Notes under the pieces: model-generated | Database searches by the model: none | What the model was told of the DNA's origin: nothing | What the model saw: the letters and a program-made list of their open reading frames with translations, nothing else | Source: Agromyces sp. G08B096 | Lineage (GTDB): Bacteria > Actinomycetota > Actinomycetes > Actinomycetales > Microbacteriaceae | Direction: 5' to 3' | Assembly (NCBI RefSeq): GCF_040267705.1 | Contig: NZ_CP158374.1 | Span: 2,852,001 to 2,916,000, forward strand | Length of the DNA: 64,000 bases | Shown: one piece after another, positions 1 to 64,000 of the stretch | Layout: every line of letters starts with the position of its first letter | Numbering within the stretch: position 1 is the first letter of the stretch | Program-made: the position numbers and the translations under genes

Positions 1-144
1 GAAGCACTGCGGGCAGCCGATCGCGTGGTGGCCGGGTCCGTGCGCGACATCGGTCGAGGCCGCGGGCAGCGTCGTCGCCGCACCGGTCGCGGGCGATCCG
101 ATCGTCGCGTCTCCGGTCGCCGTCGGTTCCGTCGTCTCAGCCAT
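1..144 (-). CDS. Hypothetical protein, N-terminal part only
   Basis: The first 48 codons of a gene that runs off the left edge. The visible part is Ala/Thr-rich and ends in GHHAIGCPQCF; the CPQC pair could bind a metal but nothing more of a domain is visible. The ATG overlaps the stop of the glycosyltransferase upstream by eight bases (ATGGCTGA), so the two are very likely translated together and may act in the same glycan or glycolipid pathway. I do not recognise the family. Confidence 0.6.
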   Translation of the reverse strand, partial: MAETTEPTATGDATIGSPATGAATTLPAASTDVAHGPGHHAIGCPQCF

Positions 145-1000
145 GGCCTCCCCTTCGTCGCCCACCATTGTCGCGCGATTCGGAGACGGCCGCGGAGAGA
201 CGTCGTCGCCAGCGCTTCCACGGCAGCTCCTCCGGCCAGTGCGCGACCACGGAGTGGACGCCGCGCCGGATGCGGAGACCGCCCCCGCCGCCGGTGATCG
301 CGCGCATCGCCATGCCCATGCGGAGCCGCCGATCGAAGCGGAACCGGCGCCGGGCGTCGAGATGCACGGCGCCGAGATGCATCGAGAGGTCCATGTCGTC
401 GTGCATGAGGTCGTCGAATCGGTGCACGTCGCGGCTGACCGCCTCCCACGCGGAGCGGCGCACGGCGAAGTTCGAGCCGAACAGCGGCGTGTGCCCGAGC
501 GTCGGCACCATCACCGCGCGGTAGGCGCCGACATACAGTGCCGCGAGCGGCAGCCGAAGCGCGCGCGGCCCGTCGACGAAGCGCGCCGGCCCCGTTAGCC
601 CCGTGAGTCCGGGGTCGACGGCGAAGCGCCGGCCGATGCGCGCGATCCAGTCGGGCGGGGCCACGCAGTCGGCGTCGAGTCGCGCGATCACCTCGCCCGT
701 CGCGTGGTCGCAGCCCGTCGCCGCCGCGGCCGGGATGCCGACGTGCGGCTCCGCCACGACGCGGGCGCCGAACGCGCGGGCGACCTCGGCCGAGGCATCC
801 GTCGAGCCGTTGTCGACGACGATCACCTCGTGCGGCGCGACCGTCTGCCGGGCGAGCGCGGCGAGGCATCGACGGAGCAGCGCCGCATCGTCGCGCACCG
901 GCACCACCACCGAGACGGATGCCCCCGCGCCGGGCGCGTCCCGCAGCTCGTCGCGGGGCGGGCGACGCCGGCGACGACGGTCATGGGCGGTCGGCGGCAT
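137..1000 (-). CDS. Family 2 glycosyltransferase
   Basis: A GT-A fold glycosyltransferase of 287 residues that should move a sugar from a nucleotide donor to an unknown acceptor at the cytoplasmic face of the membrane. After a basic, poorly conserved leader the GT2 core starts with VSVVVPVRDD (about 29-38). It is followed by VIVVDNGSTD, the metal-binding ARLDADC stretch (DXD-like), GSNFAVRR and the acidic DDMDLSMHL segment that normally holds the catalytic base. No clear transmembrane helix is seen. The C-terminus is short and basic. The start is the first ATG of the frame; no good Shine-Dalgarno site precedes it, and a start nearer the GT core is possible. The stop lies inside the start of the next gene, which implies coupling. 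The acceptor cannot be predicted. Confidence 0.85.
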   Translation of the reverse strand: MPPTAHDRRRRRRPPRDELRDAPGAGASVSVVVPVRDDAALLRRCLAALARQTVAPHEVIVVDNGSTDASAEVARAFGARVVAEPHVGIPAAAATGCDHATGEVIARLDADCVAPPDWIARIGRRFAVDPGLTGLTGPARFVDGPRALRLPLAALYVGAYRAVMVPTLGHTPLFGSNFAVRRSAWEAVSRDVHRFDDLMHDDMDLSMHLGAVHLDARRRFRFDRRLRMGMAMRAITGGGGGLRIRRGVHSVVAHWPEELPWKRWRRRLSAAVSESRDNGGRRRGGHG

Positions 1001-1072
1001 CCGGCGAGGCTACCGGCGGTGCAGCGCAGACGGCACGGGCTTGACGGCCTCGCCACGTCACGCCCGCGCACG

Positions 1073-1078
1073 TACCCT
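1073..1078 (+). promoter_or_regulatory. -10 box TACCCT, leaderless start
   Basis: TACCCT lies exactly six bases before the ATG at 1085, the spacing expected when transcription begins at the start codon. No Shine-Dalgarno sequence is present. Confidence 0.5.
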
Positions 1079-1084
1079 GGACGG

Positions 1085-1765
1085 ATGACGGACACCGCCG
1101 CCGGCTTCACCCTCGACACTGTGCTCGCCGCGCTCGCCGCGCTCGAGGATCCGAAGATGCGGGCCGTCAACGAACGCCACGGCGACGACCACGGCGTGAA
1201 CCTCAGCCGGCTGCGGGCGCTGGCCAAGCGCATCAAGATCGACCCCGCCCTCGCCCGAGAGCTCTGGGCCACGGGCGAGACCGCCCCCAGGCTGCTGTCA
1301 CTGCTCATCTGCCGGCCTCGCGACTTCGACGCCGACGAACTCGACCGGATGCTTCGCGAGCCGAGCGCGCCGAAGGTGAACGACTGGTTCGTGAACTACC
1401 TGGCGAAGAAGTCGCCGCTCGCCGAGGAGCTGCGGCTGCGCTGGTTCGACGACCCCGACCCCACGGTCGCCGCGGCCGCGTGGTCGCTTACCACCGAACG
1501 CGTCGTGAAGCAGCGCGACGGACTCGACCTCGAGGCGCTGCTCGACCAGATCGAGCGGGAGCTGCAGTCCGCTCCCCCTCCTCTGCAGTGGGCGATGAAC
1601 GAGACCCTGGCGCAGATCGGCATCCACGAGCCGGCGCTCCGCGAGCGCGCCATCGACATCGGCGAGCGCCTGCAGGTGCTCGCCGACTACCCCACGCCGC
1701 CCGGCTGCACGTCGCCGTTCGCGCCGATCTGGATCACCGAGATCGTCCGCCGCCGCGAGGGCTGA
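1085..1765 (+). CDS. DNA alkylation repair protein, AlkD-like
   Basis: A 226-residue all-helical HEAT-repeat protein of the AlkC/AlkD DNA glycosylase superfamily (COG4912), which excises alkylated bases such as 3-methyladenine. Family features visible are LAKRIKIDPALARELWATGE near residues 43-62, LSLLICRP followed by FDADELDRM, the VNDWFVNYLAKK stretch, and DDPDPTVAAAAWSLTTERV near the middle. The C-terminus carries PTPPGCTSPFAPIWI, common in this branch. The length is close to that of AlkD. It stands alone with a leaderless promoter and meets the ABC-F gene tail to tail. The assignment rests on overall resemblance to the family; the catalytic residues cannot be confirmed without alignment. 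Confidence 0.8.
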   Translation: MTDTAAGFTLDTVLAALAALEDPKMRAVNERHGDDHGVNLSRLRALAKRIKIDPALARELWATGETAPRLLSLLICRPRDFDADELDRMLREPSAPKVNDWFVNYLAKKSPLAEELRLRWFDDPDPTVAAAAWSLTTERVVKQRDGLDLEALLDQIERELQSAPPPLQWAMNETLAQIGIHEPALRERAIDIGERLQVLADYPTPPGCTSPFAPIWITEIVRRREG

Positions 1766-1800
1766 GCCGGCGCCGCGCGACGCGCGCCGACCCCGCCGCG

Positions 1801-3393
1801 CTACAGCGCCCCGGTCGCCGGCGTCTCGCGGACCCGGCCCGCACCCTCGAACACGAGGAGCCGGTCGGCGAGCTTGTCGACGAAGAACCGGTCGTGGCTC
1901 ACGACGAGCACGGCGCCCGGGAAATGGGTGAGCGCCCGCTCCATCACCTGCGTCGACGTGATGTCGAGGTGGTTCGTCGGCTCGTCGAGCACGATCACCG
2001 CGGCGCCCGAGAGCAGGCACTGCGCGATCGCGACCCGCGCACGCTGACCGCCCGACAGGGTGCCGATCTTCTGCTGCAGATCGGCCTCCGAGAACTGCAG
2101 CATCGCGAGGAACCGGGCCACGCTCTTCTTCGTGGCCGCGAACGCCAGCGAGTCGGGGTACGCGTTCACGGCGTGCCCGACGGTGTCGGTCAGGTCGAGC
2201 TCGGCGTACACGCGGTTGTACGACACGTACCTGGCGCCCTTCGCCCACCGCACCGAGCCCGAGTCGGCCTCCGTCTCCCCGGTCAGCACGTCGAGCAGCG
2301 TCGACTTGCCCGACCCGTTCGAGCCGATGACGGCGACGCGGTCGCCACGCTGCAGGTCGAACGAGACGTCGGCGAACAGGGGGTCGCCGCCGAAGCCCTT
2401 CGTGAGGCCGGTCACCGTGAGCAGGTCGTTGGACACCTTCAGGCCGTCGTAGATCGAGGTGATGATCTGGTCGATGGGGCGCGGCGCCTGCCGCTTCTTG
2501 ATGTCGGCGAGCCGGCGGGCGACGGCGTTCGACGGGTTCCGCGCGGCTTCCCGGCGGGCGGTCGCGGCGGCCTGCTCGTACCCGAGCAGCTCTTCCTCGT
2601 GCGCGAACTGGCGCTCGAGCATCTTCAGCCGCGACTGCTTGGCGTGCACGTACGCCGAGTAGTCGCCCTCGTACTCCTGCAGCCGGTAGTTCTCGATCTC
2701 GATGATCCGGGTGACGACGCCGTCGAGGAACTGCCGGTCGTGCGAGACCACGAGCACCGCGCCGGCGAAGCCCTGCAACCAGTTCTCGACCCATTTCACG
2801 CCGTCGAGGTCGAGGAAGTTCGTGGGCTCGTCGAGGAGCAGCACATCGGGCGCCTGCACGAGGATGAGCGCGAGCGCCGCGCGGTTCCGCCATCCGCCCG
2901 AGAGCCGGTCGACCGGCAGATGCCGGCGCTCCTCGTCGAAGCCGAGGCGGGTGAGCACGGTGTCGATCGTCGTCTCGTAGGTCCAGCCGCCGATGGCATC
3001 CATGCGCTCGAACAGCTCGCCCTGCTCGGCGAGCAGCTTCGTCATCGCGGCATCCGTCATGGGTTCGGCGAGCTGCGCGCCGATCTCGTCGAGCCGCGCC
3101 TGGGTCTCGTGCACCTCGGTGAAGTGCGCGCTGAGCGTCTGCTGCACGCTCTGCTCGCCGTCGAGCTCGGAGAACTGCGAGAAGTACCCGATCGTCGTGC
3201 CCTGCGTCACATCGACCGTGCCGCCCGTCGGCTCGCGCCGGCCCAGCACGATCTCGAGGAACGTGGTCTTCCCTGTCCCGTTCTTGCCGATGAGCCCGAC
3301 CCGGTCGCCGCGCCGCAGCTTCAGGTACGCCTCTTTCAGCACGGGACGCCCGTCGAAGTCGATGCTCACGTCGTTCAGGCGGATCAGGCTCAC
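1801..3393 (-). CDS. ABC-F family ATP-binding protein
   Basis: A soluble protein of 530 residues with two ABC ATPase domains and no membrane segment, the ABC-F arrangement (Uup/EttA/Vga group) whose members act on the ribosome as translation or antibiotic-protection factors. Domain 1 has Walker A GKNGTGKTT, signature LSGGWRNR and Walker B LLLDEPTNFLD. The interdomain linker has the basic helical segment around AATARREAARNPSNAVARR. Domain 2 has GSNGSGKST, LSGGQRARVAIAQ and VIVLDEPTNHLD. The GTG at 3393 (VSLIRLNDVSI) was chosen because homology begins there; the same frame runs further upstream only as low-complexity sequence. There is no neighbour in an operon. Whether it gives drug resistance or is a housekeeping factor cannot be told from sequence. 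Confidence 0.93.
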   Translation of the reverse strand: MSLIRLNDVSIDFDGRPVLKEAYLKLRRGDRVGLIGKNGTGKTTFLEIVLGRREPTGGTVDVTQGTTIGYFSQFSELDGEQSVQQTLSAHFTEVHETQARLDEIGAQLAEPMTDAAMTKLLAEQGELFERMDAIGGWTYETTIDTVLTRLGFDEERRHLPVDRLSGGWRNRAALALILVQAPDVLLLDEPTNFLDLDGVKWVENWLQGFAGAVLVVSHDRQFLDGVVTRIIEIENYRLQEYEGDYSAYVHAKQSRLKMLERQFAHEEELLGYEQAAATARREAARNPSNAVARRLADIKKRQAPRPIDQIITSIYDGLKVSNDLLTVTGLTKGFGGDPLFADVSFDLQRGDRVAVIGSNGSGKSTLLDVLTGETEADSGSVRWAKGARYVSYNRVYAELDLTDTVGHAVNAYPDSLAFAATKKSVARFLAMLQFSEADLQQKIGTLSGGQRARVAIAQCLLSGAAVIVLDEPTNHLDITSTQVMERALTHFPGAVLVVSHDRFFVDKLADRLLVFEGAGRVRETPATGAL

Positions 3394-3479
3394 AGGGGTC
3401 CTCGCGTCGGGTGGGAAGAGAGACGGCGAGACGGATGCCTCCAGCCGCGCCAACTCTACCGACGCCCTCCTGAACGACC

Positions 3480-3506
3480 TGTCACAGCCGGCGCACCGAC
3501 CCGGTC
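3480..3506 (+). promoter_or_regulatory. Candidate ECF41 sigma promoter
   Basis: TGTCACA at 3480-3486, 16 bases, then GGTC at 3503-3506 (context CCGGTCCTCGCTGAT). It matches the boxes at 21109, 22001 and 23874 in both elements and spacing, and lies about 70 bases before the alpha/beta hydrolase gene. Confidence 0.7.
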
Positions 3507-3574
3507 CTCGCTGATGAACCCGATCCACCCGGCCCGCCGACCGGCGGCCGGCCATCTCTCGGAAGGGACCCATC

Positions 3575-4549
3575 ATGACCGACCACATTCTCGAGCCCGC
3601 CGCGCAGGCGCTCGCCGACGCGACGGCCCAGCCGCCGTACTTCTACCAGATGACGCCGGACGAGGCCCGGAAGGTCCTCGACGACGTGCAGGCGGCACCC
3701 GTCCCCAAGGCGGAGGTCGACGAGCGCTGGGTGACCGTGCCCGCCGAGGTCGGCGACGTCCGGGTCCGCATCGTGACGCCCCCGGGTGCCCACGGGCCCC
3801 TGCCCGTCGTCCTGTACATCCACGGCGGCGGCTGGGTGCTCGGCAACGCCGGGACGCACGACCGTCTCGTGCGCGACTTGGCGACGGGTGCCGACGCGGC
3901 CGTCGCGTTCGTCGAGTACGACCGGTCGCCGGAGGCGCGCTATCCCGTGGCCATCGAGCAGGCGTACGCCGCGGCGCAGTGGATCACCCGGCACGGTGCC
4001 GACGAAGGGCTCGACGCCTCACGGCTCGCGGTCGCCGGTGACTCGGTCGGCGGCAACATGACCGCGGCCGTCGCCATCATGGCCAAGCAGCGCGGTGACG
4101 TGACGTTCGTGCACCAGTCGCTGTACTACCCGGTGACGGATGCCGCGCAGGACACCGACAGCTACCGCGAGTTCGCCGCCGGCCCGTTCCTGCTCGCCAA
4201 GAGCATGGCCTGGTTCTGGGACGCGTACCTGCCCGACCTCGACCGGCGGGCGGAGATCACCGCATCACCGCTCCGCGCGACGCTCGACGACCTCGCCGGG
4301 CTCCCCGACGCTTTCGTCGTCGTCGACGAGAACGACGTCCTCCGCGACGAGGGCGAGGCCTACGCGCGCAAGCTCACGGCCGCAGGCGTGCGCACCACGA
4401 GCATCCGCGTGAACGGCACGATCCACGACTTCATGATGCTGAACCCGCTGCGGGAGACCGCCGCGTCATCGGTCGCCGTCGAGCTCGCCGTGCACGAGCT
4501 GCGTGCGGCGTTCGAGCGGGCGGCGGAGCGGTCCGCCGCTGCGGCATGA
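3575..4549 (+). CDS. Alpha/beta hydrolase, HSL-like carboxylesterase
   Basis: A cytoplasmic esterase of 324 residues from the hormone-sensitive-lipase branch. The oxyanion-hole motif HGGG is at 83-86, the nucleophile Ser157 sits in GDSVGG, the likely acid is Asp254 in DENDVLRDEG, and the catalytic His284 is in GTIHDF. There is no signal peptide. The ATG at 3575 follows a good ribosome binding site (GGAAGGG). A TGTCACA-N16-GGTC promoter element upstream matches those before other genes in the window, so it is probably part of the same ECF41 sigma regulon even though it lies some 18 kb from the second sigma gene. The substrate is unknown. A strong hairpin follows the gene. Confidence 0.88.
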   Translation: MTDHILEPAAQALADATAQPPYFYQMTPDEARKVLDDVQAAPVPKAEVDERWVTVPAEVGDVRVRIVTPPGAHGPLPVVLYIHGGGWVLGNAGTHDRLVRDLATGADAAVAFVEYDRSPEARYPVAIEQAYAAAQWITRHGADEGLDASRLAVAGDSVGGNMTAAVAIMAKQRGDVTFVHQSLYYPVTDAAQDTDSYREFAAGPFLLAKSMAWFWDAYLPDLDRRAEITASPLRATLDDLAGLPDAFVVVDENDVLRDEGEAYARKLTAAGVRTTSIRVNGTIHDFMMLNPLRETAASSVAVELAVHELRAAFERAAERSAAAA

Positions 4550-4553
4550 GGTG

Positions 4554-4583
4554 CTGCCGGCGCCGGGCCTCCGGCGCCGGCAG
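4554..4583. terminator. Bidirectional hairpin terminator
   Basis: A perfect 12-bp stem (CTGCCGGCGCCG pairing with CGGCGCCGGCAG) around a six-base loop. It sits between two convergent genes (hydrolase and LLM oxidoreductase) and could serve both. Confidence 0.7.
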
Positions 4584-4615
4584 CCACTCGCCCTCAGCTC
4601 GCCGGCCGGCAGGCC

Positions 4616-5563
4616 TCAACCCGCCCGGCCCGCCTCAACCGGCTCGCCGCGCCTCAACCGGCCCGGCGCGCGCTCCGTCGCCACGAGCTCCCGCACCGCG
4701 GGCGCGATCTCCGCGCCGTACCGTTCGGCGAGCACCGGGTCGTCGCCGCCGATGAGCACCGCGGTCACGCCGTGCTCGAGGGCCAGCGTCGCGAGCTGGT
4801 CGACCCACTGCTCGACCGGCCCCTCGAGCAGCCCCCGCGACACCGGCGAGAGCCCGACGCGCATCACGTTCAGCAGGCGCCGCACGTCGGCCGGCGACCG
4901 GCCCGCGGCCACCGCCGCCTCGTCGATGCGGGCGTTGTGGTCGGCGAGCGACGCGACGCCGCGCGGCAGGTACTCCAGCGTCGGCAGCCAGCCGTCGCCG
5001 AGCTCGCCCGTGAGCGCGAGCATGCGCGGTTGGTACGAGCCGATCCAGATGCCGATGTCATGCGCCGGGCGCGGCCCCCGCTTCGCACCCGCCACGTCGT
5101 AGTACCTGCCGTGATGCGACACGCGGCCCGAGGCATCCACGTCCCAGAGGTCGCGGATGATCGCGATCGCCTCCCGCAGCGCGTCGACGCCCTGACCCGG
5201 GGTGAGCCGCCGGCCGCCCATCGCCGCGATGCCGTCCCAGAACGCGCCCGCCCCGAGGCCGAGCTCGAACCGGCCGCCGCTCAGGATGTCGAGCGAGGCG
5301 GCCGCCCGCGCGAGCACCGCCGGCGGACGCAGCGGCAGGCTCGCCACGTTCGCGCTCACGTGCACCCGCTCGGTGCGCGCGGCGACGAAGGCGAGCAGCG
5401 TCGACGTGTCGAGGAACGCCGCCTGATACGGGTGGTCCTGGAAGGTCACGAGGTCGAGCCCTGCGCGATCGGATGCCACGGCAACGTCGATCGCGTGCTG
5501 CGCGCCCTGCGCGGAGGGCGTGACGAAGGTGCCGAACTTCAGGTCGTGTCCGTAGTCGGTCAT
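4616..5563 (-). CDS. LLM class flavin-dependent oxidoreductase
   Basis: A 315-residue luciferase-like monooxygenase with a TIM-barrel that uses FMNH2 or F420H2. The N-terminus has LKFGTFVTPSAQ and DLVTFQDHPYQ, followed by TLLAFVAARTERVHVS, PPAVLARAAASLD, the LSGGRFELGLGAGAFWD signature and PGQGVDALREAI. The mid-to-late part has GIWIGSYQPRMLALTGELGDGWLP. These motifs are typical of F420-associated actinobacterial LLM enzymes. Its ATG overlaps the stop of the fusion flavoprotein upstream by four bases (ATGA), so the two form an operon that is likely controlled by the divergent MarR gene. The C-terminal tail is short and repetitive. The substrate is unknown. Confidence 0.9.
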   Translation of the reverse strand: MTDYGHDLKFGTFVTPSAQGAQHAIDVAVASDRAGLDLVTFQDHPYQAAFLDTSTLLAFVAARTERVHVSANVASLPLRPPAVLARAAASLDILSGGRFELGLGAGAFWDGIAAMGGRRLTPGQGVDALREAIAIIRDLWDVDASGRVSHHGRYYDVAGAKRGPRPAHDIGIWIGSYQPRMLALTGELGDGWLPTLEYLPRGVASLADHNARIDEAAVAAGRSPADVRRLLNVMRVGLSPVSRGLLEGPVEQWVDQLATLALEHGVTAVLIGGDDPVLAERYGAEIAPAVRELVATERAPGRLRRGEPVEAGRAG

Positions 5564-7494
5564 GATGCGGCCTCCAGCCGGGTCGGGGTGGCGGCCTCCG
5601 CGGCCGCCGGGTCGATGAAGAAGTTGTCGCGGAAGACGCTGCCCGGATCGTACCGGCGCTTCAGCTCGCGGAGGCGGCCGAGCGTCGGCTCGGGAAACGC
5701 GTCGGGGAGCGCCTGCGGGTCGCGGCTCGTCTCGAAGCTCAGGTAGAGCCCGTCGAAGTGACGGCGGAGTCCGCGCCAGGCGTCGCGGAGCGCCTCGTCG
5801 TCGGGCCCCATGGCCGTCACCTGGAATCCGACGGTTCGGTGGGCGAAGGCCGTCGCGTCGGACGGCACATCGGCGATGGCGCCGCCCATGGTGCGGAGCT
5901 GGAAGAAGGAGACGAGTCCGCGCTCCAGCAGCCGCGCGGTGTCCCGGGCGAAGGCCGGGGTGAGCTCGGGCAGGAACGCCGAGCGCGACACCGGCTCACC
6001 CGCGCCGTGATGTCCGTCGGGTCCGACGTCTGCGGCCTCGGCCATGACGTCGCGATACGGCATTACCGCCGCCTGCTGCTGGGCGAGGAGGCCGAGTGAG
6101 GTGAACGGCGTCAGCCGCTCGACGATCTCGTCGGGGCGGTCGTCGTCCACCATCGCGTACAGCTGCAGCACCGACTGCCCCTCGCGCGGAGCGCCGGTGA
6201 CGAGGAACACGGTCGTATCGCGCGGCGCACCGCTCGCGAGCCGCCCGAAGTCGCGGAGACTGCCCTCGAGGTCGGGCGTCACGAGCGCGAGCTTCGCCCA
6301 CCCGACCTCGCCGACCTCGTCGACCTCGAACTCGAACGCCGTCGCGATGCCGAAGTTCGCCCCAGCGCCGCGGACCGCCCAGAAGAGGTCGGGATGCTCC
6401 TCGGCGCTCGCTCGCACCCAGGTGCCGTCGGCGAGCACGAGCTCGACGGCGCGGAGGTGGTCGATGGTGAGTCCGTGCGCCCGGGAGAGCAGGCCGATGC
6501 CGCCCGCCGTCGCGAGGCCGCCGACGCCGACCCCGCCGTAGTCGCCCGAGCCGAGCGCCCAGCCGTACGGCTGCAGCGCCGCGGCGACGCGCTTCCACGT
6601 CGCGCCCGGGCCGATGCGGACCAGCCGCCGCGCCCGGTCGAGCACCTCGATGCCGTCGAGCGCGCCGACGTCGATCACGATGCCGCCGCGGTTGGTCGAC
6701 CGGCCGCTGATGCCGTGGCCGCCGCTGCGGATGCCGAGCTGGACGCCGGGATGCCTCGCCGCGAACCCGACCGCGTCAGCCACCTCCTCGACGGAGCGAG
6801 GGCGGAGCACGAGGCCGGGGGCGCCGCCGCGGAGGTAGGTCGATGAGACGCGGCGGAAGGCGGCATCCCCGGGTTCGACGGCTCGGGCGGCGAGGGACTC
6901 GGGCACGCCGTCGTAGTCGATCCCGGCGACGCGGCGAGCGCGCACGGCGACGGAGCGACGCGGGGCGGCGGGCACGCGGGTCCGGAGTTCGGCGGCGATG
7001 GCGCCGAGCCGGGCCACGTCGTCGAGCGTGCGGGCGGGAACGACGACCGGCAGGCCGGCTTCGGCGAGCGCGGCGAGGTCGTCGGCGCCCGCGTCTGCGG
7101 CGGCGACGACCCAGGGACGCCCGGCGCCCTGATCGGGGCGGGCGGTGATGAGCCGGCCCGGCGCGAGCACGTCGGCGGCCTCGCGGCCGCGCGCGAGCAT
7201 GCTCGGCACGGGCGCCTCCGCATCGAGGGGCGTGCGTGCCGTGCGGGATTCGGCGACCCCGATCGCGATGCGGGTCGTGCGCGCCGCGAGCCACACCGCC
7301 GTCGTCCAGGGGTCGAGCCCCGACTCGGGCGCGTCGCGGCCGGTCGTGAGCACGACGAGGTCGAGCCCCGCGGCCTCGGCGGCGCGGGTCAGCTCGGTCG
7401 TGGGGTCGGGCCGGTCGGCCGCGCCGGCGCTGGCGCCGGGGCCGGGGCCGGCGACCCAGTCGGGCTCGATCAGGACTCCGAGTTCGAGGGACAT
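5560..7494 (-). CDS. Fusion: LLM-like N-terminus plus FAD-linked oxidase (BBE type)
   Basis: About 644 residues with two unrelated parts. The first 150 or so residues read like the N-terminal half of a luciferase-like monooxygenase (LELGVLIEPDW, AAGLDLVVLTTGRD, DPWTTAVWLAARTTRIAIGV). From about residue 215 it is a complete FAD_binding_4/berberine-bridge enzyme: VLRPRSVEEVADAV, the RSGGHGISG motif whose His normally carries covalent FAD, VGVGGLATAGGIGLLSR, FWAVRGAGANFGI, and the C-terminal YDPGSVFRDNFFI. The second covalent attachment Cys of bicovalent family members is not apparent. The ATG at 7494 follows GGAGG; a GTG six codons upstream has no such site. The gene overlaps the next LLM gene by four bases. 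The LLM part is too short to be a full barrel, so it may bind flavin or be a scaffold. MarR control is inferred from the divergent neighbour. Confidence 0.85.
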   Translation of the reverse strand: MSLELGVLIEPDWVAGPGPGASAGAADRPDPTTELTRAAEAAGLDLVVLTTGRDAPESGLDPWTTAVWLAARTTRIAIGVAESRTARTPLDAEAPVPSMLARGREAADVLAPGRLITARPDQGAGRPWVVAAADAGADDLAALAEAGLPVVVPARTLDDVARLGAIAAELRTRVPAAPRRSVAVRARRVAGIDYDGVPESLAARAVEPGDAAFRRVSSTYLRGGAPGLVLRPRSVEEVADAVGFAARHPGVQLGIRSGGHGISGRSTNRGGIVIDVGALDGIEVLDRARRLVRIGPGATWKRVAAALQPYGWALGSGDYGGVGVGGLATAGGIGLLSRAHGLTIDHLRAVELVLADGTWVRASAEEHPDLFWAVRGAGANFGIATAFEFEVDEVGEVGWAKLALVTPDLEGSLRDFGRLASGAPRDTTVFLVTGAPREGQSVLQLYAMVDDDRPDEIVERLTPFTSLGLLAQQQAAVMPYRDVMAEAADVGPDGHHGAGEPVSRSAFLPELTPAFARDTARLLERGLVSFFQLRTMGGAIADVPSDATAFAHRTVGFQVTAMGPDDEALRDAWRGLRRHFDGLYLSFETSRDPQALPDAFPEPTLGRLRELKRRYDPGSVFRDNFFIDPAAAEAATPTRLEAAS

Positions 7495-7577
7495 CCATCC
7501 TCCAGATTTCACGTTGCAGAAAAGATAATCGAATTCACAGATGATTTATTTCCCCGCACGATTGGTAGGATGGAGCG
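7495..7577. promoter_or_regulatory. Divergent promoter and likely MarR operator region
   Basis: An 83-base gap between the flavoprotein operon and marR. The part around 7520-7552 is strikingly AT-rich for this genome (AAAAGATAATCGAATTC, then ATGATTTATTT) and is the natural place for MarR binding. The two halves form only an imperfect dyad, so the exact operator is not defined. Confidence 0.45.
7566..7571 (+). promoter_or_regulatory. -10 box TAGGAT, leaderless start
   Basis: TAGGAT ends six bases before the ATG of the MarR gene at 7578, consistent with a leaderless message. Confidence 0.5.
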
Positions 7578-8072
7578 ATGACCGATCCAGTCCGACCTGC
7601 GCCCGTCGCCGGGCTCGACCTCGGTGACGATTTCGGTTGGGCGCTCGGCGTGCTGCTCCGCAGCTATCGCGACCGTGTGCAGCGCGCGCTCGGCGACTTC
7701 CCTCACGGCCCGCGCGGCTACGAGACCATGGCCGAGGTGCTCCGCGGCACCCGGCCGAGCCAGCTCGCCCTCGCGAACCATCTCGGCATCGACCGCACCG
7801 TCATGACCTACCTCGTCGACGATCTCGAGCGCGAGGGGCTCGTCGAGCGCCGGCCGAATCCGGCCGACCGCCGCCAGCGCCAGATCGTGGCGACGGAGCG
7901 GGGTCGCGAGCTCATCGAGGCCGCCTGCGCCCGCGTCGTCGACGCGCAGAACGAGCTGCTCGCCGGGCTGCCCGCCGAGGAGCGAACCGTCCTCCGCCGG
8001 CTGCTCACGAAGGCGGCCGTCGCCACGGGCGACGACGTCACCGACCCGTGCGAGGTCGCCGAGGAGGCCTGA
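7578..8072 (+). CDS. MarR family transcriptional regulator
   Basis: A 164-residue winged helix-turn-helix regulator. The recognition region is seen in SQLALANHLGIDRTVMTYLVDDLEREGLVERRPNPADRRQRQ (about residues 61-103), and the wing ends at IVATERGREL. Flanking helices should form the dimer. It is transcribed away from the LLM/FAD oxidase operon, from a shared AT-rich gap, so it most likely represses that operon and itself and responds to a small aromatic or lipophilic ligand. There is no Cys at a position suggesting redox sensing; the single Cys pair (ACARV and DPCEV) is outside the DNA-binding domain. Confidence 0.9.
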   Translation: MTDPVRPAPVAGLDLGDDFGWALGVLLRSYRDRVQRALGDFPHGPRGYETMAEVLRGTRPSQLALANHLGIDRTVMTYLVDDLEREGLVERRPNPADRRQRQIVATERGRELIEAACARVVDAQNELLAGLPAEERTVLRRLLTKAAVATGDDVTDPCEVAEEA

Positions 8073-8085
8073 GCCCCCGCGCCGG

Positions 8086-8853
8086 TCAGTCCTGCGGCGC
8101 CGTCTCGCCTGAGGGTGCTCGGCCGCGGGTCCGGGCCCGGCGGAGGATCGCCGGCACGACGAGCGCCAGCAGCAGCGCGGCGACGAGGATCCGGACGATC
8201 CACAGGCCCGCCGGCCACGCCACATCGTACGTGCCGGGGATGCCGAGCAGCGCCCCGAGGATCTGCCCGCCCGCGATCCGGCCGGGCGCGAGCCCGTCGA
8301 GCGACAGCCCGCCGATGACGATCACCGCGCCGAGCGCGAGGAAGACCAGGGGCACCACGAACATGCCGGCCGAGATGCGCTCGCCCCGCACCCGGCGCTC
8401 CACGAGCCGCACCACCATGTCGAGCGGGAACAGCCCGAAGAACCAGACGAGACCACCGAGCGCCATCGCGAACACGATGATGCCGAGCATCAGCGCGAGC
8501 GTGCCGATGAAGCCGCCCGCGGTCTCGGCCTCGAAGTACTCCGCGTTCCCGAGGATCGTCGGCACCGAGCACGCCAGAATACCGAGCGGCATCACCACGA
8601 GTACCCACCACAGCGCCCTCGGGGAGAACCGCCGCGACGAGCCGACCGTGCGGGAGACGATGAGGATGACCACGGCGCTCGCCAGCATGGGCACGCCCGC
8701 GACGGCGGCGAAGACGGCGAACCCGTCGTCGGCCTGCGGATCGAGCAGCAGCAGCGGAATGGCGGAGAGCACCACCGCGAGGAGGGAGACCACGGCGATC
8801 GGCAGCGTGACGGTGCGGTCGGTCGACTCGGTCGATGATGGAGCGTCGGTCAC
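8086..8853 (-). CDS. Six-TM integral membrane protein, unknown function
   Basis: About 255 residues with six hydrophobic segments. They begin near LPIAVVSLLAVVLSAI, FAVFAAVAGVPMLASAVVIL, ALWWVLVVMPLGILAC, FIGTLALMLGIIVFAMAL, MFVVPLVFLALGAVIVI and IVRILVAALLLALVV. Short Arg-rich loops lie between the helices and the tail is hydrophilic (RRARTRGRAP). I do not recognise the family. The GTG at 8853 was chosen because it sits just before the first helix and follows CAGAAT by six bases, like other leaderless starts here; an upstream ATG at 8901 is possible. It stands alone, convergent with marR and only 57 bases before the sigma factor gene stop. Confidence 0.65.
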   Translation of the reverse strand: MTDAPSSTESTDRTVTLPIAVVSLLAVVLSAIPLLLLDPQADDGFAVFAAVAGVPMLASAVVILIVSRTVGSSRRFSPRALWWVLVVMPLGILACSVPTILGNAEYFEAETAGGFIGTLALMLGIIVFAMALGGLVWFFGLFPLDMVVRLVERRVRGERISAGMFVVPLVFLALGAVIVIGGLSLDGLAPGRIAGGQILGALLGIPGTYDVAWPAGLWIVRILVAALLLALVVPAILRRARTRGRAPSGETAPQD

Positions 8854-8910
8854 GTGCCCATTCTGTCGTGCGCCCGTGCGCCGGAGCGTCCGATCGCCCA
8901 CGCGCCACGC

Positions 8911-9804
8911 TCAGCGCGCCAGCGCCGCCTCCTCGTCGAGCCAGCCGAGCTTGTTCGGGTTCGCGACGGAGAAGATGCGCGTGATGCGCCCGCCCTCGAT
9001 CACCACGCTCACGGCGCCGACGAGCTCGCCGCCGACCTCCGCGCGCACGGCCGGCTGCCCGTTGATCCACGCCGGCTGCGCGAGGAACGGGCGGTCGAGC
9101 TTCGCGAGCCCGCCGAGCAGGTACCGCGCCATCTTCTCCGCGCCCTCGATCGGCCGTCGTGCGGCACCCTTCACGAGCCCGCCGCCGTCGGCCACCGAGA
9201 CGACGTCGGGCGCGAGCACGTCCATCAGGCCCTGCATGTCGCCCGAGTTCACCGCCGCGACGAACTTCGCCACCACGGCCTCCTGCTCGGCGCGGTCGAC
9301 CGACACCCGCGGGCGACGAGCGGCCACGTGCTCCTTCGCGCGATGCGCGATCTGCCGGACGGCCGCCGGAGTCTTGCCGACCGCCTCCGCGATCTCGTCG
9401 TAGGGCACGTCGAACACCTCGCGCAGCACGAACACCGCCCGCTCGGCCGGCCCGAGGGTCTCCAGCACCGTCAGCATGGCGATCGACACGCTCTCGGCGA
9501 GCTCGACGTCGTCCGCGACATCCGGGCTCGTGAGCAGCGGCTCGGGCAGCCACTCGCCCACGTACTGCTCGCGGCGCCTCGCCTGCGAGCGGAGATGGTT
9601 CAGCGCCTGCCGCGTGACGATGCGCACGAGGTACGCGCGCGGGTCGCGCACGTCGGTGCGGTCGTCGGCGGCCCAGCGAAGCCACGACTCCTGCAGCACG
9701 TCCTCCGCGTCGGCGGCCGAGCCGAGCAGCTCGTACGCGACGGTGAAGAGCAGGTTGCGGTGCGTGACGAACGGGTCGCCTTCGAGGCCGGCGGGGCTCA
9801 TCAT
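8911..9804 (-). CDS. ECF41 family sigma factor (SigJ-like) with SnoaL-like C-terminus
   Basis: A 297-residue extracytoplasmic-function sigma factor. Region 2 covers about residues 11-78 (AEDVLQESWLRW, YLVRIVTRQALNHL), and region 4 about 108-163 (LGPAERAVFVLREVFDVPYDEIAEAVGKT). It shows the three marks of group ECF41: WLPEP in the linker (85-89), DGGG (206-209) and NPNKL (282-286, usually NPDKL) in a fused NTF2/SnoaL-like domain that replaces an anti-sigma factor and tunes activity. The ATG at 9804 overlaps the stop of the carboxymuconolactone-decarboxylase gene (ATGA), the classical ECF41 partner. The operon has a TGTCACA-type promoter, so autoregulation is likely. The inducing signal is not known. 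Confidence 0.92.
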   Translation of the reverse strand: MMSPAGLEGDPFVTHRNLLFTVAYELLGSAADAEDVLQESWLRWAADDRTDVRDPRAYLVRIVTRQALNHLRSQARRREQYVGEWLPEPLLTSPDVADDVELAESVSIAMLTVLETLGPAERAVFVLREVFDVPYDEIAEAVGKTPAAVRQIAHRAKEHVAARRPRVSVDRAEQEAVVAKFVAAVNSGDMQGLMDVLAPDVVSVADGGGLVKGAARRPIEGAEKMARYLLGGLAKLDRPFLAQPAWINGQPAVRAEVGGELVGAVSVVIEGGRITRIFSVANPNKLGWLDEEAALAR

Positions 9805-10403
9805 GCGATCGACCCTACGGCGGATGCCTCCTCGGCCGGCGCGGCGAGCGGCGGCAGACCGCAACTCGTGGCGAACTCCGCCGAGTGGATGCCGAGCGCC
9901 ACGTTCGACCGTGCGCTGAGGTTCATAACGCCGATCCGCGCGGTGAGCTCCAGCAGGGCCGCCTCCCCGAGGTCGCGGCGGAGCGCCTCGACGAGGTCGT
10001 CGGTGACGGCGACGGGCGTCTGGCTCATCCCGTTTGCGTACTCCATGACGCGCCGCTCGACGGGCGTGAACACGGATGACTCCCGCCACCTCGGCACCTC
10101 GCGCGCCTTGGCCTCGTCGAGGCCCCGGTTGTGGGCCATGAAGTAGTTGAGGTCGAGGCAGAAGCTGCAGCCGACCGCCGCTGCGGTCGCCATGTGCGCG
10201 AGCGAGGCGAGGTCCTCGTCGAGCTCGTGCCACTTCTCGACCTTGCGGTTGACGCCCATCAGGTCCATGAGCACCCGCTTGTTGTGCCACATCACGCCGA
10301 TCTGGTCGGGCACCTGTCCGAGCATCCGGTTCGCCACGAGCTTCACGAGGGTGCCGGTGAACCCGGTGACCCGGGCGGCGGGGATGCGTGCGATGTCGGT
10401 CAT
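9801..10403 (-). CDS. Carboxymuconolactone decarboxylase / AhpD-like protein
   Basis: A 200-residue protein of the CMD family with an AhpD-type redox core: GCSFCLDLNYFMAHNRG holds the CxxC pair and the downstream His of the thiol peroxidase motif. Upstream is LASLAHMATAAAV and downstream RVMEYANGMSQTP. Members reduce peroxides or decarboxylate lactones; the CxxC favours a peroxidase or disulfide reductase role. The ATG at 10403 gives the usual length. The gene is first in a two-gene operon with an ECF41 sigma factor and is preceded by a TGTCACA-N16-TGTC element. CMD genes are the commonest known genomic partners and targets of ECF41 sigma factors. Confidence 0.88.
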   Translation of the reverse strand: MTDIARIPAARVTGFTGTLVKLVANRMLGQVPDQIGVMWHNKRVLMDLMGVNRKVEKWHELDEDLASLAHMATAAAVGCSFCLDLNYFMAHNRGLDEAKAREVPRWRESSVFTPVERRVMEYANGMSQTPVAVTDDLVEALRRDLGEAALLELTARIGVMNLSARSNVALGIHSAEFATSCGLPPLAAPAEEASAVGSIA

Positions 10404-10446
10404 GTCGTCCTCCGATGGCGGTCGTCTCAGCTGCGGTCGACATGGA

Positions 10447-10473
10447 GACACCGGCCGGGCCGCGGGTGTGACA
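10447..10473 (-). promoter_or_regulatory. Candidate ECF41 sigma promoter, variant -10
   Basis: On the minus strand TGTCACA (10473-10467), 16 bases, then TGTC (10450-10447), about 44 bases before the CMD gene start. The -10 differs from the GGTC of the other four boxes, which may reflect recognition by the other ECF41 sigma factor. Confidence 0.65.
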
Positions 10474-10484
10474 TCCCGACCGCC

Positions 10485-10490
10485 TACGCT
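10485..10490 (+). promoter_or_regulatory. -10 box TACGCT, leaderless start
   Basis: TACGCT followed by six bases and the ATG of the M20 amidohydrolase at 10497. This spacing decides the start. Confidence 0.5.
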
Positions 10491-10496
10491 TTCGAC

Positions 10497-11708
10497 ATGA
10501 CCATCGATCTCGCCGCGATCTACCGCGATCTGCACGCCCACCCCGAGCTCTCGTTCCAGGAGCACCGCACCGCCGGCATCGTCGCCGAGCAGCTGACGGC
10601 GCTCGGGTACGCGGTCACCACCGGCATCGGCGGCACGGGCGTCGTCGGCGTGCTCGAACGCGGCACCGGCCCCACGGTGCTGCTGCGCGCCGACATGGAC
10701 GGGCTGCCAGTGCAGGAGGCGACGGGCCTCGAGTACGCGTCCACGGCGCGCGGCACCGACGCCGACGGCAACGACGTGCCCGTGATGCACGCCTGCGGCC
10801 ACGACGTGCACGTCACGTGCCTGCTGGGCGCCGCAGAGGTGCTGACGGCGTCCGACGACTGGTCGGGCACGCTCGTGGTGCTGTTCCAGCCGGCCGAGGA
10901 GTGGGGCGGCGGCGCGGAGCGCATGGTCGAAGACGGCCTCTACGACCGGGTGCCGAAGCCCGATGTCGTGCTCGGCCAGCACGTCGCGCCCTTCCCGGCC
11001 GGCTTCGCCGGGCTGCACGCGGGCGTCGCGATGGCCGCAGCCGATTCGCTCGACATCGTGCTGGACGGCACCGGCGGGCACGGGTCGCGCCCTGAGACGA
11101 CCGTTGACCCCGTCTACCTCGCGGCGAACGTCGTCACGCGCCTGCAGGGCATCGTGGCCCGCGAGATCGCGCCGGCCGACAGCGCCGTCGTCACCGTCGG
11201 GCAGCTGCACGCCGGCACGAAGAACAACATCATCCCGCCGTCCGCCCGGCTCGGGCTCAGCGTCCGCACCCTCGACGACTCGGTGCGCGACAAGGTGATC
11301 GCCGCGATCGAGCGCATCGTGAAGGCCGAGGCGAAGGCGTCGGGCGCCCCGCGGGAGCCGGAGTTCGTCTATCTCGAGCGCTTCCCGCTCACCGTCAACG
11401 AGCCCGCCGCCACGGCGCGCACGTTCCAGGCGCTGCAGGCGGCCCTCGGCGAGGGGCGGGTGCTCGACCCGGGAGCCATTTCCGGCAGCGAGGACGTGGG
11501 CGTGCTCGCCACCGCCGCAGGCGCCCCGCTCGTCTACTGGTTCCTCGGCGGGTTCGACCCGGCGATGTTCGCCGACGCGCTGCGCACCGGCCGACTGCCC
11601 GAGGACGTGCCCTCGAACCACTCCCCCCATTTCGCGCCGCTCATCGAGCCGACGCTGTCGACCGGCGTCGCGGCGCTCGTCGCGGCCGCCAGGGAGTGGC
11701 TCGACTGA
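10497..11708 (+). CDS. M20 family amidohydrolase (HipO/IAA-amidohydrolase type)
   Basis: A cytoplasmic di-zinc amidohydrolase of 403 residues that hydrolyses N-acyl amino acids. It starts with the family N-terminus YRDLHAHPELSFQEHRTA. Metal ligands are visible in HACGHDVH (Cys and His) and FQPAEEWGGGA (Glu pair), with further His in GQHVAPFP and near the C-terminus in NHSPHFAP. The dimerisation domain includes GTGGHGSRPETTVDPV. All core residues appear present. The gene has a leaderless promoter and shares a 93-base divergent gap with the CMD/sigma operon. The DeoR regulator follows tail to tail seven bases away. The substrate could be N-acetyl or N-aroyl amino acids. Confidence 0.92.
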   Translation: MTIDLAAIYRDLHAHPELSFQEHRTAGIVAEQLTALGYAVTTGIGGTGVVGVLERGTGPTVLLRADMDGLPVQEATGLEYASTARGTDADGNDVPVMHACGHDVHVTCLLGAAEVLTASDDWSGTLVVLFQPAEEWGGGAERMVEDGLYDRVPKPDVVLGQHVAPFPAGFAGLHAGVAMAAADSLDIVLDGTGGHGSRPETTVDPVYLAANVVTRLQGIVAREIAPADSAVVTVGQLHAGTKNNIIPPSARLGLSVRTLDDSVRDKVIAAIERIVKAEAKASGAPREPEFVYLERFPLTVNEPAATARTFQALQAALGEGRVLDPGAISGSEDVGVLATAAGAPLVYWFLGGFDPAMFADALRTGRLPEDVPSNHSPHFAPLIEPTLSTGVAALVAAAREWLD

Positions 11709-11715
11709 TCCGGGG

Positions 11716-12507
11716 TCAGGGCGCCGCCGGCTCGGCCGGGGCGCCCGAGTCGGCGACGCGCACCTCGACGCCCGCGGCGCGGAAGCGCTCCAGCTCACCG
11801 GGGTCGGCGCCGTCGTCGGTGATCAGCACGTCGATCCGCTCGGTCGGCACCGTCTGCATCATCGAGTCGGTGCCGACCTTCGTGTGGTCGGCGAGCACCA
11901 CCACGCGCTGCGCCGCCTCCACGGCGGCGCGGTCGAGGCTCGCGACGTGCATGTTGGGCGTGCTGAGCCCGTTGGCCGCGGTGAGCCCGTTGCCCGACAG
12001 GAACACCGTCTGGAACCGCAGGCGCGAGACCGCGCGCTCCGCCTCTCCCCCGATCGCCGCACGGATGTTGCCGCGCAGGATGCCGCCGATGAGCAGCACC
12101 TCCACGTCCGGGGCATCCGCGAGCGCGTCGGCGACCAGCAGCGACGTCGTCGCCACCATCAGCCGTCGCCGGGCGAGCCGGGTGGCGACGGCCTGCGTCG
12201 TCGTGCCGGCGCAGAGCATCACGACGTCGCCGTCGTCCACGAGGTCGGCGGCGAGCTCGGCCATCGCGAGCTTGTGCGCGGCCGCGACGACGCGCTTCTC
12301 CCGGTACGTCGGCTCGTCCATCACCGATCGCGCGACGGATGCCCCGCCCCGGTGGCGCACGAGATGCCCGCCCTCCTCGAGGGCTTTCAGGTCGCGGCGC
12401 ACGGTGATCTCCGACGAGCGCACCATGCGCGACAGGTCGGCGACCGAGATCGATCGGTGCACCGCGAGGGCCGAGAGGATCACCTGCCGGCGTTCATCCG
12501 TGAACAC
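11716..12507 (-). CDS. DeoR family transcriptional regulator
   Basis: A 263-residue regulator with an N-terminal HTH (RRQVILSALAVHRSISVADL and SEITVRRDLKALEEGGHLVRHRGGA) and a C-terminal sugar-phosphate sensing domain (VDDGDVVMLCAGTTTQAVA, EVLLIGGILR, FLSGNGLTAANG, VVLADHTKVG). The GTG start follows GGAGG at good spacing. Such proteins respond to phosphorylated sugars. It lies directly downstream of the GH97 glycosidase in the same direction, separated by a terminator, so it may control that gene or a sugar locus elsewhere; this link is an inference from position only. Confidence 0.9.
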   Translation of the reverse strand: MFTDERRQVILSALAVHRSISVADLSRMVRSSEITVRRDLKALEEGGHLVRHRGGASVARSVMDEPTYREKRVVAAAHKLAMAELAADLVDDGDVVMLCAGTTTQAVATRLARRRLMVATTSLLVADALADAPDVEVLLIGGILRGNIRAAIGGEAERAVSRLRFQTVFLSGNGLTAANGLSTPNMHVASLDRAAVEAAQRVVVLADHTKVGTDSMMQTVPTERIDVLITDDGADPGELERFRAAGVEVRVADSGAPAEPAAP

Positions 12508-12551
12508 GTCGCCTCCTGTGGCCGTGCTTGCGTGCCTTCACCCTATGACCC

Positions 12552-12600
12552 GGCCGGCAGGGCGGGCGGCGCCGTCGGCGCTCGCTCCGCCCCGCCGGCC
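12552..12600 (-). terminator. Hairpin terminator after the GH97 gene
   Basis: Arms 12552-12565 and 12587-12600 pair over 14 bases with one mismatch, and the loop contains a second GGCGCC-based fold. The hairpin starts six bases after the glycosidase stop codon. Confidence 0.6.
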
Positions 12601-12605
12601 GCCCC

Positions 12606-15600
12606 TCAGCTCGCGCTGCAGGTGAGCTTCGCGTCGGCCCAGTCGGCGTGGTCGAAGTTCTTCCCGTTCGTCGCCTCGTGCGCGACCAGCTGCAGCCGCT
12701 GGACGCCCGTCACGTCGACCGAGAGCGGGAGCGCGGCATCCGCGTTGGTCAGCACCGCGGTCTCGGTGAGGAGCCGCCCGTCGCCGAAGACCTGGAAGCG
12801 GACCGACCCGGTGCCGCTCTCGCCCGGCGTCTCGAGCACCTCGTCGTCGATGCCGACGATCGCGTCGAACACCGAGCAGGTGCCGCCGACCCACGCCGTG
12901 ATCGATCCCGTGGCATGCATGCCGATGCCCTTCTCGTAGGTCACGTCGTCGATCTCGAGCGGGCGCCCGTCGCCGGCGGCGGCCTGCCCGTTCGACTGGT
13001 CGCGCTCGACCGGCCCGTAGCCGTTGCTCTCGGCGAGCCAGGCCACGTCGGAGAGGTACACCGTGCCGTCGAGCGGCGGCGGCGTCACCCAGACCGTCGC
13101 CTGGCTCGACGCGGCGCCGGGCCGGTTGCCGTCGCGGTACTCCGCCGTGACGGGCAGCTCGACCGTGCCGCTCGCCCCGTCGGCGGGGACGCTCACCCGC
13201 CAGGTCGCCTGCAGCACCTCGCCGGCGGCGAGCCGCTTCGCCGTCGCGGGCTCACCCTCGACGGCCCACCCCTCGGGCACGGCCGGGGCGAGGACGACCT
13301 TGCGGACGTCGCGGTCCGCGACCGAGAACGACGCGGTGACGTCGAACGTGCTGCCGGGCTGCACCTCCGCCTCGACCGGCTCGACCTGGAGGGCGGCGGC
13401 CGGGCCCGGCTCCACCGGCTCGAGGCACGTCGTGCGGTGCGGCGACGCCGGGCAGATCACCGCGGCGAAGCCGCCGTTCGTCGCCGTCGGAACCGAAAGC
13501 ACGTCCCGCGAGGACGCCTCGACCGTCGAGGCGACCGTCGCCGAGCCGTTGGCACCGTCGTCGGCGAGCAGGTCGACGATCAGCCGCTTGCCGCCGAACT
13601 CCGCGAGTGGCAGCTCGAGCGGCGCACCGGAGCCCGCGCGCATGCCCCCCGCGAACCAGCGGTCGCCCGACTGACGGGCGAGCACGACGTCGGAGCCCGG
13701 CGTGCCGCTGACGAGCTTCGTGGCCTCCCACGACTGCGGCAGGTTCTGCAGGAAGGGGATCGCGTTCGGCTCGGCGGCGTACGCCTCCGGCTTGTCGGAG
13801 AGGTGCTGCCATCCCGACTCGTACACGATCGCCATGGCCACCTCATGCGCCTTCGACGAGTTGCCGTTGCCGCGCGAGAAGGTCACCGGCGTCCAGTCCA
13901 TCGAGCCGACGACGTTGCGCGTGAACGGAACGATCAGACTCCGCTCGGGGTTGATGCCGTTCTCCGCACCGCGCACGGCCTCGTACGACATGATGTGCGG
14001 CCACGTGCGCTGCAGGCCGGTCGTCAGGGCCGAGCCGTGGAAGTTGATCATCAGGTGGTGCTTCGCCGTGTCGGCGGCGACGGCGTCGTACCAGCGGTGG
14101 ATCTCCTGGCTGTCGGTGTCCATGAAGTCGACCTTGATGCCGCTGACGCCCCACGAGGCGAGCTTCGGCAGCCACTCGTCGCGCTGCTCCTGCGTGCGGA
14201 GGTCGCGGCTGTGGAACCAGGCGATCACGTCCACGCCCTTGGTGTGGGCGTACCGCACGGTGCGGGGCACCCAGCTGGCGTCCCAGCCCTCGTCGAGGAG
14301 GACGTACTCCCAGCCCATCCGCGCCGAGAGGTCGATGAAGTCGCGCTGACGCGCCTCGTCCTTCGGGCTGTTCCAGTCGGTCAGCCAGCTCCAGCTGGAC
14401 ACGCCGGGGCGGATCCAGTCGGCGTCGTCGGCGTCGAGCTGCGCGGGAGTGGCGAGGTCGTCGACGAGGTTCGACTCGACGACTCCGTCGAGGCCGCCGA
14501 TGATCGCGACGCGCCACGGGGTCGAGAGGTCACCCGTGGAGGTGACCCGCTGCCCCTGGAAGAGGTCGACGCCGTACGACAGCGAGCCGGCCGCGTGCGC
14601 CAGATGCGAGCCCGAGTAGTCGCCGTGCACGTCGGACTCGGTGAGCAGGACGTACCGCGCGCCCTGCTCGAACAGCGCCGGGTAGCCGACCGAGCCCGTG
14701 CCGTTCGCCGCGGTGGCGGTGGTGGTCATCCACTCCGCCTCGTAGTTCACCGCGTAGGAGCGCTGCATCCACGCGGTGCCATCGGCCGGGAGCACCCAGG
14801 CGCCCGACTCGTCGTCGACGCGGTGCTCGCCGTCGCCCTCGATGAGGTAGCGGTACGCGGCGCCGTCGTCGGCGAGACGGACGGCGATCGCGAAGCGGGC
14901 GCCGCCCGCGTTCTCGAACTCGAAGACGGACTCGGCGTGCGTGTACTCCCGCTCCTGCTCCTTGCCGGTCGTCATGGTGTAGCGGTCCTTCACCCGCCGG
15001 TCCTCACGGCCGACGAACGCCAGCCCCGAGCGGAAGTCGCCGTCGCTGCCCGTGAGCCCGAGCCTGGCGGCGCTCACCACGATCGTCTCGCCCTCGCGGA
15101 CGACGAGCCCGACCCGTCCGGCGGAGTCGAGCGTCAGCTCGGCGTCGAGCGGCGAGCCCTTCGGCCCGTCGATGCTCCAGCGATCGACGACGGCGGGCTC
15201 CTCCGGCTGCTCGTCGGAGCAGGTCAGCCGCGCGTCGCCCCAGTCGGCGTGGTCGAAGTTCTTGCCGTTCGTGGCCTCGTCGGCGACGAGGCGGAGCACC
15301 TCGACCCCCGTCACGTCGGCCGTGAGCTCGACGGGGGCGTCGGTGCCGGCGAGCACGCCGGTCTCGGCGAGGAGCGTGCCGTCGCCGTAGACCTGGAACC
15401 GGGTGGTGCCGATGCCGGTGGTGACTTCGTCGTCGAGTCCGACGAAGGCGGAGAAGCTCGTGCAGTTGGCCGCGAGCTCGACCGAGAGGGCCCCGGTCGC
15501 GTGCATGCCGATGCCCTTGTCGTAGGTGACGCCGCCGATGGTGAGCGTGCGTCCGTCGCCGGCGGCGGCCTCGCCGTTCGAGGCGTCGCGCTCGATGGGT

Positions 15601-15770
15601 CCCCACCCGTTCGACTCGGCGAGCCACGGCAGGTCGGAGACGTACACCTCCCCCGTGGGCGCGTCCGCGTGGGCGGGGGCCGCTGCGACGGCCGTCATCC
15701 CCGTTCCGATCAGTACTCCCGTGACGAGCGCGGCGGTCGTCGCCGACGGTCGTGGTGTGCGTCGTTGCAC
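12606..15770 (-). CDS. Secreted GH97 family glycosidase with two NPCBM domains
   Basis: A secreted enzyme of about 1054 residues. A twin-Arg-free signal peptide (ATTAALVTGVLIGTGMTAVAA, cut near AHA-DA at about 35) leads to an NPCBM carbohydrate-binding domain (about 40-185). The GH97 N-terminal sandwich follows (about 190-440). The TIM barrel covers about 455-735 with GIKVDFMDTDSQ near 545-556 and MSYEAVRGAENG. A NEW3-type alpha-galactosidase-associated domain spans about 790-890, and a second NPCBM domain about 905-1054 repeats the first (KGIGMHATG, NGKNFDHADW in both). The KVDF motif with Asp suggests the retaining alpha-galactosidase-type subgroup, but this is tentative. The GTG at 15770 follows GGGAGACC. 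Likely role: attack on plant or microbial galactosides outside the cell. Confidence 0.92.
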   Translation of the reverse strand: MQRRTPRPSATTAALVTGVLIGTGMTAVAAAPAHADAPTGEVYVSDLPWLAESNGWGPIERDASNGEAAAGDGRTLTIGGVTYDKGIGMHATGALSVELAANCTSFSAFVGLDDEVTTGIGTTRFQVYGDGTLLAETGVLAGTDAPVELTADVTGVEVLRLVADEATNGKNFDHADWGDARLTCSDEQPEEPAVVDRWSIDGPKGSPLDAELTLDSAGRVGLVVREGETIVVSAARLGLTGSDGDFRSGLAFVGREDRRVKDRYTMTTGKEQEREYTHAESVFEFENAGGARFAIAVRLADDGAAYRYLIEGDGEHRVDDESGAWVLPADGTAWMQRSYAVNYEAEWMTTTATAANGTGSVGYPALFEQGARYVLLTESDVHGDYSGSHLAHAAGSLSYGVDLFQGQRVTSTGDLSTPWRVAIIGGLDGVVESNLVDDLATPAQLDADDADWIRPGVSSWSWLTDWNSPKDEARQRDFIDLSARMGWEYVLLDEGWDASWVPRTVRYAHTKGVDVIAWFHSRDLRTQEQRDEWLPKLASWGVSGIKVDFMDTDSQEIHRWYDAVAADTAKHHLMINFHGSALTTGLQRTWPHIMSYEAVRGAENGINPERSLIVPFTRNVVGSMDWTPVTFSRGNGNSSKAHEVAMAIVYESGWQHLSDKPEAYAAEPNAIPFLQNLPQSWEATKLVSGTPGSDVVLARQSGDRWFAGGMRAGSGAPLELPLAEFGGKRLIVDLLADDGANGSATVASTVEASSRDVLSVPTATNGGFAAVICPASPHRTTCLEPVEPGPAAALQVEPVEAEVQPGSTFDVTASFSVADRDVRKVVLAPAVPEGWAVEGEPATAKRLAAGEVLQATWRVSVPADGASGTVELPVTAEYRDGNRPGAASSQATVWVTPPPLDGTVYLSDVAWLAESNGYGPVERDQSNGQAAAGDGRPLEIDDVTYEKGIGMHATGSITAWVGGTCSVFDAIVGIDDEVLETPGESGTGSVRFQVFGDGRLLTETAVLTNADAALPLSVDVTGVQRLQLVAHEATNGKNFDHADWADAKLTCSAS

Positions 15771-15961
15771 GAGGTCTCCCTTGACTCGTGGCCCCCATCC
15801 GGGGCACCCCGAGCCACAGGGTAGGGACGTGCGATCGCGAGCGGCAACGCTGCGATCGGTATCGATCATCGGATGCCGCTGCACCGATCGCATTCGCACA
15901 GCTTCGATCAGCGCCGATCCGATCCCGGTGAGCCGGGCGCAGGGCCGCGCCGCGCGCGGCC
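15771..15961. promoter_or_regulatory. GH97 upstream region with ATCGAT-centred element
   Basis: 191 bases between the GH97 start and the ArsR stop. It holds several GATCG repeats; GTATCGATCA at 15859-15868 is a one-mismatch palindrome of the type LacI-family repressors use, similar to the ATCGAT sites before the beta-helix gene near 40.4 kb. No gene is visible here. Confidence 0.35.
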
Positions 15962-16279
15962 CTACAGCCCCTCGGCGATCTCCTTGATCGCCGCCAGGCG
16001 GCGGTCCCACTCGGCACCGACCGCGTCGAGCCGTCGCGCCGTCGCGCTGAGCTCGGCGCCGACGACGTGGAACCGCACCTCCCGGCCCACGCGCACGGGC
16101 TCCACGAGACCGACCTCCTGCAGCACCGCGAGGTGCTTCGCGATCGCCTGCCGGGTGACCGGCAGCCGCCCGGCGAGGGCGGACGCGGATGCGTCGCCCT
16201 CGCCGAGCGCCTCCAGGATGCTCCACCTGGTCTCGTCACCGAGTGCGGCGAACACCGGCACCAGCGTTCCAGCGGTCAT
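15962..16279 (-). CDS. ArsR family transcriptional regulator
   Basis: A compact 105-residue winged-helix regulator. Its core is VFAALGDETRWSILEALGEGDASASALAGRLPVTRQAIAKHLAVLQ with the wing VGREVRFHV. It contains no cysteine, so it is not a classical metal sensor but belongs to the group often paired with SRPBCC proteins. Its ATG overlaps the stop of the SRPBCC gene by four bases. The same palindrome, GCAAC-N6-GTTGC, occurs before this operon (one change) and twice before the neighbouring MFS gene, so I infer that this protein binds it and represses both units. Confidence 0.9.
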   Translation of the reverse strand: MTAGTLVPVFAALGDETRWSILEALGEGDASASALAGRLPVTRQAIAKHLAVLQEVGLVEPVRVGREVRFHVVGAELSATARRLDAVGAEWDRRLAAIKEIAEGL

Positions 16280-16761
16280 GCGTCGCCCTCGAGCAGGGCG
16301 ACCAGCTTGTCGAGCTCGCTGACCCAGCCCTCGGCGTGGCTCGCGAGGTTGGCGGCGGGGTCGGAGGTCCGCTCGAAGCCCGTCTCGACGACGGTGAGCT
16401 GCGTGCCCCCGGCGACCGCCTCGAGCGTGAACGTGAAGACCGTGGAGGCGGCCTCGTCCATGCGGTCGGGCAGCCCGCCGGCCGCGTCGTCGTTGCTCCA
16501 GCGGTATGCCACCCGGTGCGGGGCATCCATCGCCTCCACGCGGAGCGGCACGGCGCCGTAGTCGGGGAAGGTGATGGTGCCTTCGGCGCCGGCGCCCGCC
16601 CCGTGGAGCACTGTGGTGCCGAACCACCGCGAGATATGCGCGGGCTCCGTGACGGCCGACCACACCTTCTCGATGGGCGCGGCGATCCGGATGGTGCGCC
16701 GGACGGTGAAGGCGTCCTCGTCGACGACGGACGGCTGGTTCTCGGTCATGCTCACAATCAT
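16276..16761 (-). CDS. SRPBCC / AHSA1 domain protein
   Basis: A 161-residue START-like ligand-binding protein: RTIRIAAPIEKVWSAVTEPAHISRWFG at the front, FPDYGAVPLRVEAMD in the middle, and the final helix SHAEGWVSELDKLVALLEGD. This family binds hydrophobic ligands in a deep pocket. The ATG at 16761 follows AAAGGAA. It forms an operon with arsR (ATGA overlap) and lies just after the MFS gene. A plausible role is to bind or sense the compound that the MFS protein exports; this is inference. Confidence 0.9.
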   Translation of the reverse strand: MIVSMTENQPSVVDEDAFTVRRTIRIAAPIEKVWSAVTEPAHISRWFGTTVLHGAGAGAEGTITFPDYGAVPLRVEAMDAPHRVAYRWSNDDAAGGLPDRMDEAASTVFTFTLEAVAGGTQLTVVETGFERTSDPAANLASHAEGWVSELDKLVALLEGDA

Positions 16762-16781
16762 GGTTCCTTTCGATGGTTCCT

Positions 16782-16797
16782 GCAGCTAACTGGTTGC
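16782..16797 (-). promoter_or_regulatory. Candidate ArsR operator (GCAGC-N6-GTTGC)
   Basis: GCAGC at 16782-16786, six bases, GTTGC at 16793-16797. One base differs from the two sites before the MFS gene. It overlaps the MFS stop codon and lies 20 bases before the SRPBCC start. Confidence 0.55.
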
Positions 16798-17985
16798 AGC
16801 AGGTTCTGGGACGGCGACGGCCGGCTTCAGCAGCCCGGTCGCCCACGCCGCGCCGATGGAGGCCGCGGCGACGACGACGCCGGTGAGCGCGGCCGCGGGA
16901 AGCCCGGCCGCGTCGATCGCGACACCTCCCGCGAACGCACCGCCCGCGATGCCGGCGTTCACGGCCGAGGCCGGCAGCGACGAGGCGAGCGGGGCGCCCG
17001 CGCCCGCGAGCGCCACGACCCGGTGCTGGAGCGACGGGCCGGTCGCCATGCCGAAGAAGCCGATCCCGACCACGGCGATCGCCACCGCGACCGGCGACCC
17101 ACCGAGCAGGACCATCGCGAGGAGCGAACAGGTGAGACCGGCCGTGGCGACGACGAGCGCCCGGCTCGCGTCGGCATCGGCGAAGCGTCCGCCCACGAAC
17201 GAGCCGGCGGTCGTCGCGATGCCGTAGGCCGCGAGGAAGAGCCCGACCGGCGGCCCGGTCACGCCCGTGACCTCGGCCAGGAACGGCACCAGGTAGGTGA
17301 TCGCCGACTGCACGGCGACGAAGACGAGGGCCGCGAGCCCGAGGATCGCGAGGACGCGGGGTGCGAACGCGAAGCGCGCCTGGCCGGCGGCGCCGCTGTC
17401 GCGCGGGGTCGGCACCGAGGGCAGGACGGCCACGGCGGCCACGAGGACGACGAGGGCCGCGCCGACCACGGCAGCGAAGGACCCGCGCCAGCCGACCGCC
17501 TGCCCGAGCAGCGTGCCGAGCGGCAGGCCGAGCGCACTCGCCGAGGCGAAGCCCGTGATGACGATGGCCATCGCCCGGCCGGCCCGCTCGGGCGGCGACA
17601 CCGTCAGGGCCGTGACCATCGCCGCGGCGATGAAGAGCCCCTGCACGGCGCCGATCGCCACCCGGGCCACGAGGAAGGCCGCGTACCCGGCGCCGAGCAC
17701 GGCGACGAGGTTGCCCGCGACGAACACCACGATGGCGGCGAGGAGCACTCGGCGCCGGTCGATGCGCGTGGTGAGCAGGGTCAGCAGCGGGCCGCCGACG
17801 GCGAGTCCGAGGGCGTTGGCGGTCACCAGCGCGCCCGCCTCCGGGACGGACACGTGCAGGTCGCTCGCGATGAGATCGATGAGGCCGACGACGAGCATCT
17901 CGGCGCATCCCATCACGAAGGCTCCCGAGAACAGCACCGTGAGCACGGCGGCCGGCCGCGCGGAGCCGGGATGGATCGTCGTCAT
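16786..17985 (-). CDS. MFS transporter, DHA1 type
   Basis: A 399-residue, 12-helix drug:H+ antiporter or sugar/arabinose-efflux type permease. The N-terminus AAVLTVLFSGAFVMGCAEMLVVGL and the TM1-2 region VSVPEAGALVTANALGLAVGGPLL are typical of the CmlA/AraJ group. The loop 2-3 motif is RIDRRRVLL and motif C-like GFASASALGLPLGTLLGQAVGWR lies in TM5. The ATG follows GAGGAGG. Two palindromes, GCAAC-N6-GTTGC, lie directly upstream and imply control by the nearby ArsR protein. Substrate unknown; export of a toxic organic compound is the best guess. Confidence 0.9.
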   Translation of the reverse strand: MTTIHPGSARPAAVLTVLFSGAFVMGCAEMLVVGLIDLIASDLHVSVPEAGALVTANALGLAVGGPLLTLLTTRIDRRRVLLAAIVVFVAGNLVAVLGAGYAAFLVARVAIGAVQGLFIAAAMVTALTVSPPERAGRAMAIVITGFASASALGLPLGTLLGQAVGWRGSFAAVVGAALVVLVAAVAVLPSVPTPRDSGAAGQARFAFAPRVLAILGLAALVFVAVQSAITYLVPFLAEVTGVTGPPVGLFLAAYGIATTAGSFVGGRFADADASRALVVATAGLTCSLLAMVLLGGSPVAVAIAVVGIGFFGMATGPSLQHRVVALAGAGAPLASSLPASAVNAGIAGGAFAGGVAIDAAGLPAAALTGVVVAAASIGAAWATGLLKPAVAVPEPAATS

Positions 17986-18002
17986 GTGACCTCCTCAGAT
18001 AT

Positions 18003-18018
18003 GCAACGCTACGGTTGC
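18003..18018. promoter_or_regulatory. Candidate ArsR operator 1 (GCAAC-N6-GTTGC)
   Basis: A perfect 5-bp inverted repeat with six-base spacer, 18 bases before the MFS start. Confidence 0.65.
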
Positions 18019-18035
18019 ACACCTGAAGCCTCGAC

Positions 18036-18051
18036 GCAACCCTTGAGTTGC
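18036..18051. promoter_or_regulatory. Candidate ArsR operator 2 (GCAAC-N6-GTTGC)
   Basis: Identical half-sites to the copy at 18003, with centres 33 bases (about three helical turns) apart, which would place two dimers on one face of the DNA. Confidence 0.65.
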
Positions 18052-18063
18052 ATATGGACGCAC

Positions 18064-19086
18064 TCAGGCCACCCTGACGACCACACTCCCGCGCTTGCGC
18101 CCGGTGTCGACGTAGCGATGCGCGTCGACGATGTCGTCGAGGTCGACCACCCGGTCGACGACGGGCCGGAGCTCGCCGGCCTCGGCGAGCGCGGCGAGTC
18201 GCGCCATGCCGTCGGCACCCATCGATCCGCCGCGGAAATCGACGACGAGGCCCGTCCGACGTGATCGGCGCCCCGCGGCGAGCATGGCGGGCAGGTCGGC
18301 GACGACGAGCAGGAGGGCGCCGCCCGGCCGGAGGAGGGACGCGAGCCGCTCGAACGACGTGCCGCCCACTCCGTCGACGATCACGTCGTACGCCCCGGCG
18401 GGCGAGGCGGTGAAGTCCTCGCGCGTGTAGTCGACGACCTCCGCTGCGCCGAGCGCGCGCACGAGGTCGGCGTTGCGCCCGCTCGTCACCGCGGTCACCC
18501 GCGCGCCCCGTGCGGCCGCGAGCTGGACGGCCGCCGTGCCGACGGCGCCCGAGGCCCCGTTCACGAGCACCTCGGCGCCCGGCGCGAGCCCGACTCCGTC
18601 GAGGAACCGCAGCGCGGTATGGCCGCCGAAGACGATCGCGGCCGCCTCCTCGAAGCTCAGGTTCCGGGGCTTCCGGGCGACCTCGCCGTCGGCGGGGATC
18701 GTCACGTAGTCGGCGTGGCATCCCATCGGCGTGCCGCGCATCAGGATGACCTCGTCGCCCAGCGCGGAGGCCTCGACTCCGTCGCCGATGGCCACGACCG
18801 TGCCCGCCGCGTCCATGCCGAGCACCCGAGTCCTCGGCCGGACGAGGCCGATGGTCGGCGCGACCACGAGCGAGAGGCCGCGCGGCACGCGACGACTGCG
18901 CAGCCGCTGATCGGCGATGCTCACCGTCGAGGCGTGGATCCGTACGAGCAGCTCGCCGGCGGCGGGCCGCGGCGTCGGCACCTCGGCGATCCGCACCACC
19001 TCGGGCGGGCCGAACCGATCGGCGACGGCGGCGCGCATGGTGGGCGGCACGCCCGTGGGCTTCGATGAGCGAGGATCGGCGGACAT
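18064..19086 (-). CDS. MDR superfamily NADP-dependent oxidoreductase (quinone-reductase type)
   Basis: A 340-residue medium-chain dehydrogenase/reductase. The catalytic domain opens with MRAAVADRFGPPEVVRIAEVPTPRPAAGE and holds VLGMDAAGTVVAIGDGV. The Rossmann domain has VLVNGASGAVGTAAVQLA, and the end is GKRGSVVVRV. The structural and catalytic zinc ligands of alcohol dehydrogenases are missing, which fits zinc-free quinone or enone reductases. It is transcribed away from the TetR gene through a gap rich in short palindromes, so TetR probably represses it. Confidence 0.9.
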   Translation of the reverse strand: MSADPRSSKPTGVPPTMRAAVADRFGPPEVVRIAEVPTPRPAAGELLVRIHASTVSIADQRLRSRRVPRGLSLVVAPTIGLVRPRTRVLGMDAAGTVVAIGDGVEASALGDEVILMRGTPMGCHADYVTIPADGEVARKPRNLSFEEAAAIVFGGHTALRFLDGVGLAPGAEVLVNGASGAVGTAAVQLAAARGARVTAVTSGRNADLVRALGAAEVVDYTREDFTASPAGAYDVIVDGVGGTSFERLASLLRPGGALLLVVADLPAMLAAGRRSRRTGLVVDFRGGSMGADGMARLAALAEAGELRPVVDRVVDLDDIVDAHRYVDTGRKRGSVVVRVA

Positions 19087-19186
19087 GATGCTCCCTTACA
19101 ACGTACGACTTACGCTGTAAGATACGCGGATGGATCGCCCGTGTCCACCCCCGTGGAGTCCCAACCTGACGTTGTACGGTATGGGC
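19087..19186. promoter_or_regulatory. MDR/TetR divergent promoter with inverted repeats
   Basis: CTTACA at 19095-19100 and TGTAAG at 19116-19121 form a widely spaced inverted repeat, and TACAACGT at 19097-19104 recurs inverted as ACGTTGTA at 19169-19176. TTACAA-N16-TAAGAT (19096-19123) resembles a plus-strand promoter. These are the likely TetR sites controlling both directions. Confidence 0.5.
19175..19180 (+). promoter_or_regulatory. -10 box TACGGT, leaderless start
   Basis: TACGGT ends six bases before the ATG at 19187 and favours that start over an in-frame ATG at 19130, although TAAGAT stands in the same relation to the latter. Confidence 0.4.
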
Positions 19187-19879
19187 ATGCCGCCGAGAAC
19201 CGCCGCCCGCACGCCGCTCAGCCGCGAGCGAGTGCTGGCGACCGCGATGCGTCTCGCCGACCGCGACGGCATCGACGCGCTCACGATGCGCGCCCTCGCC
19301 GACGAGCTCGGCGTCGAGGCCATGTCGATCTACTACCACCTGCCCAACAAGCAGGCGATCCTCGACGGACTCGTCGAGTCGGTCTTCACCGAGATCGAGG
19401 CCGAGGCGGGCGGTTTCGCGGTTCCGCCCGGTACGGATGCCTCGACCTGGGGGCGCGCGCTCCGCGACCGCATCCTCGCCGCCCGCCGCGTGCTGCTCCG
19501 GCACGCCTGGGCACCGAACCTCATGAACGCGCGCGGCACGCCGGGCCCGACCGCCACTCGCCACGTCGACGGCATCGTCGGCATCATGCGCGCCGGCGGG
19601 CTCTCGCACGACCTCATCCACCACGGACTGCACGCCTTCGGCAGTCGGATCCACGGCTACGTGCAGGAGCTCAGCGACGACCGCGACGCCCCGGCTCCGG
19701 CGCCCGCCGAACTCGAGCAGCTCGCCGCGCTGGCGCCGAACCTCGCCGGGATGCTCGCCGAGGTCGCGCACGACGACCCCGGCTCCACCCTCGGCTGGTG
19801 CGACGATCAGACCGAATTCGAGTTCGGCCTCGATCTGTTGCTCGACGGGCTGGAGCGACGCGCGAGAATCATGGGATGA
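19187..19879 (+). CDS. TetR family transcriptional regulator
   Basis: About 230 residues. The N-terminal HTH reads LSRERVLATAMRLADRDGIDALTMRALADELGVEAMSIYYHLPNKQAILDGL, followed by a C-terminal ligand-binding domain with several helices (TRHVDGIVGIMRAGGLSHDLIHHGLHAFGSRI). It overlaps the amine oxidase gene by four bases (ATGA) and faces the MDR gene, so it probably controls both. The start at 19187 gives the usual short N-terminus; a longer form from 19130 is possible. Confidence 0.9.
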   Translation: MPPRTAARTPLSRERVLATAMRLADRDGIDALTMRALADELGVEAMSIYYHLPNKQAILDGLVESVFTEIEAEAGGFAVPPGTDASTWGRALRDRILAARRVLLRHAWAPNLMNARGTPGPTATRHVDGIVGIMRAGGLSHDLIHHGLHAFGSRIHGYVQELSDDRDAPAPAPAELEQLAALAPNLAGMLAEVAHDDPGSTLGWCDDQTEFEFGLDLLLDGLERRARIMG

Positions 19880-21090
19880 CCCTCCCCGCAGCAGCCCCGC
19901 TCTTCGATGCCGACGTCGCCGTGATCGGTCTCGGAGCCGTCGGCTCGAGCGCGGCCTGGCGACTCGCCGTCCGCGGACTCGACGTGCTCGGGTTCGAGCA
20001 GTTCGAACCCGGTCACGCGTGGGGGGGCTCCACCGGGCGGACGCGGCTCTTCCGCGTCGCCTGTCTCGAGCACCCGGGCCTCACGCCGATCGCCCGGCGG
20101 GCACGCGACCTCTGGCGCGAGCTCGAGGACGAGAGCGGACGGCCGCTCTTCCACGAGACCGGCGGTCTCATGATCGGGCCGCCCGACTCGCACATCATCG
20201 AAGGCACCCTGCGCGCCGCCGAGGCGCACGGTCTGCCCGTCGAGCGGCTCGACGGCGACGAGATCGCCTCGCGGTTCCCGGCGCACGCCCGGCTCGATCC
20301 GGGCGACATCGGAGTCTGGGATCCGGAGGCCGGCATCCTCCGCCCGGAGGCCGCGATCATCGCCGCGGCGGAGTCCGCGCGAACCGCCGGCGCCGACCTC
20401 CACATCGGTGTGCGGGTCGTCGCCATCGACCCCGACGACGACGGCGTCACCGTGCGGACGGAGCGCAGCGCCTACCGGGTGCGCTCGGTCGCGATCACCG
20501 CCGGTCCGTGGATCGCCCGTTTCGTGCCCCACCTTCCGCTGACCCCGCACCGGGTCGTCATGACCTGGTTCCGCGCCCGCGACGGCCACGAGGCGACGCT
20601 CGACACGCTGCCCGTGTTCATCCGCAGCGTGCCGGGGCGCGACACGTGGATCTGGGGCCACGGGGCGATGGCGGGAACCGACGGCGACACGGGTGCCGAT
20701 CACGTCGACGGCTTCGACGGCTCCGACGGCTTCGACGCGAAGGTGGGCCCCGAGTTCGACGGCCCGTTCCCCGCCGACGATCCCGACGCGATCGACCGCC
20801 TCGTGCACCCCGGAGAGACCGACGGGATCAGCGACCTCGTCGCCGCGACGTTCCCCGACCTCGACCCCGAGCCGTCGGGCACGACGACGTGCATCATGAC
20901 CCACACGCCCGACGGCCAGTTCGTCGTCGGCCCGACCGCGCACCCGCGGGTCGTCGTCGGCGGCGGCTGCTCGGGCCACTCGTTCAAGCACGCGTCGGCG
21001 CTCGGGGAGCTCGTCGCCCAGTCCATCGCGGGCGAGACCGCCTTCACCGACGCGGCCTTCCTCGATCCGCGCCGGTTCCAGGCGGGCTGA
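19876..21090 (+). CDS. Sarcosine / N-methyl-L-tryptophan oxidase-like flavoprotein
   Basis: A 404-residue FAD amine oxidase of the DAO/MSOX family, oxidising a secondary amine and making H2O2. The dinucleotide fold is VAVIGLGAVGSSAAWRLAVRGLDVLGFEQF, followed by the family motif HAWGGSTGRTRLFRVA. Cys339 in TTTCIMTHTPDGQFVVGP aligns with the Cys that binds FAD covalently in MSOX and MTOX. GGGCSGHSFKHASALGELVA is the C-terminal FAD motif. Compared with the usual 370-390 residues there is an extra acidic Gly-Asp stretch of about 25-30 residues near 275-300 (HVDGFDGSDGFDAKVG). It is co-translated with TetR. Confidence 0.9.
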   Translation: MTLPAAAPLFDADVAVIGLGAVGSSAAWRLAVRGLDVLGFEQFEPGHAWGGSTGRTRLFRVACLEHPGLTPIARRARDLWRELEDESGRPLFHETGGLMIGPPDSHIIEGTLRAAEAHGLPVERLDGDEIASRFPAHARLDPGDIGVWDPEAGILRPEAAIIAAAESARTAGADLHIGVRVVAIDPDDDGVTVRTERSAYRVRSVAITAGPWIARFVPHLPLTPHRVVMTWFRARDGHEATLDTLPVFIRSVPGRDTWIWGHGAMAGTDGDTGADHVDGFDGSDGFDAKVGPEFDGPFPADDPDAIDRLVHPGETDGISDLVAATFPDLDPEPSGTTTCIMTHTPDGQFVVGPTAHPRVVVGGGCSGHSFKHASALGELVAQSIAGETAFTDAAFLDPRRFQAG

Positions 21091-21108
21091 CTCACCGCTC
21101 GCCGCCGC

Positions 21109-21135
21109 TGTCACAGCCGCGGCGGCCATCCGGTC
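21109..21135 (+). promoter_or_regulatory. Candidate ECF41 sigma promoter
   Basis: TGTCACA 21109-21115, 16 bases, GGTC 21132-21135 (context ATCCGGTCTGAGCTGAT), about 50 bases before the hydrolase at 21187. Confidence 0.75.
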
Positions 21136-21186
21136 TGAGCTGATCGGACGCCGCCCGCCGGTCGGCGCCATCGAGAGGGGAACATC

Positions 21187-21921
21187 ATGTCCGATCAGCC
21201 GACCGTCGTGCTCGTGCACGGCGCCTTCGCCGAGTCCGCCAGCTGGAACGGCGTCATCGAGCGTCTCTACGCCCAGGGCATCACGTCCGTCGCCGTCGCC
21301 AACCCGCTGCGCAGCCTCGCCGGCGACGCCGCGTACGTCCGCGACGTGCTCGCGACGATCGACGGGCCGGTCGTGCTCGTCGGCCACTCCTACGGCGGGC
21401 TCGTCATCAGCGAGGCCGCCGCCGGCGACGACCGGGTCGCTGCACTCGTCTACGTCGGCGCGTTCACGCCCGAGCCCGGTGACAGCGCCTTCTCGCTCTC
21501 GGCGAGCGAACCGGGCAGCACGCTGGGCGAAGCGCTCGACGCGCACCCGCTCTCCACGGGCGGCGTGGAGTTCGTCATCCGACGCGCGGTCTTCCGCGAC
21601 CAGTTCGCCGCCGACGTGGCGGCGCAGACCGCCGGCCTCATGGGCGCGACGCAGCGGCCCGTGACCGAGGCGGCGCTGAAGGACGCCGTGCAGGCGGCCG
21701 TCCCCGCCTGGAAGGACCGCCCGTCGTGGCACGTCTTCGGCGCTGAGGACCGCAACATCCCCGCCGCCGTGCTCCGGACCGGCGCGGCACGCGCGAACGC
21801 GCGGACCACCCGCGAGGTCGCCGGCGCGTCGCACGCCGTCGCCGTCTCGCAGCCCGGCGAAGTCGCCGCGGTCATCGCGGAGGCGGTGCGCGCGGTCGCC
21901 GAGGACGCGGCAGCCGCCTGA
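21187..21921 (+). CDS. Alpha/beta hydrolase, salicylate-esterase-like
   Basis: A small 244-residue hydrolase of the type with VVLVHGAFAESASW at the N-terminus and the nucleophile Ser in LVGHSYGGLV (about residues 63-72). The acid is probably in VFGAEDRNIP and the catalytic His in GASHAVAVSQP. There is no lid domain and no signal peptide. AGAGGGGAA-type ribosome binding site (GAGAGGGGAA) precedes the ATG. The ECF41-type promoter upstream and the sigma factor gene immediately downstream make it a likely target of that sigma factor. Substrate unknown. Confidence 0.88.
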   Translation: MSDQPTVVLVHGAFAESASWNGVIERLYAQGITSVAVANPLRSLAGDAAYVRDVLATIDGPVVLVGHSYGGLVISEAAAGDDRVAALVYVGAFTPEPGDSAFSLSASEPGSTLGEALDAHPLSTGGVEFVIRRAVFRDQFAADVAAQTAGLMGATQRPVTEAALKDAVQAAVPAWKDRPSWHVFGAEDRNIPAAVLRTGAARANARTTREVAGASHAVAVSQPGEVAAVIAEAVRAVAEDAAAA

Positions 21922-22000
21922 ACACCGGGCGACGCGGCGGACCGCCGCGGCGGGGGCGAGTATTCCTCCCGCCGCGGCATCCGCGTCGATTCGACGAACC

Positions 22001-22027
22001 TGTCACACATCGAGGGGGGATCCGGTC
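22001..22027 (+). promoter_or_regulatory. Candidate autoregulatory ECF41 promoter
   Basis: TGTCACA 22001-22007, 16 bases, GGTC 22024-22027 (context ATCCGGTCGGAG), 54 bases before the sigma factor ATG. Confidence 0.75.
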
Positions 22028-22080
22028 GGAGTGATCAGGAGGCCGGTGCGGCCTGCCCGGCCGACTGACAGGATCACCAC

Positions 22081-22956
22081 ATGGATGCGAACCTCGCCGA
22101 CGCGCTCACCGTCTTCACCGCGGTGCGCGGGCGCCTCTTCGGCATCGCGTACCGCATGCTCGGCAGCGCCACCGAGGCGGAGGATCTCGTCCAGGAGACC
22201 TGGGTCCGCTGGCAGGGCACCGACCGCGGCGCCGTGCAGGATCCGCCGGCGTTCCTCGCGACGACCACCACGAGGCTCGCCATCAACGCGCTGCAGTCGG
22301 CGCGCGTCCGCCGCGAGACCTACATCGGGCCGTGGCTCCCCGAACCGGTCGACACGAGCCAGGATCCGACGCTCGGCGCGGAACGAGCCGAGGCGCTCGG
22401 CTTCGCCGTGCTCACGATGCTCGAGCGGCTCACCCCGACGGAACGCGCCGCCTACGTGCTGCGGGAGGCCTTCGCCTACGACTACGCCCAGATCTCCGAG
22501 GTGGTGCAGCTCTCGGAGCCGGCCGTCCGTCAGCTCGTGAGCCGAGCCCGCAAGCACCTCGCCGGCGAGCGACGGCGCGAGGTCGGGCCCGGCGAACAGC
22601 AGCGCTTGCTCACCGCGTTCCTCGCCGCGGCCAAGACCGGCGACCTCGTGCAGCTCGAGCGCCTCTTCGCGGAGGACGTGGTGTCGTACTCCGACGGCGG
22701 CGGCAAGGTGCGGGCGTCGAAGTTCCCCGTGTTCGGCCGGCTCACCGTCGCGAGGTTCATCCACGCGTTCCACACGCACTTCTGGCAGGGCGTCGCCGAG
22801 ACGTTCACCGAGGTCAACGGGCAGCCGTCCGTCCTGCTGTCGAAGGACGGCACGACTTTCGCCGTGATCTCCCTCGTCGCCTCGGAACGAGGCATCGACC
22901 AAGTGCTCTGGATGATGAACCCCGACAAGCTCACCGTGATCTCCCGTGCCGCATGA
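22081..22956 (+). CDS. ECF41 family sigma factor (SigJ-like)
   Basis: A 291-residue sigma factor with region 2 (about 10-78: AEDLVQETWVRW, TTRLAINALQSARV), the linker motif WLPEP (85-89), region 4 (about 108-163: LTPTERAAYVLREAFAYDYAQISEVVQLSEPAVRQLVSRARKHL) and the fused SnoaL-like regulatory domain. DGGG (205-208) and NPDKL (280-284) mark group ECF41. Its own promoter carries TGTCACA-N16-GGTC, as do the hydrolase before it and the NAD-binding operon after it, so I infer autoregulation and a local regulon. A GTG start of a SnoaL-like small gene lies within its last codons. Confidence 0.94.
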   Translation: MDANLADALTVFTAVRGRLFGIAYRMLGSATEAEDLVQETWVRWQGTDRGAVQDPPAFLATTTTRLAINALQSARVRRETYIGPWLPEPVDTSQDPTLGAERAEALGFAVLTMLERLTPTERAAYVLREAFAYDYAQISEVVQLSEPAVRQLVSRARKHLAGERRREVGPGEQQRLLTAFLAAAKTGDLVQLERLFAEDVVSYSDGGGKVRASKFPVFGRLTVARFIHAFHTHFWQGVAETFTEVNGQPSVLLSKDGTTFAVISLVASERGIDQVLWMMNPDKLTVISRAA

Positions 22957-23323
22957 CGATCCCGCCGCCGCACTCATCGCCGCCGTCCGGCATCGCGACG
23001 AGGTGGCGCTCGCCCGGCTGCTGACCCCGCAGGTGCACCTCGTCGTCGACGCCGGCGACGCCACCGGCGTCGACGTCTACGGCCGGGCCGGAGTCATCCC
23101 GGCCCTCATGGCCCGGCTGCACCCGGAGCCCACGACGAGGCTGCTGCGCGTGCACGTGAACGGGGCCCCCGGCGTGGCGGCGCGCCGTGCGAACGGCGAG
23201 ATCGCCGCGGTCCTCGCGCTCGGCGAGTCGTCGGGCGAGGGCCGGCCGGTCGCGCAGCTCTGGCTCACCACGGCTCCGCGGAAGCTCGCGGCCTGGAACC
23301 GCCGGCGCCCCGAGCCCGACTGA
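22946..23323 (+). CDS. Stand-alone SnoaL/NTF2-like small protein
   Basis: A 125-residue protein whose GTG start overlaps the end of the sigma factor gene by 11 bases, so translation should be coupled. The sequence (AALIAAVRHRDEVALARLLTPQVHLVVDAGD, GRAGVIPALMARLHPEP, AARRANGEIAAVLALG) has the layout of a SnoaL/NTF2 fold and resembles the C-terminal domain of ECF41 sigma factors. It could modulate the sigma factor, for instance by competing with its own fused domain; this is inference. It is not a recognised anti-sigma family. Confidence 0.75.
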   Translation: MPHDDPAAALIAAVRHRDEVALARLLTPQVHLVVDAGDATGVDVYGRAGVIPALMARLHPEPTTRLLRVHVNGAPGVAARRANGEIAAVLALGESSGEGRPVAQLWLTTAPRKLAAWNRRRPEPD

Positions 23324-23356
23324 GGAGCCTGACCGACGCGCTGCGAGACTGGTGCC

Positions 23357-23890
23357 ATGCTCGACGCCCTCCAGCTTCCGGTCGCCCTCGACGCTCGCTC
23401 CGGACCCGTCCTCCTCCGCCGCGCCACCCGCGACGACCTCGACCAGCTCATGGCGCTGCTCGCCGACGACCCGGTGAGCGCCGCCCGCGGCGACGTCGCC
23501 GCGCCGGGCGACCTGCCCGCCTACCTCGCCGCACTCGAGGAGATCCTCGCCGACCAGGGCAACGACCTGCTCGTGGCCGACGACGCCGACGGCCGCCTCG
23601 TCGGCACCCTCCAGCTCACCCGCATCCCCGGCATGGCGCGACGCGGGAGCACCCGGCTGCTGGTCGAGGCCGTGCGGGTCCGCAGCGACGCCCGTTCGGC
23701 CGGCATCGGCGGCGCGATGATGCGCTGGGTCGTCGACGTCGCCGCCCCGGCCCTCGGCTCCGGGCTCGTCCAGCTCACCTCGGACGCCGCGCGCACCGAT
23801 GCGCACCGGTTCTACGAGCGGCTCGGGTTCGCGGCATCCCATGTCGGATTCAAACGACGGATTCCGGCGGCCCCGTCACAGACCGGCTGA
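23357..23890 (+). CDS. GNAT family N-acetyltransferase
   Basis: A 177-residue acetyl-CoA-dependent acetyltransferase. It starts with LLRRATRDDLDQLMALL; the acetyl-CoA binding loop follows the beta-strand LVEAVRVRSDARSAGIGGAMM (R/Q-x-x-G-x-G/A type), and the final motif is AHRFYERLGFAA. The gene sits 33 bases after the SnoaL-like gene and may belong to the sigma operon. The promoter for the next operon lies within its 3' end. The substrate is unknown. Confidence 0.88.
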   Translation: MLDALQLPVALDARSGPVLLRRATRDDLDQLMALLADDPVSAARGDVAAPGDLPAYLAALEEILADQGNDLLVADDADGRLVGTLQLTRIPGMARRGSTRLLVEAVRVRSDARSAGIGGAMMRWVVDVAAPALGSGLVQLTSDAARTDAHRFYERLGFAASHVGFKRRIPAAPSQTG

Positions 23891-23900
23891 GCATCCGGTC
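23874..23900 (+). promoter_or_regulatory. Candidate ECF41 sigma promoter
   Basis: CGTCACA 23874-23880 (one change from TGTCACA), 16 bases, GGTC 23897-23900 (context CATCCGGTCGGAGCT). It overlaps the end of the GNAT gene and lies 54 bases before the NAD-binding gene. Confidence 0.7.
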
Positions 23901-23953
23901 GGAGCTTCATGACGGCAGCGGAACCGCCGCGGCCCGGACGGAAGGCACCAGTC

Positions 23954-24715
23954 ATGAAGATCGTCGTCATCGGAGGCACCGGCCTCATCGGCTCCAAGGT
24001 CGTCTCGCTCCTCACCGAGCACGGGCACGAGGCCGTGGCCGCCTCGCCGAACTCGGGCGTGAACACGCTGACCGGCGAGGGCGTCGCCGAGGCGCTCCGC
24101 GGTGCCGACGTCGTCGTCGACGTCTCCAACTCGCCGTCGTTCGCCGACGCCGACGTGCTGGAGTTCTTCACGACCTCGACGTCGAACCTCATCGCCGCCG
24201 AGCGCGAGGCCGGGGTGCGGCTGCACGTCGCCCTCTCGGTCGTCGGCGCCGACCGGCTGCCCGACAGCGGCTACCTGCGCGCGAAGGTCGAGCAGGAGCG
24301 GCTCATCGCCGACTCGGGGCTGCCGTACACCATCGTTCGGGCCACGCAGTTCTTCGAGTTCGCGCTGCGGATCGCCGACGAGGCGACGGTCGACGGCGTC
24401 GCCCGTCTCTCGACCGGGCTGATGCAGCCGGTCGCCGCCGCCGACGTGTCGACCGCCGTCGCCCGTGCCGCCGGGTCGGGCGAGCCGGTGAACGGCATCG
24501 TCGAGATCGGCGGCCCCGAGCGGCTGCCCATGGCGGAGTTCATCGGCCGCGCACTGACAGCTCACGGTGACTCCCGCACCGTGATCGCCGACCCCGAGGC
24601 GCCGTACTTCGGCACGAAGCTCACGGGCGACGAGCTCACGCCCGGGCCCGACGCGCAGCAGGCGGCCACGACGTACGACGAGTGGCTCGCCGCGCAGCCG
24701 GCGACGGCCAGGTAG
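23954..24715 (+). CDS. NAD(P)-binding protein, NmrA/SDR-atypical type
   Basis: A 253-residue extended/atypical short-chain dehydrogenase. The Rossmann motif is KIVVIGGTGLIGSKVV, followed by VVVDVSNSPSF, HVALSVVGADRLPDSGYLRAKVEQE and PYTIVRATQFFEF. The YxxxK of catalytic SDRs is degenerate (GYLRAKV retains Y and K). ATG 23954 follows GGAAGG; an upstream ATG at 23909 right after the promoter is less likely. This is the first gene of a three-gene operon with its paralogue and an epoxide-hydrolase-like enzyme, under an ECF41-type promoter. Epimerase/oxidoreductase-like genes are known ECF41 partners. Confidence 0.88.
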   Translation: MKIVVIGGTGLIGSKVVSLLTEHGHEAVAASPNSGVNTLTGEGVAEALRGADVVVDVSNSPSFADADVLEFFTTSTSNLIAAEREAGVRLHVALSVVGADRLPDSGYLRAKVEQERLIADSGLPYTIVRATQFFEFALRIADEATVDGVARLSTGLMQPVAAADVSTAVARAAGSGEPVNGIVEIGGPERLPMAEFIGRALTAHGDSRTVIADPEAPYFGTKLTGDELTPGPDAQQAATTYDEWLAAQPATAR

Positions 24716-24721
24716 CCCGCC

Positions 24722-25519
24722 ATGCGCATCGCGGTCATCGGCGGCACCGGCCTCATCGGCACCCGCCTCGTCGCTCGCCTGCAGAGCGAGGGCCACGACG
24801 TCGTCGCCGCGTCCAGGGCGACCGGCGTCGACTCGTACACCGGCGAGGGCCTCGACGAGGCCCTCGCCGGCGCCGACGCGCTGGTCGACGTCTCGAACTC
24901 CGGCTACCTCGACGAGCGGGGCGCGAACGAGTTCTTCTACGCCTCCACGCTCAACCTCCTCACGTACGGCGCGGCGGCCGGGGTGCGGCACCACGTCGCA
25001 CTGTCGGTCGTGGGCACGGACCGGCTCGCCCGCAGCGAGGGCGGCTACTTCGCCGCGAAGGCCGCCCAGGAGAAGCTGATCCGCGAGTCGGGCCGGCCGT
25101 ACACGATCGTGCACGCCACCCAGTTCTTCGAGTTCATCCAGGCCATCGCCGACTCCGCGTCGGTGCGATACGTGGTGCGGCTCTCGAACGCGTTCTTCCA
25201 GCCGATGGCGGCCGACGACGTGGCGGCCGCGGTCGCGGGTACTGCTGTCGCCCCGCCCGCGAACGACGTCGTCGAGTTCGCCGGGCCGGAGCGCTTCCGC
25301 CTCGCCGAGCTCGTGCAGCGCGGCCTCCGGATCCGCCAGGATCCCCGAGAGGTCGTCGCCGATCCGCTCGCCGAGTACTTCGGCGCGCGGCTCGAGGAGG
25401 ACGAGCTGCTCCCCGGCCCCGCCGCCGCGCTCGCGCCGACCCGGTTCGCCGACTGGCTCGCGGCAGGTGCGGGATCCGCCGACTCCGGCCGTGCGCTCGG
25501 ACAGCGGGCCGTGTCGTGA
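24722..25519 (+). CDS. NAD(P)-binding protein, paralogue of the preceding gene
   Basis: A 265-residue protein colinear with its upstream neighbour: RIAVIGGTGLIGTRLV, VDVSNSGYLDE, HVALSVVGTDRL, GYFAAKAAQEKLI and PYTIVHATQFFEF. The two are clearly a tandem duplication separated by six bases. It ends in a longer C-terminal tail. The final TGA overlaps the GTG start of the next gene (GTGA). Substrate unknown; duplication suggests either a heterodimer or two related substrates. Confidence 0.88.
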   Translation: MRIAVIGGTGLIGTRLVARLQSEGHDVVAASRATGVDSYTGEGLDEALAGADALVDVSNSGYLDERGANEFFYASTLNLLTYGAAAGVRHHVALSVVGTDRLARSEGGYFAAKAAQEKLIRESGRPYTIVHATQFFEFIQAIADSASVRYVVRLSNAFFQPMAADDVAAAVAGTAVAPPANDVVEFAGPERFRLAELVQRGLRIRQDPREVVADPLAEYFGARLEEDELLPGPAAALAPTRFADWLAAGAGSADSGRALGQRAVS

Positions 25520-26454
25520 TCCCGAGCGCTTCGTCCGCCCGCCTGGGCCCTCTGCGTCGGGTCGAGGCGGGCCCCCTCGACGTCGCCTACGTCGAGGCGG
25601 GGCCGTCCGACGGGCCGGCGGTGCTGCTGCTGCACGGGTTCCCGTACGACATCCACAGCTATGTCGACGTCGTGCCGCGGCTCGCACAAGCGGGCCACCG
25701 CGTGATCGTGCCGCACCTGCGGGGGCACGGCGCGACCCGGTTCCTCGACCCGGATACGCCGAGGTCGGGTCAGCAGGCGGCGCTCGGGCGCGACGCCGTC
25801 GACCTCATGGACGCGCTCGGCCTCGACCGGGCCGTGCTCGCCGGCTACGACTGGGGCGGCCGCGCGGCCTGCGTCGCCGCCGCGCTCTGGCCCGACCGGG
25901 TCGAGGGCGTGGTCAGCGTCAACGGCTACCTCATCCAGGACATCCGGGCGTCGGCTGAGCCGCTCCGCCCCGAACTGGAGGCGGGCTTCTGGTATTTCTT
26001 CTACTTCCTCACCGAGCGCGGTCGCGCCGGCCTCGCCGCCGACCCGCGCGGCATCGCCGAGGTGATCTGGCGCCGCAACTCGCCTGAGTGGCGCTTCGAC
26101 GCGGGCGAGCTCGATCGAGCCGCCGAGGCGTTCCGGAACCCCGACTACGTCGACGTCGTGATTCACTCGTACCGGCACCGGCTGGGCCGGGCCGAGGGCG
26201 CTCCCGAGTACCGAGACCTCGAGGCTGCGCTCGCGGAGCTGCCGCCGGTGCCCGTGCCGGCCGTCACGCTCGACGGGCTCGCCGACGGCAACTTCCCGGC
26301 GACGGATGCCGCCGCGAGCGCGACGCACTTCACCGGACCGCGGGTGCACCGGCACGTGCCGCACGCCGGGCATCACCTTCCTCGTGAAGCGCCTGCGGCG
26401 TTCGCCGACGCGGTGCTGGAGGTGGGTGCGCTCGCGCGGGCCGATCGCCGCTAG
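25516..26454 (+). CDS. Alpha/beta hydrolase, epoxide hydrolase / dehalogenase-like
   Basis: A 312-residue hydrolase. VLLLHGFPYDIHSY holds the oxyanion hole. The nucleophile is Asp in LAGYDWGGRAA rather than Ser, the mark of epoxide hydrolases and haloalkane dehalogenases. The catalytic His is in VPHAGHHLPREAP. The cap domain lies between (about 130-230, with GFWYFFYFLTERGRAGLA). The GTG start overlaps the previous stop by four bases and ends in a shared CTAG with the convergent membrane protein gene. Third gene of the likely ECF41-controlled operon. Confidence 0.87.
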   Translation: MIPSASSARLGPLRRVEAGPLDVAYVEAGPSDGPAVLLLHGFPYDIHSYVDVVPRLAQAGHRVIVPHLRGHGATRFLDPDTPRSGQQAALGRDAVDLMDALGLDRAVLAGYDWGGRAACVAAALWPDRVEGVVSVNGYLIQDIRASAEPLRPELEAGFWYFFYFLTERGRAGLAADPRGIAEVIWRRNSPEWRFDAGELDRAAEAFRNPDYVDVVIHSYRHRLGRAEGAPEYRDLEAALAELPPVPVPAVTLDGLADGNFPATDAAASATHFTGPRVHRHVPHAGHHLPREAPAAFADAVLEVGALARADRR

Positions 26455-26756
26455 CGCCCGTCGTCTCGACGACGCCGGAGCACGGTGACGAGTCCCCATC
26501 CGAGCAGCAGCAGTCCGGCACCGCCGGCGACCGCCGACCCGATGATCAGCCCGGCCTGCCAGAGCCCGTCGGCCGTCTCCTGCCCCTCGACCGGGGTGTT
26601 CCGGGGCGTGAACGTGTACACGGCGATGCCGACGATGCCCACGAGAGTCAGGATGCCGCCGAGCACGAAGTAGAGCGTGCTGCGCGCGGGGGAGGTCCGG
26701 ATCTCCCCGCCCGCAGGCTCGTCGCGAGCTGCGCGCCCGCTGTCTCGTGTTCCCAT
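26451..26756 (-). CDS. Small two-TM membrane protein
   Basis: About 101 residues with a hydrophilic N-terminus and two hydrophobic helices (TLYFVLGGILTLVGIVGIAVYTF and LIIGSAVAGGAGLLLLGWGLVTVL), ending in a basic tail RRRRDDGR. ATG 26756 follows TACCGT by seven bases. The stop codon overlaps that of the convergent hydrolase. The family is not recognised. Confidence 0.65.
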   Translation of the reverse strand: MGTRDSGRAARDEPAGGEIRTSPARSTLYFVLGGILTLVGIVGIAVYTFTPRNTPVEGQETADGLWQAGLIIGSAVAGGAGLLLLGWGLVTVLRRRRDDGR

Positions 26757-26874
26757 GGGCCCGACGGTAGGCCGACCGGCCGGGCGCCGCGAGGGGGTTG
26801 ACGCTCCCGAACGGGGCGCGTGACCACCCGGACGCCGACGCCGTGCCTCGGGCGACGCCCCGCCGGCGTCCGGA

Positions 26875-26880
26875 TAGGCT
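26875..26880 (+). promoter_or_regulatory. -10 box TAGGCT, leaderless GTG start
   Basis: TAGGCT ends six bases before the GTG at 26887 and supports that start. Confidence 0.5.
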
Positions 26881-26886
26881 CGCCCT

Positions 26887-27258
26887 GTGCCCGCCGCCAT
26901 CGCCCTCACCGTCGTCCTCGCGCTCGTCGCCGTCTTCCAGCTCGCGCTCGTGTTCGGGGCTCCGTTGGGCCGGTTCGCCTGGGGCGGCGCGCACCGCGTC
27001 CTGCCCGCGCGGCTCCGGGTCGGCAGCGCGGTGTCTATCGTGATCTACGCGGTGATCGCGCTGCTCGCCCTCGACCGCGTCGGGGCCGTCGACGTGGTGC
27101 CCGACGTGGTGTCGGTCGTCGGCATGTGGGTGGTGTTCGGGTACTTCGTGCTCGGCATCGCGCTGAACGCGATCTCGCGGAGCAAGCCCGAGCGCGCGGT
27201 GATGACGCCCGTCACGGCCGTGCTCGCGGTGCTGAGCCTGTTCGTCGCATTGAGCTGA
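26887..27258 (+). CDS. Four-TM small membrane protein
   Basis: A 123-residue protein made almost wholly of four hydrophobic helices: AAIALTVVLALVAVFQLALV, GSAVSIVIYAVIALLAL, VVSVVGMWVVFGYFVLGIALNAIS and VTAVLAVLSLFVAL. Short loops contain RVLPARLRVG and SRSKPERAVM. Homologues of this shape are common hypothetical proteins in actinobacteria; no function is known to me. Confidence 0.75.
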   Translation: MPAAIALTVVLALVAVFQLALVFGAPLGRFAWGGAHRVLPARLRVGSAVSIVIYAVIALLALDRVGAVDVVPDVVSVVGMWVVFGYFVLGIALNAISRSKPERAVMTPVTAVLAVLSLFVALS

Positions 27259-27306
27259 CAGCCCGGCCGTCACGCGGGCCGACCCTCGGGCGTCGAGCCC
27301 CGGTGG

Positions 27307-28275
27307 TCACGCCGGCCAGGCGTGCGGGAGGATCCGGCCGAGCACGATCTCGGCGACGGGGTCGTCGGTCGACATCACGGCCCCGGTCGTGACGGCGGTG
27401 CCGTCGTCCTCGAGCTCGATGACGCGCCCGTGGTCGGGGCCGTCGTCGCTGACGACGTCGAACACGCCGTGCCGCCACTGCGCGCTGGGCACCTCGCCCG
27501 CGACGACCGCGGCCGCGAGCGGGTCGTGCAGGGCGCACCGCCGATCGCCGAACACCGGCGTGTAGAAGTCGAGATAGGTGTCGAGCATGCCGGCGAGGAG
27601 GGCCGGAACGGCGGCGCCTGCGGCACCCGCCGCCCGCAGCCGCTCGCGGTGCCCCTCGTCGAAGGTGTGCGACATGGTGACGTCCAGCGGCACGAGGGTC
27701 ACGGGCCAGTCGGCGGTGAGCGCCTCCGCCGCCGCGAGCGGGTCGTTTCGGAAGTTCGCCTCGGCGACGAGCGACACGTTGCCCGGGGCATCCACCGCAC
27801 CGCCCATCACCGTGACCGAGTGGACCCGGGCGACCAGCCCGGGGTCCTCCCGCAGCGCGAGCGCCAGGTTCGTCAGCGGACCCACCGCGAGCACGCGCAG
27901 CTCGCCCTCGTGCTCCAGGCTGAGCCGACGCAGCAGGTCGGCCGCGGTGACGCCGGCTTCCGGCTCACGGGTCGCGGCAGGCAGCTCGGATGCCACGCGC
28001 CCGAGTCCGTCGTCGCCGTGGACGGCAACCGCCCCGCGGTCGAACGACCGAGCGAGGAAGTCGTGCGCGCCGACGGCGACGGGCACATCCTCGACGCCGG
28101 CCGCGGCGAGCAGGCCGAGGGTGTTGTCCGCGGCACGTTCCGCCGACGTGTTGCCGGAGACCGTGCCGATGCCGACCAGCCGCACGCTTGGGTGGGCCAG
28201 CAGGTAGGCGAGCGCGATGGCGTCGTCGATGCCGGTGTCGCAGTCGAAGTAGACGGGAACGGGGGTCGTGGTCAT
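27307..28275 (-). CDS. Nucleoside hydrolase (inosine-uridine preferring type)
   Basis: A 322-residue cytoplasmic enzyme that cleaves the N-glycosidic bond of ribonucleosides. The calcium-binding aspartate cluster VYFDCDTGIDDAIALAYLLAHP is at the N-terminus (family motif DxDxGxDDA). VTVMGGAVDAPGNVS lies in the middle, FRNDPLAAAEAL carries the NDPxAA motif, and ALHDPLAAAVV holds the catalytic His-Asp. A GTG four codons upstream (28287) overlaps the stop of the epoxide hydrolase (GTGA) and is an alternative start. The two genes are probably co-transcribed. Confidence 0.92.
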   Translation of the reverse strand: MTTTPVPVYFDCDTGIDDAIALAYLLAHPSVRLVGIGTVSGNTSAERAADNTLGLLAAAGVEDVPVAVGAHDFLARSFDRGAVAVHGDDGLGRVASELPAATREPEAGVTAADLLRRLSLEHEGELRVLAVGPLTNLALALREDPGLVARVHSVTVMGGAVDAPGNVSLVAEANFRNDPLAAAEALTADWPVTLVPLDVTMSHTFDEGHRERLRAAGAAGAAVPALLAGMLDTYLDFYTPVFGDRRCALHDPLAAAVVAGEVPSAQWRHGVFDVVSDDGPDHGRVIELEDDGTAVTTGAVMSTDDPVAEIVLGRILPHAWPA

Positions 28276-28283
28276 CCGGGCGG

Positions 28284-29357
28284 TCACCCCACCTCGCGCA
28301 TGAACGCGCTCAGTTCGTCGGCGACGAGCTGCGGCTCCTCGAACGCCATGAAGTGGCCGCCGCGGCCCGGCGCGCTGAACCGGCGCAGGTCGCTGACGGC
28401 GCGTTCGGCGATCGAACGCGGGAACAGGTCGAGCGGCGGCTCGCTGCTCTCCGTCACGGCGACGGGCACGGTGATCGCCGGGCGCTTCCCGTTCATCGGC
28501 CAGTCGAGGTACTGCCGGAACGACGTGCCGATCGACCCGGTCGCCCAGTAGAGCGTCAGCAGCGTGCAGAGGTCGTCGCGGCTGAACCGCGACTCGAGGT
28601 CGCCGCCGCAGTCGCTCCAGTCGCGCAGCTTGTCGATGATCCAGGCGGCCAGACCCGCGGGCGAGTCGACGAGCGCGGCCGCGATCGTGTCGGGCCGCGT
28701 GCCCATGATGGCGCTGTACCCGCTGTCGCCCTCCTCGCGCGCCTCGTCGGCATCGAGGAACGCCTGCTCCTCGGCTGTGATCGGTGACGCGTCGAAGTCC
28801 GCCGGGAACGGCCCGTGGATCATGTGCAGGCCGGCGACCGATTCGGGATGCATCGCCGCGAGCCAGCTGGATGCCACGCCGCCGATGTCGCCGCCGAACA
28901 GGAAGTAGCGCTCGTAGCCGAGCGACTCCGTCATGGTCCGGTGGAAGGCGCCGGCGATCGCCGCGCGGGTGAGCGGCCCGTCGACCAGCTCGGAGAACAG
29001 GAAGCCCGGCAGCGACGGGATGACGACGTCGACGTCGAGCAGGTCGGCGAGCGGCAGCATCTCGAGGAAGCTGCTCGGCCAGCCGTGCGCGAGCAGCACC
29101 GGCGGTCGCGAGGCGTCGCGACGCAGGTGGACGAAGTGCTGGCCGTGATCGACGAACTGCGGGTAGCCGCCCAGCCGGGCCTCGGCGGCCCTCCAGTCGA
29201 ATTCGTCGGCCCAGTACGCGACGAACGAGCGCAGGTACTCGGGATCGACACCGGCCGTCCATCCGGCCGCGCTCGGGGTCGTGAAGCGGGAACGTCGCAG
29301 CCGCTCGCCGAGGTCGTCGAGCACGTCGTCGGGGATCGCGATGCTGAACGGGCGCAT
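28284..29357 (-). CDS. Epoxide hydrolase with EHN domain
   Basis: A 357-residue epoxide hydrolase of the microsomal-like bacterial type. It opens with the EHN region (PFSIAIPDDVLDDLGERLRRSRFT, GVDPEYLRSFVAYWADEFDWRAAEARLGGYPQF). The alpha/beta core follows: LLAHGWPSSFLEMLPL, the nucleophile Asp in LFGGDIGGVASSW, a cap with WIIDKLRDWSDCGGDLESRFSRDDL, and the catalytic His in GRGGHFMAFEEPQ. All catalytic positions look intact. TAGGGT six bases before the ATG suggests a leaderless message. The nucleoside hydrolase follows with overlap or nine bases spacing. Confidence 0.92.
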   Translation of the reverse strand: MRPFSIAIPDDVLDDLGERLRRSRFTTPSAAGWTAGVDPEYLRSFVAYWADEFDWRAAEARLGGYPQFVDHGQHFVHLRRDASRPPVLLAHGWPSSFLEMLPLADLLDVDVVIPSLPGFLFSELVDGPLTRAAIAGAFHRTMTESLGYERYFLFGGDIGGVASSWLAAMHPESVAGLHMIHGPFPADFDASPITAEEQAFLDADEAREEGDSGYSAIMGTRPDTIAAALVDSPAGLAAWIIDKLRDWSDCGGDLESRFSRDDLCTLLTLYWATGSIGTSFRQYLDWPMNGKRPAITVPVAVTESSEPPLDLFPRSIAERAVSDLRRFSAPGRGGHFMAFEEPQLVADELSAFMREVG

Positions 29358-29363
29358 GCACCG

Positions 29364-29369
29364 ACCCTA
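29364..29369 (-). promoter_or_regulatory. -10 box TAGGGT, leaderless start
   Basis: On the minus strand TAGGGT lies six bases before the ATG of the epoxide hydrolase at 29357. Confidence 0.5.
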
Positions 29370-29381
29370 GCGTCGGCGCAC

Positions 29382-29873
29382 TCAGCCCTCGTCGCGCCGG
29401 GGACGCCGAGCCGCGCGGGCCCGCGCGGCCTCGTGGGCCTCCGCCAGGAGGCCGCTCAGGAGGTCGGCCGTCCGCGTCGCCGGGTTCACCACGGCCACCC
29501 AGCCCTGCGCGGCGTACACGGGGTGCGGCAGCACCTCGTCGACGGCCGAGGCATCCGTGTTCGCGGCGGCCGAGCCCTCCGCCGCGAACGCCCGGGGCGG
29601 CGCGCCGATGAGGGCCTCGAACTTCGCCCGGCCGACGTGGACGTTCACCCGCCAGCGACCGGGCTCGTTCAGCCCCGAGGCCGTGTCGCCCGGGTAGTCC
29701 TTCGTGACGATGGTGGCGTACGGCTGCTCGCGCTCCGGCATCCGCCCGTCCGGGGCGTAGTAGAAGAACGCGTCGCCCCACGCGAGCTCGGGGAACGGGC
29801 CGCCCGGCTCGGGCACCACGACCAGGGCCCCGTCTCGTCCGCGAACCTCTTCGATGATCTGCTCCATCTCCAT
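29382..29873 (-). CDS. DUF6194-like protein
   Basis: A 163-residue cytoplasmic protein of unknown function. The stretches ELAWGDAFFYYAPDGRMP, YATIVTKDYPGDTASGLNEPGRWRVNVHVG and HPVYAAQGWVAVVNPATRT match my recollection of the actinobacterial DUF6194 family. No catalytic motif is evident. The start at 29873 lies 41 bases from the divergent MerR gene, so MerR is its likely regulator. Confidence 0.72.
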   Translation of the reverse strand: MEMEQIIEEVRGRDGALVVVPEPGGPFPELAWGDAFFYYAPDGRMPEREQPYATIVTKDYPGDTASGLNEPGRWRVNVHVGRAKFEALIGAPPRAFAAEGSAAANTDASAVDEVLPHPVYAAQGWVAVVNPATRTADLLSGLLAEAHEAARARAARRPRRDEG

Positions 29874-29914
29874 GGTTCGAGTGTGACCTTGAAGTGCTTA
29901 TGTAGGGTTGCCCC
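29874..29914. promoter_or_regulatory. MerR divergent promoter
   Basis: A 41-base gap holding ACC at 29886-29888 and GGT at 29906-29908 as ends of an imperfect dyad, the kind of site MerR proteins bind inside a promoter. TAGGGT (29903-29908) also stands six bases before the MerR ATG. Confidence 0.4.
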
Positions 29915-30691
29915 ATGGATGCGGAGGAGCCGGAGGCTGGCCGCGAGGCGGTGCCGGAGGCGGCCGAGCCCGTCGACCGGCCACTCCGCCCGGTCGACGC
30001 GGCCCGCGCCGCGGGATACTCCGTGCAGCAGGTGCGCGACCTAGAACGGCTCGGCGTCATCCCGCCGGCTCAGCGGGGCACGAACGGCTACCGTCGGTAC
30101 ACCGTCGTCCACGTCGCCGCACTCCGGGCGTACCGGGGCCTCGCGGCCGCGGCCGGCCCGGTCGAGGCGCGTGCGCTGCTCGCGTCTCTGTCGTCGGCCG
30201 GCGTCGCGGACGCGGCGGCGGAGCTCGACGCGGTCCACGCCCGGCTCGCGCGCGAACGCACGGAGGCGCTTCGGGCGAAGGCCGCGCTGCGCGAGATCGG
30301 CGCCGAGGCGGAGGCATCCCGACCCTCGAGCGAGACGCGCGAGGACGCGATGACGATCACCGAGCTCGCCGACGCGCTCGGCGTGCGCTCCTCCACGCTG
30401 CGATTCTGGGAGCGCGAGGGCCTCGTCCATCCCGAGCGCGTGACGACGCTGCGGGCCCGCCGGTATCCGGCTTGGGCGATCGCCGAGGCGCGCATCGTCG
30501 CCGCGCTCAGATCCGCCGGCTCCGGCATCCCCGCCATCCGCGAGGTCCTCGCCACGCTCGGCGATGCCGGCGGCCTCGCGCACGCCGAGCGCGTGCTCGA
30601 CCGGCGGCTCGCGAGCATCGCGGCCCGGAGCGTCGCCCTCCTCCGGGCGGGCGCCGACCTCGCGACCGTCATCGACCGCAGGGGCGTGTGA
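29915..30691 (+). CDS. MerR family regulator with two HTH domains
   Basis: A 258-residue protein with two MerR-type winged helices in one chain. The first (about 25-72) has VDAARAAGYSVQQVRDLERLGVIPPAQRGTNGYRRYT. The second (about 147-190) has MTITELADALGVRSSTLRFWEREGLVHPERVTTLRARRYPAWAI. Each is followed by helices that would normally form the dimer coiled coil. Ordinary MerR proteins have one HTH. A single chain could bind a dyad as a pseudo-dimer or bridge two sites. It is divergent from the DUF6194 gene and starts from a leaderless promoter. Confidence 0.88.
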   Translation: MDAEEPEAGREAVPEAAEPVDRPLRPVDAARAAGYSVQQVRDLERLGVIPPAQRGTNGYRRYTVVHVAALRAYRGLAAAAGPVEARALLASLSSAGVADAAAELDAVHARLARERTEALRAKAALREIGAEAEASRPSSETREDAMTITELADALGVRSSTLRFWEREGLVHPERVTTLRARRYPAWAIAEARIVAALRSAGSGIPAIREVLATLGDAGGLAHAERVLDRRLASIAARSVALLRAGADLATVIDRRGV

Positions 30692-30697
30692 CGCCGG

Positions 30698-31789
30698 TCA
30701 GCCCGCGTCGGTGTGCTTCGCGAGGAAGTCCAGGGTCTGCTCGAGGGCCACGTGCGCCTCGTCGAAGTCGAGGTGGAACTGGTACTCGTGCGGCAGCGCC
30801 GGCTCGTGATCGGCGGCCCAGAACAGCTCGGTCGTGTCGACGCCGGCGTCCTGCAGCGCTCCGCTCATGGGGATGGACTGGATCCAGGTGAGCGCGTCGC
30901 CGTTTCCGCCGGTGATGAAGGTCGGCGGGAACTCCTCGGTGACGAAGTCGATGGTCGACATCGTCGAACCGGCGTAGTCCGACGACCAGTTCTTGGTGCC
31001 GGTGTAGGCCCAGAGCGCGACCTGGAACCCCCACGCGCCGATGCCGTTCAGCTCGGCCATCGCGCGCAGGTCGTACACCCCGCAGTTCAGGATGACGCCC
31101 ACGAGCTGGTCCGCGTCGAGCGCGGGCTCGACGCCCAGGATGCCGGCGTACTTCGGGTTCGTGGTGAGCACGGCGAGCTGGCTCGCGAGCTGGGCGCCCG
31201 CCGAGTCGCCCGCGAGCACGATCTGGTCGGGGTCGACGCCGAGCTCGTCGGCGTGCTCGACGAGATAGGCGAGCGAGTCGTTCAGCTGCTTCGTCGCGGT
31301 CGGATAGGTGGCCTCGGGCGCGATCGTGTAGTCGAGCCCGATCGCGGTGTAGCCATGGCCGGCGAGGATCTGGAGGTAGGGCGCGACGTTCTCCTTCGAG
31401 CCCGAGATCCACGCGCCGCCGTGCACCCACACGACCGTGGGGTTCGGCCCCTCCGAGTCGCTCGGCGTGAACACGTCGAGCCCAGTGCCGGGCCCGCCGG
31501 CCTCCCCCTTCGCCACGTCGAGCCGGGAGTCCACGCCCGTCTCGGGCACGTACGGCTGCATCTCGGCGACCGTCTCGGCACCGCCCTTGGTGAAGACCGC
31601 CCGGATCAGCAGCGCGGACGGCCACGCCGTGCTCGTGAGCACCGTGGTGACCGCCACCGCGACGAACGCGACGATGAGCGTCGCGAGGGTCCAGCGGCGC
31701 GCGCGAGCGCTCAGGATCGGACGACGGTCGAGGACGGGATCGGTCGGCCCGCCGACCCCCGTGCGGCGATGAGGAGACACGGCTCTCAT
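30698..31789 (-). CDS. Membrane-anchored alpha/beta hydrolase (BD-FAE/HSL-like)
   Basis: A 363-residue esterase with a basic N-terminus and one transmembrane segment (WTLATLIVAFVAVAVTTVL, about 33-51), so the catalytic domain should face outside. HGGAW forms the oxyanion hole, the nucleophile Ser is in LAGDSAGAQLASQLA, and the catalytic His lies in LPHEYQFHLDF near the C-terminus. GLDYTIAPEATYPTATKQLNDSL matches the BD-FAE/HSL fold. The ATG 31789 is chosen as the start before the basic region; the ribosome binding site is weak. It meets merR tail to tail six bases apart. Confidence 0.85.
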   Translation of the reverse strand: MRAVSPHRRTGVGGPTDPVLDRRPILSARARRWTLATLIVAFVAVAVTTVLTSTAWPSALLIRAVFTKGGAETVAEMQPYVPETGVDSRLDVAKGEAGGPGTGLDVFTPSDSEGPNPTVVWVHGGAWISGSKENVAPYLQILAGHGYTAIGLDYTIAPEATYPTATKQLNDSLAYLVEHADELGVDPDQIVLAGDSAGAQLASQLAVLTTNPKYAGILGVEPALDADQLVGVILNCGVYDLRAMAELNGIGAWGFQVALWAYTGTKNWSSDYAGSTMSTIDFVTEEFPPTFITGGNGDALTWIQSIPMSGALQDAGVDTTELFWAADHEPALPHEYQFHLDFDEAHVALEQTLDFLAKHTDAG

Positions 31790-31864
31790 CGTGGCAGCGG
31801 CCTCGCGCGGGCCGAGGCAGACGCGCCGCCCCAGGTCAGCCCGCGGCCGCCTCCACCGCGCGGG

Positions 31865-31882
31865 TTTCGATGTGTATCGAAA
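31865..31882. promoter_or_regulatory. Perfect palindromic operator TTTCGAT-GTGT-ATCGAAA
   Basis: Seven-base perfect half-sites around a four-base spacer, in the 172-base gap between the membrane-anchored hydrolase (minus) and the cupin gene (plus). Its low GC content stands out. No binding protein for it is encoded next door. Confidence 0.6.
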
Positions 31883-31961
31883 GAGTGACGGTCGGGATGC
31901 CTCGGCGCGAACCTGGTGCCACCGGCGGCACCCGGCCGCCCGACCGAGACGAGGCATCCTG

Positions 31962-32360
31962 ATGGCCAGCGCGACCTTCACCACCGAGCTCCTCATGGAA
32001 CCGACCATGACCCCGCCCGTGGTGCCCGAGATCATCCCCGCCGAGGCGCTGCGGATCGGCACGAGCACGACGCGCCGGTTCGTGGGGCGCGACCACGGCG
32101 CCGGGATCTCGTACTTCTTCGTCGACAACGAGCCCGGCCAGGGGCCGGATCTCCACTGGCATCCCTACTCCGAGACGTGGGTCGTCATCGAGGGCACGGC
32201 CCGGATCACGATCGGCGACCAGCTGCTCACCGCCGGTGCGGGCGACACGGCGACGGTGCAGGCGGGCGTGTGGCACGGGTTCAAGAACGCCGGGACCGGG
32301 CGGCTGCGGGTGCTGTGCATCCACGCGTCCGACGTGATCATCCAGACCTGGGCCGAGTGA
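31962..32360 (+). CDS. Cupin domain protein
   Basis: A 132-residue single-domain cupin. Cupin motif 1 is GPDLHWHPYSETWVVIEGTARITI with His, His and Glu metal ligands; motif 2 is AGAGDTATVQAGVWHGFKNAG with the final His. It may bind an oxyanion-type ligand or catalyse isomerisation or dioxygenation; the role is not predictable. The ATG 31962 follows GAGG at workable spacing; the second Met (31995) is an alternative. A perfect palindrome lies 80 bases upstream. The next gene is convergent, four bases away. Confidence 0.85.
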   Translation: MASATFTTELLMEPTMTPPVVPEIIPAEALRIGTSTTRRFVGRDHGAGISYFFVDNEPGQGPDLHWHPYSETWVVIEGTARITIGDQLLTAGAGDTATVQAGVWHGFKNAGTGRLRVLCIHASDVIIQTWAE

Positions 32361-32364
32361 CCCT

Positions 32365-32766
32365 CTACGCGGCGGGCGGCACAGGCGGCGCCGGCGGCGC
32401 GTCGGCGTCGTCGCCCGACCGGCGTGACTCGAGCTCGCGCCGCCGCTCCCACTCCTCGATCTCGCGATCGAGGTCGGCCAGCTGCTCCTCGGTCGAGCGG
32501 GTGTCGACCGGGTAGGTGCGTACGTGCGCCGCAGGCGCGGGAGCATCCGTCGCCGGTCGGCGCTGGGGACGCGGGAGCCGCACGCCGCCGCCCTCCCAGT
32601 CGCGGCCGATCGTGAACCAGAGGATCGAGCCGATGAGCGGCAGCAGCACCACGAGCAGGATCCAGGCGAACTTCGGCAGATGCTTCACCTGCCAGTCGCC
32701 ACGCGTGATGATGTCGATGAGCGCGACGACGACGACCACGATGAGCAGCAGCGAGAGCACCGGCAT
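32365..32766 (-). CDS. PLDc_N domain membrane protein
   Basis: A 133-residue protein with two N-terminal helices in the PLD-nuclease N-terminal layout: MPVLSLLLIVVVVVALIDIIT and LPKFAWILLVVLLPLIGSILWFTIGR. A long hydrophilic tail follows, with a helical charged stretch (EEQLADLDREIEEWERRREL) and a Pro-rich end. Such proteins are small membrane factors of unknown role, linked by family to immunity proteins and cardiolipin synthase N-termini. TAGGCT lies seven bases before the ATG. Confidence 0.8.
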   Translation of the reverse strand: MPVLSLLLIVVVVVALIDIITRGDWQVKHLPKFAWILLVVLLPLIGSILWFTIGRDWEGGGVRLPRPQRRPATDAPAPAAHVRTYPVDTRSTEEQLADLDREIEEWERRRELESRRSGDDADAPPAPPVPPAA

Positions 32767-32823
32767 GGCGGTCAGCCTAGCGGCGGGGGTGCCGGTGACG
32801 GCGGTCGATGGCAGGCTGTGGAC

Positions 32824-33399
32824 ATGACGATCGTGGTGCGGCCGGCGGCCGTGTTCGAAGATGTCGCGGCGGTCCTCGGGCCGAAGCGGCCCGACGCGAA
32901 CGTGTGCTGGTGCCTGAGCTACCGGCTGCGCTCGTCGAAGGAGAACGTGGCGCTGCGGGGCCCCGCGCGCGGCGAGCGGGTCCGCGAGCTCTGCGCCGAG
33001 GATCCCGCGCCCGGCGTCCTCGCCTACGACGGCGACGAGGTCGTCGGCTGGGCCGGGGTGCATCCTCGGGCCGACACGAGCTTCGCCACCAACCGGAAGA
33101 TCCCGCACGTCGACGATCTCGACGTCTGGACGGTGTGGTGCATCCGCGTGCGGCCGGGACACCGCGGCCAGGGCATCTCGCACCGGCTGCTCGCCGGGGC
33201 GGTCGAGTTCGCGCGCGATCACGGCGCTCCGGCGATCGAGGGCTACCCGGTCGACAATCGGGGCGCGAAGGTCGACCTCACGATGGCGTACGTGGGCACG
33301 CGCGGCCTGTTCGAGGCGGCGGGCTTCGAGCACGCCGCCGACACGACGTCGGTGGTCGGCGGATTCCCCCGCGTGCTCATGCGCCGCTCGCTGAGCTGA
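32824..33399 (+). CDS. GNAT family N-acetyltransferase
   Basis: A 191-residue acetyltransferase of the type with an early Cys-rich motif: NVCWCLSYRL and GPARGERVRELCAEDPAPGVLAYDGDEVVGWAGV. The acetyl-CoA loop is IRVRPGHRGQGISHRLL, and the end is GLFEAAGFEHAA. This layout matches YafP/Rv-type acetyltransferases common in actinobacteria. The substrate is unknown. The start is supported by CAGGCT six bases upstream. Confidence 0.88.
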   Translation: MTIVVRPAAVFEDVAAVLGPKRPDANVCWCLSYRLRSSKENVALRGPARGERVRELCAEDPAPGVLAYDGDEVVGWAGVHPRADTSFATNRKIPHVDDLDVWTVWCIRVRPGHRGQGISHRLLAGAVEFARDHGAPAIEGYPVDNRGAKVDLTMAYVGTRGLFEAAGFEHAADTTSVVGGFPRVLMRRSLS

Positions 33400-33502
33400 G
33401 TCGGGCTGCGCCCGCCCTCCTGCGTGGCGCCGTGTTGCGTCCGCTTACCCCGCGCGACGAGCGACGGGCGGCAGGCCCCGCACGCCGCCTAGCGTCGCTG
33501 TC

Positions 33503-34093
33503 ATGGCCGATCCCGTCTCCATCGTCGCCGTGTCCGGCAGTCTCCACGCGCCGTCGAAGACCACTGCGCTCGCGCACGAGCTGCTCGAGCGCTTCGCGGA
33601 CGCGCTGCGCGCGGAGGGCGCCGAGGTCGACACCGACCTGATCGAGCTCAGCCGCGTGGGCCGCGATTTCGCGGGCGCGCTGACCCGAGCAGACCTCGGG
33701 CCGGCTGCCGAGGCCACGCTCGGCCGCATCGAATCGGCGTCGCTCCTCGTCGTCGCGGGCCCGGTGTACCGGGCGAGCTTCACCGGGCTGTTCAAGCACG
33801 TGTTCGATTTCGTCGGGCAGTACTCGCTCGTCGACACACCCGTGCAGCTGGCGGCCACTGGTGGCAGCGACCGGCACGCGCTCATCATCGAGCACCAGTT
33901 CCGCCCGCTGTTCTCCTTCTTCCAGGCCATCACGCTGCCCATCGGGGTCTACGCGAGCGACGCCGACTTCGCCGACGCCCGGATCAGCTCCCCGGCCCTC
34001 CGCGACCGCATCGGGCAGGCGGTGCAGCGCGGGGTGCCGATCGTCCGCGGCACCTTCTCGGAGCCGGTGTCGGAGTACGTCTCGACCTGGTGA
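33503..34093 (+). CDS. NAD(P)H-dependent FMN reductase (MsuE/SsuE-like)
   Basis: A 196-residue flavodoxin-fold reductase supplying reduced FMN to a monooxygenase. The FMN loop is VSIVAVSGSLHAPSKTTALAHELL. SLLVVAGPVYRASFTGLFKHVFDFV is the family signature, followed by GGSDRHALIIEHQFRPLFSFFQA. TAGCGT lies seven bases before the ATG, suggesting a leaderless message. No sulfonate monooxygenase is adjacent; the LLM enzymes at 4.6-7.5 kb are possible partners. Confidence 0.9.
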   Translation: MADPVSIVAVSGSLHAPSKTTALAHELLERFADALRAEGAEVDTDLIELSRVGRDFAGALTRADLGPAAEATLGRIESASLLVVAGPVYRASFTGLFKHVFDFVGQYSLVDTPVQLAATGGSDRHALIIEHQFRPLFSFFQAITLPIGVYASDADFADARISSPALRDRIGQAVQRGVPIVRGTFSEPVSEYVSTW

Positions 34094-34164
34094 GCCCGCG
34101 CTCGCCGATGTCGGGGGCCGGGAGTAGCTTGGCCGGGAATCTCCTTCCGACGAGAGGAACCTCG

Positions 34165-35541
34165 GTGTCCGCTGCGCCCGCCCACGCCGTCGATCCCGCC
34201 GAACTCGAACGTCTGCGCACCGAGGTGCGCGGCCGGGTGCTGCTGCCCGGCGACGCCGGGTACGACGAGGCGAGACTGCCGTGGAACCGCAGCGTCGACC
34301 AGCGGCCGGCCGCGGTCGTCGAACCGGCGGATGTCGCCGACGTCCAGACGGTGCTCCGCATCGCGCGCGCCGCGGGCGCTGGCGTCACGACCCAGCCCAA
34401 CGGGCACGGCGCCGACGGCGCCCTCGAGGGGGTCGTCGTGATCCGCCCGGTCGCCTTCGACGAGCTCGTGGTCGACGAGCAGGCGCGCCTCGTCCGCATC
34501 GGCGCGGGCGTCAACTGGGGCCGGGTGCTGGCGGCCCTCGACGGCACGGGGCTCATCGCGCTCGCAGGCTCGAACCCCGAAGTGAACGCCGTCGCGCTGG
34601 CCATCGGCGGCGGCCACTCCATGTTCAGCCGCAAGTACGGGCTCACCGCACGCTCCATCATCGCCGTCGAGCTCGTCGACGCCGCCGGCGAGGTGCGCCA
34701 CGTGACCGATGCCGACGACCCCGAGCTCATCTGGGCGCTCCGCGGAGGCGGTGGGCTCTTCGGGGTCGTCACAGCGATCGAGCTCGCGCTCTACCCCGGC
34801 GACCGCCTCTTCGGCGGCGGGCTGCTCTTCCCGATCGCGCACGCCGAGGCGGTGCTCGAAGCGGCGATCGAGCTCTCCCGCGACGAGCCAGAGCTGGGCC
34901 TCGACCTCGGGCTCATGCGCTTCCCCGACGCCCCGATGGTGCCGCCGCCGCTCCGCGGGCAGACGGTCGCCACGGTCAGTCTGGTGCACATCGGCGATGA
35001 GGCATCCGGGCGGCGGTTCGCCGAGCGGCTGCTCGCGGTCGCCGAGCCGATCGCCGACACGCTCGCCCCGTTCACCATCGGCGGCCTCGCGGCGGTGGCC
35101 GCGGAGCCGGTCGACCCGATGCCGGTGGCCGACTTCGGCTCGGCGCTCGACCTCACGGCCGAGGGTTTCCCGCGGGCGTTCGTCGAGGCGTTCCTCGCGG
35201 GTGCGGAGGCGGGCCTCGGCCGGGCGAGTGTGCGGGCGATGGGCGGCGCGATCGTCGAGGAGCTCGGCGCCGGGCAGTCGGCGGTGGGTGCGATCGGCGC
35301 CGCCGGTCTGCTGAGCTCCGGAGTCGTGCTGTTCGATCCGGCGATCGACGTCGAGGCGTCGCTCCGACCGCTCCGCGAACTCGCGGCGGCCTTCCCGGCC
35401 GAGGGGACGGTGCCGACCTTCCTCGGCGGCGGTTCCACCCTCGCCGACGCCTACGGGCCCGAGGTGCTCGAGCGTCTGGCCGCGGTGAAGCGCCGTGTCG
35501 ACCCCGAGGGCGTCATCCGCAGCAACCGTCCGCTCGGCTGA
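34165..35541 (+). CDS. FAD-binding oxidoreductase (berberine-bridge type)
   Basis: A 458-residue FAD_binding_4/BBE flavoprotein. The PP-loop region is AAVVEPADVADVQTVLRIARAAGAGVTTQPNGHGADG, where His of NGHG is the usual covalent FAD residue. ALAIGGGHSMFSRKYGLTARSIIAVELVDAAG and IWALRGGGGLFGVVTAIEL follow, with the C-terminal VDPEGVIRSNRPL. The GTG at 34165 follows GAGAGGAA. It lies 71 bases after the FMN reductase and probably forms a unit with it. The substrate is unknown. Confidence 0.9.
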   Translation: MSAAPAHAVDPAELERLRTEVRGRVLLPGDAGYDEARLPWNRSVDQRPAAVVEPADVADVQTVLRIARAAGAGVTTQPNGHGADGALEGVVVIRPVAFDELVVDEQARLVRIGAGVNWGRVLAALDGTGLIALAGSNPEVNAVALAIGGGHSMFSRKYGLTARSIIAVELVDAAGEVRHVTDADDPELIWALRGGGGLFGVVTAIELALYPGDRLFGGGLLFPIAHAEAVLEAAIELSRDEPELGLDLGLMRFPDAPMVPPPLRGQTVATVSLVHIGDEASGRRFAERLLAVAEPIADTLAPFTIGGLAAVAAEPVDPMPVADFGSALDLTAEGFPRAFVEAFLAGAEAGLGRASVRAMGGAIVEELGAGQSAVGAIGAAGLLSSGVVLFDPAIDVEASLRPLRELAAAFPAEGTVPTFLGGGSTLADAYGPEVLERLAAVKRRVDPEGVIRSNRPLG

Positions 35542-35564
35542 CGCCCGCCCTCGACCGCGGCGGA

Positions 35565-35626
35565 GCGGCGCCGACGGGCAGCGGCGCGGGCAGCGGCGCG
35601 GGCAGCGGCGCCGACGGGTGCAGCCG
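35565..35626. repeat. Short GC-rich tandem repeat
   Basis: About four imperfect units of a 12-16 base repeat (GCGGCGCGGGCA and GCGGCGCCGACGGGCA), just downstream of the FAD oxidoreductase gene. It is almost pure G and C. Confidence 0.6.
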
Positions 35627-35663
35627 AGCGGAACCGGTCGGGCCCTGCCGGACATCCCACTGC

Positions 35664-35768
35664 ATGGACGCGACGCGACTCGACCCCGCCAGCCCCGATC
35701 TGCCGCCGACCCAGCCGATCGACATCACCGCCTACCTGCCCGACCCGTACGACGAGCCCACCGACTGA
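35664..35768 (+). CDS. Possible 34-residue acidic mini-protein
   Basis: A short frame with ATG that encodes 34 residues rich in Asp, Pro and Thr (begins MDATRLDPAS, ends PDPYDEPTD). It fills the gap between a repeat and a terminator. No good ribosome binding site is seen. It could be a real small protein of the kind actinobacteria keep at such sites or a chance frame. Confidence 0.3.
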   Translation: MDATRLDPASPDLPPTQPIDITAYLPDPYDEPTD

Positions 35769-35801
35769 GCCGGCTGAGCTGACCAAGCTGACCACGACGA
35801 A

Positions 35802-35836
35802 GCGCGGGGCGGGTGACCGAGTCACCCGCCCCGCGC
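35802..35836. terminator. Strong hairpin terminator
   Basis: A perfect 16-bp stem (GCGCGGGGCGGGTGAC with GTCACCCGCCCCGCGC) and a three-base loop. It lies 27 bases after the stop of the large minus-strand gene and also downstream of the plus-strand units. There is no T-run. Confidence 0.75.
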
Positions 35837-35863
35837 CGTCGCTCGCGATCGGCGACGCTTCGG

Positions 35864-38800
35864 TCAGCCGCGCACGGTCAGCGTCACGGGCTTCGACGCC
35901 GTCTCGCCGTTCGCATTCGCGAACACCGCCACGAGCGTGTGCTCCCCGGGCGCCACGCCGGTGAGCTTCACGGTCGCCCGCTGCGCCGACGGCGTGGACG
36001 CCGTGAGCTCGCCCGAACCGACGAGCTGCCCGTCGAGCTCGAATCGGTAGCTCGTGGCGTTGGTGCCCCACCACAGGTTCGCCGTCGCGGTGAACGACCC
36101 GTCGCGGTCCCAGTCGTCGTGGCTCACCACCGGAGCGCCGGGTGCCGCCGCCGTGACCTTCACCGTCGTCGACGTGGTGGCGGTGACCCCCTTCGAGTTG
36201 ATGAGCTCACCCGTGTACACGTAGGTGCCGTTCGGCTTGTCGGTAAAGCTCACCCCGGTGGTCTGCGACATCCCGGCGGTCGGCCCGAGCTGCTTCGTCG
36301 CGACGAGCGCGCCGTTCTCGTACAGCTTGAACGTGCTGCCGGGAGTGCCCCACCACAGGTTCATCATCACGTCGTAGGTGCCGTCGTGGAGACCGTACTC
36401 CCAGCCGCTCGTATTCGAGAGGGTGCCGACGCCGGGTGCGGCGGTCGCGCCGTCGTCCACGACGACGGGCTGGAGCCGGAGGGCGTTCTGCTCGACGTAG
36501 TGGTAGACGTTCAGGTACCCCTCGGCCCCGATGGGGTTCGCCGCATCGGCGTCGAGCCCGCTCCACACCGTCTTCCCGTCGACGCGCAGCACCAGCCGCG
36601 TGCCGCCGTCGACCACCGCGGTGCCGAACTCGAGCACATGCTCGGTGCCGGCGGTGATCGCCGTGTTCGGGATGACGTCGAGCATCGTCTGCTTGGGCTT
36701 CCAGCTCTGGAACTCGATCTGGTCCTCCTTGATCACGACGAGGTAGCCCCGGTTGCCGTTCACCCACGCGGCGTCGTTCGGACGGTCCGAGCGCACGGCG
36801 AACCCGTACCAGCCGCCGTCGAACGCGTCGACCGTCGCCCGGAACTTCAGCAGTCCGTCGCCGAACTTCTCCGCGTCGTAGCCATAGACGCCCTCGCCCG
36901 AGATGCGCAGCGTGCCCTCGTCGAAGTCGACGGCGTCGACGGCGGGCCAGTGCGCGGCGTCCGACAGCTGGTCGCCGAGTTCCACCACCGGATGCTCCGC
37001 CTCGGCGACCTCGATGGTCGAGGCATCCGAGATCGAGTCATCGGCCTGCGAGGTCGCGGTGACCGTCGCGGTGCCCGCGGCGAGCGCGGTCACCTTGCCG
37101 GACTCGTCGACGCTCGCCACCTCGGGCGCGCTGGATGTCCACGAGACGCGCGGGTTCGTGGCATCCGACGGCGTCACGGCCACCTCGAGCTGCCGACGCT
37201 CGCCGGGCTCGAGGGTCGCGTCGGCGGGCGACACGTCGATACCGGTCACGGGCGTGGCCACGATCGAGAACTTCACGTCGTCGAAGTCGAGCGTCGCGAA
37301 CTTCTCGACGTAGAAGCCGACCTTGCCCTTCGCCGTGGCGGAGGGGCTCGGCCCGTCGATGACGAGCTCGCCGTCGACGAACACCCGGATGGAACTGCCC
37401 TGCACGATCATGCGCACGTCGTACGTCGTCGCGGGTGCGAACCGCTCGCCGACCGGCAGCGTGACCTCCTTCAGCACCTGCCACTGCGGACCGTAGATCG
37501 TCCACTTCGAACCCGTCGCCGAGTCGCGGTAGCGGACGAACCCGCCGGGCGTCGCGCCCGTGCGGTCGTACATGAGCATGATGGCGCCCTCCGGCACCTC
37601 GGCCGGCGTCGTGACCTGGTACTCGAGGACGTACTCGCCGAACTCGCGCGGCAGCTGCGAGTTCGCGCCGTTCTTGATGCGGTAGACGTGGTCGCCCTCC
37701 GCCGTCTCGACGACGCTCCGGTTCGGGTCGACCGGCCAGCCGTTCGATCCCGACTCGAAGTCGGTGAAGTGCATCACCCCGTCGCCGTCGGCGACGATGA
37801 CGAGGGCCTGGTCGGAGATCGACGGGTCCGCGGTCGAGGTGACCGTGATGGTGGTCTCGCCGGGCGCGAGCGCCGTGATGAGGCCGGCACCGTCGATCGT
37901 GGCGACATCGGGCGCGCTCGACGTGTACGTCACGCCGCGGTCGGTGGCGTTCCACGGCACCGCCTCCGCCGCGAACGACGCGGTCTTGCCGAGGTCGACC
38001 GTGAACTGGTCGGCCGGCAGATGCAACGCGTCGAGCGCGATCGTGTCGGGGCTCATCGGCGCGCCGATCTTGCCCTGCGTGCCGATCTGGTCGAACGGGA
38101 TCGCGGCGAAGCCGGGGATGCGGTCGAAGACCGCGGCACCCTCGGCCAGACGGAAGTCGCCCGCCTGCCAGTCCACGAAGCCCGGGTCCTCGTTCGCGAC
38201 CCAGTTGTCGGCGTAGTTCATGAGGTTCTTCACGTCGCGGGCGCCGTGCTCGTTGACCTGCGGGCCACGGGCCATGGTCGGGTTCCACGTGACGTTCTTC
38301 TCGAACACGTTGTTCGCCGGGAAGTAGTGGTTCTCGTCGAAGAACCTCAGCAGCTCGGGGTACTTCTCCGCGTAGGGCGTGCCGACGAAGCCGTTGTTCT
38401 CCTCGAACAGCTCGATCCAGCCCGGCATGTACGACGTGTCGACGGTGTTGCCCGGCTGGTCGCCCATCCACATCTCGTAGTTGTCGTACGGCACGTGCGT
38501 GTCGACGAACACGTTGTTGCGCGCGGTGATGTAATCGCCCGACCCGCTCTTGATCGCGTCGTTGCCCATCCGGTAGAAGACGTTCTCCTCGATCGTCAGG
38601 CCCATCGTGAGGTTGTCGGGGTAGATGCCCTCGACGCCCAGCCGCCCGACGCCCGTGTCGTGGAAGTAGTTCTGCCTGATCACGGTGCCCCGCTGCTGCG
38701 GGGTGGAGCCGGCGTTCATGTAGATCGCGCCGAGGTCTTGGAACGTCTTGCAGATGTCGTAGATCTCGTTGCGCTCGATGAGGTGGTCGTTGCCGTGCAC

Positions 38801-40243
38801 GATGATGCCGGGGTGCGGCGCGTCGTGGATCTCGTTCCCGCGGCCGATGTTGCCGACGCCGTCGAACATCACACCCGGGTTGTACGCCTTGTGGTAGTAC
38901 GCGAAGTCGTGGATGTGCGAGTTCTCGACGCGGTTGCGTCCGGGCTCGAGCGTGGTCTTGTCGCCGCCCTGCAGTACGACCGGCACGCCGCCGATGTGCT
39001 CGAGGTGACTCGAGACCACCGCGTGGTCGCGGCCGCCGCGGTTCACCGGGATGCCGTCGTACGTGTAGCGGCCCGGCGAGTTGATGAGGACGCCGCCGTC
39101 GGCGAAGTTGCGGATGTCGCTGTGCGAGACGGTGACGTGGCTGCCGCCGAGGATGACGGCCGCGTTCGCGCGCCCGTACTCCATGACGAGCTCGTCGAAG
39201 GTCAGGTGGGATGCCCCGTCGGTGCGGAGCATCGGCTCGCTGAGCATCGTGACGGTCGCCTCGGCGGCGCCGCTCGCGAACGCCTGGTTCGGCACGAAGT
39301 AGAGCTTCCCGGCCTCGCGGTCGATGTAGTACTCGGCGGGGGCGTCGAGCTCTTCGAGCAGGTTCTCGGCGAAGTGGAAGTCCTCGAACCAGGTCTTCAT
39401 GATGCCCGACATCTCGCCGTACCGGAGCGTGATGGTCTTCGCCTCGGGGTCGATGGACTCGATCTTGTTGTACGACCATTCCCAGCTGTAGCCGAAGATG
39501 CCGTCGAGCCAGACGTCGTCGGCCTCGGTCCAGTACTGCGGACGGTCGTAGGCGTAGCTGAACGTGCCGCCGCGGTTCTGCAGGTCTGGCGATTTGCGGT
39601 CGGGCCCGGGGTCGATGATCTCGTCCATCTGCACGGTGCCGGCGTTCGGCCACCTGGCGAGCGTCATCCCCTCGCCGCCGATGTACAGCTCCATCGGAGG
39701 CACGGTGCTGACGTCGTTGGCCTTCCAGTAGCCGTGCCGGCTGAGCTGGCCGTAGTCGGTGATGCCGGCGGCGGCGAGGTCGAAGCCGAGCACCTTGCCG
39801 CGCGCCGACTCGTCGACGATGCGGCCCAGGACGGCCTCGTCGGTGACGGGTTCGAAGCCGTCGCGGTCGAGGTCGAGCCCGCCCGAGAGGCGCGCGGTCT
39901 CGCCGGGGTACGAGCGGTAGGTGATCGGGGCCTCGGCCGTGCCGGAGTCCTGTTCGCCGAGCTCGAACGTGTGGGTGCGCAGATAGGTGCCCTCGCGGAG
40001 GTAGACCGTGACGCCGCCCGCGGGCAGGCCGTCGTCGGCCTTCAGCTCGCGGATGGCGTCGCGTGCCGCCTCGAGGGTCTGGAGCGGGGCATCCTCGGTG
40101 CCCGCGTTGGTGTCGTCACCGGTGGGCGCGACGTAGAGGGCGGCGCCCGCATCGGCCGCCTCCTCCTCGGCGGCCTGGGCGACGGCCGGCGCTCCGAGCG
40201 CCAGCATGGACGTGAGCACGAGTGCTGAGAGTGTTCGCTTCAT
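35864..40243 (-). CDS. Secreted right-handed beta-helix protein with Ig-like and sugar-binding modules
   Basis: A 1459-residue secreted multidomain protein. The signal peptide is 1-24 (TLSALVLTSMLALGAPAVAQA). A DUF1565/pectate-lyase-like beta-helix (about 33-730) begins ALYVAPTGDDTNAGTEDAP and contains many short repeats such as DHLIERNEIYDICKTF. A Big_2 Ig-like domain (about 740-820) is followed by a concanavalin-like domain (820-990), a second Big_2 domain (about 998-1080) and another concanavalin-like domain (1090-1270). Two C-terminal modules share NLWWGT and resemble the N-terminal domain of chitinase A (about 1281-1364 and 1378-1459). Likely a glycoside hydrolase or polysaccharide lyase on plant or fungal polymers; the exact enzyme family is not certain. 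Upstream ATCGAT sites suggest sugar-dependent repression. Confidence 0.88.
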   Translation of the reverse strand: MKRTLSALVLTSMLALGAPAVAQAAEEEAADAGAALYVAPTGDDTNAGTEDAPLQTLEAARDAIRELKADDGLPAGGVTVYLREGTYLRTHTFELGEQDSGTAEAPITYRSYPGETARLSGGLDLDRDGFEPVTDEAVLGRIVDESARGKVLGFDLAAAGITDYGQLSRHGYWKANDVSTVPPMELYIGGEGMTLARWPNAGTVQMDEIIDPGPDRKSPDLQNRGGTFSYAYDRPQYWTEADDVWLDGIFGYSWEWSYNKIESIDPEAKTITLRYGEMSGIMKTWFEDFHFAENLLEELDAPAEYYIDREAGKLYFVPNQAFASGAAEATVTMLSEPMLRTDGASHLTFDELVMEYGRANAAVILGGSHVTVSHSDIRNFADGGVLINSPGRYTYDGIPVNRGGRDHAVVSSHLEHIGGVPVVLQGGDKTTLEPGRNRVENSHIHDFAYYHKAYNPGVMFDGVGNIGRGNEIHDAPHPGIIVHGNDHLIERNEIYDICKTFQDLGAIYMNAGSTPQQRGTVIRQNYFHDTGVGRLGVEGIYPDNLTMGLTIEENVFYRMGNDAIKSGSGDYITARNNVFVDTHVPYDNYEMWMGDQPGNTVDTSYMPGWIELFEENNGFVGTPYAEKYPELLRFFDENHYFPANNVFEKNVTWNPTMARGPQVNEHGARDVKNLMNYADNWVANEDPGFVDWQAGDFRLAEGAAVFDRIPGFAAIPFDQIGTQGKIGAPMSPDTIALDALHLPADQFTVDLGKTASFAAEAVPWNATDRGVTYTSSAPDVATIDGAGLITALAPGETTITVTSTADPSISDQALVIVADGDGVMHFTDFESGSNGWPVDPNRSVVETAEGDHVYRIKNGANSQLPREFGEYVLEYQVTTPAEVPEGAIMLMYDRTGATPGGFVRYRDSATGSKWTIYGPQWQVLKEVTLPVGERFAPATTYDVRMIVQGSSIRVFVDGELVIDGPSPSATAKGKVGFYVEKFATLDFDDVKFSIVATPVTGIDVSPADATLEPGERRQLEVAVTPSDATNPRVSWTSSAPEVASVDESGKVTALAAGTATVTATSQADDSISDASTIEVAEAEHPVVELGDQLSDAAHWPAVDAVDFDEGTLRISGEGVYGYDAEKFGDGLLKFRATVDAFDGGWYGFAVRSDRPNDAAWVNGNRGYLVVIKEDQIEFQSWKPKQTMLDVIPNTAITAGTEHVLEFGTAVVDGGTRLVLRVDGKTVWSGLDADAANPIGAEGYLNVYHYVEQNALRLQPVVVDDGATAAPGVGTLSNTSGWEYGLHDGTYDVMMNLWWGTPGSTFKLYENGALVATKQLGPTAGMSQTTGVSFTDKPNGTYVYTGELINSKGVTATTSTTVKVTAAAPGAPVVSHDDWDRDGSFTATANLWWGTNATSYRFELDGQLVGSGELTASTPSAQRATVKLTGVAPGEHTLVAVFANANGETASKPVTLTVRG

Positions 40244-40370
40244 TGCGAGCCGTTCCGGCCTTTCAGGAGTGACCGCGCGAGGCGGTGCTCGATCATCGTC
40301 GATCCGGCCGGATGCCACGCGCTCGGCGGTGCAGCGACCGGGAGTGGTTGGAACGATCGCGACGTTACAC

Positions 40371-40401
40371 TAATCGATAATCGCTCACAAGCAATCGATA
40401 A
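40371..40401 (-). promoter_or_regulatory. Two LacI-like operator elements
   Basis: TAATCGATAA at 40371-40380 and CAATCGATAA at 40392-40401, 21 bases apart (two helical turns). On the minus strand they overlap a possible promoter TTGCTT-N16-TAGTGT for the beta-helix gene. The ATCGAT-centred near-palindrome is typical of LacI-family sites; no LacI gene is present in the window. Confidence 0.5.
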
Positions 40402-40485
40402 AGCCCCCGCAATCGCTGGCACGGTCCCCCAGCTCGCAGTCGTAGGCTCGATGCACCGCATTCATTCCTGAGGAGCCCGCCTGCC

Positions 40486-41760
40486 ATGAGCGATGCCACC
40501 GCACTCGACGTCTTCGATCGCCGCGAGTCCGAGGTGCGCGGCTACGTCCGCGCCTTCCCGACCGTCTTCGACCGGGCCACCGGCTCGACCCTGATCGACG
40601 CCGACGGCCGCGAGTACCTCGACTTCTTCGCGGGCGCGGGCGTGCTGAACTACGGCCACAACAACCCCATCTTCACCCGCGCCCTCGTCGACTACCTCGA
40701 GCGCGACGGCATCATCCACGGGCTCGACATGGCGACCTCGGCCAAGCGCGGCTTCATCGAGGCGTTCGAGCGGCTCGTCCTCGAGCCTCGCGGGCTCGAC
40801 CATAAGCTCCAGTTCACCGGCCCCACCGGCGCGAACGCCGTCGAGGCGGCCCTGAAGGTCGCCCGCCAGGCGACCGGGCGCACCACCGTGGTCGCGTTCA
40901 CGAACGCCTTCCACGGCCTGAGCCTCGGTGCGCTCGCAGCGACTGGCAACAGCCACTACCGCGGCGCCGCGGGCGTGTCGCTCGGCGACGTGGCTCGTCT
41001 GCCCTACGACGGCTACCTCGGCCCCGACGTCGACACGCTCGACCTGTTCGAGAAGATGCTCGACGACGCCGGCAGCGGCCTCGACCGGCCCGCGGCCGTC
41101 ATCGTCGAGGCCGTGCAGGGCGAGGGCGGCATCAACGTCGCGAGCCCCGAGTGGCTGCAGCGCCTGCGTCGCCTCACCGAGGAGCGGGGCATCCTGCTGA
41201 TCCTCGACGAGATCCAGGCGGGCGTCGGCCGCACGGGGACGTTCTTCGCGTTCGAGGCGGCGGGCATCGTGCCCGACCTCGTCACCGTCTCGAAGTCGAT
41301 CTCGGGCTCGGGCCTGCCGATGTCGCTCGTGCTGCTGCGCCCAGAGGTCGACGTGTGGGAGCCCGGCGCGCACACCGGCACGTTCCGCGGCAACAACCTC
41401 GCGTTCGTCTCGGCGCGGGCCGCCCTCGAGACCTACTGGCAGGACACGGCGTTCACCGACGGCGTGCAGGCGAAGTCCGCGGTGCTCCGGGCCGAGCTCG
41501 AGGCCATCGCCGCCGAGCACCCCGAGCTCGGCTTCGTCGTGCGCGGCCGCGGCCTCATGATGGGGCTCGCCTGCGACGCCGATCGCGGGCTCGCCGGTCG
41601 CATCTCGAAGGCCGCCTTCGCGCGCGGCCTCGTCATCGAGACGTCGGGCGCCTTCGACGAGGTGCTGAAGTTCCTGCCCGCCCTCACCATCACCGAAGAC
41701 GAGCTGCGTCGCGGCCTCGCCATCGTCCGCGAGTCGCTCCAGGCGGCGCTCACCGCCTGA
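40486..41760 (+). CDS. ectB: Diaminobutyrate--2-oxoglutarate transaminase (EctB-like)
   Basis: A 424-residue PLP class III aminotransferase making L-2,4-diaminobutyrate from aspartate semialdehyde and glutamate. The EctB N-terminus ESEVRGYVRAFPTVFDRATGS is present, with LDFFAGAGVLNYGHNNP, FTGPTGANAVEAALKVARQATGR, FHGLSLGALAATGN and LDEIQAGVGRTGTFFAFE. The PLP Lys is in LVTVSKSISGSGLPMS, followed by THTGTFRGNNLAFVSARAAL-type sequence (HTGTFRGNN). The length matches EctB. GAGGAG precedes the ATG. ectA and ectC are not adjacent, so the product may feed a siderophore, peptide or dap-like route, or the ectoine genes may lie elsewhere. Confidence 0.9.
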   Translation: MSDATALDVFDRRESEVRGYVRAFPTVFDRATGSTLIDADGREYLDFFAGAGVLNYGHNNPIFTRALVDYLERDGIIHGLDMATSAKRGFIEAFERLVLEPRGLDHKLQFTGPTGANAVEAALKVARQATGRTTVVAFTNAFHGLSLGALAATGNSHYRGAAGVSLGDVARLPYDGYLGPDVDTLDLFEKMLDDAGSGLDRPAAVIVEAVQGEGGINVASPEWLQRLRRLTEERGILLILDEIQAGVGRTGTFFAFEAAGIVPDLVTVSKSISGSGLPMSLVLLRPEVDVWEPGAHTGTFRGNNLAFVSARAALETYWQDTAFTDGVQAKSAVLRAELEAIAAEHPELGFVVRGRGLMMGLACDADRGLAGRISKAAFARGLVIETSGAFDEVLKFLPALTITEDELRRGLAIVRESLQAALTA

Positions 41761-41784
41761 CCGGCGCTCCGCCGGGCCTGGCCC

Positions 41785-42288
41785 TCAGTCGCGGCCGGCG
41801 AGGCGGCGGAGCAGGCCGGCGAGCGCGGCCTGCTCCTCGGGGCTCAGACTCCGCAGCTCCTCGGCCTCCCGCGCGGCGAGGCTGCGCATGGCGTCGTCGA
41901 CCCGGCTGGCCCCCTCATCGGTGATGCGCACGAGCACGCTGCGCCCGTCGCGCGGATTCGGCCGGCGCTCGACGAGCCCGCGCTTGGCGAGGTTGTCGAG
42001 CCGGTTCGTCATCGCGGCGCTGCCGATCATCGTGGCCGTCATCAGCTGGGCAGGGCTCAGCTCGTGCGGCGGCTCCTCGCGACGGAGAGCGGCGAGCACG
42101 TCGAACTCCCACGACGCGAGGCCGGCACCGCCGAACGCGGCCGACCGCAGCTTCGCCAGCCGGTTCGCCGCCCGGCGGAGCCGCGACATCACATCGAGCG
42201 GCGTGAGGTCGACGTCGGGCAGTCGGCGCGACCAGGCGTCGATCAGCAGATCGACCTCGTCGTCGCGGCGGTCGTGGGCGACCATCAT
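41785..42288 (-). CDS. MarR family transcriptional regulator
   Basis: A 167-residue winged-helix regulator. The core is LASWEFDVLAALRREEPPHELSPAQLMTATMIGSAAMTNRLDNLAKRGLVERRPNPRDGRSVLVRITDEG, flanked by dimerisation helices. Its ATG overlaps the stop of the alpha/beta hydrolase upstream (ATGA), so it is the second gene of an operon with that enzyme and likely controls it. The ectB gene is convergent. Confidence 0.9.
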   Translation of the reverse strand: MMVAHDRRDDEVDLLIDAWSRRLPDVDLTPLDVMSRLRRAANRLAKLRSAAFGGAGLASWEFDVLAALRREEPPHELSPAQLMTATMIGSAAMTNRLDNLAKRGLVERRPNPRDGRSVLVRITDEGASRVDDAMRSLAAREAEELRSLSPEEQAALAGLLRRLAGRD

Positions 42289-43088
42289 CGCGCCCCGGTC
42301 GTCAGGAACTCGACGGCCGCCTGCCGGAACACCCGCGAACCGGGCGCGTTGAAGTGGTGGCGGCCCGGCAGTTCGAGGAACGTGCCGTTCGGCGTGACAT
42401 CCGCCAGCGCTTTCGATCGCTCGAGGATGGCGTCCTCGCTGCCGGTGGCGAAGAGCACGGGCTGCTGCGGCGGGTGCGCCGGGTCGGGGTCGGCGTCGCC
42501 GAGCCGCATGCCCTCGGCGAGCGCGACGAGGGCGAGCAGATCGTTGCCGGCGACCCGTTCGGCGAGCGTGACGTAGTTCTGCGTGACCCGGTCTTCGACG
42601 GGTGTGCCGTGCTCGGCGTAGGCGCGCACCTGGTCGATCTGCAGGCGGGCGAGCGGGCGGCCGTCCGGGATGCCTCCGAGCACGGCCCGCTCGACCCGCG
42701 TCGGCGCCTGCACGGCCACCTGCCAGCCGACCCGCGCGCCGAGCGAGTAGCCGGCGTACACGACGGTGTCGAGCAGGTACGTGTCGAGGACGATCACGAG
42801 GTCCTGCACGAGGGCGTCCATCGTGTATTCGCCCCACTCGCGCGGCTTGTCGCTCGCGCCGTGTCCGAGCTGGTCGACGCCGAGCACTCGGAACCCGGCG
42901 CGGAGCAGGTCGCGGACCCAGCCGGTGTTCACCCAGTTGTCGCGCGTGCTCGAGGCGAAGCCGTGCACGCAGAGCACCGTCGGCGCATCGTCGGCGCCCC
43001 ACGAGTAGGTCGCGATGCGCCGGCCCTCGGCCGACATCACGTACTGCGGCGACGGCATCTCGGTGAGCGCTGGGAGCGAGGCATCCAT
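42285..43088 (-). CDS. Alpha/beta hydrolase
   Basis: A 267-residue hydrolase. VLCVHGFASSTRDNWVNTGWVRDLL has the oxyanion hole, GVDQLGHGASDKP follows, and the nucleophile Ser is in YAGYSLGARVGWQVA. The acid is near FATGSEDAILE, and His is in LPGRHHFNAPGS. No signal peptide. It is co-translated with the MarR gene. The start is supported by CAGAAT six bases upstream of the ATG. Substrate unknown. Confidence 0.9.
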   Translation of the reverse strand: MDASLPALTEMPSPQYVMSAEGRRIATYSWGADDAPTVLCVHGFASSTRDNWVNTGWVRDLLRAGFRVLGVDQLGHGASDKPREWGEYTMDALVQDLVIVLDTYLLDTVVYAGYSLGARVGWQVAVQAPTRVERAVLGGIPDGRPLARLQIDQVRAYAEHGTPVEDRVTQNYVTLAERVAGNDLLALVALAEGMRLGDADPDPAHPPQQPVLFATGSEDAILERSKALADVTPNGTFLELPGRHHFNAPGSRVFRQAAVEFLTTGAR

Positions 43089-43135
43089 TCGGCCATTCTG
43101 CCGCGCGCGGGTCGACGCTCGCGCGAGGCCGGGGG

Positions 43136-43675
43136 TCAGCCCTGGAAGTCCTCGGGGTCGACGTCTTCGAGGAAGCGCTTGAACTCGGCGAGCTTCGCCT
43201 CGTCGAGCGCGGCCCCCTCGGCGACCTCGGCGTCGCTCGGCTCGTGCGGCTCGTGCGGTTCGAGGAGCTCGGCGGCGATGCCGGCCTCCTCGAGCACGTC
43301 GTCGTCGACGAGGATGGGGGCCCCGGCGCGCACCGCGAGCGCGACCGCGTCGGAGGGTCGCGCGTCGATCATCTGGCGTCCGGTCGGGGTGCGGAGCGTG
43401 AGCTCGGCGTAGAACGTGCCCTCGTCGATTCGGGTCACCTCGGCCTGCTCGAGCGTCGCGCCGACGGCACCGAACAGCGTGGTGATGAGGTCGTGCGACA
43501 ACGGCCGCGGTGCCTGCTCGCCCTGGATGGCGATGAGGATCGAGGTCGCCTCCTGCGCGCCGATCCAGATCGGGAGGATCCGCCCCTCGCCCTCCTCCTC
43601 GAGGATCGGCTTCAGCAGCACGACGTGCTGCCGGGCGGCGTCGAGCGCGACGCCGAGCACGCGGACCTGCACCAT
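43136..43675 (-). CDS. Bifunctional nuclease domain (BFN/DUF151) protein
   Basis: A 179-residue protein with the BFN fold: VQVRVLGVALDAARQHVVLLKP, LPIWIGAQEATSILIAIQGEQAPRPLSHDLI, FYAELTLRTPTGRQMIDARPSDAVALAVRAGAPILV. Plant and bacterial relatives are reported to have nuclease activity; in actinobacteria it is highly conserved and usually sits near the merR/ftsR region. Here it stands alone before a drug exporter. A hydrophilic acidic tail with HEPHEP follows the domain. Confidence 0.92.
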   Translation of the reverse strand: MVQVRVLGVALDAARQHVVLLKPILEEEGEGRILPIWIGAQEATSILIAIQGEQAPRPLSHDLITTLFGAVGATLEQAEVTRIDEGTFYAELTLRTPTGRQMIDARPSDAVALAVRAGAPILVDDDVLEEAGIAAELLEPHEPHEPSDAEVAEGAALDEAKLAEFKRFLEDVDPEDFQG

Positions 43676-43795
43676 GGGGACTCCCGTCGGCCGAGCGGGT
43701 ATGCAGCCATCGTACGTCCGCAGCGCGCGAGACGGCCGGCGAGGCGCCGGGCGGGCGATGTCGGGGCATCCGGGCGCGACGTCCGCGGCGGGGGC

Positions 43796-43801
43796 TAGCG
43801 T
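43796..43801 (+). promoter_or_regulatory. -10 box TAGCGT near start
   Basis: TAGCGT ends six bases before the ATG of the DHA2 transporter at 43808, consistent with a leaderless message. Confidence 0.45.
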
Positions 43802-43807
43802 GAAGGC

Positions 43808-45235
43808 ATGGCTGCGCGGATGTCCCCTGACCAGCGCCTCGTGCTCTCGATCGCGGTGCTCGCCTCCTTCGTCTCGTTCCTCGACAGCACCGTCGTCACG
43901 GTGGCGCTGCCGGCGATCATGGACGAGCTCGGCGGCGGGCTCGCGACCCAGCAGTGGGTCGTCGACGCGTACCTCATCACGCTCGGCTCGCTCATCCTCG
44001 TGGCCGGCTCGGTGAGCGACGTCTACGGGCGCCTGCTGGTGCTGCGCATCGGCCTCATCGGCTTCGGCATCGCGTCGATCGCGATCGCGGCGGCGCCGAC
44101 GTCGGAGTTCCTCATCGTGGCCCGCGGGGTGCAGGGCATCGCCGGCGCCCTGCTGGTGCCGAGTTCGCTCGCCCTCATCACCTCGAACTTCCGCGACGAG
44201 GCGCAGGCGCGGGCGATCGGCATCTGGACGGCGCTCACGACGGCGGCGATGATCGCGGGCCCCGTCGTCGGCGGATTGTTCGTCGACCTGGCCTCATGGC
44301 GGTTCGCGTTCCTCATCAACGTGCTGCCGATCGCGGTCACGCTGTGGCTGTCGGCGCGGCTCGTGAAGGTCGGGCACCGTGATCTCCGCGAGCCGGGCGG
44401 CCGCATCGACTGGCTGGGCGCCGCGCTCTGCACGGTCGGCCTCGGCGGCGCGGTGTTCGCGCTCATCGAGCAGCCGAACCTCGGCTGGTCGTCCCCGCTC
44501 ATCTGGGTGCCGCTCACGGTCGGGCTGCTCTCGTTCGCGGGGTTCCTCGTGCGTCAGCGCTTCGCCGCGCAGCCGATGATGCCGCTGTCGCTGTTCCGGG
44601 TGCGCAACTTCTGGAGCGGCAACATCGCGACGCTGTTCATCTACGGCGCGCTGTCGCTGAACGGGTTCGTGCTCGGGGTCTACCTGCAGCAGGGGGCGGG
44701 TCTCCCCGCGACGCTCGCGGGGCTCGCGACCCTGCCGACGACCGTCATCATGATCCTGCTGAGCTCGAAGGTCGGCTCGTGGTCGGGCAAGCTCGGGCCG
44801 CGCCTGTTCATGACGGCGGGGCCGTTGATCATGGCCGCCGGGGCGTTGCTGCTGCTCACCGTCTCGAGCGATTTCTCGTACTGGTGGCAGGTGCTGCCGA
44901 GCGTGCTCGTGTTCGGCTTCGGCCTGACGCTCACGGTCACCCCGCTCACGTCGGCGATCCTCGGCTCGATCGAGCCCGAGCGGTCGGGCATCGCGTCAGC
45001 CGTGAACAACGCGGTCTCCCGCGTCGCGGGCCTGCTGGTCATCGCCATGCTCGCGGCGATCGTCGGCGGGCAGCTCGACCTCGACGGCTTCCACCGGGCG
45101 GCCGTCGTCACCGCGGCGCTCATGGCCGCGGGCGGCATCGTGTCGTGGATCTGGATCCGGAAGCCGGAAGAGCAGCCCGGCAGCGCGGCCGCGCTCGAGG
45201 CCGAGAGCGGCGAGGCTCCGGCGCGGGCGGACTGA
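43808..45235 (+). CDS. MFS transporter, DHA2 (EmrB/QacA) family
   Basis: A 475-residue drug exporter with 14 predicted helices. The N-terminus LSIAVLASFVSFLDSTVVTVALPAIMDEL holds the DHA2 motif D1 (LDSTVV). It is followed by QWVVDAYLITLGSLILVAGSVSDVYGR (motif A), GVQGIAGALLVPSSLALI (motif B) and GPVVGGLFVDLASWRFAFLINV (motif C). It would use the proton gradient to export hydrophobic drugs. It stands alone and convergent with the PspA operon. No dedicated TetR gene adjoins it. Confidence 0.93.
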   Translation: MAARMSPDQRLVLSIAVLASFVSFLDSTVVTVALPAIMDELGGGLATQQWVVDAYLITLGSLILVAGSVSDVYGRLLVLRIGLIGFGIASIAIAAAPTSEFLIVARGVQGIAGALLVPSSLALITSNFRDEAQARAIGIWTALTTAAMIAGPVVGGLFVDLASWRFAFLINVLPIAVTLWLSARLVKVGHRDLREPGGRIDWLGAALCTVGLGGAVFALIEQPNLGWSSPLIWVPLTVGLLSFAGFLVRQRFAAQPMMPLSLFRVRNFWSGNIATLFIYGALSLNGFVLGVYLQQGAGLPATLAGLATLPTTVIMILLSSKVGSWSGKLGPRLFMTAGPLIMAAGALLLLTVSSDFSYWWQVLPSVLVFGFGLTLTVTPLTSAILGSIEPERSGIASAVNNAVSRVAGLLVIAMLAAIVGGQLDLDGFHRAAVVTAALMAAGGIVSWIWIRKPEEQPGSAAALEAESGEAPARAD

Positions 45236-45309
45236 GCCGGCCGGCCCGAGCACCGGCTGTGCGCCGGCCGACGGCACGCCGGCCGACGCCGCGACGCCCG
45301 CACACCCGG

Positions 45310-46074
45310 CTACGAGCCGGCGCGCCCGATGCTCAGCCAGCCGCCCTCGCCCGGTCCAACTCCGGCCGCCCCGCCGCGCTTCAGCGCCTCGACCTGCCGG
45401 TCGATCTCCGCCTGCGCCGAGACCGCCGCGAGCTGGCGCTCGATGTCGGCGTCGGGGGTCGCGGTGAGGTCGGTGAGCGCGCCGCTCGCGAGCAGTTCGT
45501 CCGTCGCGGCGGCACGGGCCTGCATCTGCGCGACCCGGTCGCGCGCCCGGTCGAGGCTCGAACCGACGTCCTGGATCGAGGAGCTGAGACCCGAGACCGC
45601 CTCGTTCGCGCGCACCTGCGCCTCGGACGCGGTGTAGGTGGCCTTGATCGTCTCCTTCTCGATGCGGAACGCCGCGACCTGGTCGGTGAGCCGCCGTTCC
45701 CGTTCCTGCAGCTGCGCGGTCTGCTGCTCGAGCGCGGTGTACTGCTGCTGCAGCTTCCCGACCTGGCCCTCGAGCATCGCGCGTCGTTCGAGGGCGGCGC
45801 GGGCGAGGTCCTCACGGCCCTGCGCGAGCGCTTCCGCGGCCTGGGCGCCGAGCCGCTGGTACCGGCCGCCCATCTCCTCACCCTGGAGTTCGATTCGCTT
45901 CCTGGCCGTCGCGACCTCGGCGACGGCCTGACGCACCTGCTGGAGGAGCTTCACCTGCTGGTCGTAGCTGTCGTCGAGGGTCTCGCGCGGATCCTCGATG
46001 CGGTCGAGCGCCTTGCGCGTCTTGCTGCGGAAGATGGTCCGCACGCGTGCGGCGTTGCTGTCGGCGTTGCTCAT
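45310..46074 (-). CDS. PspA/IM30 family protein
   Basis: A 254-residue membrane-stress protein built of long coiled coils: RVRTIFRSKTRKALDRIEDPRETLDDSYDQQVKLLQQVRQAVAEVATARKRIE opens with the family signature, then ARAALERRAMLEGQVGKLQQQYTALEQQTAQLQERERRL. Such proteins bind damaged membranes as ESCRT-III-like polymers. Its ATG overlaps the stop of a TM coiled-coil gene (ATGA), so the two are translated together. No PspC or ClgR-like gene is next to it. Confidence 0.93.
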   Translation of the reverse strand: MSNADSNAARVRTIFRSKTRKALDRIEDPRETLDDSYDQQVKLLQQVRQAVAEVATARKRIELQGEEMGGRYQRLGAQAAEALAQGREDLARAALERRAMLEGQVGKLQQQYTALEQQTAQLQERERRLTDQVAAFRIEKETIKATYTASEAQVRANEAVSGLSSSIQDVGSSLDRARDRVAQMQARAAATDELLASGALTDLTATPDADIERQLAAVSAQAEIDRQVEALKRGGAAGVGPGEGGWLSIGRAGS

Positions 46075-46700
46075 GGTCGGTTCCCCTCATCTCGAACGGT
46101 GGATGCGGCCCGCTGCCGCCCGGTCTCACCGACGCGACCGTCGCGCCGGTTCAGTTCCTGAAGCTCCTGGATGCCCGCGCGGAGTGCCGCGACCTCGCGC
46201 TCGACGTCGGATCCGAGCGCGGTGAGCGCGTCGTCGGTCGTGCCGGTGAGGCCCGCCGACACCGCAGCGCGCACGCGTCGCACGAGCTGCTCGACCTGCT
46301 CCACACGTCCTCGTGCGGCGGGCAGCTCGTCGGCGAGCACACGCGCGTCGGTCTCGCTCTCCATGAGGCGCAGCTGCAGGTCGAGCACGGATGCCTCGTC
46401 GCCGACACGGCGGAACAGCCTGGGCAGCTCACCTCGAGGCCCGGGGCTTCCGGCCGCGACCTCCACAGCGGCCCGGCCGCTCCGGACGGCGTCGTCGAGC
46501 CGGACGCGGAGCGCGAGCACCGTGCGCTGCGGGCCTCGGGCGACGCGGGCTCGGGCGCGGAGCGCCGCTCCCCCGACGGCGCGGCTCCGGCGGATCCGTC
46601 GCACGACGGAGCGCAGGACGAGCACGAACGCCACGGTCACGCCGAGCGAGAGGAGCACGATCACCCCGAGCACGGTCAGCACGAACTCGATGCCGGTCAC
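46071..46700 (-). CDS. TM-anchored coiled-coil protein, partner of PspA
   Basis: About 209 residues: one N-terminal helix (FVLTVLGVIVLLSLGVTVAFVLVL), a basic stretch RSVVRRIRRSR, then about 150 residues of heptad-like helix (RGRVEQVEQLVRRVRAAV, DVEREVAALRAGIQELQEL). It is likely a membrane tether or regulator of the downstream PspA protein. The GTG at 46700 was chosen from the position of the helix; other GTGs lie nearby. I do not recognise a named family. Confidence 0.75.
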   Translation of the reverse strand: MTGIEFVLTVLGVIVLLSLGVTVAFVLVLRSVVRRIRRSRAVGGAALRARARVARGPQRTVLALRVRLDDAVRSGRAAVEVAAGSPGPRGELPRLFRRVGDEASVLDLQLRLMESETDARVLADELPAARGRVEQVEQLVRRVRAAVSAGLTGTTDDALTALGSDVEREVAALRAGIQELQELNRRDGRVGETGRQRAASTVRDEGNRP

Positions 46701-46750
46701 GCACACCACCCCCTGCCCCGTCGATGGCTCGACGGCGAGCTTCCCACGAA

Positions 46751-46766
46751 ACGCGATATAACGCGT
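46751..46766. promoter_or_regulatory. Palindrome ACGCG-N6-CGCGT before the PspA operon
   Basis: An imperfect 16-base palindrome with an AT-rich centre (ATATAA), 51 bases before the chosen start of the TM coiled-coil gene. TTATAT within it could act as a -10. Confidence 0.4.
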
Positions 46767-46834
46767 CTGCTGAGGATACCCCGGATTCGCCGGAGGTGGT
46801 CGGGTCGGAGGAGATTCGCAGGTGGGACGCAGGC

Positions 46835-47578
46835 TCAGCGTCTCGGCGTCCACCCGTACGGCAGGGGGCCGTCGATCGCGGCGCGTTCGGCATCGATCGC
46901 CGCGGACCATCCCTGTGCAGCATCCGCGCCATCGAAGCCGCCACGCGCGACCCGGAACCCGACGTCCTCGTGATGCATCCGCGGTGCGCCACCGCGACGC
47001 GTCGAGGCGCGCACGCTCCACGCGTCGTCGGCGAACCCGCCTCCGCGGAAGACGCGATACCCGTCGTACCGCGCGGGATCGAGCAGGTCCCAGCACCACT
47101 CCCACACGTTGCCGAGCGTGTCGAAGAGCCCGTTGAGATTCGGATGCTTCCCGCCCACGTCCTGCGGCGTGGTCACACCGTCGGCCGCCGTCCACGCGAC
47201 CTCGGCGAGCGGACCGTAGTGCGGACCGGTCGATCCCGCGCGACACGCGAACTCCCACTCCGCTTCGGTCGGGAGCCGGTACCCGCCGGCGTCGACGTGC
47301 CACGTGACCTCTTCGCCGTCGAACGTGTACGCGGGGTCCAGTCCCTCCCACTCCGATGCGGCGTTGCAGAAGCGGATGGCGCGCAGCCAGCTCACCTCGG
47401 TCGCCGGGCGGCGAGGGTGCGCCGCGGTCTCACCGAGCAGACCGCCGAGCTGCTCCTCGGTGACGGGGTACACGCCGATCTCGAACGGTTCGAGGTCCAC
47501 ACTCCAGCGCACCTGCCGGCGCGCGTCGTGCAGCGCGACGGTGCCGCCCTCGATGCGGGCGAGTTCGAGGTCGGTCAT
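46835..47578 (-). CDS. SUMF1/FGE-fold protein lacking the active-site cysteines
   Basis: A 247-residue protein of the formylglycine-generating-enzyme-like fold. Markers are FEIGVYPVTEEQ, ATEVSWLRAIRFCNAASEWEGLDPAYTF, GGYRLPTEAEWEFACRAGS, GLFDTLGNVWEWCWD, YRVFRGGGFADDAWSVRASTRRG and VGFRVARGG. True FGE enzymes bind copper with two cysteines just after RGGSW; here that place reads GGGFADDAW, with no Cys, so a sulfatase-maturing activity is unlikely. Family members without these residues include EgtB-type and unknown proteins. No sulfatase is nearby. Confidence 0.88.
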   Translation of the reverse strand: MTDLELARIEGGTVALHDARRQVRWSVDLEPFEIGVYPVTEEQLGGLLGETAAHPRRPATEVSWLRAIRFCNAASEWEGLDPAYTFDGEEVTWHVDAGGYRLPTEAEWEFACRAGSTGPHYGPLAEVAWTAADGVTTPQDVGGKHPNLNGLFDTLGNVWEWCWDLLDPARYDGYRVFRGGGFADDAWSVRASTRRGGAPRMHHEDVGFRVARGGFDGADAAQGWSAAIDAERAAIDGPLPYGWTPRR

Positions 47579-47617
47579 CGGGGCAGTCTCGCACGGCCGG
47601 AGCATCCGCTCGCTCGG

Positions 47618-48100
47618 CTACCGCCGTTCGCCGGACGCGCTCGACGCCACCCGCGCGCTGAACTCGTCGATCATGTCGCGCATGCGTGCGGCGGCCGCGT
47701 CGGGATCCTCCGCCTCCCACACGGCTGCGACGCGCTGCTCGAACTCGTGGACCTCGGCGCGAAGCGCCTCCTCGCTGCGGCGCCGGGCGTCGCGCGTCGC
47801 GGTGCGGACCACGCTCACCGCCGTGTCGATGATCCGCCGCTCGAGCAGCACGACCACGCCGACGAGCAGGAGCGTGGTGCCGATGCCGCCCAGCACCCCG
47901 CCCAGGTAGCCGAGCCGGTCGGCTGGCGCGGTGAACGTCCAGCCGATGGAGATCGCGGCGAGCCCGAGCGCGATGCACGCGGCGAACCAGCCCCACCGGA
48001 TGCGGACCGGCGCGGGCGGGGACGCGGACGTCGCCGGCGGCATCGGAGTGCCGGTCGGCGCGGGCGCGACGGCGGGCTCGCGCTGCGGGTCGGAGATCAC
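47618..48100 (-). CDS. Two-TM protein with C-terminal helical domain
   Basis: About 160 residues: a Pro/Ala-rich N-terminus, helix 1 WGWFAACIALGLAAISIGWTF, helix 2 LGGVLGGIGTTLLLVGVVVLL, then a charged helical region (RDARRRSEEALRAEVHEFEQRVAAVWEAEDPDAAAARMRDMIDEF). It could be a scaffold. The GTG at 48100 was preferred because upstream sequence is low complexity; the true start is uncertain. Family not recognised. Confidence 0.6.
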   Translation of the reverse strand: MISDPQREPAVAPAPTGTPMPPATSASPPAPVRIRWGWFAACIALGLAAISIGWTFTAPADRLGYLGGVLGGIGTTLLLVGVVVLLERRIIDTAVSVVRTATRDARRRSEEALRAEVHEFEQRVAAVWEAEDPDAAAARMRDMIDEFSARVASSASGERR

Positions 48101-48234
48101 CCGACCAGCTTCGTCGCGACGGGTCCGAACCGTCAACGGCGCCGACGCCCGCCTCCCCCGTGACACGCCCCGCCCTCGTCGAGCCCACGCCGCTCGGAGA
48201 GTATGGTCTGCTGCCAAGGGGAAGGGGGCACCTC

Positions 48235-49653
48235 ATGAACGATCCGTCCTGGACGCAGGTCGTCAAGGCCGTCGAGCCGGAACAGCCCGAGCTGAAGCGG
48301 GCGCTCGGCCCGGGACTGCTGCTGCTGTTCATCGTGGGAGACATCCTCGGCACCGGCATCTATGCGCTGACCGGTCAGGTTGCGGCGGAGGTCGGCGGGG
48401 CCGCATGGGTGCCGTTCCTGCTCGCGTTCGCGGTGGCGACGGTGACGGCGTTCTCCTATCTGGAGCTCGTCACCAAGTATCCCCAGGCGGCCGGCGCCGC
48501 CCTGTACACGCACAAGGCGTTCGGCGTGCATTTCTTCACCTTCCTCGTGTGCTTCATCGTGATGACCTCCGGCATCACGTCCGCGTCGACGGCGTCGCGC
48601 GCGTTCGCGGCGAACCTGGCGGTCGCGTTCCCGGTTCCGGATGACACGCTGACGACGATGCTCATCGCGCTGGCATTCATCGCGCTCATCATGCTGGTGA
48701 ACCTCCGCGGCGTGACCGAGAGCATCTGGCTGAACGTGGTCCTCACCCTCGTCGAGCTGTCGGGGCTGCTCATCGTCATCTTCATCGGCATGTGGGCGAT
48801 CGCGGGCGGCAACGCCGACTGGTCGCGGGTCGTGGCGTTCGAGACCCCCGAGGACAAGGGCATCCTGCTCGCCGTCAGCACCGCCACCTCGCTCGCGTTC
48901 TTCGCGATGGTCGGCTTCGAGGACTCCGTCAACATGGCGGAGGAGACGAAGGACCCCAGTCGGATCTTCCCGAAGATCCTGCTCAGCGGGCTCGCCATCA
49001 CGGCGGTGGTGTACGTCCTGGTGTCGATCACGGTCGTCGCGCTGGTGCCGATCGGCGACCTGGTCGGCAGCGAGACGCCCCTCGTGACCGCGGTCCAGGC
49101 CGCTGCCCCCGGCTTCCCGATCGCCGATCTGGTGCCGTTCATCTCGATGTTCGCGGTCGCGAACACGGCACTCATCAACATGATGATGGCGAGCCGGCTG
49201 CTCTACGGCATGAGCCGGCAGCAGGTGCTGCCGCCGTTCCTCGCGAAGGTCGCCCCGAGGCGGCGCACGCCGTGGGCCGCGATCCTCTTCACGAGCGTTC
49301 TCGCCGCCGGCCTGATCGTGTACGTGTCGCTCGACGCGGAAGGGTCGATCGTGGCGCTGCTCGGCGGCACGACGTCGCTGCTGCTGCTCACCGTGTTCGC
49401 GGTCGTGAACGTGGCCGTGCTCGTGCTGCGTCGGCAGCCCGTCGATCACCGTCACTTCCGGACGCCGGTGGTGCTCCCCGTGATCGGGGCGATCACCTGC
49501 CTCTTCCTGGTGTTCCCGTGGACGTCAGGACGGCCATCCGGGCAGTACGGCATCGCACTCGGGCTGCTCGGCGTCGGCGTCGTGCTCTGGATGATCGAAC
49601 GGATCTACACGGCGATGGCGCGACGGCGGGAAGCCGGCCAGCGGTCAGGGTGA
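48235..49653 (+). CDS. APC family amino acid permease
   Basis: A 472-residue transporter with 12 helices. LKRALGPGLLLLFIVGDILGTGIYALTGQVAAEVGGAAWVPFLLAF shows the unwound GTGIY in TM1. Further motifs are ATVTAFSYLELVTKYPQAAGAALYTHKAFG, VGFEDSVNMAEETKDPSRIFPKILL (TM6-7 loop motif) and RLLYGMSRQQVLP. It is probably an amino acid importer or exchanger. GGGGAAGGGGG precedes the ATG. It is a single gene with a hairpin-rich 3' region. Confidence 0.93.
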   Translation: MNDPSWTQVVKAVEPEQPELKRALGPGLLLLFIVGDILGTGIYALTGQVAAEVGGAAWVPFLLAFAVATVTAFSYLELVTKYPQAAGAALYTHKAFGVHFFTFLVCFIVMTSGITSASTASRAFAANLAVAFPVPDDTLTTMLIALAFIALIMLVNLRGVTESIWLNVVLTLVELSGLLIVIFIGMWAIAGGNADWSRVVAFETPEDKGILLAVSTATSLAFFAMVGFEDSVNMAEETKDPSRIFPKILLSGLAITAVVYVLVSITVVALVPIGDLVGSETPLVTAVQAAAPGFPIADLVPFISMFAVANTALINMMMASRLLYGMSRQQVLPPFLAKVAPRRRTPWAAILFTSVLAAGLIVYVSLDAEGSIVALLGGTTSLLLLTVFAVVNVAVLVLRRQPVDHRHFRTPVVLPVIGAITCLFLVFPWTSGRPSGQYGIALGLLGVGVVLWMIERIYTAMARRREAGQRSG

Positions 49654-49787
49654 TCCTCAGGGTGATTTCTCCAGCGCGCTCGGCGCGCGTGTGATGGACT
49701 CCCGGTGCTGGAGTATCCAGTCCCCCGAGGTTCGCGACCGGTCACGGCCCACGAACCGGTGGGGTGCGTCGCCCCCTGAGCCGCGCT

Positions 49788-49820
49788 CCGGCGCCGAGCG
49801 AGTCGATCGCTCGGCGCCGG
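49788..49820. terminator. Perfect 14-bp hairpin
   Basis: CCGGCGCCGAGCGA pairs with TCGCTCGGCGCCGG around a five-base loop, in the region after the APC permease gene. Confidence 0.65.
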
Positions 49821-49889
49821 CGGCCGGTGGCGGCGCCGGGTGGCAGCCCGACCGTGGTGCGGGAGTGTTCGGGGCTCCGGCACCGCCCC

Positions 49890-49919
49890 GGTGGGTGCCG
49901 GGAGGGGCCGGCACCCACC
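49890..49919. terminator. Perfect 11-bp hairpin
   Basis: GGTGGGTGCCG pairs with CGGCACCCACC around an eight-base loop, 43 bases after the S51 peptidase stop on the minus strand. Confidence 0.65.
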
Positions 49920-49961
49920 ATCACCGCGCCGCGGCCGACGGCCGCGCCGAAGGCCGACGGC

Positions 49962-51281
49962 CTACGGCCGCGCCGAGATCGACAGCTCGAGGGCGGCGAA
50001 CGACACCGCGCCGGACGGCGTCGTCCACGCCCGCGTCTGCCGCTCGCGCAGCAGCGTGGTCTCGAACTGCGGACCGGTCTCGAGGCTGGTGCCGCTGCCG
50101 GCTCCGTCCGCCGATCGGGCGACGGCGCGGGCGAGGTCGCGGAGCGAGTACTCGCCGCCGGCTCCCGACATGGAGTCCCACACGTCGGCGACCGGCGCCA
50201 CGGTCGCGCCGTCCGCGGCCAGCGGCACGGAGCCCGGCGCCTCGGACGCCCGTCCGGAGCGGAGGTTCAGCGAGTCCCCGGCGGTCGCGTACGTCCAGCG
50301 CACGCCGTCCACGCCGTCCACGCCGTCGGCTCCGCCGCGCGCTGCACGGAGGTCGAGGAGCGACACGCCCTGCTCGCCCACGACCCGTCCCTGCATGCTG
50401 CGCCGGTCGAGCACGAGCGCCGTGGTCTCGTCGACGCCGAGGACCCGGTCGTGGCCGGTCGCGAGGGCCAGCGCGACGGCTCGGCCCTGCCGGCCCCATG
50501 TCGTGAAGTGGCTGTCGAGCAGCGTCCCGTCGACGAACCCGAAGCCGCCCGACGGCAGGTAGCCGAGCGCGGATGCGTCGTCGAGGTAACCCGCGGTGGC
50601 GCCGTCGCGCCAGGCTTCGTACGACTCTCCTCCCGTGACCATGTCGGCCCCCTGCAGAATTGTGAGGCCGGCGCTGACGCCGGCGACGACACCGCGTGCG
50701 GCGACGTCGCGGATGGCGGCGAGCGCGGCCGTGTCGGTGCAGGAGGTGAAGGCCTCGAGTTCGGCGGGCGCGCAGTCCTGGAGGGTGCGGACGTAGCGCA
50801 TCTGGTCGCCGCCGCCGAAGAACACGGCGGTGCCGGCCCGGATCTCCGCCGCGACGTCGGCGTCGTCGGCGCGGCCGGGCGTGTAGGGGTCGCTCTCGTA
50901 GTCGACGGCGGTGTCGACGGGGACGGCGTAGGTCTCCGCGCCGAAGCGCTCGAACAGCGCCGAGTAGTAGAGCCCGTTGGCGGCGGCGTTGTTCAGCGAG
51001 TCGTCCGCGGCCTCCTCCGCGGTCTCGGCGGGAGCTGCCGCGGCGGTGACGATGGCGATGCGCGCTCGCGCCGGGCCCTCGCCGTCGGGGTCGGCCGCAT
51101 CGACGATCGCACGGAGGATGTCCGCGTTCTCGGAGAGGTTGCCGCCGATGAGGACGGCGGTCGGCCGGATCGGGGCTGAGTGGCCGGCGGCGGACGCGGG
51201 GGCGGCGGTGACACCGGTCAGCAGGAGGCCGGCTGCGACGGCGACGGCGACGAACGCAGCGGGGACGGGAGGTCGGGACAC
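49962..51281 (-). CDS. Secreted cyanophycinase-like S51 family peptidase
   Basis: A 439-residue exported protein with a signal peptide (AAFVAVAVAAGLLLTGVTAAPASA) and an S51-type domain. TAVLIGGNLSENADILRAIVDAADPDG and RIAIVTAAAAPAETAEEAADD lie at the start. GTAVFFGGGDQMRYVRTLQ and the nucleophile Ser in VVAGVSAGLTILQG (GxSAG) follow. Then come GFGFVDGTLLDSHFTTWGRQGR and GVDETTALVLD. Cyanophycinase releases beta-Asp-Arg dipeptides from cyanophycin; relatives cut other isopeptides. A GVDGVDGVD microrepeat lies near 325. GTG 51281 follows AAGGAG. An RpiR-type operator lies 15 bases upstream. Confidence 0.85.
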   Translation of the reverse strand: MSRPPVPAAFVAVAVAAGLLLTGVTAAPASAAGHSAPIRPTAVLIGGNLSENADILRAIVDAADPDGEGPARARIAIVTAAAAPAETAEEAADDSLNNAAANGLYYSALFERFGAETYAVPVDTAVDYESDPYTPGRADDADVAAEIRAGTAVFFGGGDQMRYVRTLQDCAPAELEAFTSCTDTAALAAIRDVAARGVVAGVSAGLTILQGADMVTGGESYEAWRDGATAGYLDDASALGYLPSGGFGFVDGTLLDSHFTTWGRQGRAVALALATGHDRVLGVDETTALVLDRRSMQGRVVGEQGVSLLDLRAARGGADGVDGVDGVRWTYATAGDSLNLRSGRASEAPGSVPLAADGATVAPVADVWDSMSGAGGEYSLRDLARAVARSADGAGSGTSLETGPQFETTLLRERQTRAWTTPSGAVSFAALELSISARP

Positions 51282-51295
51282 GAGGTCTCCTTCAC

Positions 51296-51309
51296 GAAAT
51301 GAATGTTTC
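51296..51309. promoter_or_regulatory. Candidate RpiR operator (GAAAT-N4-GTTTC)
   Basis: GAAAT at 51296-51300 and GTTTC at 51305-51309 with four bases between, one base from the perfect site at 56403. GGTG-AAAA-CACC lies just beyond at 51316-51327. Confidence 0.5.
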
Positions 51310-51458
51310 AAATCTGGTGAAAACACCCAGACTCTAACCGGTGTTACAGCCGAGGGGAAGAGGAGCCACGGGCGCATGCCGGCACGCCGAACGCCCGAGC
51401 CGAACGACCCGCCCCGGCGCGGCTCGGCTCTGCTCAGTTCGGCTCGGCTCGGCTCAGT

Positions 51459-52346
51459 TCAGTAGAGACCGAGCTGCGACGCCGAGCGCTCGATGCGGCG
51501 CATCCGCTCGGTCGCGCGGTCGCCGAGGCGCTCGAGGCATCCCGCGATCACGGCCTCGACGAGCGCGAGCGCCGGGGTCATGGCATCGAACGGCGACGCC
51601 GAGGTCGTCTCCGACTGCACCACGACGTCCGCCTCCGACGCGATCGGCGACAGCCACGCATCGGTGAACAGCACCACCGGCACGCGCTGCGCGCGCACGT
51701 GCTCGACGAGCGACCGCGTCGACTCCTCGTAGCGGCGGTAGTCGAAGACGACGAGCGCGTCTGCTCGGCCGAGGCCGGCGACCACCGCGGCCCGCGTGCT
51801 CGGGTCGTCGGGCAGCATCGCCACCCGCGGTCGCAGCTGCAGCAGATGCTGGGCGAGGAACCTCGCGAGCAGTCCGCTGTAGCGTCCGCCGGCCAGCCAC
51901 ACCGACCCCTTGGCGTCCGCGAGCAGTTCGACGCAGGCGTCGAAGTCGTGCGGGGCGAGGCGCCGGAACGTGGCATCCACCGTCTGCACCGTGGTCGCCG
52001 CCGCCCGCTCGAGCACGCCGCCCTCGGGGCTCTGCTGCTGCTCCCCCGCGGCCTCCCGCGCACGGTCGTAGATCGACAGCGGCGAGGCCGACCGCTGGTC
52101 GAGGTCGTCGCGCAGGGCCTGCTGGAACTCGGGGAAGCCGCTGTACCCGAGCCGGTTGGCGAACCGCACGACCGTCGGGCCGCTGACGCCCGCCCGTGCC
52201 GCGAGCTTCGCCACGGTCTCGAAGCCGGCCGACGGGTAGGAGGCGAGGAGGACCCGCCCGACCTTGCGCTCGGCGGGGGTGCAGTCGCCGAGGCCGCGGC
52301 GGATCGCCTCCGCCACCGATGCCGGCTGCGCGCTCGCTGCGGTCAT
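51459..52346 (-). CDS. RpiR family transcriptional regulator
   Basis: A 295-residue regulator: N-terminal HTH (TPAERKVGRVLLASYPSAGFETVAKLAARAGVSGPTVVRFANRLGYSGFPEFQQALRDDL, about residues 22-84) and a C-terminal SIS domain (KGSVWLAGGRYSGLLARFLAQHLLQL, ADALVVFDYRRYEESTRSLVEH). Some RpiR proteins control sugar phosphate genes; those next to amino acid transporters and peptidases respond to other metabolites. It lies 43 bases after the M20 gene in the same direction and may end that operon. The shared GAAAC-N4-GTTTC site upstream of the transporter operon and the S51 gene is its probable target. Confidence 0.9.
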   Translation of the reverse strand: MTAASAQPASVAEAIRRGLGDCTPAERKVGRVLLASYPSAGFETVAKLAARAGVSGPTVVRFANRLGYSGFPEFQQALRDDLDQRSASPLSIYDRAREAAGEQQQSPEGGVLERAAATTVQTVDATFRRLAPHDFDACVELLADAKGSVWLAGGRYSGLLARFLAQHLLQLRPRVAMLPDDPSTRAAVVAGLGRADALVVFDYRRYEESTRSLVEHVRAQRVPVVLFTDAWLSPIASEADVVVQSETTSASPFDAMTPALALVEAVIAGCLERLGDRATERMRRIERSASQLGLY

Positions 52347-52389
52347 CCCACTCCCCTCGTGTCCTTCACGGTAGCGGCAATCGCCCGGC

Positions 52390-53592
52390 TCATCGGCAGC
52401 ACTCGGCGATCACGCCGGCGAGCAGCGCCACCCGCTCCGGGACGCTCGCCAGGTCGAGCCACTCGTCCACGCCGTGATCGCCGCCGCCCACCGGGCCGAG
52501 GCCGTCGAGCGTCGGCACCCCGGTCGCGGCGACGAAGTTGGCGTCGGATGCCCCGCCCGTGCGGGCGATCTCGAACGCCAGCCCGAGCTCCTTCCCCACA
52601 CGGCGGGCCACCGCGGCGAGCGCGTCGGTCGCCGCGGGCTCCAGCGGCGGGCACACGTCGAGCCGCTCGATCGAGACGGCCGCACCTGTGACGACGGGTC
52701 GCGCCGCCCGGTCGTCGAACGCGTCGAACGCCGCGAGCAGGTCGTCCGTGCGTTCGGCGCGGACCTCGACCTGGAGCTCCGCGCCGTCGGGGACGATGTT
52801 CGGCCGCGATCCCGACCGCACCCGGCCCACGTTCACGGTCAGTCCGGGGCGTGTCGCGCTCAGCCCCTGGAACTCGAGGACCAGATGCGCGGCCTCGACG
52901 GCCGCGTTGACCCCGCGCTCGGGCTCGACGCCGGAGTGCGCCGCGCGGCCGCGCACCGTCACCCGCAGGTCCGCCACCCCCTTCCTGGCGCCGACGAGAT
53001 CACCGTTCTCGCGCGCGCATTCGAGGCAGAGCGCGACATCCGACTCGCTCGCGAGCGCGGCGAGGATGTCCCGGCTCGCGGGCGACCCGACCTCCTCGTC
53101 GGGGGTGAAGGCGAGCACGAGCTCGCCGTAGCCGTCCCACCCGGTCTCGGCGAGCACCCTCGCCGCGGTCAGGCCGGCGACGAGACCGCCCTTGTCGTCG
53201 CACACGCCGGGACCGTACGCCCGGTCGCCGGACACCCGGTACGGGCGCTCGGCGGCGACGCCGTCGGCGAAGACCGTGTCGAGGTGCGCGAACAGCAGCA
53301 CCCTCGCCGACCCGGTTCCGCGTCTGCGGCCGACGACGACGTCGGCGAACCGCGCCCCGGCCGTCTCGGGCGTCGGGATCCGCTCGACCAGGAAGCCGTC
53401 GGCGGTCAGCCGGTCGGCCGCCCACGCGGCCATCCGGCCGACGCCGTCGGGGCTCCAGGAGCCGGAATCGATGGACACCGCCGCCTCGAGGTCTCGCCGG
53501 AACGCCGCGTCGAGGCGTCTCGCCGCCGCCAGCAGGTCGGCGCCGGCCGGGCGGGCGGGCGTGACGGCACCGCCCGGCATCGGACCCGCCAT
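52390..53592 (-). CDS. M20 family metallopeptidase (CPG2/ArgE-like)
   Basis: A 400-residue zinc peptidase. The first metal ligand is in LLFAHLDTVFADG, the bridging Asp in YGPGVCDDKGGLVAGL, and the catalytic Glu pair in FTPDEEVGSPASR. A dimerisation domain holds VTVRGRAAHSGVEPERGVNAAVEAAHLVL, and the end has GPVGGGDHGVDEWLDLASVPER with the last His. The pattern fits carboxypeptidase G2/glutamate carboxypeptidase type enzymes that trim dipeptides or N-acyl amino acids. It follows the ABC ATPase gene by one base, so it probably processes the imported substrate. Confidence 0.92.
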   Translation of the reverse strand: MAGPMPGGAVTPARPAGADLLAAARRLDAAFRRDLEAAVSIDSGSWSPDGVGRMAAWAADRLTADGFLVERIPTPETAGARFADVVVGRRRGTGSARVLLFAHLDTVFADGVAAERPYRVSGDRAYGPGVCDDKGGLVAGLTAARVLAETGWDGYGELVLAFTPDEEVGSPASRDILAALASESDVALCLECARENGDLVGARKGVADLRVTVRGRAAHSGVEPERGVNAAVEAAHLVLEFQGLSATRPGLTVNVGRVRSGSRPNIVPDGAELQVEVRAERTDDLLAAFDAFDDRAARPVVTGAAVSIERLDVCPPLEPAATDALAAVARRVGKELGLAFEIARTGGASDANFVAATGVPTLDGLGPVGGGDHGVDEWLDLASVPERVALLAGVIAECCR

Positions 53593-53593
53593 C

Positions 53594-54400
53594 TCAGAGC
53601 ACCTTCGACAGGAACGACTGCGTGCGCGCCTCGCGCGGGTTGCCGAGCACCTCGGCCGGCGTGCCCTGTTCGACGACCACGCCGCCGTCCATGAAGACGG
53701 CGGTGTCGCCGACCTCGCGCGCGAAGCCGATCTCGTGCGTGACCACGACCATCGTCATCCCGGATGCCGCGAGCCCGCGCATCACGTCGAGCACGTCGCC
53801 GACCAGCTCGGGGTCGAGCGCCGAGGTCGGCTCGTCGAAGAGCATCACCTCCGGGTCCATGGCGAGGGCCCGCGCGATCGCGATGCGCTGCTGCTGGCCT
53901 CCCGACAGGGCACTCGGGTAGGCGCCGGCCTTCTCAGCCAGCCCGACCCGTTCGAGCAGCTCGAGGGCTCGCTCGCGCGCCGCGGCCTTCGACTGACCGA
54001 GCACCTGCGTGGGCGCCTCGATCACGTTCTCGAGGGCCGTCATGTGCGGGAAGAGGTTGAAGCGCTGGAACACCATGCCGACGCGCCGTCGCTGCCGTGC
54101 GACCTCCGCCTCGCGGAGCTCGTGCAGCCGGCCGCTGCGTTCGGCGTAGCCCACCGTCTGCCCGGCGACGCGGATCACCCCGGCGTCGATCTTCTCGAGA
54201 TGGTTGATGCACCGGAGGAACGTCGACTTGCCGGAGCCGCTCGGCCCGAGAAGGCATGCCACCTGGCCGCGCTGCACCGAAAGGCTGATGCCCTTCAAGA
54301 CCTCGAGCGAGCCGAAGCGCTTGTGCACGTCGGCGGCCTCGATCATCGGGACGGCGGCCGGCGCCGAGGCGGCACCGACGGTGTGGAGCGTGCCGGTCAT
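53594..54400 (-). CDS. Polar amino acid ABC transporter, ATP-binding protein
   Basis: A 268-residue ABC ATPase of the GlnQ/HisP group. Walker A is GPSGSGKST, the Q-loop is [21 protein letters not shown], the signature [19 protein letters not shown], Walker [24 protein letters not shown], and the H-loop [12 protein letters not shown]. The N-terminal 18 residues are extra and Ala-rich. The ATG overlaps the permease stop (ATGA). Confidence 0.95.
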
Positions 54401-55344
54401 GCGGTGGCGCCCTTCCAGGTGTCGAACACGCGCGACACGAGCGACTGACGCCCGCCCGTCACGCCGCGGCCGTAGCGCCGCTCGAGCCAGTTCTGCGGCA
54501 CGGTGAGGATGCTCGTGAGCGCGAGGTACCAGATGGCCGCGACGACGAGCAGCGGGATGATCTTGAAGTTCTGCGCGTACGCGGCCTGCAGGTTGGACAT
54601 GAGGTCCTGCCCGGCGACGACCGACACGAGCGCGGTCGTCTTCAGCATGGTGATGACCTCGTTGCCCATCGGCGGGATGATCACCCGCATCGCCTGCGGC
54701 AGCACGATCCGGCGCAGGGTCTTGCCCGGCGACATGCCCAGGGAGTGCGCCGCCTCGGTCTGCCCGTGGTCGACCGAGAGCAGGCCGCCGCGGACGATCT
54801 CCGACGCGTAGGCCATCTCGTTCAGTCCGAGCGCGAGCAGCGCCGCGACGGTCGCCGGGATGAGGTCGGCCGTGTCGACCGACCAGAACTCGATGCTCGT
54901 GAACGGTACGCCGATCACCAGCTTCGGGATGAACGCCCCGATGAAGCCCCAGAAGATCAGCTGCAGCAGCACCGGCGTGCCGCGGAACACCCACACGAAC
55001 AGGCCGCTGACGACCCGCAGCACGGGGTTCTTCGACAGCCGCATGACGGCGACGATCACCCCGCCGACGAGCCCGAACGCCATCGCGGCGACCGTCAGGT
55101 AGAGGGTGACGCCCACGCCTCGGAGGGTGAGGGGCGCGAAGAGGTACTCGCCGACGGTCGGCCAGTCGATGTTGGGGTTCTGGGCGAAGCCGACGATGAA
55201 GAGGGCGGTGACGAGCCCGACGAGGACGGCCGCCACCCACCGGCCGGGATGCCGCAGTGGGACGGCTTGGATGGGGCCGGCGCCGGCGGCGCCCGCGGAT
55301 CGCTCCGCGGGCGCCCCGGCCACCGGCTGCTGCGTTGCAGTCAT
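54397..55344 (-). CDS. Polar amino acid ABC transporter, permease
   Basis: A 315-residue inner-membrane permease of the HisMQ type with five to six helices. [53 protein letters not shown] shows the family N-terminal region, and the EAA loop is [45 protein letters not shown]. It is a single permease, so it probably works as a homodimer. It lies 44 bases after the binding protein gene and overlaps the ATPase gene. Confidence 0.95.
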
Positions 55345-55388
55345 GAGGGTCTTCCGGTCGTGGTCGATGCGGTGACGCGAGGCGGCCG

Positions 55389-56354
55389 CTACTGGTCCTT
55401 CGCGCCGTTGATGGTCGCCCGGTCGATGCCGATGCCCTCGACGCCGAACTCGGCGAGGATCTGCTCGTACGTCCCGTCGTCCATGAGCGACTGGAGCGCG
55501 AGCTGGATCGCGGTCGCGAGCTCCTCGTCGGCCTTCGGCACGCCGATGCCGTTGAGCGTCGCGTTGTACCCGGTGGGCGCCTCGGGGTCTTCGACGACCT
55601 CGAACACCTCGGCGTCGCCGGTGGTCTTCGCGACGTACCCGGCGCTCGGCTTGGTGAGCACGGATGCGGCGACCTTCCCGGCGGTGATCGCGAGCTGGGC
55701 GTCGGAGTCGGCGGGGAACTCGGAGAGCTCGATGGGGCCGGCGCCGGCCGCCTCGCAGTCGGCCTGCCAGACCTCGTTGACGAGGTCGACCTGGCTGGTC
55801 GCGGCCTGCGCGGCGACCTTCTTGCCGCACAGGTCGAGGTAGCTCTCGATGCCGTCGGGGTTGCCGGCCGGGACGAGGATGCCGGTGCCCGATGCGGAGT
55901 AGTCGACGAAGGTCAGCACGTCCATGCGCTCGACGCTCGAGGTCATGGCGGAGATCGCGACGTCGTAGTTGCCCGCCTGCAGGGCCGGGATGATTCCGTC
56001 GAAGCCCTGCTGCGCGAACTCGAACTCGACGCCGAGCTTCGCGCCGATGGCGCGGCCGAGCTCGACGTCGACGCCGGTGAGCTCGTCGGAGCCCTCGCTC
56101 ACGGCCATCTCGAAGGGGGCGTACGGGGCGTCGGTGGCGACCTTCACCACGCCGGCCTCCGTCACGTCGGAGGGCAGCGCCGCGCGCGCGGCCCCGTCGA
56201 CCTCGATCGAGATGCCGAGCACCTCGGCGGGGCCGGCCTGCGCACCGGCGTCGGCGGACTGGGCGGGGGCGGAGCAGCCGGCGGTGAGCAGGGCGGCGGC
56301 CACGATGGCGGCCGCGGCGGCCGAGCGGGCGGCGAGCGGAGAAGCGAGTTCCAT
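55389..56354 (-). CDS. Amino acid ABC transporter substrate-binding lipoprotein
   Basis: A 321-residue lipoprotein. The signal ends with the lipobox LLTAGC. The SBP_bac_3 fold reads [96 protein letters not shown]. The conserved Arg (VERMD) and Asp ([11 protein letters not shown]) that hold the alpha-amino acid are present. First gene of the operon SBP-permease-ATPase-M20 (-RpiR). A perfect GAAAC-N4-GTTTC palindrome lies 49 bases before its ATG. Confidence 0.94.
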
Positions 56355-56402
56355 GGGAGACCTTTCGGGTGCGCTCGACGGTGAGCGGATGGGACTCCAA
56401 TT

Positions 56403-56420
56403 ATGAAACATCTGTTTCAT
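56403..56420. promoter_or_regulatory. Perfect RpiR-type palindrome ATGAAAC-ATCT-GTTTCAT
   Basis: Seven-base perfect half-sites around four bases, upstream of the amino acid transporter operon. A degenerate second copy, GTAAT-ACCT-GTTTC, lies at 56443-56456. Confidence 0.7.
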
Positions 56421-56491
56421 CGTGTCTACATTCTCATTCGATGTAATACCTGTTTCGTTGTGGAACCCGTCGCTGCGGGCTCGCCCGGCGG

Positions 56492-57427
56492 TCAGGCGAC
56501 GGGCGCGGCCGCTCGCATCGTCGCCCCGGACCGAGCGGCGAACACGGCCGCACGCTCCGTGATCGTACGTCGCATCACCTGCACCGCCGCGGCCGGCGCG
56601 ACATCGGCGGGGCGGGCGAGGCTGATGGCGCGCTCGAGCCTCGGCTCGGCGAGTCGCACCGACCGCAGCCCGGGACGGTCGATGAGCACCATCGCGGGCA
56701 CGATCGCCACGCCGAGGCCCCGCTCGACGAACCGCAGCACGGCGTCCATCTCGGCGCCTTCGAGCGCGACGTCGGGCACGAGGCCTGCGCTCCGGAACGC
56801 GGCATCCGTGGCGTTCCGCAGGTCGTAGGTGGAGCTGAACAGGATCTGCGGCAGCCGGGCGACCTCGGCGAGCGCGATCGCATCGCCGGACGTGACGGGC
56901 GGCTCCGCGGCCGAGGAGATCACGACGAGCTCCTCGACGAGCAACGGCGTGACGGTGAACCGCTCGGCCGGCGAGGCATCCGTCGTCGTGATGAGGGCGA
57001 GGTCGAGTTCGCCGGCGGCGAGCTCGTCGAGCAGGCGCCGCGACCCCTGCTCCGAGAGGTGCAGGTGGATGCCGGGATGCTCCGCGTGGAACGCCCTCAG
57101 CACCTCGGCCACGAGGCTGATGCAGAGCGTGGGCGTCGCGCCGAGGCGCACGCGGCCGCGCTCCAGCCCGGCGAGCTCGGCGAGCTCTCGCCGCACCGAT
57201 TCGGCGTCGGCGAGCATGCGGCGGGCGAGCGGGAGGAGGGATTCGCCGGCCGCGGTGAGGGTGCTGCCGCCGCGGGCGCGGTGGAACAGCTGGGCGCCGA
57301 GGTCGCGTTCGAGCACCGCGATCTGGCGGCTGAGGGAGGGCTGCGCGAGGTGGAGCTCGTCGGCCGCCTGGGTGAAGTTGCCGAGTCGGGCGATCTCGAC
57401 GAAGCCGCGGAGCTGGTCGAGGTTCAT
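56492..57427 (-). CDS. LysR family transcriptional regulator
   Basis: A 311-residue LTTR: HTH at the N-terminus (MNLDQLRGFVEIARLGNFTQAADELHLAQPSLSRQIAVLERDLGAQLFHRA), then a two-lobed effector domain (RVRLGATPTLCISLVAEVLRAFHAEHPGIHLHLSEQGS, PLLVEELVVISSAAEPP). The ATG 57427 fits a TAGGCT box six bases before it; an ATG two codons upstream would be too close. It is divergent from the flavoprotein gene with a 77-base gap and likely activates that gene. It is just upstream of, but separate from, the transporter operon. Confidence 0.92.
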   Translation of the reverse strand: MNLDQLRGFVEIARLGNFTQAADELHLAQPSLSRQIAVLERDLGAQLFHRARGGSTLTAAGESLLPLARRMLADAESVRRELAELAGLERGRVRLGATPTLCISLVAEVLRAFHAEHPGIHLHLSEQGSRRLLDELAAGELDLALITTTDASPAERFTVTPLLVEELVVISSAAEPPVTSGDAIALAEVARLPQILFSSTYDLRNATDAAFRSAGLVPDVALEGAEMDAVLRFVERGLGVAIVPAMVLIDRPGLRSVRLAEPRLERAISLARPADVAPAAAVQVMRRTITERAAVFAARSGATMRAAAPVA

Positions 57428-57433
57428 GTCCAT

Positions 57434-57439
57434 AGCCTA
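57434..57439 (-). promoter_or_regulatory. -10 box TAGGCT for lysR, leaderless start
   Basis: Minus-strand TAGGCT six bases before the ATG at 57427; it decides the start over ATG 57433. Confidence 0.5.
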
Positions 57440-57504
57440 TGCGCATCGTGCAGAGCCGAAAGATGCATTGGACGGATGGATGCCGCCGACCTACCGTCGA
57501 GAAC

Positions 57505-59238
57505 ATGAGCAATCCTGAACGCCAGATTTCCACGACCGTGCTCGTCATCGGCACCGGCGGCTCCGGCCTGCGGGCCGCCATCGAGCTCGCCGAGGCGGGC
57601 GTCGACGTGATGGCACTCGGCAAGCGGTCGAAGTCCGACGCGCACACCGCCCTCGCCGCCGGCGGCATCAACGCCGCGCTCGCGACCATGGACCCCGACG
57701 ACAGCTGGCAGCAGCACGCCGCCGACACGCTGAAGGAGAGCTACCTGCTCGCCGACCCCCGCACCGTCGAGCTCGTGACGAAGCACGCGGCCCGGGGCAT
57801 CCACGATCTCGAGCGCTACGGCATGCCGTTCGCCCGCGAGGACGACGGCCGCATCTCCCAGCGCTTCTTCGGCGCCCACACGTACCGGCGCACCGCGTTC
57901 GCGGGCGACTACACGGGCCTCGAGATCCAGCGCACCCTCGTGAACCGGGCAGCACAGTTGGACATCCCGATCCTCGACACCGTCTACGTCACGCGCATCC
58001 TCGTGAACGACGACGGCGCCGTCTTCGGCGCGTACGGGTTCGACCTCGACGACGGCACCCGCTACCTCATCCACGCCGACGCCGTCATCCTCGCCGCCGG
58101 CGGCCACAACCGCATCTGGCGGCGCACCTCGTCGCGGCGCGACGAGAACACGGGCGACTCGTGGCGCCTCGCCGTCGAGGCCGGCGGCCGCGTGCGCGAC
58201 CCCGAGCTCGTGCAGTTCCACCCGTCGGGCATCATCGAGCCCGAGAACGCAGCCGGCACCCTCATCAGCGAGGCGGCGCGCGGTGAGGGCGGCATCCTCA
58301 CGAACGCCCTCGGCGAGCGCTTCATGGCGAAGTACGACCCCGAGCGCATGGAGCTCTCGACGCGCGACCGTGTCGCCCTCGCCGCCTACACCGAGATCAA
58401 GGAGGGACGCGGAACCCCTAACGGCGGCGTCTGGCTGGATGTCTCGCACCTGCCCCGCGAGACGATCATGACCCGTCTTCCCCGCGTGTACCAGACCATG
58501 CTCGAGCTGCAGATGCTCGACATCACGAAGCAGCCGATCGAGATCGCGCCGACGGCGCACTACTCGATGGGCGGCGTCTGGGTGCGGCCAGACGACCACG
58601 GCACCGACGTGCCCGGGCTGTACGCCATCGGCGAGGCATCCAGCGGACTGCACGGCGCCAACCGGCTGGGCGGCAACTCGCTCATCGAGCTGCTCGTCTT
58701 CGGCCGCATCGTCGGCCAGGCCGCGGCCGAGTACTCGCGCGGACTCGCGGCGCAGCAGCGCTCGGCCGCCGCGGTACGGGCGGCACGGGCCGAGATCGAC
58801 GGACTCCTCGCCGCCGACGGCAGCGAGAACGTGCGCGCGCTCCAGCGTGCGATCCGCGACACGATGACCGAGCACGCCGGCGTGGTTCGCGACGAGCAGG
58901 GCCTCACGGCCGGCCTCGCCGAGCTCGACGCGATCGAGGCCCGCATGGCCGACATCGGGGTGCATCCCGACCTCGCCGGCTACCAGGACCTCGCGCATGC
59001 CTTCGACCTGAAGTCCGCGGCGCTCGCCGCGCGCGCGACGCTCGAGGCCGCGCTGGAGCGGCGGGAGACGAGAGGATGCCACAACCGCAGCGACTTCCCC
59101 GAGCTCGACGAATCGTTGCAGGTGAACCTCGTCTGGTCGCCGTCGACCGGGGTGACCCGCGAGGAGATCCCGCCGATCCCGGCGGAGATCGCGGCGCTCA
59201 TGCGCGACGTGTCGACGGTGGGCAAGCTCGTCGAGTAG
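57505..59238 (+). CDS. Orphan SdhA/NadB-type FAD flavoprotein
   Basis: A 577-residue FAD protein of the succinate dehydrogenase/fumarate reductase/L-aspartate oxidase family. The FAD fold is STTVLVIGTGGSGLRAAIELAEAGVDVMALGK, followed by SDAHTALAAGGINAAL (the His-linked FAD type region). The active-site segments are QFHPSGIIEPENAAGTLISEAARGEGGIL, RDRVALAAYTEIKEGRG, HYSMGGVWV and GLHGANRLGGNSLIELLVFGR. The sequence resembles SdhA more than NadB, but no iron-sulfur or membrane anchor genes are near. The substrate is therefore open: aspartate oxidation would fit the peptide and amino acid neighbours. TACCGT lies seven bases upstream of the ATG. A LysR gene is divergent. Confidence 0.88.
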   Translation: MSNPERQISTTVLVIGTGGSGLRAAIELAEAGVDVMALGKRSKSDAHTALAAGGINAALATMDPDDSWQQHAADTLKESYLLADPRTVELVTKHAARGIHDLERYGMPFAREDDGRISQRFFGAHTYRRTAFAGDYTGLEIQRTLVNRAAQLDIPILDTVYVTRILVNDDGAVFGAYGFDLDDGTRYLIHADAVILAAGGHNRIWRRTSSRRDENTGDSWRLAVEAGGRVRDPELVQFHPSGIIEPENAAGTLISEAARGEGGILTNALGERFMAKYDPERMELSTRDRVALAAYTEIKEGRGTPNGGVWLDVSHLPRETIMTRLPRVYQTMLELQMLDITKQPIEIAPTAHYSMGGVWVRPDDHGTDVPGLYAIGEASSGLHGANRLGGNSLIELLVFGRIVGQAAAEYSRGLAAQQRSAAAVRAARAEIDGLLAADGSENVRALQRAIRDTMTEHAGVVRDEQGLTAGLAELDAIEARMADIGVHPDLAGYQDLAHAFDLKSAALAARATLEAALERRETRGCHNRSDFPELDESLQVNLVWSPSTGVTREEIPPIPAEIAALMRDVSTVGKLVE

Positions 59239-59247
59239 CGCAGGAGA

Positions 59248-59287
59248 CGCCAGGGCGGGCCGGTTCTCGGACCGGCCCGCCCTGGCG
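59248..59287. terminator. Strong hairpin terminator
   Basis: A perfect 17-bp stem (CGCCAGGGCGGGCCGGT with ACCGGCCCGCCCTGGCG) and six-base loop, nine bases after the flavoprotein stop and facing the convergent RidA gene. Confidence 0.8.
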
Positions 59288-59304
59288 CGCACGCACCCGC
59301 GGAC

Positions 59305-59706
59305 TCAGGCGACGGCGGTCCCCTCCAGCTCGACGAGTTGGCCCGGAACGGCGAGCCGGGTGACGCCCAGCATCGTCGTGGCGGGCGCGACGCCGGCCGC
59401 ACCGAGACGCGCGGCCAGGAGACCGTAGTGCGGGAAGAGCGCGTCGACGTCGGTGGTGGCGACATTGAGGCGCACCAGGTTCGCGAGGGTCATCCCGGCG
59501 CGCTCGAGCACCGCCTCCAGGTTGTCGATGCTGAGCGAGAGCTGCGCCGCGACGTCGCCCGCGTGCTGCGGCCGCCCGTCGGAGTCCATCGCCGTCTGCC
59601 CGGAGACGTACAGCGTGCGGGTCGCGCCGGAGACCAGCACTCCCTGATCGAATCCCAGTTCGGCCGACCACGTCGCGGGGTTCACGGCCGTTCGTTCGAG
59701 TGTCAT
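59305..59706 (-). CDS. RidA family (YjgF/YER057c) protein
   Basis: A 133-residue imine/enamine deaminase-like protein: FDQGVLVSGATRTLYVSGQTAMDSDGRPQHAGDVAAQLSLSIDNLEAVLERAGMTLANLVRLNVATTDVDALFPHY, then VAPATTMLGVTRLAVPGQLVELEGTAVA. The Arg and Glu of the active site (LxxxxL region and VELEGTAV) look kept, though the usual R105 motif is altered to THMLGVTRLA-like sequence, so activity is probable but not certain. RidA clears reactive imines, as made by amino acid oxidases such as the neighbouring flavoprotein. GGAG precedes ATG 59706. Confidence 0.88.
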   Translation of the reverse strand: MTLERTAVNPATWSAELGFDQGVLVSGATRTLYVSGQTAMDSDGRPQHAGDVAAQLSLSIDNLEAVLERAGMTLANLVRLNVATTDVDALFPHYGLLAARLGAAGVAPATTMLGVTRLAVPGQLVELEGTAVA

Positions 59707-59798
59707 TCCAGCTCCATTCATGTCTTCGGAAGGACGTCGGACTCCAGCCTCTCGATAAATCACGACACCGTCTGTCAGGTATCGGGCAGAGTGGGCAG

Positions 59799-60764
59799 AT
59801 GCGCGCAGATCGTCTCGTCTCGCTGGTCCTGCTCCTCCGTCAGCGCGGCCGACTCCCCGCGTCGACGATCGCCCGGGAGCTCGAGGTCTCGACCCGCACC
59901 GTGCTGCGCGATATCGAGGCGCTGTCGGCGGCCGGTGTGCCCGTCTACGCGGAGCGCGGGCGACACGGCGGATTCGAGCTGCTGCCAGGCTTCCGCACCG
60001 AGCTCACCGGCCTGAACCACGATGAGGCGCTCGCGCTGCTGACCGCCGGGTCCGCCCGGAACGACCGGCTCTTCGGACTCGGCACGGCGCTCGCTTCGGC
60101 CATGCGCAAGGTCGTCGACGCGCTTCCCGAACGGCACCGGCTCGACGTCGACGGCATGTCCCGTCGCATCCTGGTCGATCCCGAGACGGACCTGCTCGTG
60201 CGCCGGGGCGCCGGCGACGACGTGCCCGACGCGGTGATGCTCGCCGTTCGACGGGCCGTGCTCGGCGGCCGCAAGCTGCGCATGCGATACGCCGCGGCCG
60301 AGCGCGAGCCCGCGTGGCGCACCGTCGACCCGATCGGGCTGGTGACGGTCCGGCAGATCGGGTACCTGCTCGCCACGGTCGCGGGGGCCGACCGCACCTA
60401 CCGGCTCTCCCGGATCCTGGAGGCGGAGGCGCTCGACGAGCCCGCCGAGCGCCCCGATCAGGTCGATCTCGAACGGCTGTGGACGGAGCGGAGCACGCGG
60501 TTCCGCACGGGCGGCGATCAGGTCGTCGTGCGAGCGAGGATCTCACCCGAGCGTCGCGAAGAGGTCGTCGGCACGGCGCTCGCGGTGCTGGCCGAAGCGC
60601 TCGACGCCGATGGGAGGCTGCTCCTGGATGCGAGCTTCCAGGATCTGCGGCACGCGGAGTGGGCCCTGTGGCAGCTCGGGACGGATGGCGAGGTCCTTGC
60701 TCCGCGTGAGCTCCGCACCGCCATCCGCGACCGGGCGTCAGCCCTTGCCGCCAGGTACTCGTGA
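59799..60764 (+). CDS. WYL domain helix-turn-helix regulator (YafY family)
   Basis: A 321-residue regulator: N-terminal winged HTH (RLVSLVLLLRQRGRLPASTIARELEVSTRTVLRDIEALSAAGVPVYAERGRHGGFELLPG), a WYL domain (LAVRRAVLGGRKLRMRYAAAEREPAWRTVDPIGLVTVRQIGYLLATVAGADRTYRLSRI) and a C-terminal WCX-like domain. WYL domains bind nucleic acid or nucleotide-like ligands. It is divergent from the RidA gene across a 92-base gap and probably controls it. Confidence 0.92.
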   Translation: MRADRLVSLVLLLRQRGRLPASTIARELEVSTRTVLRDIEALSAAGVPVYAERGRHGGFELLPGFRTELTGLNHDEALALLTAGSARNDRLFGLGTALASAMRKVVDALPERHRLDVDGMSRRILVDPETDLLVRRGAGDDVPDAVMLAVRRAVLGGRKLRMRYAAAEREPAWRTVDPIGLVTVRQIGYLLATVAGADRTYRLSRILEAEALDEPAERPDQVDLERLWTERSTRFRTGGDQVVVRARISPERREEVVGTALAVLAEALDADGRLLLDASFQDLRHAEWALWQLGTDGEVLAPRELRTAIRDRASALAARYS

Positions 60765-60791
60765 CCGCGCGGCGAGGGTCGCGGGCCCTCC

Positions 60792-60797
60792 TAGGAT
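60792..60797 (+). promoter_or_regulatory. -10 box TAGGAT, leaderless GTG start
   Basis: TAGGAT ends six bases before the GTG at 60804 and supports it. Confidence 0.5.
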
Positions 60798-60803
60798 GTC
60801 GGG

Positions 60804-61211
60804 GTGGCTCTCTTCGATCACCTCGGCATCACCGTCGATGACCTGCCCCGTTCGATCGCCCAGTTCGATCCCGTGATGCAGGCGCTCGGCTGCACCCGTC
60901 AGGACGCCGACGGCAGCGTCGCCTGGTCCCTGGGCGAGGAGGAGCTGATCCTCTTCCCGGCGCGTGAGGCGGGCAGCGGTCCGCACCGGCACGGACGGGT
61001 GGGGTGGCAGCACCTCGCGTTCGCGGTCGACTCCCGAGAGAAGGTCGACGAGCTGCACGCGATCGCGATGCAGGCCGGGTGGACGGCCGTTCGCGAGCCG
61101 AAGGTCTTCCCGCGGTTCAACGACCGCTACTACGCCTCCTTCGTCGAGGACGACAACGGCATCCGCCTGGAGTTCATGCACAACCCGCCGCGGGAGTCGG
61201 CCGAGGGCTGA
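60804..61211 (+). CDS. VOC (glyoxalase/bleomycin resistance) family protein
   Basis: A 135-residue vicinal-oxygen-chelate protein with the two beta-alpha-beta repeats. FDHLGITVDDLPRSIAQFDPVMQALGC opens the first module, and GWQHLAFAVDSREKVDELHAIAMQAGW opens the second. The end is YYASFVEDDNGIRLEFMHNPP. The metal ligands would be His6, a Glu of the first module, His71 or so and Glu near the C-terminus. Function cannot be assigned beyond the family. GTG start with a leaderless box. Confidence 0.88.
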   Translation: MALFDHLGITVDDLPRSIAQFDPVMQALGCTRQDADGSVAWSLGEEELILFPAREAGSGPHRHGRVGWQHLAFAVDSREKVDELHAIAMQAGWTAVREPKVFPRFNDRYYASFVEDDNGIRLEFMHNPPRESAEG

Positions 61212-61232
61212 GCGGCCGCCGCCGCAGCAGCC

Positions 61233-61631
61233 GTGACGACACCCATGCTGACCGATGCCGCCCGGGAGTTCCTCGCGGAGTACCACCTCGCCACCCTCTC
61301 CACGCTCGACCGGAACGGGCGGATCCACTCGGTGCCGGTCGGCATGACCTACCTCGACGGCGTCGTGCGCGTCATCGGCAGCGGCGGCTCCCAGAAGTTC
61401 CTGAACGCCGAGCGCAGCGGCCGCGCCACCGTGACGAGCGTCGACGGCCGCCGCTGGATCAGTTTCGAAGGACCGGTTCGAGTGACGGATGACCCCGATG
61501 ACGTCGCCCTCGGCGTCGCGCTCTACGCCGCTCGCTACCGCCAGCCGCGGCCGAACCCGCGACGCGTCGTGCTCGAGCTCACGGTCGAACGGGTGCTGGG
61601 GTCCGCTGGGATGCGCTCGAGCGAACGCTGA
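61233..61631 (+). CDS. PPOX class F420-dependent / FMN-binding split-barrel protein
   Basis: A 132-residue protein with the split-barrel fold of the pyridoxamine phosphate oxidase superfamily: FLAEYHLATLSTLDRNGRIHSVPVGMTYLDGVVRVIGSGGSQKFLNAERSGRATVTSVDGRRWISFEGPVRV. The pattern matches Rv1155-type F420-binding reductases. A GTG start at 61233 lies 21 bases after the VOC gene, so the two are probably co-transcribed. Substrate unknown. Confidence 0.85.
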   Translation: MTTPMLTDAAREFLAEYHLATLSTLDRNGRIHSVPVGMTYLDGVVRVIGSGGSQKFLNAERSGRATVTSVDGRRWISFEGPVRVTDDPDDVALGVALYAARYRQPRPNPRRVVLELTVERVLGSAGMRSSER

Positions 61632-61684
61632 CGATCCGGGCCACGCAGTGACCGATCATCTCGCCGTCGGAACGGGAGAGTCCG

Positions 61685-62251
61685 TCAGGCCGCCGCGGCC
61701 CGCAGCATCGAGTACACGGTCGGACCGCTCTGGACGAAGGTGGTCGCGGTGGTCTCGAAGCCGAGGCGCTGGTAGAGGCGGACGTTCCGCTCGTCGGAGG
61801 TCTCCAGAGCAACCGGCGCGCCGTGCTCGCCGGCGGTCTCGAGGCCGGCTAGCGTGACGGCGCTGCCGAGACCGGCGCCTTGGTGCGCCGGGTCGACCCC
61901 GACCGTTTCGAGCGTCCAGGCCTCGGTCGGCGGCGCGGGCAGCCGGAGCGCTCCGAGCACTGCGAGTCGCGACCCATGCAATGCGGCGATCTCCCGTTCG
62001 GCCGGTTCGTCCGGGGCGGGGGCGCCGGGCGGAAGGAATGCGGCGACAGCGCGGAGCCTCGCCTCGACGAGTACGATGCCGTGCTTCAGCGCATGGCCGA
62101 GGTAGAGACGCTGGAGGGCCTTCAGGCGGTGCGAGTAGTCGTCGGCGGGGATGCTCCAGCGGGTCCAGGAGTATCGATCGAAGGCCGCGGCCAGCACGTC
62201 GGCCGCGGCATCCAGGTCTTCTGGCCCGGCGGGGCGCACGAGGTGGGTCAC
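61685..62251 (-). CDS. GNAT family N-acetyltransferase
   Basis: A 188-residue acetyltransferase. It starts LVRPAGPEDLDAAADVLAAAF; the acetyl-CoA motif is LETVGVDPAHQGAGLGSAVTLAGLE, followed by APVALETSDERNVRLYQRLGFETTATTFV. The C-terminal part strongly resembles puromycin- or GCN5-like acetyltransferases of actinobacteria. The GTG at 62251 was chosen because homology begins there. The neighbour Arr is divergent. Confidence 0.88.
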   Translation of the reverse strand: MTHLVRPAGPEDLDAAADVLAAAFDRYSWTRWSIPADDYSHRLKALQRLYLGHALKHGIVLVEARLRAVAAFLPPGAPAPDEPAEREIAALHGSRLAVLGALRLPAPPTEAWTLETVGVDPAHQGAGLGSAVTLAGLETAGEHGAPVALETSDERNVRLYQRLGFETTATTFVQSGPTVYSMLRAAAA

Positions 62252-62323
62252 GTGGCGTTGCTCCAGAGGTGCGAGATGAGACGCCGCCGGTTCGGCAGCC
62301 TTCCAGGCTACCGGCCCGTCGCT

Positions 62324-62329
62324 TAGGCT
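62324..62329 (+). promoter_or_regulatory. -10 box TAGGCT, leaderless start of arr
   Basis: TAGGCT, six bases, then ATG 62336. No ribosome binding site, so the message is probably leaderless. Confidence 0.5.
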
Positions 62330-62335
62330 GCCCCG

Positions 62336-62746
62336 ATGAGCGACGTGCTGGACGAGGGCCCCTTCTACCACGGCACCAAGGCCGATCTGCAGGTCGGCGA
62401 CCTCCTCACCCCCGGCTTCCGGTCGAACTACCGCCCGGAGGTCGTGATGAACCACATCTACTTCACCGCGCTGCCCGACGGCGCGGGCCTCGCGGCCGAA
62501 CTCGCGGCGGGGGACGGCGAACCGCGCGTCTACCTCGTCGAGCCGACCGGGCCGTTCGAGAACGACCCGAACGTGACCGACAAGAAGTTCCCCGGCAACC
62601 CCACCAGGTCCTACCGCAGCGGCGCACCGCTCCGCATCCTCGGCGAGGTCGCCGACTGGACGCGGCTGACCCCCGAGGCCCTGGCTTCCTGGCGGGAGCG
62701 GCTCGCCGCCCTCCAAGCCGACGAACGCGGCGAGATCATCAACTGA
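62336..62746 (+). CDS. arr: Rifampin ADP-ribosyltransferase
   Basis: A 136-residue Arr enzyme, which inactivates rifamycins by moving ADP-ribose from NAD to the ansa-chain hydroxyl. Family signatures are FYHGTKADLQVGDLLTPGFRSNYRP, NHIYFTALPDGAGLAAELAAGDG, VYLVEPTGPFENDPNVTDKKFPGNPTRSYRS and LRILGEVADW. The His of FYHGTK and the Asp/Asn of NDPNVTDKKFPGN are the conserved NAD/rifampin contacts. The length is that of the family. It should confer or contribute to rifamycin resistance; whether it is expressed is unknown. The leaderless promoter indicates basal transcription. Confidence 0.94.
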   Translation: MSDVLDEGPFYHGTKADLQVGDLLTPGFRSNYRPEVVMNHIYFTALPDGAGLAAELAAGDGEPRVYLVEPTGPFENDPNVTDKKFPGNPTRSYRSGAPLRILGEVADWTRLTPEALASWRERLAALQADERGEIIN

Positions 62747-62797
62747 CGCGGGCCGCTCCAGGCATGCCCGCCTGGGGCGCCACCCGCCGTCGCCGAG

Positions 62798-63256
62798 TCA
62801 GTTCGTCCCCCACCCGAAGCGGTGGGTCCGGATGCCGTAGTACGTGAACGTCTCCGCCCGACTCACGCCCGGGATCGTCCGCAGCTTGCGGTTGACGAGC
62901 TCGAACAGCGCGTCGCGGTCGGCCGCGATGACCTCGACGAGCAGGTCGTAGCGCCCGGCCACGAGCACGACGTAGATGACATCGTCGATCTCGTTGATCG
63001 CGGCCGCCACCTCCTCGGGGTCGCGGTCGGAGACGATGCCGATCATGGCCATGCTCTGGTACCCGAGCCGCAGCGGGTCGGTCACGCCGACGATCTGGAT
63101 CACGCCGCGGTCTTCGAGCCGCTTGACCCGCTTGCGGGCGCCGCCCGCGGTGAGCCCGACGAGGGCCCCGAGCTCGGCGTAGCCGAGCCGGCCGTCCTCC
63201 TGCAGCGCGGTGATCAGCGCTCGGTCGAGGTCGTCGAGGTCGTCCCGGTGATCCAT
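62798..63256 (-). CDS. Lrp/AsnC family transcriptional regulator
   Basis: A 152-residue regulator. The N-terminal HTH is LDDLDRALITALQEDGRLGYAELGALVGLTAGGARKRVKRLEDRGVIQIVGVTDP, and the RAM ligand domain reads IDDVIYVVLVAGRYDLLVEVIAADRDALFELVNRKLRTIPGVSRAETFTYY. Such proteins sense amino acids. It is divergent from the phosphotransferase-domain gene that follows across 119 bases and probably controls it. Leaderless box TAGGCT precedes the ATG. Confidence 0.92.
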   Translation of the reverse strand: MDHRDDLDDLDRALITALQEDGRLGYAELGALVGLTAGGARKRVKRLEDRGVIQIVGVTDPLRLGYQSMAMIGIVSDRDPEEVAAAINEIDDVIYVVLVAGRYDLLVEVIAADRDALFELVNRKLRTIPGVSRAETFTYYGIRTHRFGWGTN

Positions 63257-63262
63257 GGGGGC

Positions 63263-63268
63263 AGCCTA
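63263..63268 (-). promoter_or_regulatory. -10 box TAGGCT, leaderless start of lrp-like gene
   Basis: Minus-strand TAGGCT six bases before ATG 63256. Confidence 0.45.
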
Positions 63269-63375
63269 TCGGTGCCGCGTCATCCGATGGAACTAGAAGC
63301 GGCATCCGGGTGCTCGTTCATCACTGATACAGTCGGCGCGGTGTGTTCTGCGCACCGCGGGAGGAGAATCGCATC

Positions 63376-64000
63376 ATGGATGACGCCCCGACGACGGGCA
63401 CCTGGCTGCTCGCACGTCCCGACATCGACCTCGCCGCGGTGCGCGAGCTCGCGACCACCGCGTACGGGCTCACCGGCGAGCTCCGCGAGCTCGGCAGCCA
63501 GCAGGACCGCAACTTCCTCGTCTCGACCGGCGACGGCGGAGCGCTGCTCAAGGTGAATCATCCGAGCCTGCCAGCGGAGGCCGTCGCCCTGCAGGCCGCG
63601 GTCTCCGACCGGCTGCGCGAGCGCGGCCTCCTCACGCCGGAGCTGCTGCGCACCGTCGACGGCCGGCGCAGCATCCCCGTGGAGGTCGACGGCGGCAGCA
63701 CCGCCCACGCCTGCGCGTTCGAGCTCGTACGCGGCGAGACGCTCGCCGAGCTCGAGGAGCTGTCGGGTGCGCTCGCCGCCGAGCTCGGCGCCATCGCCGG
63801 CCGCACGGTCGAAGCACTGCGCGATCTCCGGCACCCCGCCGCCGGGCGGCGAACCCAGTGGAACCCGATGTCCGCCCTCGACGTGGTGGATGGCCTCGCC
63901 GACTGGCTGCCGGAGGACCGGCGCCTGGCGTGCACGACGGCCGCACGCGACGCCGCGGCCCGCATCGGCGCCCTGCCCGAGCTGCCTCGCCAGATCATCC
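63376..64000 (+). CDS. Phosphotransferase (APH-like) domain protein, N-terminal part
   Basis: The first 208 codons of a gene cut by the right edge. After the ATG (preceded by GGGAGGAG) the sequence carries an aminoglycoside-phosphotransferase/choline-kinase N-lobe (ELGSQQDRNFLVSTGDGGALLKVNHPSLPAEAVALQAAVSDRLRERGL, with the ATP-binding Lys in LLKV) and HACAFELVRGETLAELEELSGALAAELGAIAGRTVEAL. This start is typical of the multidomain class III aminotransferases with an N-terminal kinase-like domain found in actinobacteria, often under an Lrp-type regulator. The continuation is outside the window, so the full role is unknown. Confidence 0.75.
   Translation, partial: MDDAPTTGTWLLARPDIDLAAVRELATTAYGLTGELRELGSQQDRNFLVSTGDGGALLKVNHPSLPAEAVALQAAVSDRLRERGLLTPELLRTVDGRRSIPVEVDGGSTAHACAFELVRGETLAELEELSGALAAELGAIAGRTVEALRDLRHPAAGRRTQWNPMSALDVVDGLADWLPEDRRLACTTAARDAAARIGALPELPRQII

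Follow-up and report, generated by a model that had tools for sequence, protein, structure and literature searches.

Sigma factors of the ECF41 group are described as ones in which a fused domain replaces the partner protein, and PhyR offers a case of sigma mimicry in which a sigma-like core is kept and binds the anti-sigma. The part of the report by Wecke et al. 2012 on which we draw describes ECF41 as active in B. subtilis without a partner (PMC3426412). For the ECF56 sigma factor SigG1 of Streptomyces tsukubaensis, which carries a SnoaL_2 tail, the sections of the report used here state that the co-transcribed downstream RsfG was shown to bind SigG1 (PMC7730460). We compare with these systems a locus of Agromyces sp. 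G08B096, lying in a window of 64,000 nucleotides (the whole stretch of DNA that was analysed), in which the gene downstream of an ECF41 sigma gene encodes an ECF41-type tail domain on its own.

The sigma factor and its neighbours

The sigma gene (22081..22956, +) encodes a protein with a fused C-terminal NTF2/SnoaL-like tail, which is intact. It scores 337.4 bits against the group model TIGR02957, above the cut-off of 323.25; the Pfam r2 and r4 models (sigma2 and sigma4) are also matched over cut-off, and the alignment contains all of the WLPEP, DGGG and NPDKL motifs, in agreement with the ECF41 identity given in the first-pass annotation. The best solved PDB chain for the protein is that of SigJ, 5xe7. 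A structure model reached a pLDDT of 70, with the linker below 50, and was too poor for mapping a docking site.

Directly behind the sigma gene, its start overlapping the sigma stop, lies the gene for the free tail domain (22946..23323, +; 125 amino acids), which we refer to as the partner. It is followed by a GNAT acetyltransferase gene (23357..23890, +; Pfam Acetyltransf_1) and then by an operon that opens with two NmrA/NAD(P)-binding oxidoreductase genes (23954..24715 and 24722..25519, both + and both matching Pfam NAD_binding_10 and NmrA) and continues, with a 4-nt overlap, into an alpha/beta hydrolase gene of the haloalkane dehalogenase/epoxide hydrolase-like type (25516..26454, +; Pfam Abhydrolase_1). 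Another alpha/beta hydrolase gene (21187..21921, +; Pfam Abhydrolase_6) precedes the sigma gene. The Pfam assignments thus uphold the earlier statement that the targets, hydrolases and NmrA oxidoreductases, are of the usual ECF41 kind, and two NAD_binding_10/NmrA genes behind a promoter box fit the neighbourhood expected of an ECF41 sigma gene, in which a carboxymuconolactone decarboxylase, an oxidoreductase or an epimerase is encoded. Absent from the first-pass annotation were the free tail gene at 22946-23323, two further boxes, and a second ECF41 sigma gene together with a CMD gene (8911-10403, -; sigma 8914-9795).

Promoter boxes and the predicted local regulon

Three boxes that had been reported before the hydrolase gene, the sigma gene and the NmrA operon were recovered at 21109-21135 (+; TGTCACA-N16-GGTC, before gene 21187), at 22001-22027 (+; TGTCACA-N16-GGTC, before gene 22081) and at 23874-23900 (+; CGTCACA-N16-GGTC, before gene 23954), the last of which starts within the 3' end of the GNAT gene (gene end 23890). 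Their flanks agree as had been claimed, all three running on as ATCCGGTC-N-GAG. At the sigma gene's own box, the -35 element and the spacer fit the TGTCACA-N16-CGTC rule, with a -10 element of GGTC, not CGTC. Within the window, the pattern GTCACA-N14-18-GGTC was found 4 times against 0.89 expected, a count that none of 100 shuffles reached.

A search of the whole 3.59-Mb genome for the extended form, GTCACA-N12-ATCCGGTC with at most one mismatch, gave exactly 5 matches, all of them in one 35-kb stretch, and none for the reversed control pattern; the genome-wide search that had been proposed thus did not give the many equally good boxes elsewhere that would have spoken against the proposal. The box at 21109 matches this form without a mismatch. 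The fourth box, at window positions 3480-3506 (+; TGTCACA-N16-GGTC, one mismatch to the extended form), lies 68 bases 5' of an alpha/beta hydrolase gene (3575..4549, +; Pfam Abhydrolase_3), and the fifth, at genome position 2840454, is 11.5 kb ahead of the window start, and the SDR gene that it precedes likewise falls outside. The proposal of a three-promoter local regulon stands as regards ECF41-type boxes before the sigma gene and its neighbours, and its count now becomes at least five boxes, which we take as predicted promoters.

The looser pattern NGTCACA-N15-17-NGTY has 27 matches in the genome against 11 with the reversed control, and six of those remaining were inspected for a gene start. 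The match at 2928557 (-) precedes a GNAT-like gene and may be a further regulon member, since a box also stands before the same start peptide in two relatives (L160 and L163). Another, at 2312994, has a spacer of 17 and lies 52 bases ahead of a lipoprotein-like frame; the four others (L170-L173) were judged, by inspection rather than by a formal test, not likely to belong to the regulon. With up to three mismatches allowed, the genome search became too unspecific for use (at least 306 matches, compared with 65 for the reversed control). A secondary excess at spacer 11 comprised 10 matches, 8 of which are spacer-16 boxes counted a second time by way of GTCCGGTC or GTCTTGTC, and a permuted motif with 8 window matches was ruled out as a repeat, its matches being scattered.

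The suggestion that GGTC is a lineage-specific variant is one that we reject, because GGTC is common in relatives: among the spacer-16 boxes of 80 named relatives it is the commonest -10 element (67), followed by TGTC (30), CGTC (4) and AGTC (2). Judged from these sequences, G or T at the variable -10 base is the rule among relatives of this sigma factor. The relatives' DNA contains 54 boxes in 220,135 bp, located before the same gene types, against means of 1.63 with permuted -35 elements and 2.87 in shuffles. Among ten relatives' stretches, a box precedes the orthologous sigma gene in nine (L166 being judged by position) and an NmrA gene in nine, and boxes lie upstream of genes with the start peptide of hydrolase 21187 in six and of hydrolase 3575 in seven. 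Because the same gene types bear boxes in related genomes, the sequence gives good support to a local ECF41 regulon that is self-regulated and has multiple promoters, and this suggests that ECF41 regulons can hold several conserved promoters, not just one.

A free-standing ECF41 tail domain

The protein encoded by gene 22946 aligns with positions 176-290 of the SigJ model (E 6.5e-7), and its NCBIfam matches are to ECF41/SigJ sigma models only, confined to their tails. A profile of the partner searched against the PDB has as its best chain SigJ 5xe7, aligned with the tail only. A Pfam search of the protein gave no family at 1e-3; the SnoaL_2 gathering score was not reached, and the orthologue L019 scores 16.5 bits against the 27 required. 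The AF2 model (pLDDT 89.4, pTM 0.82) predicts an NTF2/SnoaL-like alpha+beta fold, and a Foldseek search with it returned NTF2/SnoaL-like structures, SigG1 and SigJ at E 5e-5 to 7e-4 and TM 0.4-0.6. The reading frame of gene 22946 overlaps that of the adjacent sigma gene, which is the arrangement looked for in anti-sigma genes. A limited literature search, covering some sources in part, found no description of a free-standing ECF41 tail-domain partner.

Co-inheritance and origin of the partner

Across 299 genomes of the family, the partner lies directly behind the sigma gene in all ten cases in which the orthologous sigma factor has at least 68% identity. At 11 of 11 loci in the clade of this one, the overlap places the partner start 10 or 13 nt ahead of the last base of the sigma stop, and among other sigma-partner pairs the start is at -3 in 10 of 21. 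The two proteins covary over 32 pairs (Mantel r = 0.534, reached in 0 of 9999 permutations), a covariation that could come from host phylogeny alone. As far as gene content and sequence indicate, sigma and partner are co-inherited over several genera. Within the stretches examined, no partner was seen at 12 of 30 family sigma loci and at 63 of 80 named loci.

Descent of the partner by duplication from the tail of the adjacent sigma factor was rejected (AU p = 3.6e-5). When the partner was used as a query in its own genome, the tail of the third sigma factor was found at E 5.5e-6, and the tail of the adjacent one was absent at E <=1. On the tree, where the A/B labels of the sigmas, as in the motif comparison, are rough and based on one motif, the partner groups with the tails of other ECF41 sigma factors and with tandem second sigmas in varied stages of decay, having lost sigma2, sigma4 or both; half-decayed second sigmas include L042, L187, L189, L124, L084, L120 and L105. 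A normal sigma core is absent from 41 rows; one of these, L062, is probably a frameshifted ordinary sigma, which makes 40 the safer count. To account for the free forms, the tree requires at least 6 changes, the starred branches force 1, and a single partner clade was not rejected (AU p 0.477), so that the separate sigma-core losses may number one or more.

The most likely ancestor of the partner is a tandem second ECF41 sigma factor whose RNA polymerase- and DNA-binding domains were lost. We tentatively extend this, at slightly less than even odds, to actinobacterial ECF41 systems: tandem second sigmas may have been stripped of sigma2, sigma4 or both by more than one path, so that only the sensory tail stayed, freed from the core but still coupled to the sigma gene, as a subunit that would control the surviving sigma factor, an anti-sigma or co-sigma born from a sigma.

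Proposed mechanism and alternatives

We propose, with a probability of roughly 0.57, that this locus encodes an ECF41 sigma factor that regulates itself and at least four further promoters nearby, at least five in all, together with a trans-acting partner protein derived from a tandem sigma. The 22081 sigma factor is predicted to initiate transcription at the TGTCACA-N16-GGTC boxes of its own gene, the hydrolases and the NmrA/SDR oxidoreductases. The 22946 domain would act in trans by binding the adjacent sigma factor. Its contact would probably be made at or against the linker site between sigma2 and sigma4 where the fused tail acts, or else with the fused tail itself, and the domain would serve as a soluble subunit, anti-sigma-like or ligand-sensing, that sets how active the sigma factor is. 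Speaking against this proposal are the loci at which no partner was seen, the faster change of the partner than of the sigma factor, and the loss of part of the DGGG and of the NPDKL motif from the partner in this clade. What was read from sequence is the boxes, the order of the genes, the identity of the domain, its place on the tree and the co-inheritance; transcription, binding, the direction of the effect and the ligand are what we infer.

Because the 22081 sigma factor keeps its tail, current models do not need a partner, and one could regard the locus as an ordinary ECF41 system in which the fused tail is the sole regulator and the free domain, as a SnoaL-like enzyme or a protein that binds a ligand, forms part of the operon's metabolic output. 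The fold is common to SnoaL-like and ketosteroid isomerase-like enzymes, the neighbouring genes encode enzymes, and the published ECF41 sigma factors function, in the text consulted, without a partner (PMC3426412). We nevertheless consider this unlikely, as the only family matches are to sigma-model tails, the gene immediately follows the sigma gene and is not grouped with the enzyme genes, and the same domain lineage is joined to sigma remnants in relatives. The partner might also be what is left, without a function, of a tandem sigma that decayed, retained only through coupling to the sigma gene; clear sigma remnants in several relatives, the many related sigmas that lack a partner, and the fast change of the partner are consistent with this. 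Set against it are an open frame, the predicted NTF2-like fold, the retention of motif residues common to fused tails and invariant in all 11 clade members, a dN lower than dS in all five pairs compared, and the co-inheritance of the pairs across several genera, and we regard it as highly improbable.

It is also doubtful, if somewhat less so, that another ECF41 sigma factor of the genome (window 8914-9795 (-) or genome 2798174) uses some or all of the boxes, which would make the regulon a shared one. All three ECF41 sigmas of the genome match TIGR02957; two exceed the cut-off, and the match of the third is divided between two pieces. A box with the same -35 element and spacer (window 10473, -) belongs to the CMD operon of the second sigma. 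That box, however, ends in TGTC as against CCGGTC in the five others, and in nine of the ten relatives' stretches a box of this kind precedes the gene orthologous to the 22081 sigma. Separation of the sigma factors by the -10 base is not proven, because G and T forms both occur inside single loci of relatives.

If the proposed sigma-partner system is correct, a conserved, co-encoded free tail domain would offer a handle on ECF41 regulation and its signal, and the graded, half-lost sigmas would be natural intermediates for the origin of anti-sigma or accessory sigma proteins. A sigma factor with a separate, putative regulator that resembles a decayed sister sigma, found also in a number of related bacteria, hints at how sigma factors may gain partners.

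Comparison with known systems

As in PhyR, a sigma-derived domain appears to have been reused as a regulator, but here the core was lost and the regulatory tail kept. M. tuberculosis SigJ (PDB 5xe7) is a structural relative, being the best chain for the sigma factor and, via its tail only, for the partner profile; that chain represents the fused form only, whereas this locus also has the free tail domain. The locus resembles the ECF41 systems of B. licheniformis and R. sphaeroides, as far as the portions of that report used here describe them (PMC3426412), in its sigma2-sigma4 core with a fused tail and WLPEP linker, its oxidoreductase-type neighbours, its TGTCACA -35 element and its 16-base spacer. 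It differs from them in a -10 element of GGTC rather than CGTC/TGTT, in at least five boxes as against one target, and in the free tail-domain gene behind the sigma gene. With SigG1-RsfG it shares a SnoaL-type-tailed ECF sigma factor and, as a putative counterpart of RsfG, a downstream partner gene; unlike the present sigma factor, SigG1 is without NPDKL, and RsfG is described, in the sections available, as without a conserved Pfam domain (PMC7730460). Relative to the described ECF41 systems, what this locus appears to add is a co-encoded free tail-domain gene and several boxes.

A free-standing tail-domain gene overlaps the ECF41 sigma gene

Overlapping the end of the ECF41 sigma gene (window 22081-22956, +), whose product carries a fused C-terminal NTF2/SnoaL-like tail, is a second gene (22946-23323, +) that encodes a free-standing ECF41-type tail domain of 125 aa, here termed the partner. 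The first-pass annotation of the locus was right about its three promoter boxes and missed this gene. The overlap can be read directly from the sequence: the partner starts at a GTG codon 10 nt ahead of the sigma stop codon's final base. Its identity follows from a profile of nine partner orthologues, for which the best PDB chain was SigJ (E 2.4e-4), and from a confident AF2 model (pLDDT 89.4, pTM 0.82) that resembles NTF2/SnoaL-like folds, including SigG1 and SigJ, with moderate TM-scores. All 11 free domains in the clade of the adjacent sigma conserve D35, G37, G46, N72, G73, K113 and L114, which are common to fused tails; in the NPDKL motif, A, S or V stands in place of N, 10 of the domains retain P, and all have K and L.

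Among 299 genomes of the host's family, nine (our own counted) have a clear free-standing relative (E up to 1.1e-13, frame 122-143 aa), and the partner lies directly downstream of 10 of 10 sigma orthologues with at least 68% identity. Thirty sigma loci were returned from the family; 18 have a partner, and none was seen inside the 1.5-kb flank in 12. The family is probably Microbacteriaceae, judging from the sigma of one member genome (L061), whose closest partner in the tree of tails comes from a named Microbacterium (L102). When we examined the best 80 of at least 592 candidate loci, all from named organisms, 17 had a partner-type gene lacking a normal sigma core in the examined stretch, and none was seen there in the other 63. 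The gene is directly downstream on the same strand in 12 of the 17 (Acrocarpospora, two Nonomuraea, Paractinoplanes, Saccharothrix, Kribbella and six Microbacterium records), just upstream in L100, more than 1 kb downstream in L082, and on the opposite strand in L105, L122 and L124. Partner loci also contain a second kind of free-standing tail-domain protein (L161 7425-7943, +; L163 7714-8232, -; L160 7202-7657, -), with its own ECF41-type box just upstream in L161 and L163.

Origin and constraint of the partner

Remnants of the sigma domains persist in intermediates that bridge an intact tandem sigma and the free domain, and loss from a complete sigma explains these remnants best. At the intact end, the second sigma of L042 overlaps the first, has both sigma domains above Pfam cut-offs, and joins the free domains in a group of 16 rows (99/92). 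The second sigma of L187 has region 4 just over the cut-off, a weak region 2 and the WLPEP motif; that of L189 keeps region 4, with no region 2 seen and WLPEP lost. L124 narrowly clears the cut-off with region 4 and narrowly misses it with region 2; region 2 is just under it in L084 and L120, with no region 4 seen, and region 4 is under it in L105, with no region 2 seen. That the partner is instead a copy of its own sigma's tail was rejected in a carefully built tree of 57 selected rows, where grouping the clade's 11 free domains with their own 11 tails gave an AU p of 3.6e-5; the free domains formed a single group (100/99), and a single clade of all partners was not rejected (p 0.477). A larger tree of 179 tail domains, in which many forks are weak, placed all 41 rows lacking a normal sigma core (one of which, L062, is probably a frameshifted sigma) inside a 55-row set (SH-aLRT 80) whose remaining 14 members are other ECF41 tails; the 79-row set containing the adjacent sigmas' tails had none of the 41. 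Since relatives lost sigma2, sigma4 or both and kept the tail, the pattern argues that the tail domain is the useful part.

Distances between sigma cores and partner domains are correlated over 32 adjacent pairs (r 0.534), over the pairs remaining without this clade's 11 (r 0.506) and within those 11 alone (r 0.815), with 0 of 9999 permutations as high in each case; host phylogeny alone could produce this correlation. In 11 of 11 clade loci the partner begins 10 or 13 nt upstream of where the sigma stop ends, and 10 of the 21 other pairs have a possible start 3 nt upstream of that point (ATGA/GTGA); in L120 and L084 the first start is 47 and 136 nt past the stop. The partner evolves faster than the sigma, yet its dN was below dS in five of five pairs (0.15 vs 0.52 in the nearest).

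Promoter boxes and the extent of the regulon

The boxes at 21109, 22001 and 23874 each read (T/C)GTCACA, 16 bases, GGTC, and their flanks agree as first described (ATCCGGTC-N-GAG in each). The window has 4 copies of GTCACA-N14-18-GGTC where 0.89 would be expected, a number that 0 of 100 shuffles reached. A search of the whole genome (3,593,141 bases, one contig) found five matches to GTCACA-N12-ATCCGGTC with up to one mismatch, all confined to 35 kb, and none to the reversed control. The fourth (window 3480-3506) is followed 68 bases on by an Abhydrolase_3 gene (3575), and the fifth (genome 2840454) precedes an SDR gene. The looser NGTCACA-N15-17-NGTY matched 27 times vs 11 for its reversed control, and therefore further weak members may exist elsewhere in the genome. 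Outside the window, a TGTCACA-N16-GGTC box (L005, genome 2928557, -) is followed some 135 bases on by a GNAT-like (Acetyltransf_CG) gene; because similar start peptides follow boxes in L160 and L163, this gene may be a further member.

The proposal that GGTC is a lineage-specific -10 was not borne out. The 80 named loci, found with a sigma alignment, contain NGTCACA 249 times; at spacer 16, 103 of these have NGTC (GGTC 67, TGTC 30, CGTC 4, AGTC 2), and spacers 12-15 and 17-20 gave just 2 to 6 each. With 67 of 103 boxes, GGTC is the usual form among relatives of the adjacent sigma, mostly Actinomycetota by record title. Close sigma relatives from other phyla, in Nannocystis (L112, 59% identity) and an Acidobacteria MAG (L099, 61%), also have GGTC boxes in their loci; horizontal transfer is possible.

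Twelve wider stretches around sigma-partner pairs (11 of 19 kb, 1 of 11 kb; 220,135 bp) contain 54 NGTCACA-N16-NGTC boxes (45 GGTC, 9 TGTC). A set of 179 motifs with a permuted -35 gave 1.63 on average and never more than 14, and 30 dinucleotide shuffles of the sequence gave 2.87 on average and never more than 6. Among the remaining spacer lengths between 10 and 23, each yielded 0-3 boxes, except spacer 11 with 10, eight of which are spacer-16 boxes detected a second time. Of the ten own-clade stretches (L158-L167), 9 have a box upstream of the sigma, 9 upstream of an NmrA gene, 7 upstream of the Abhydrolase_3 gene and 6 upstream of the first hydrolase, as read from start peptides, some in another frame, and with the L166 sigma assigned by position. 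Boxes upstream of the same gene types thus point to a conserved regulon wider than three promoters. In Agromyces, a GNAT gene (window 23357-23890, +) sits between the partner and the NmrA operon; in L159, L160, L166 and L167 the NmrA box lies within about 60 bases of the partner frame's end, which leaves no space for it. Boxes at L160 7167 (-), L161 13742 (+) and L163 7680 (-) precede genes with a IVGGGYAGFYTAWKLEKKL-like start, which may encode NADH dehydrogenase-type flavoproteins.

Mode of action and comparison with known ECF41 systems

The fused ECF41 tail is described as restraining the sigma, yet being partly required for its activity, via contacts with a linker motif (PMC3426412, PMC8999054, PMC7730460). 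As the partner has several conserved residues of the fused tail and its gene starts where the sigma gene ends, it is well placed to act in trans on the adjacent sigma. It could compete with the fused tail for the sigma linker; alternatively, it might pair with the fused tail, or bring a second ligand pocket. The sequence establishes the boxes, the identity of the domain, the overlap of the two genes and the partner's ancestry; from these we infer transcription from the boxes by the adjacent sigma and binding between sigma and partner, along with the sign of control and a ligand.

The genome encodes other ECF41 sigmas. A CMD-ECF41 operon (window 8911-10473, -) matches the classical COE-ECF41 layout: a TGTCACA-N16-TGTC box (10473-10447, -), a carboxymuconolactone decarboxylase (CMD) gene (9801-10403, -) and behind it the second sigma (8914-9795, -). 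A third ECF41-type sigma, outside the window (L009, genome 2798174-2799073, +), has a C-terminal NPEKLRRWNR and is divergent from an NmrA-like frame; the partner is closer to its tail (37% identity) than to that of the adjacent sigma.

In the account of Wecke et al. (PMC3426412), ECF41 sigmas in general control one gene or operon, whereas the Agromyces locus and its relatives, with several boxes, appear different. The same account (Wecke 2012) includes hypothetical proteins among ECF41 neighbour genes, and these could include free tail-domain genes. We found no description of a free, co-encoded ECF41 tail domain in the literature searched, outside which lies the main reclassification (Casas-Pastor 2021). 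ECF41 sigmas with a fused tail are already known; a system in which a free domain of this type is encoded alongside such a sigma appears to be a new variation on them.
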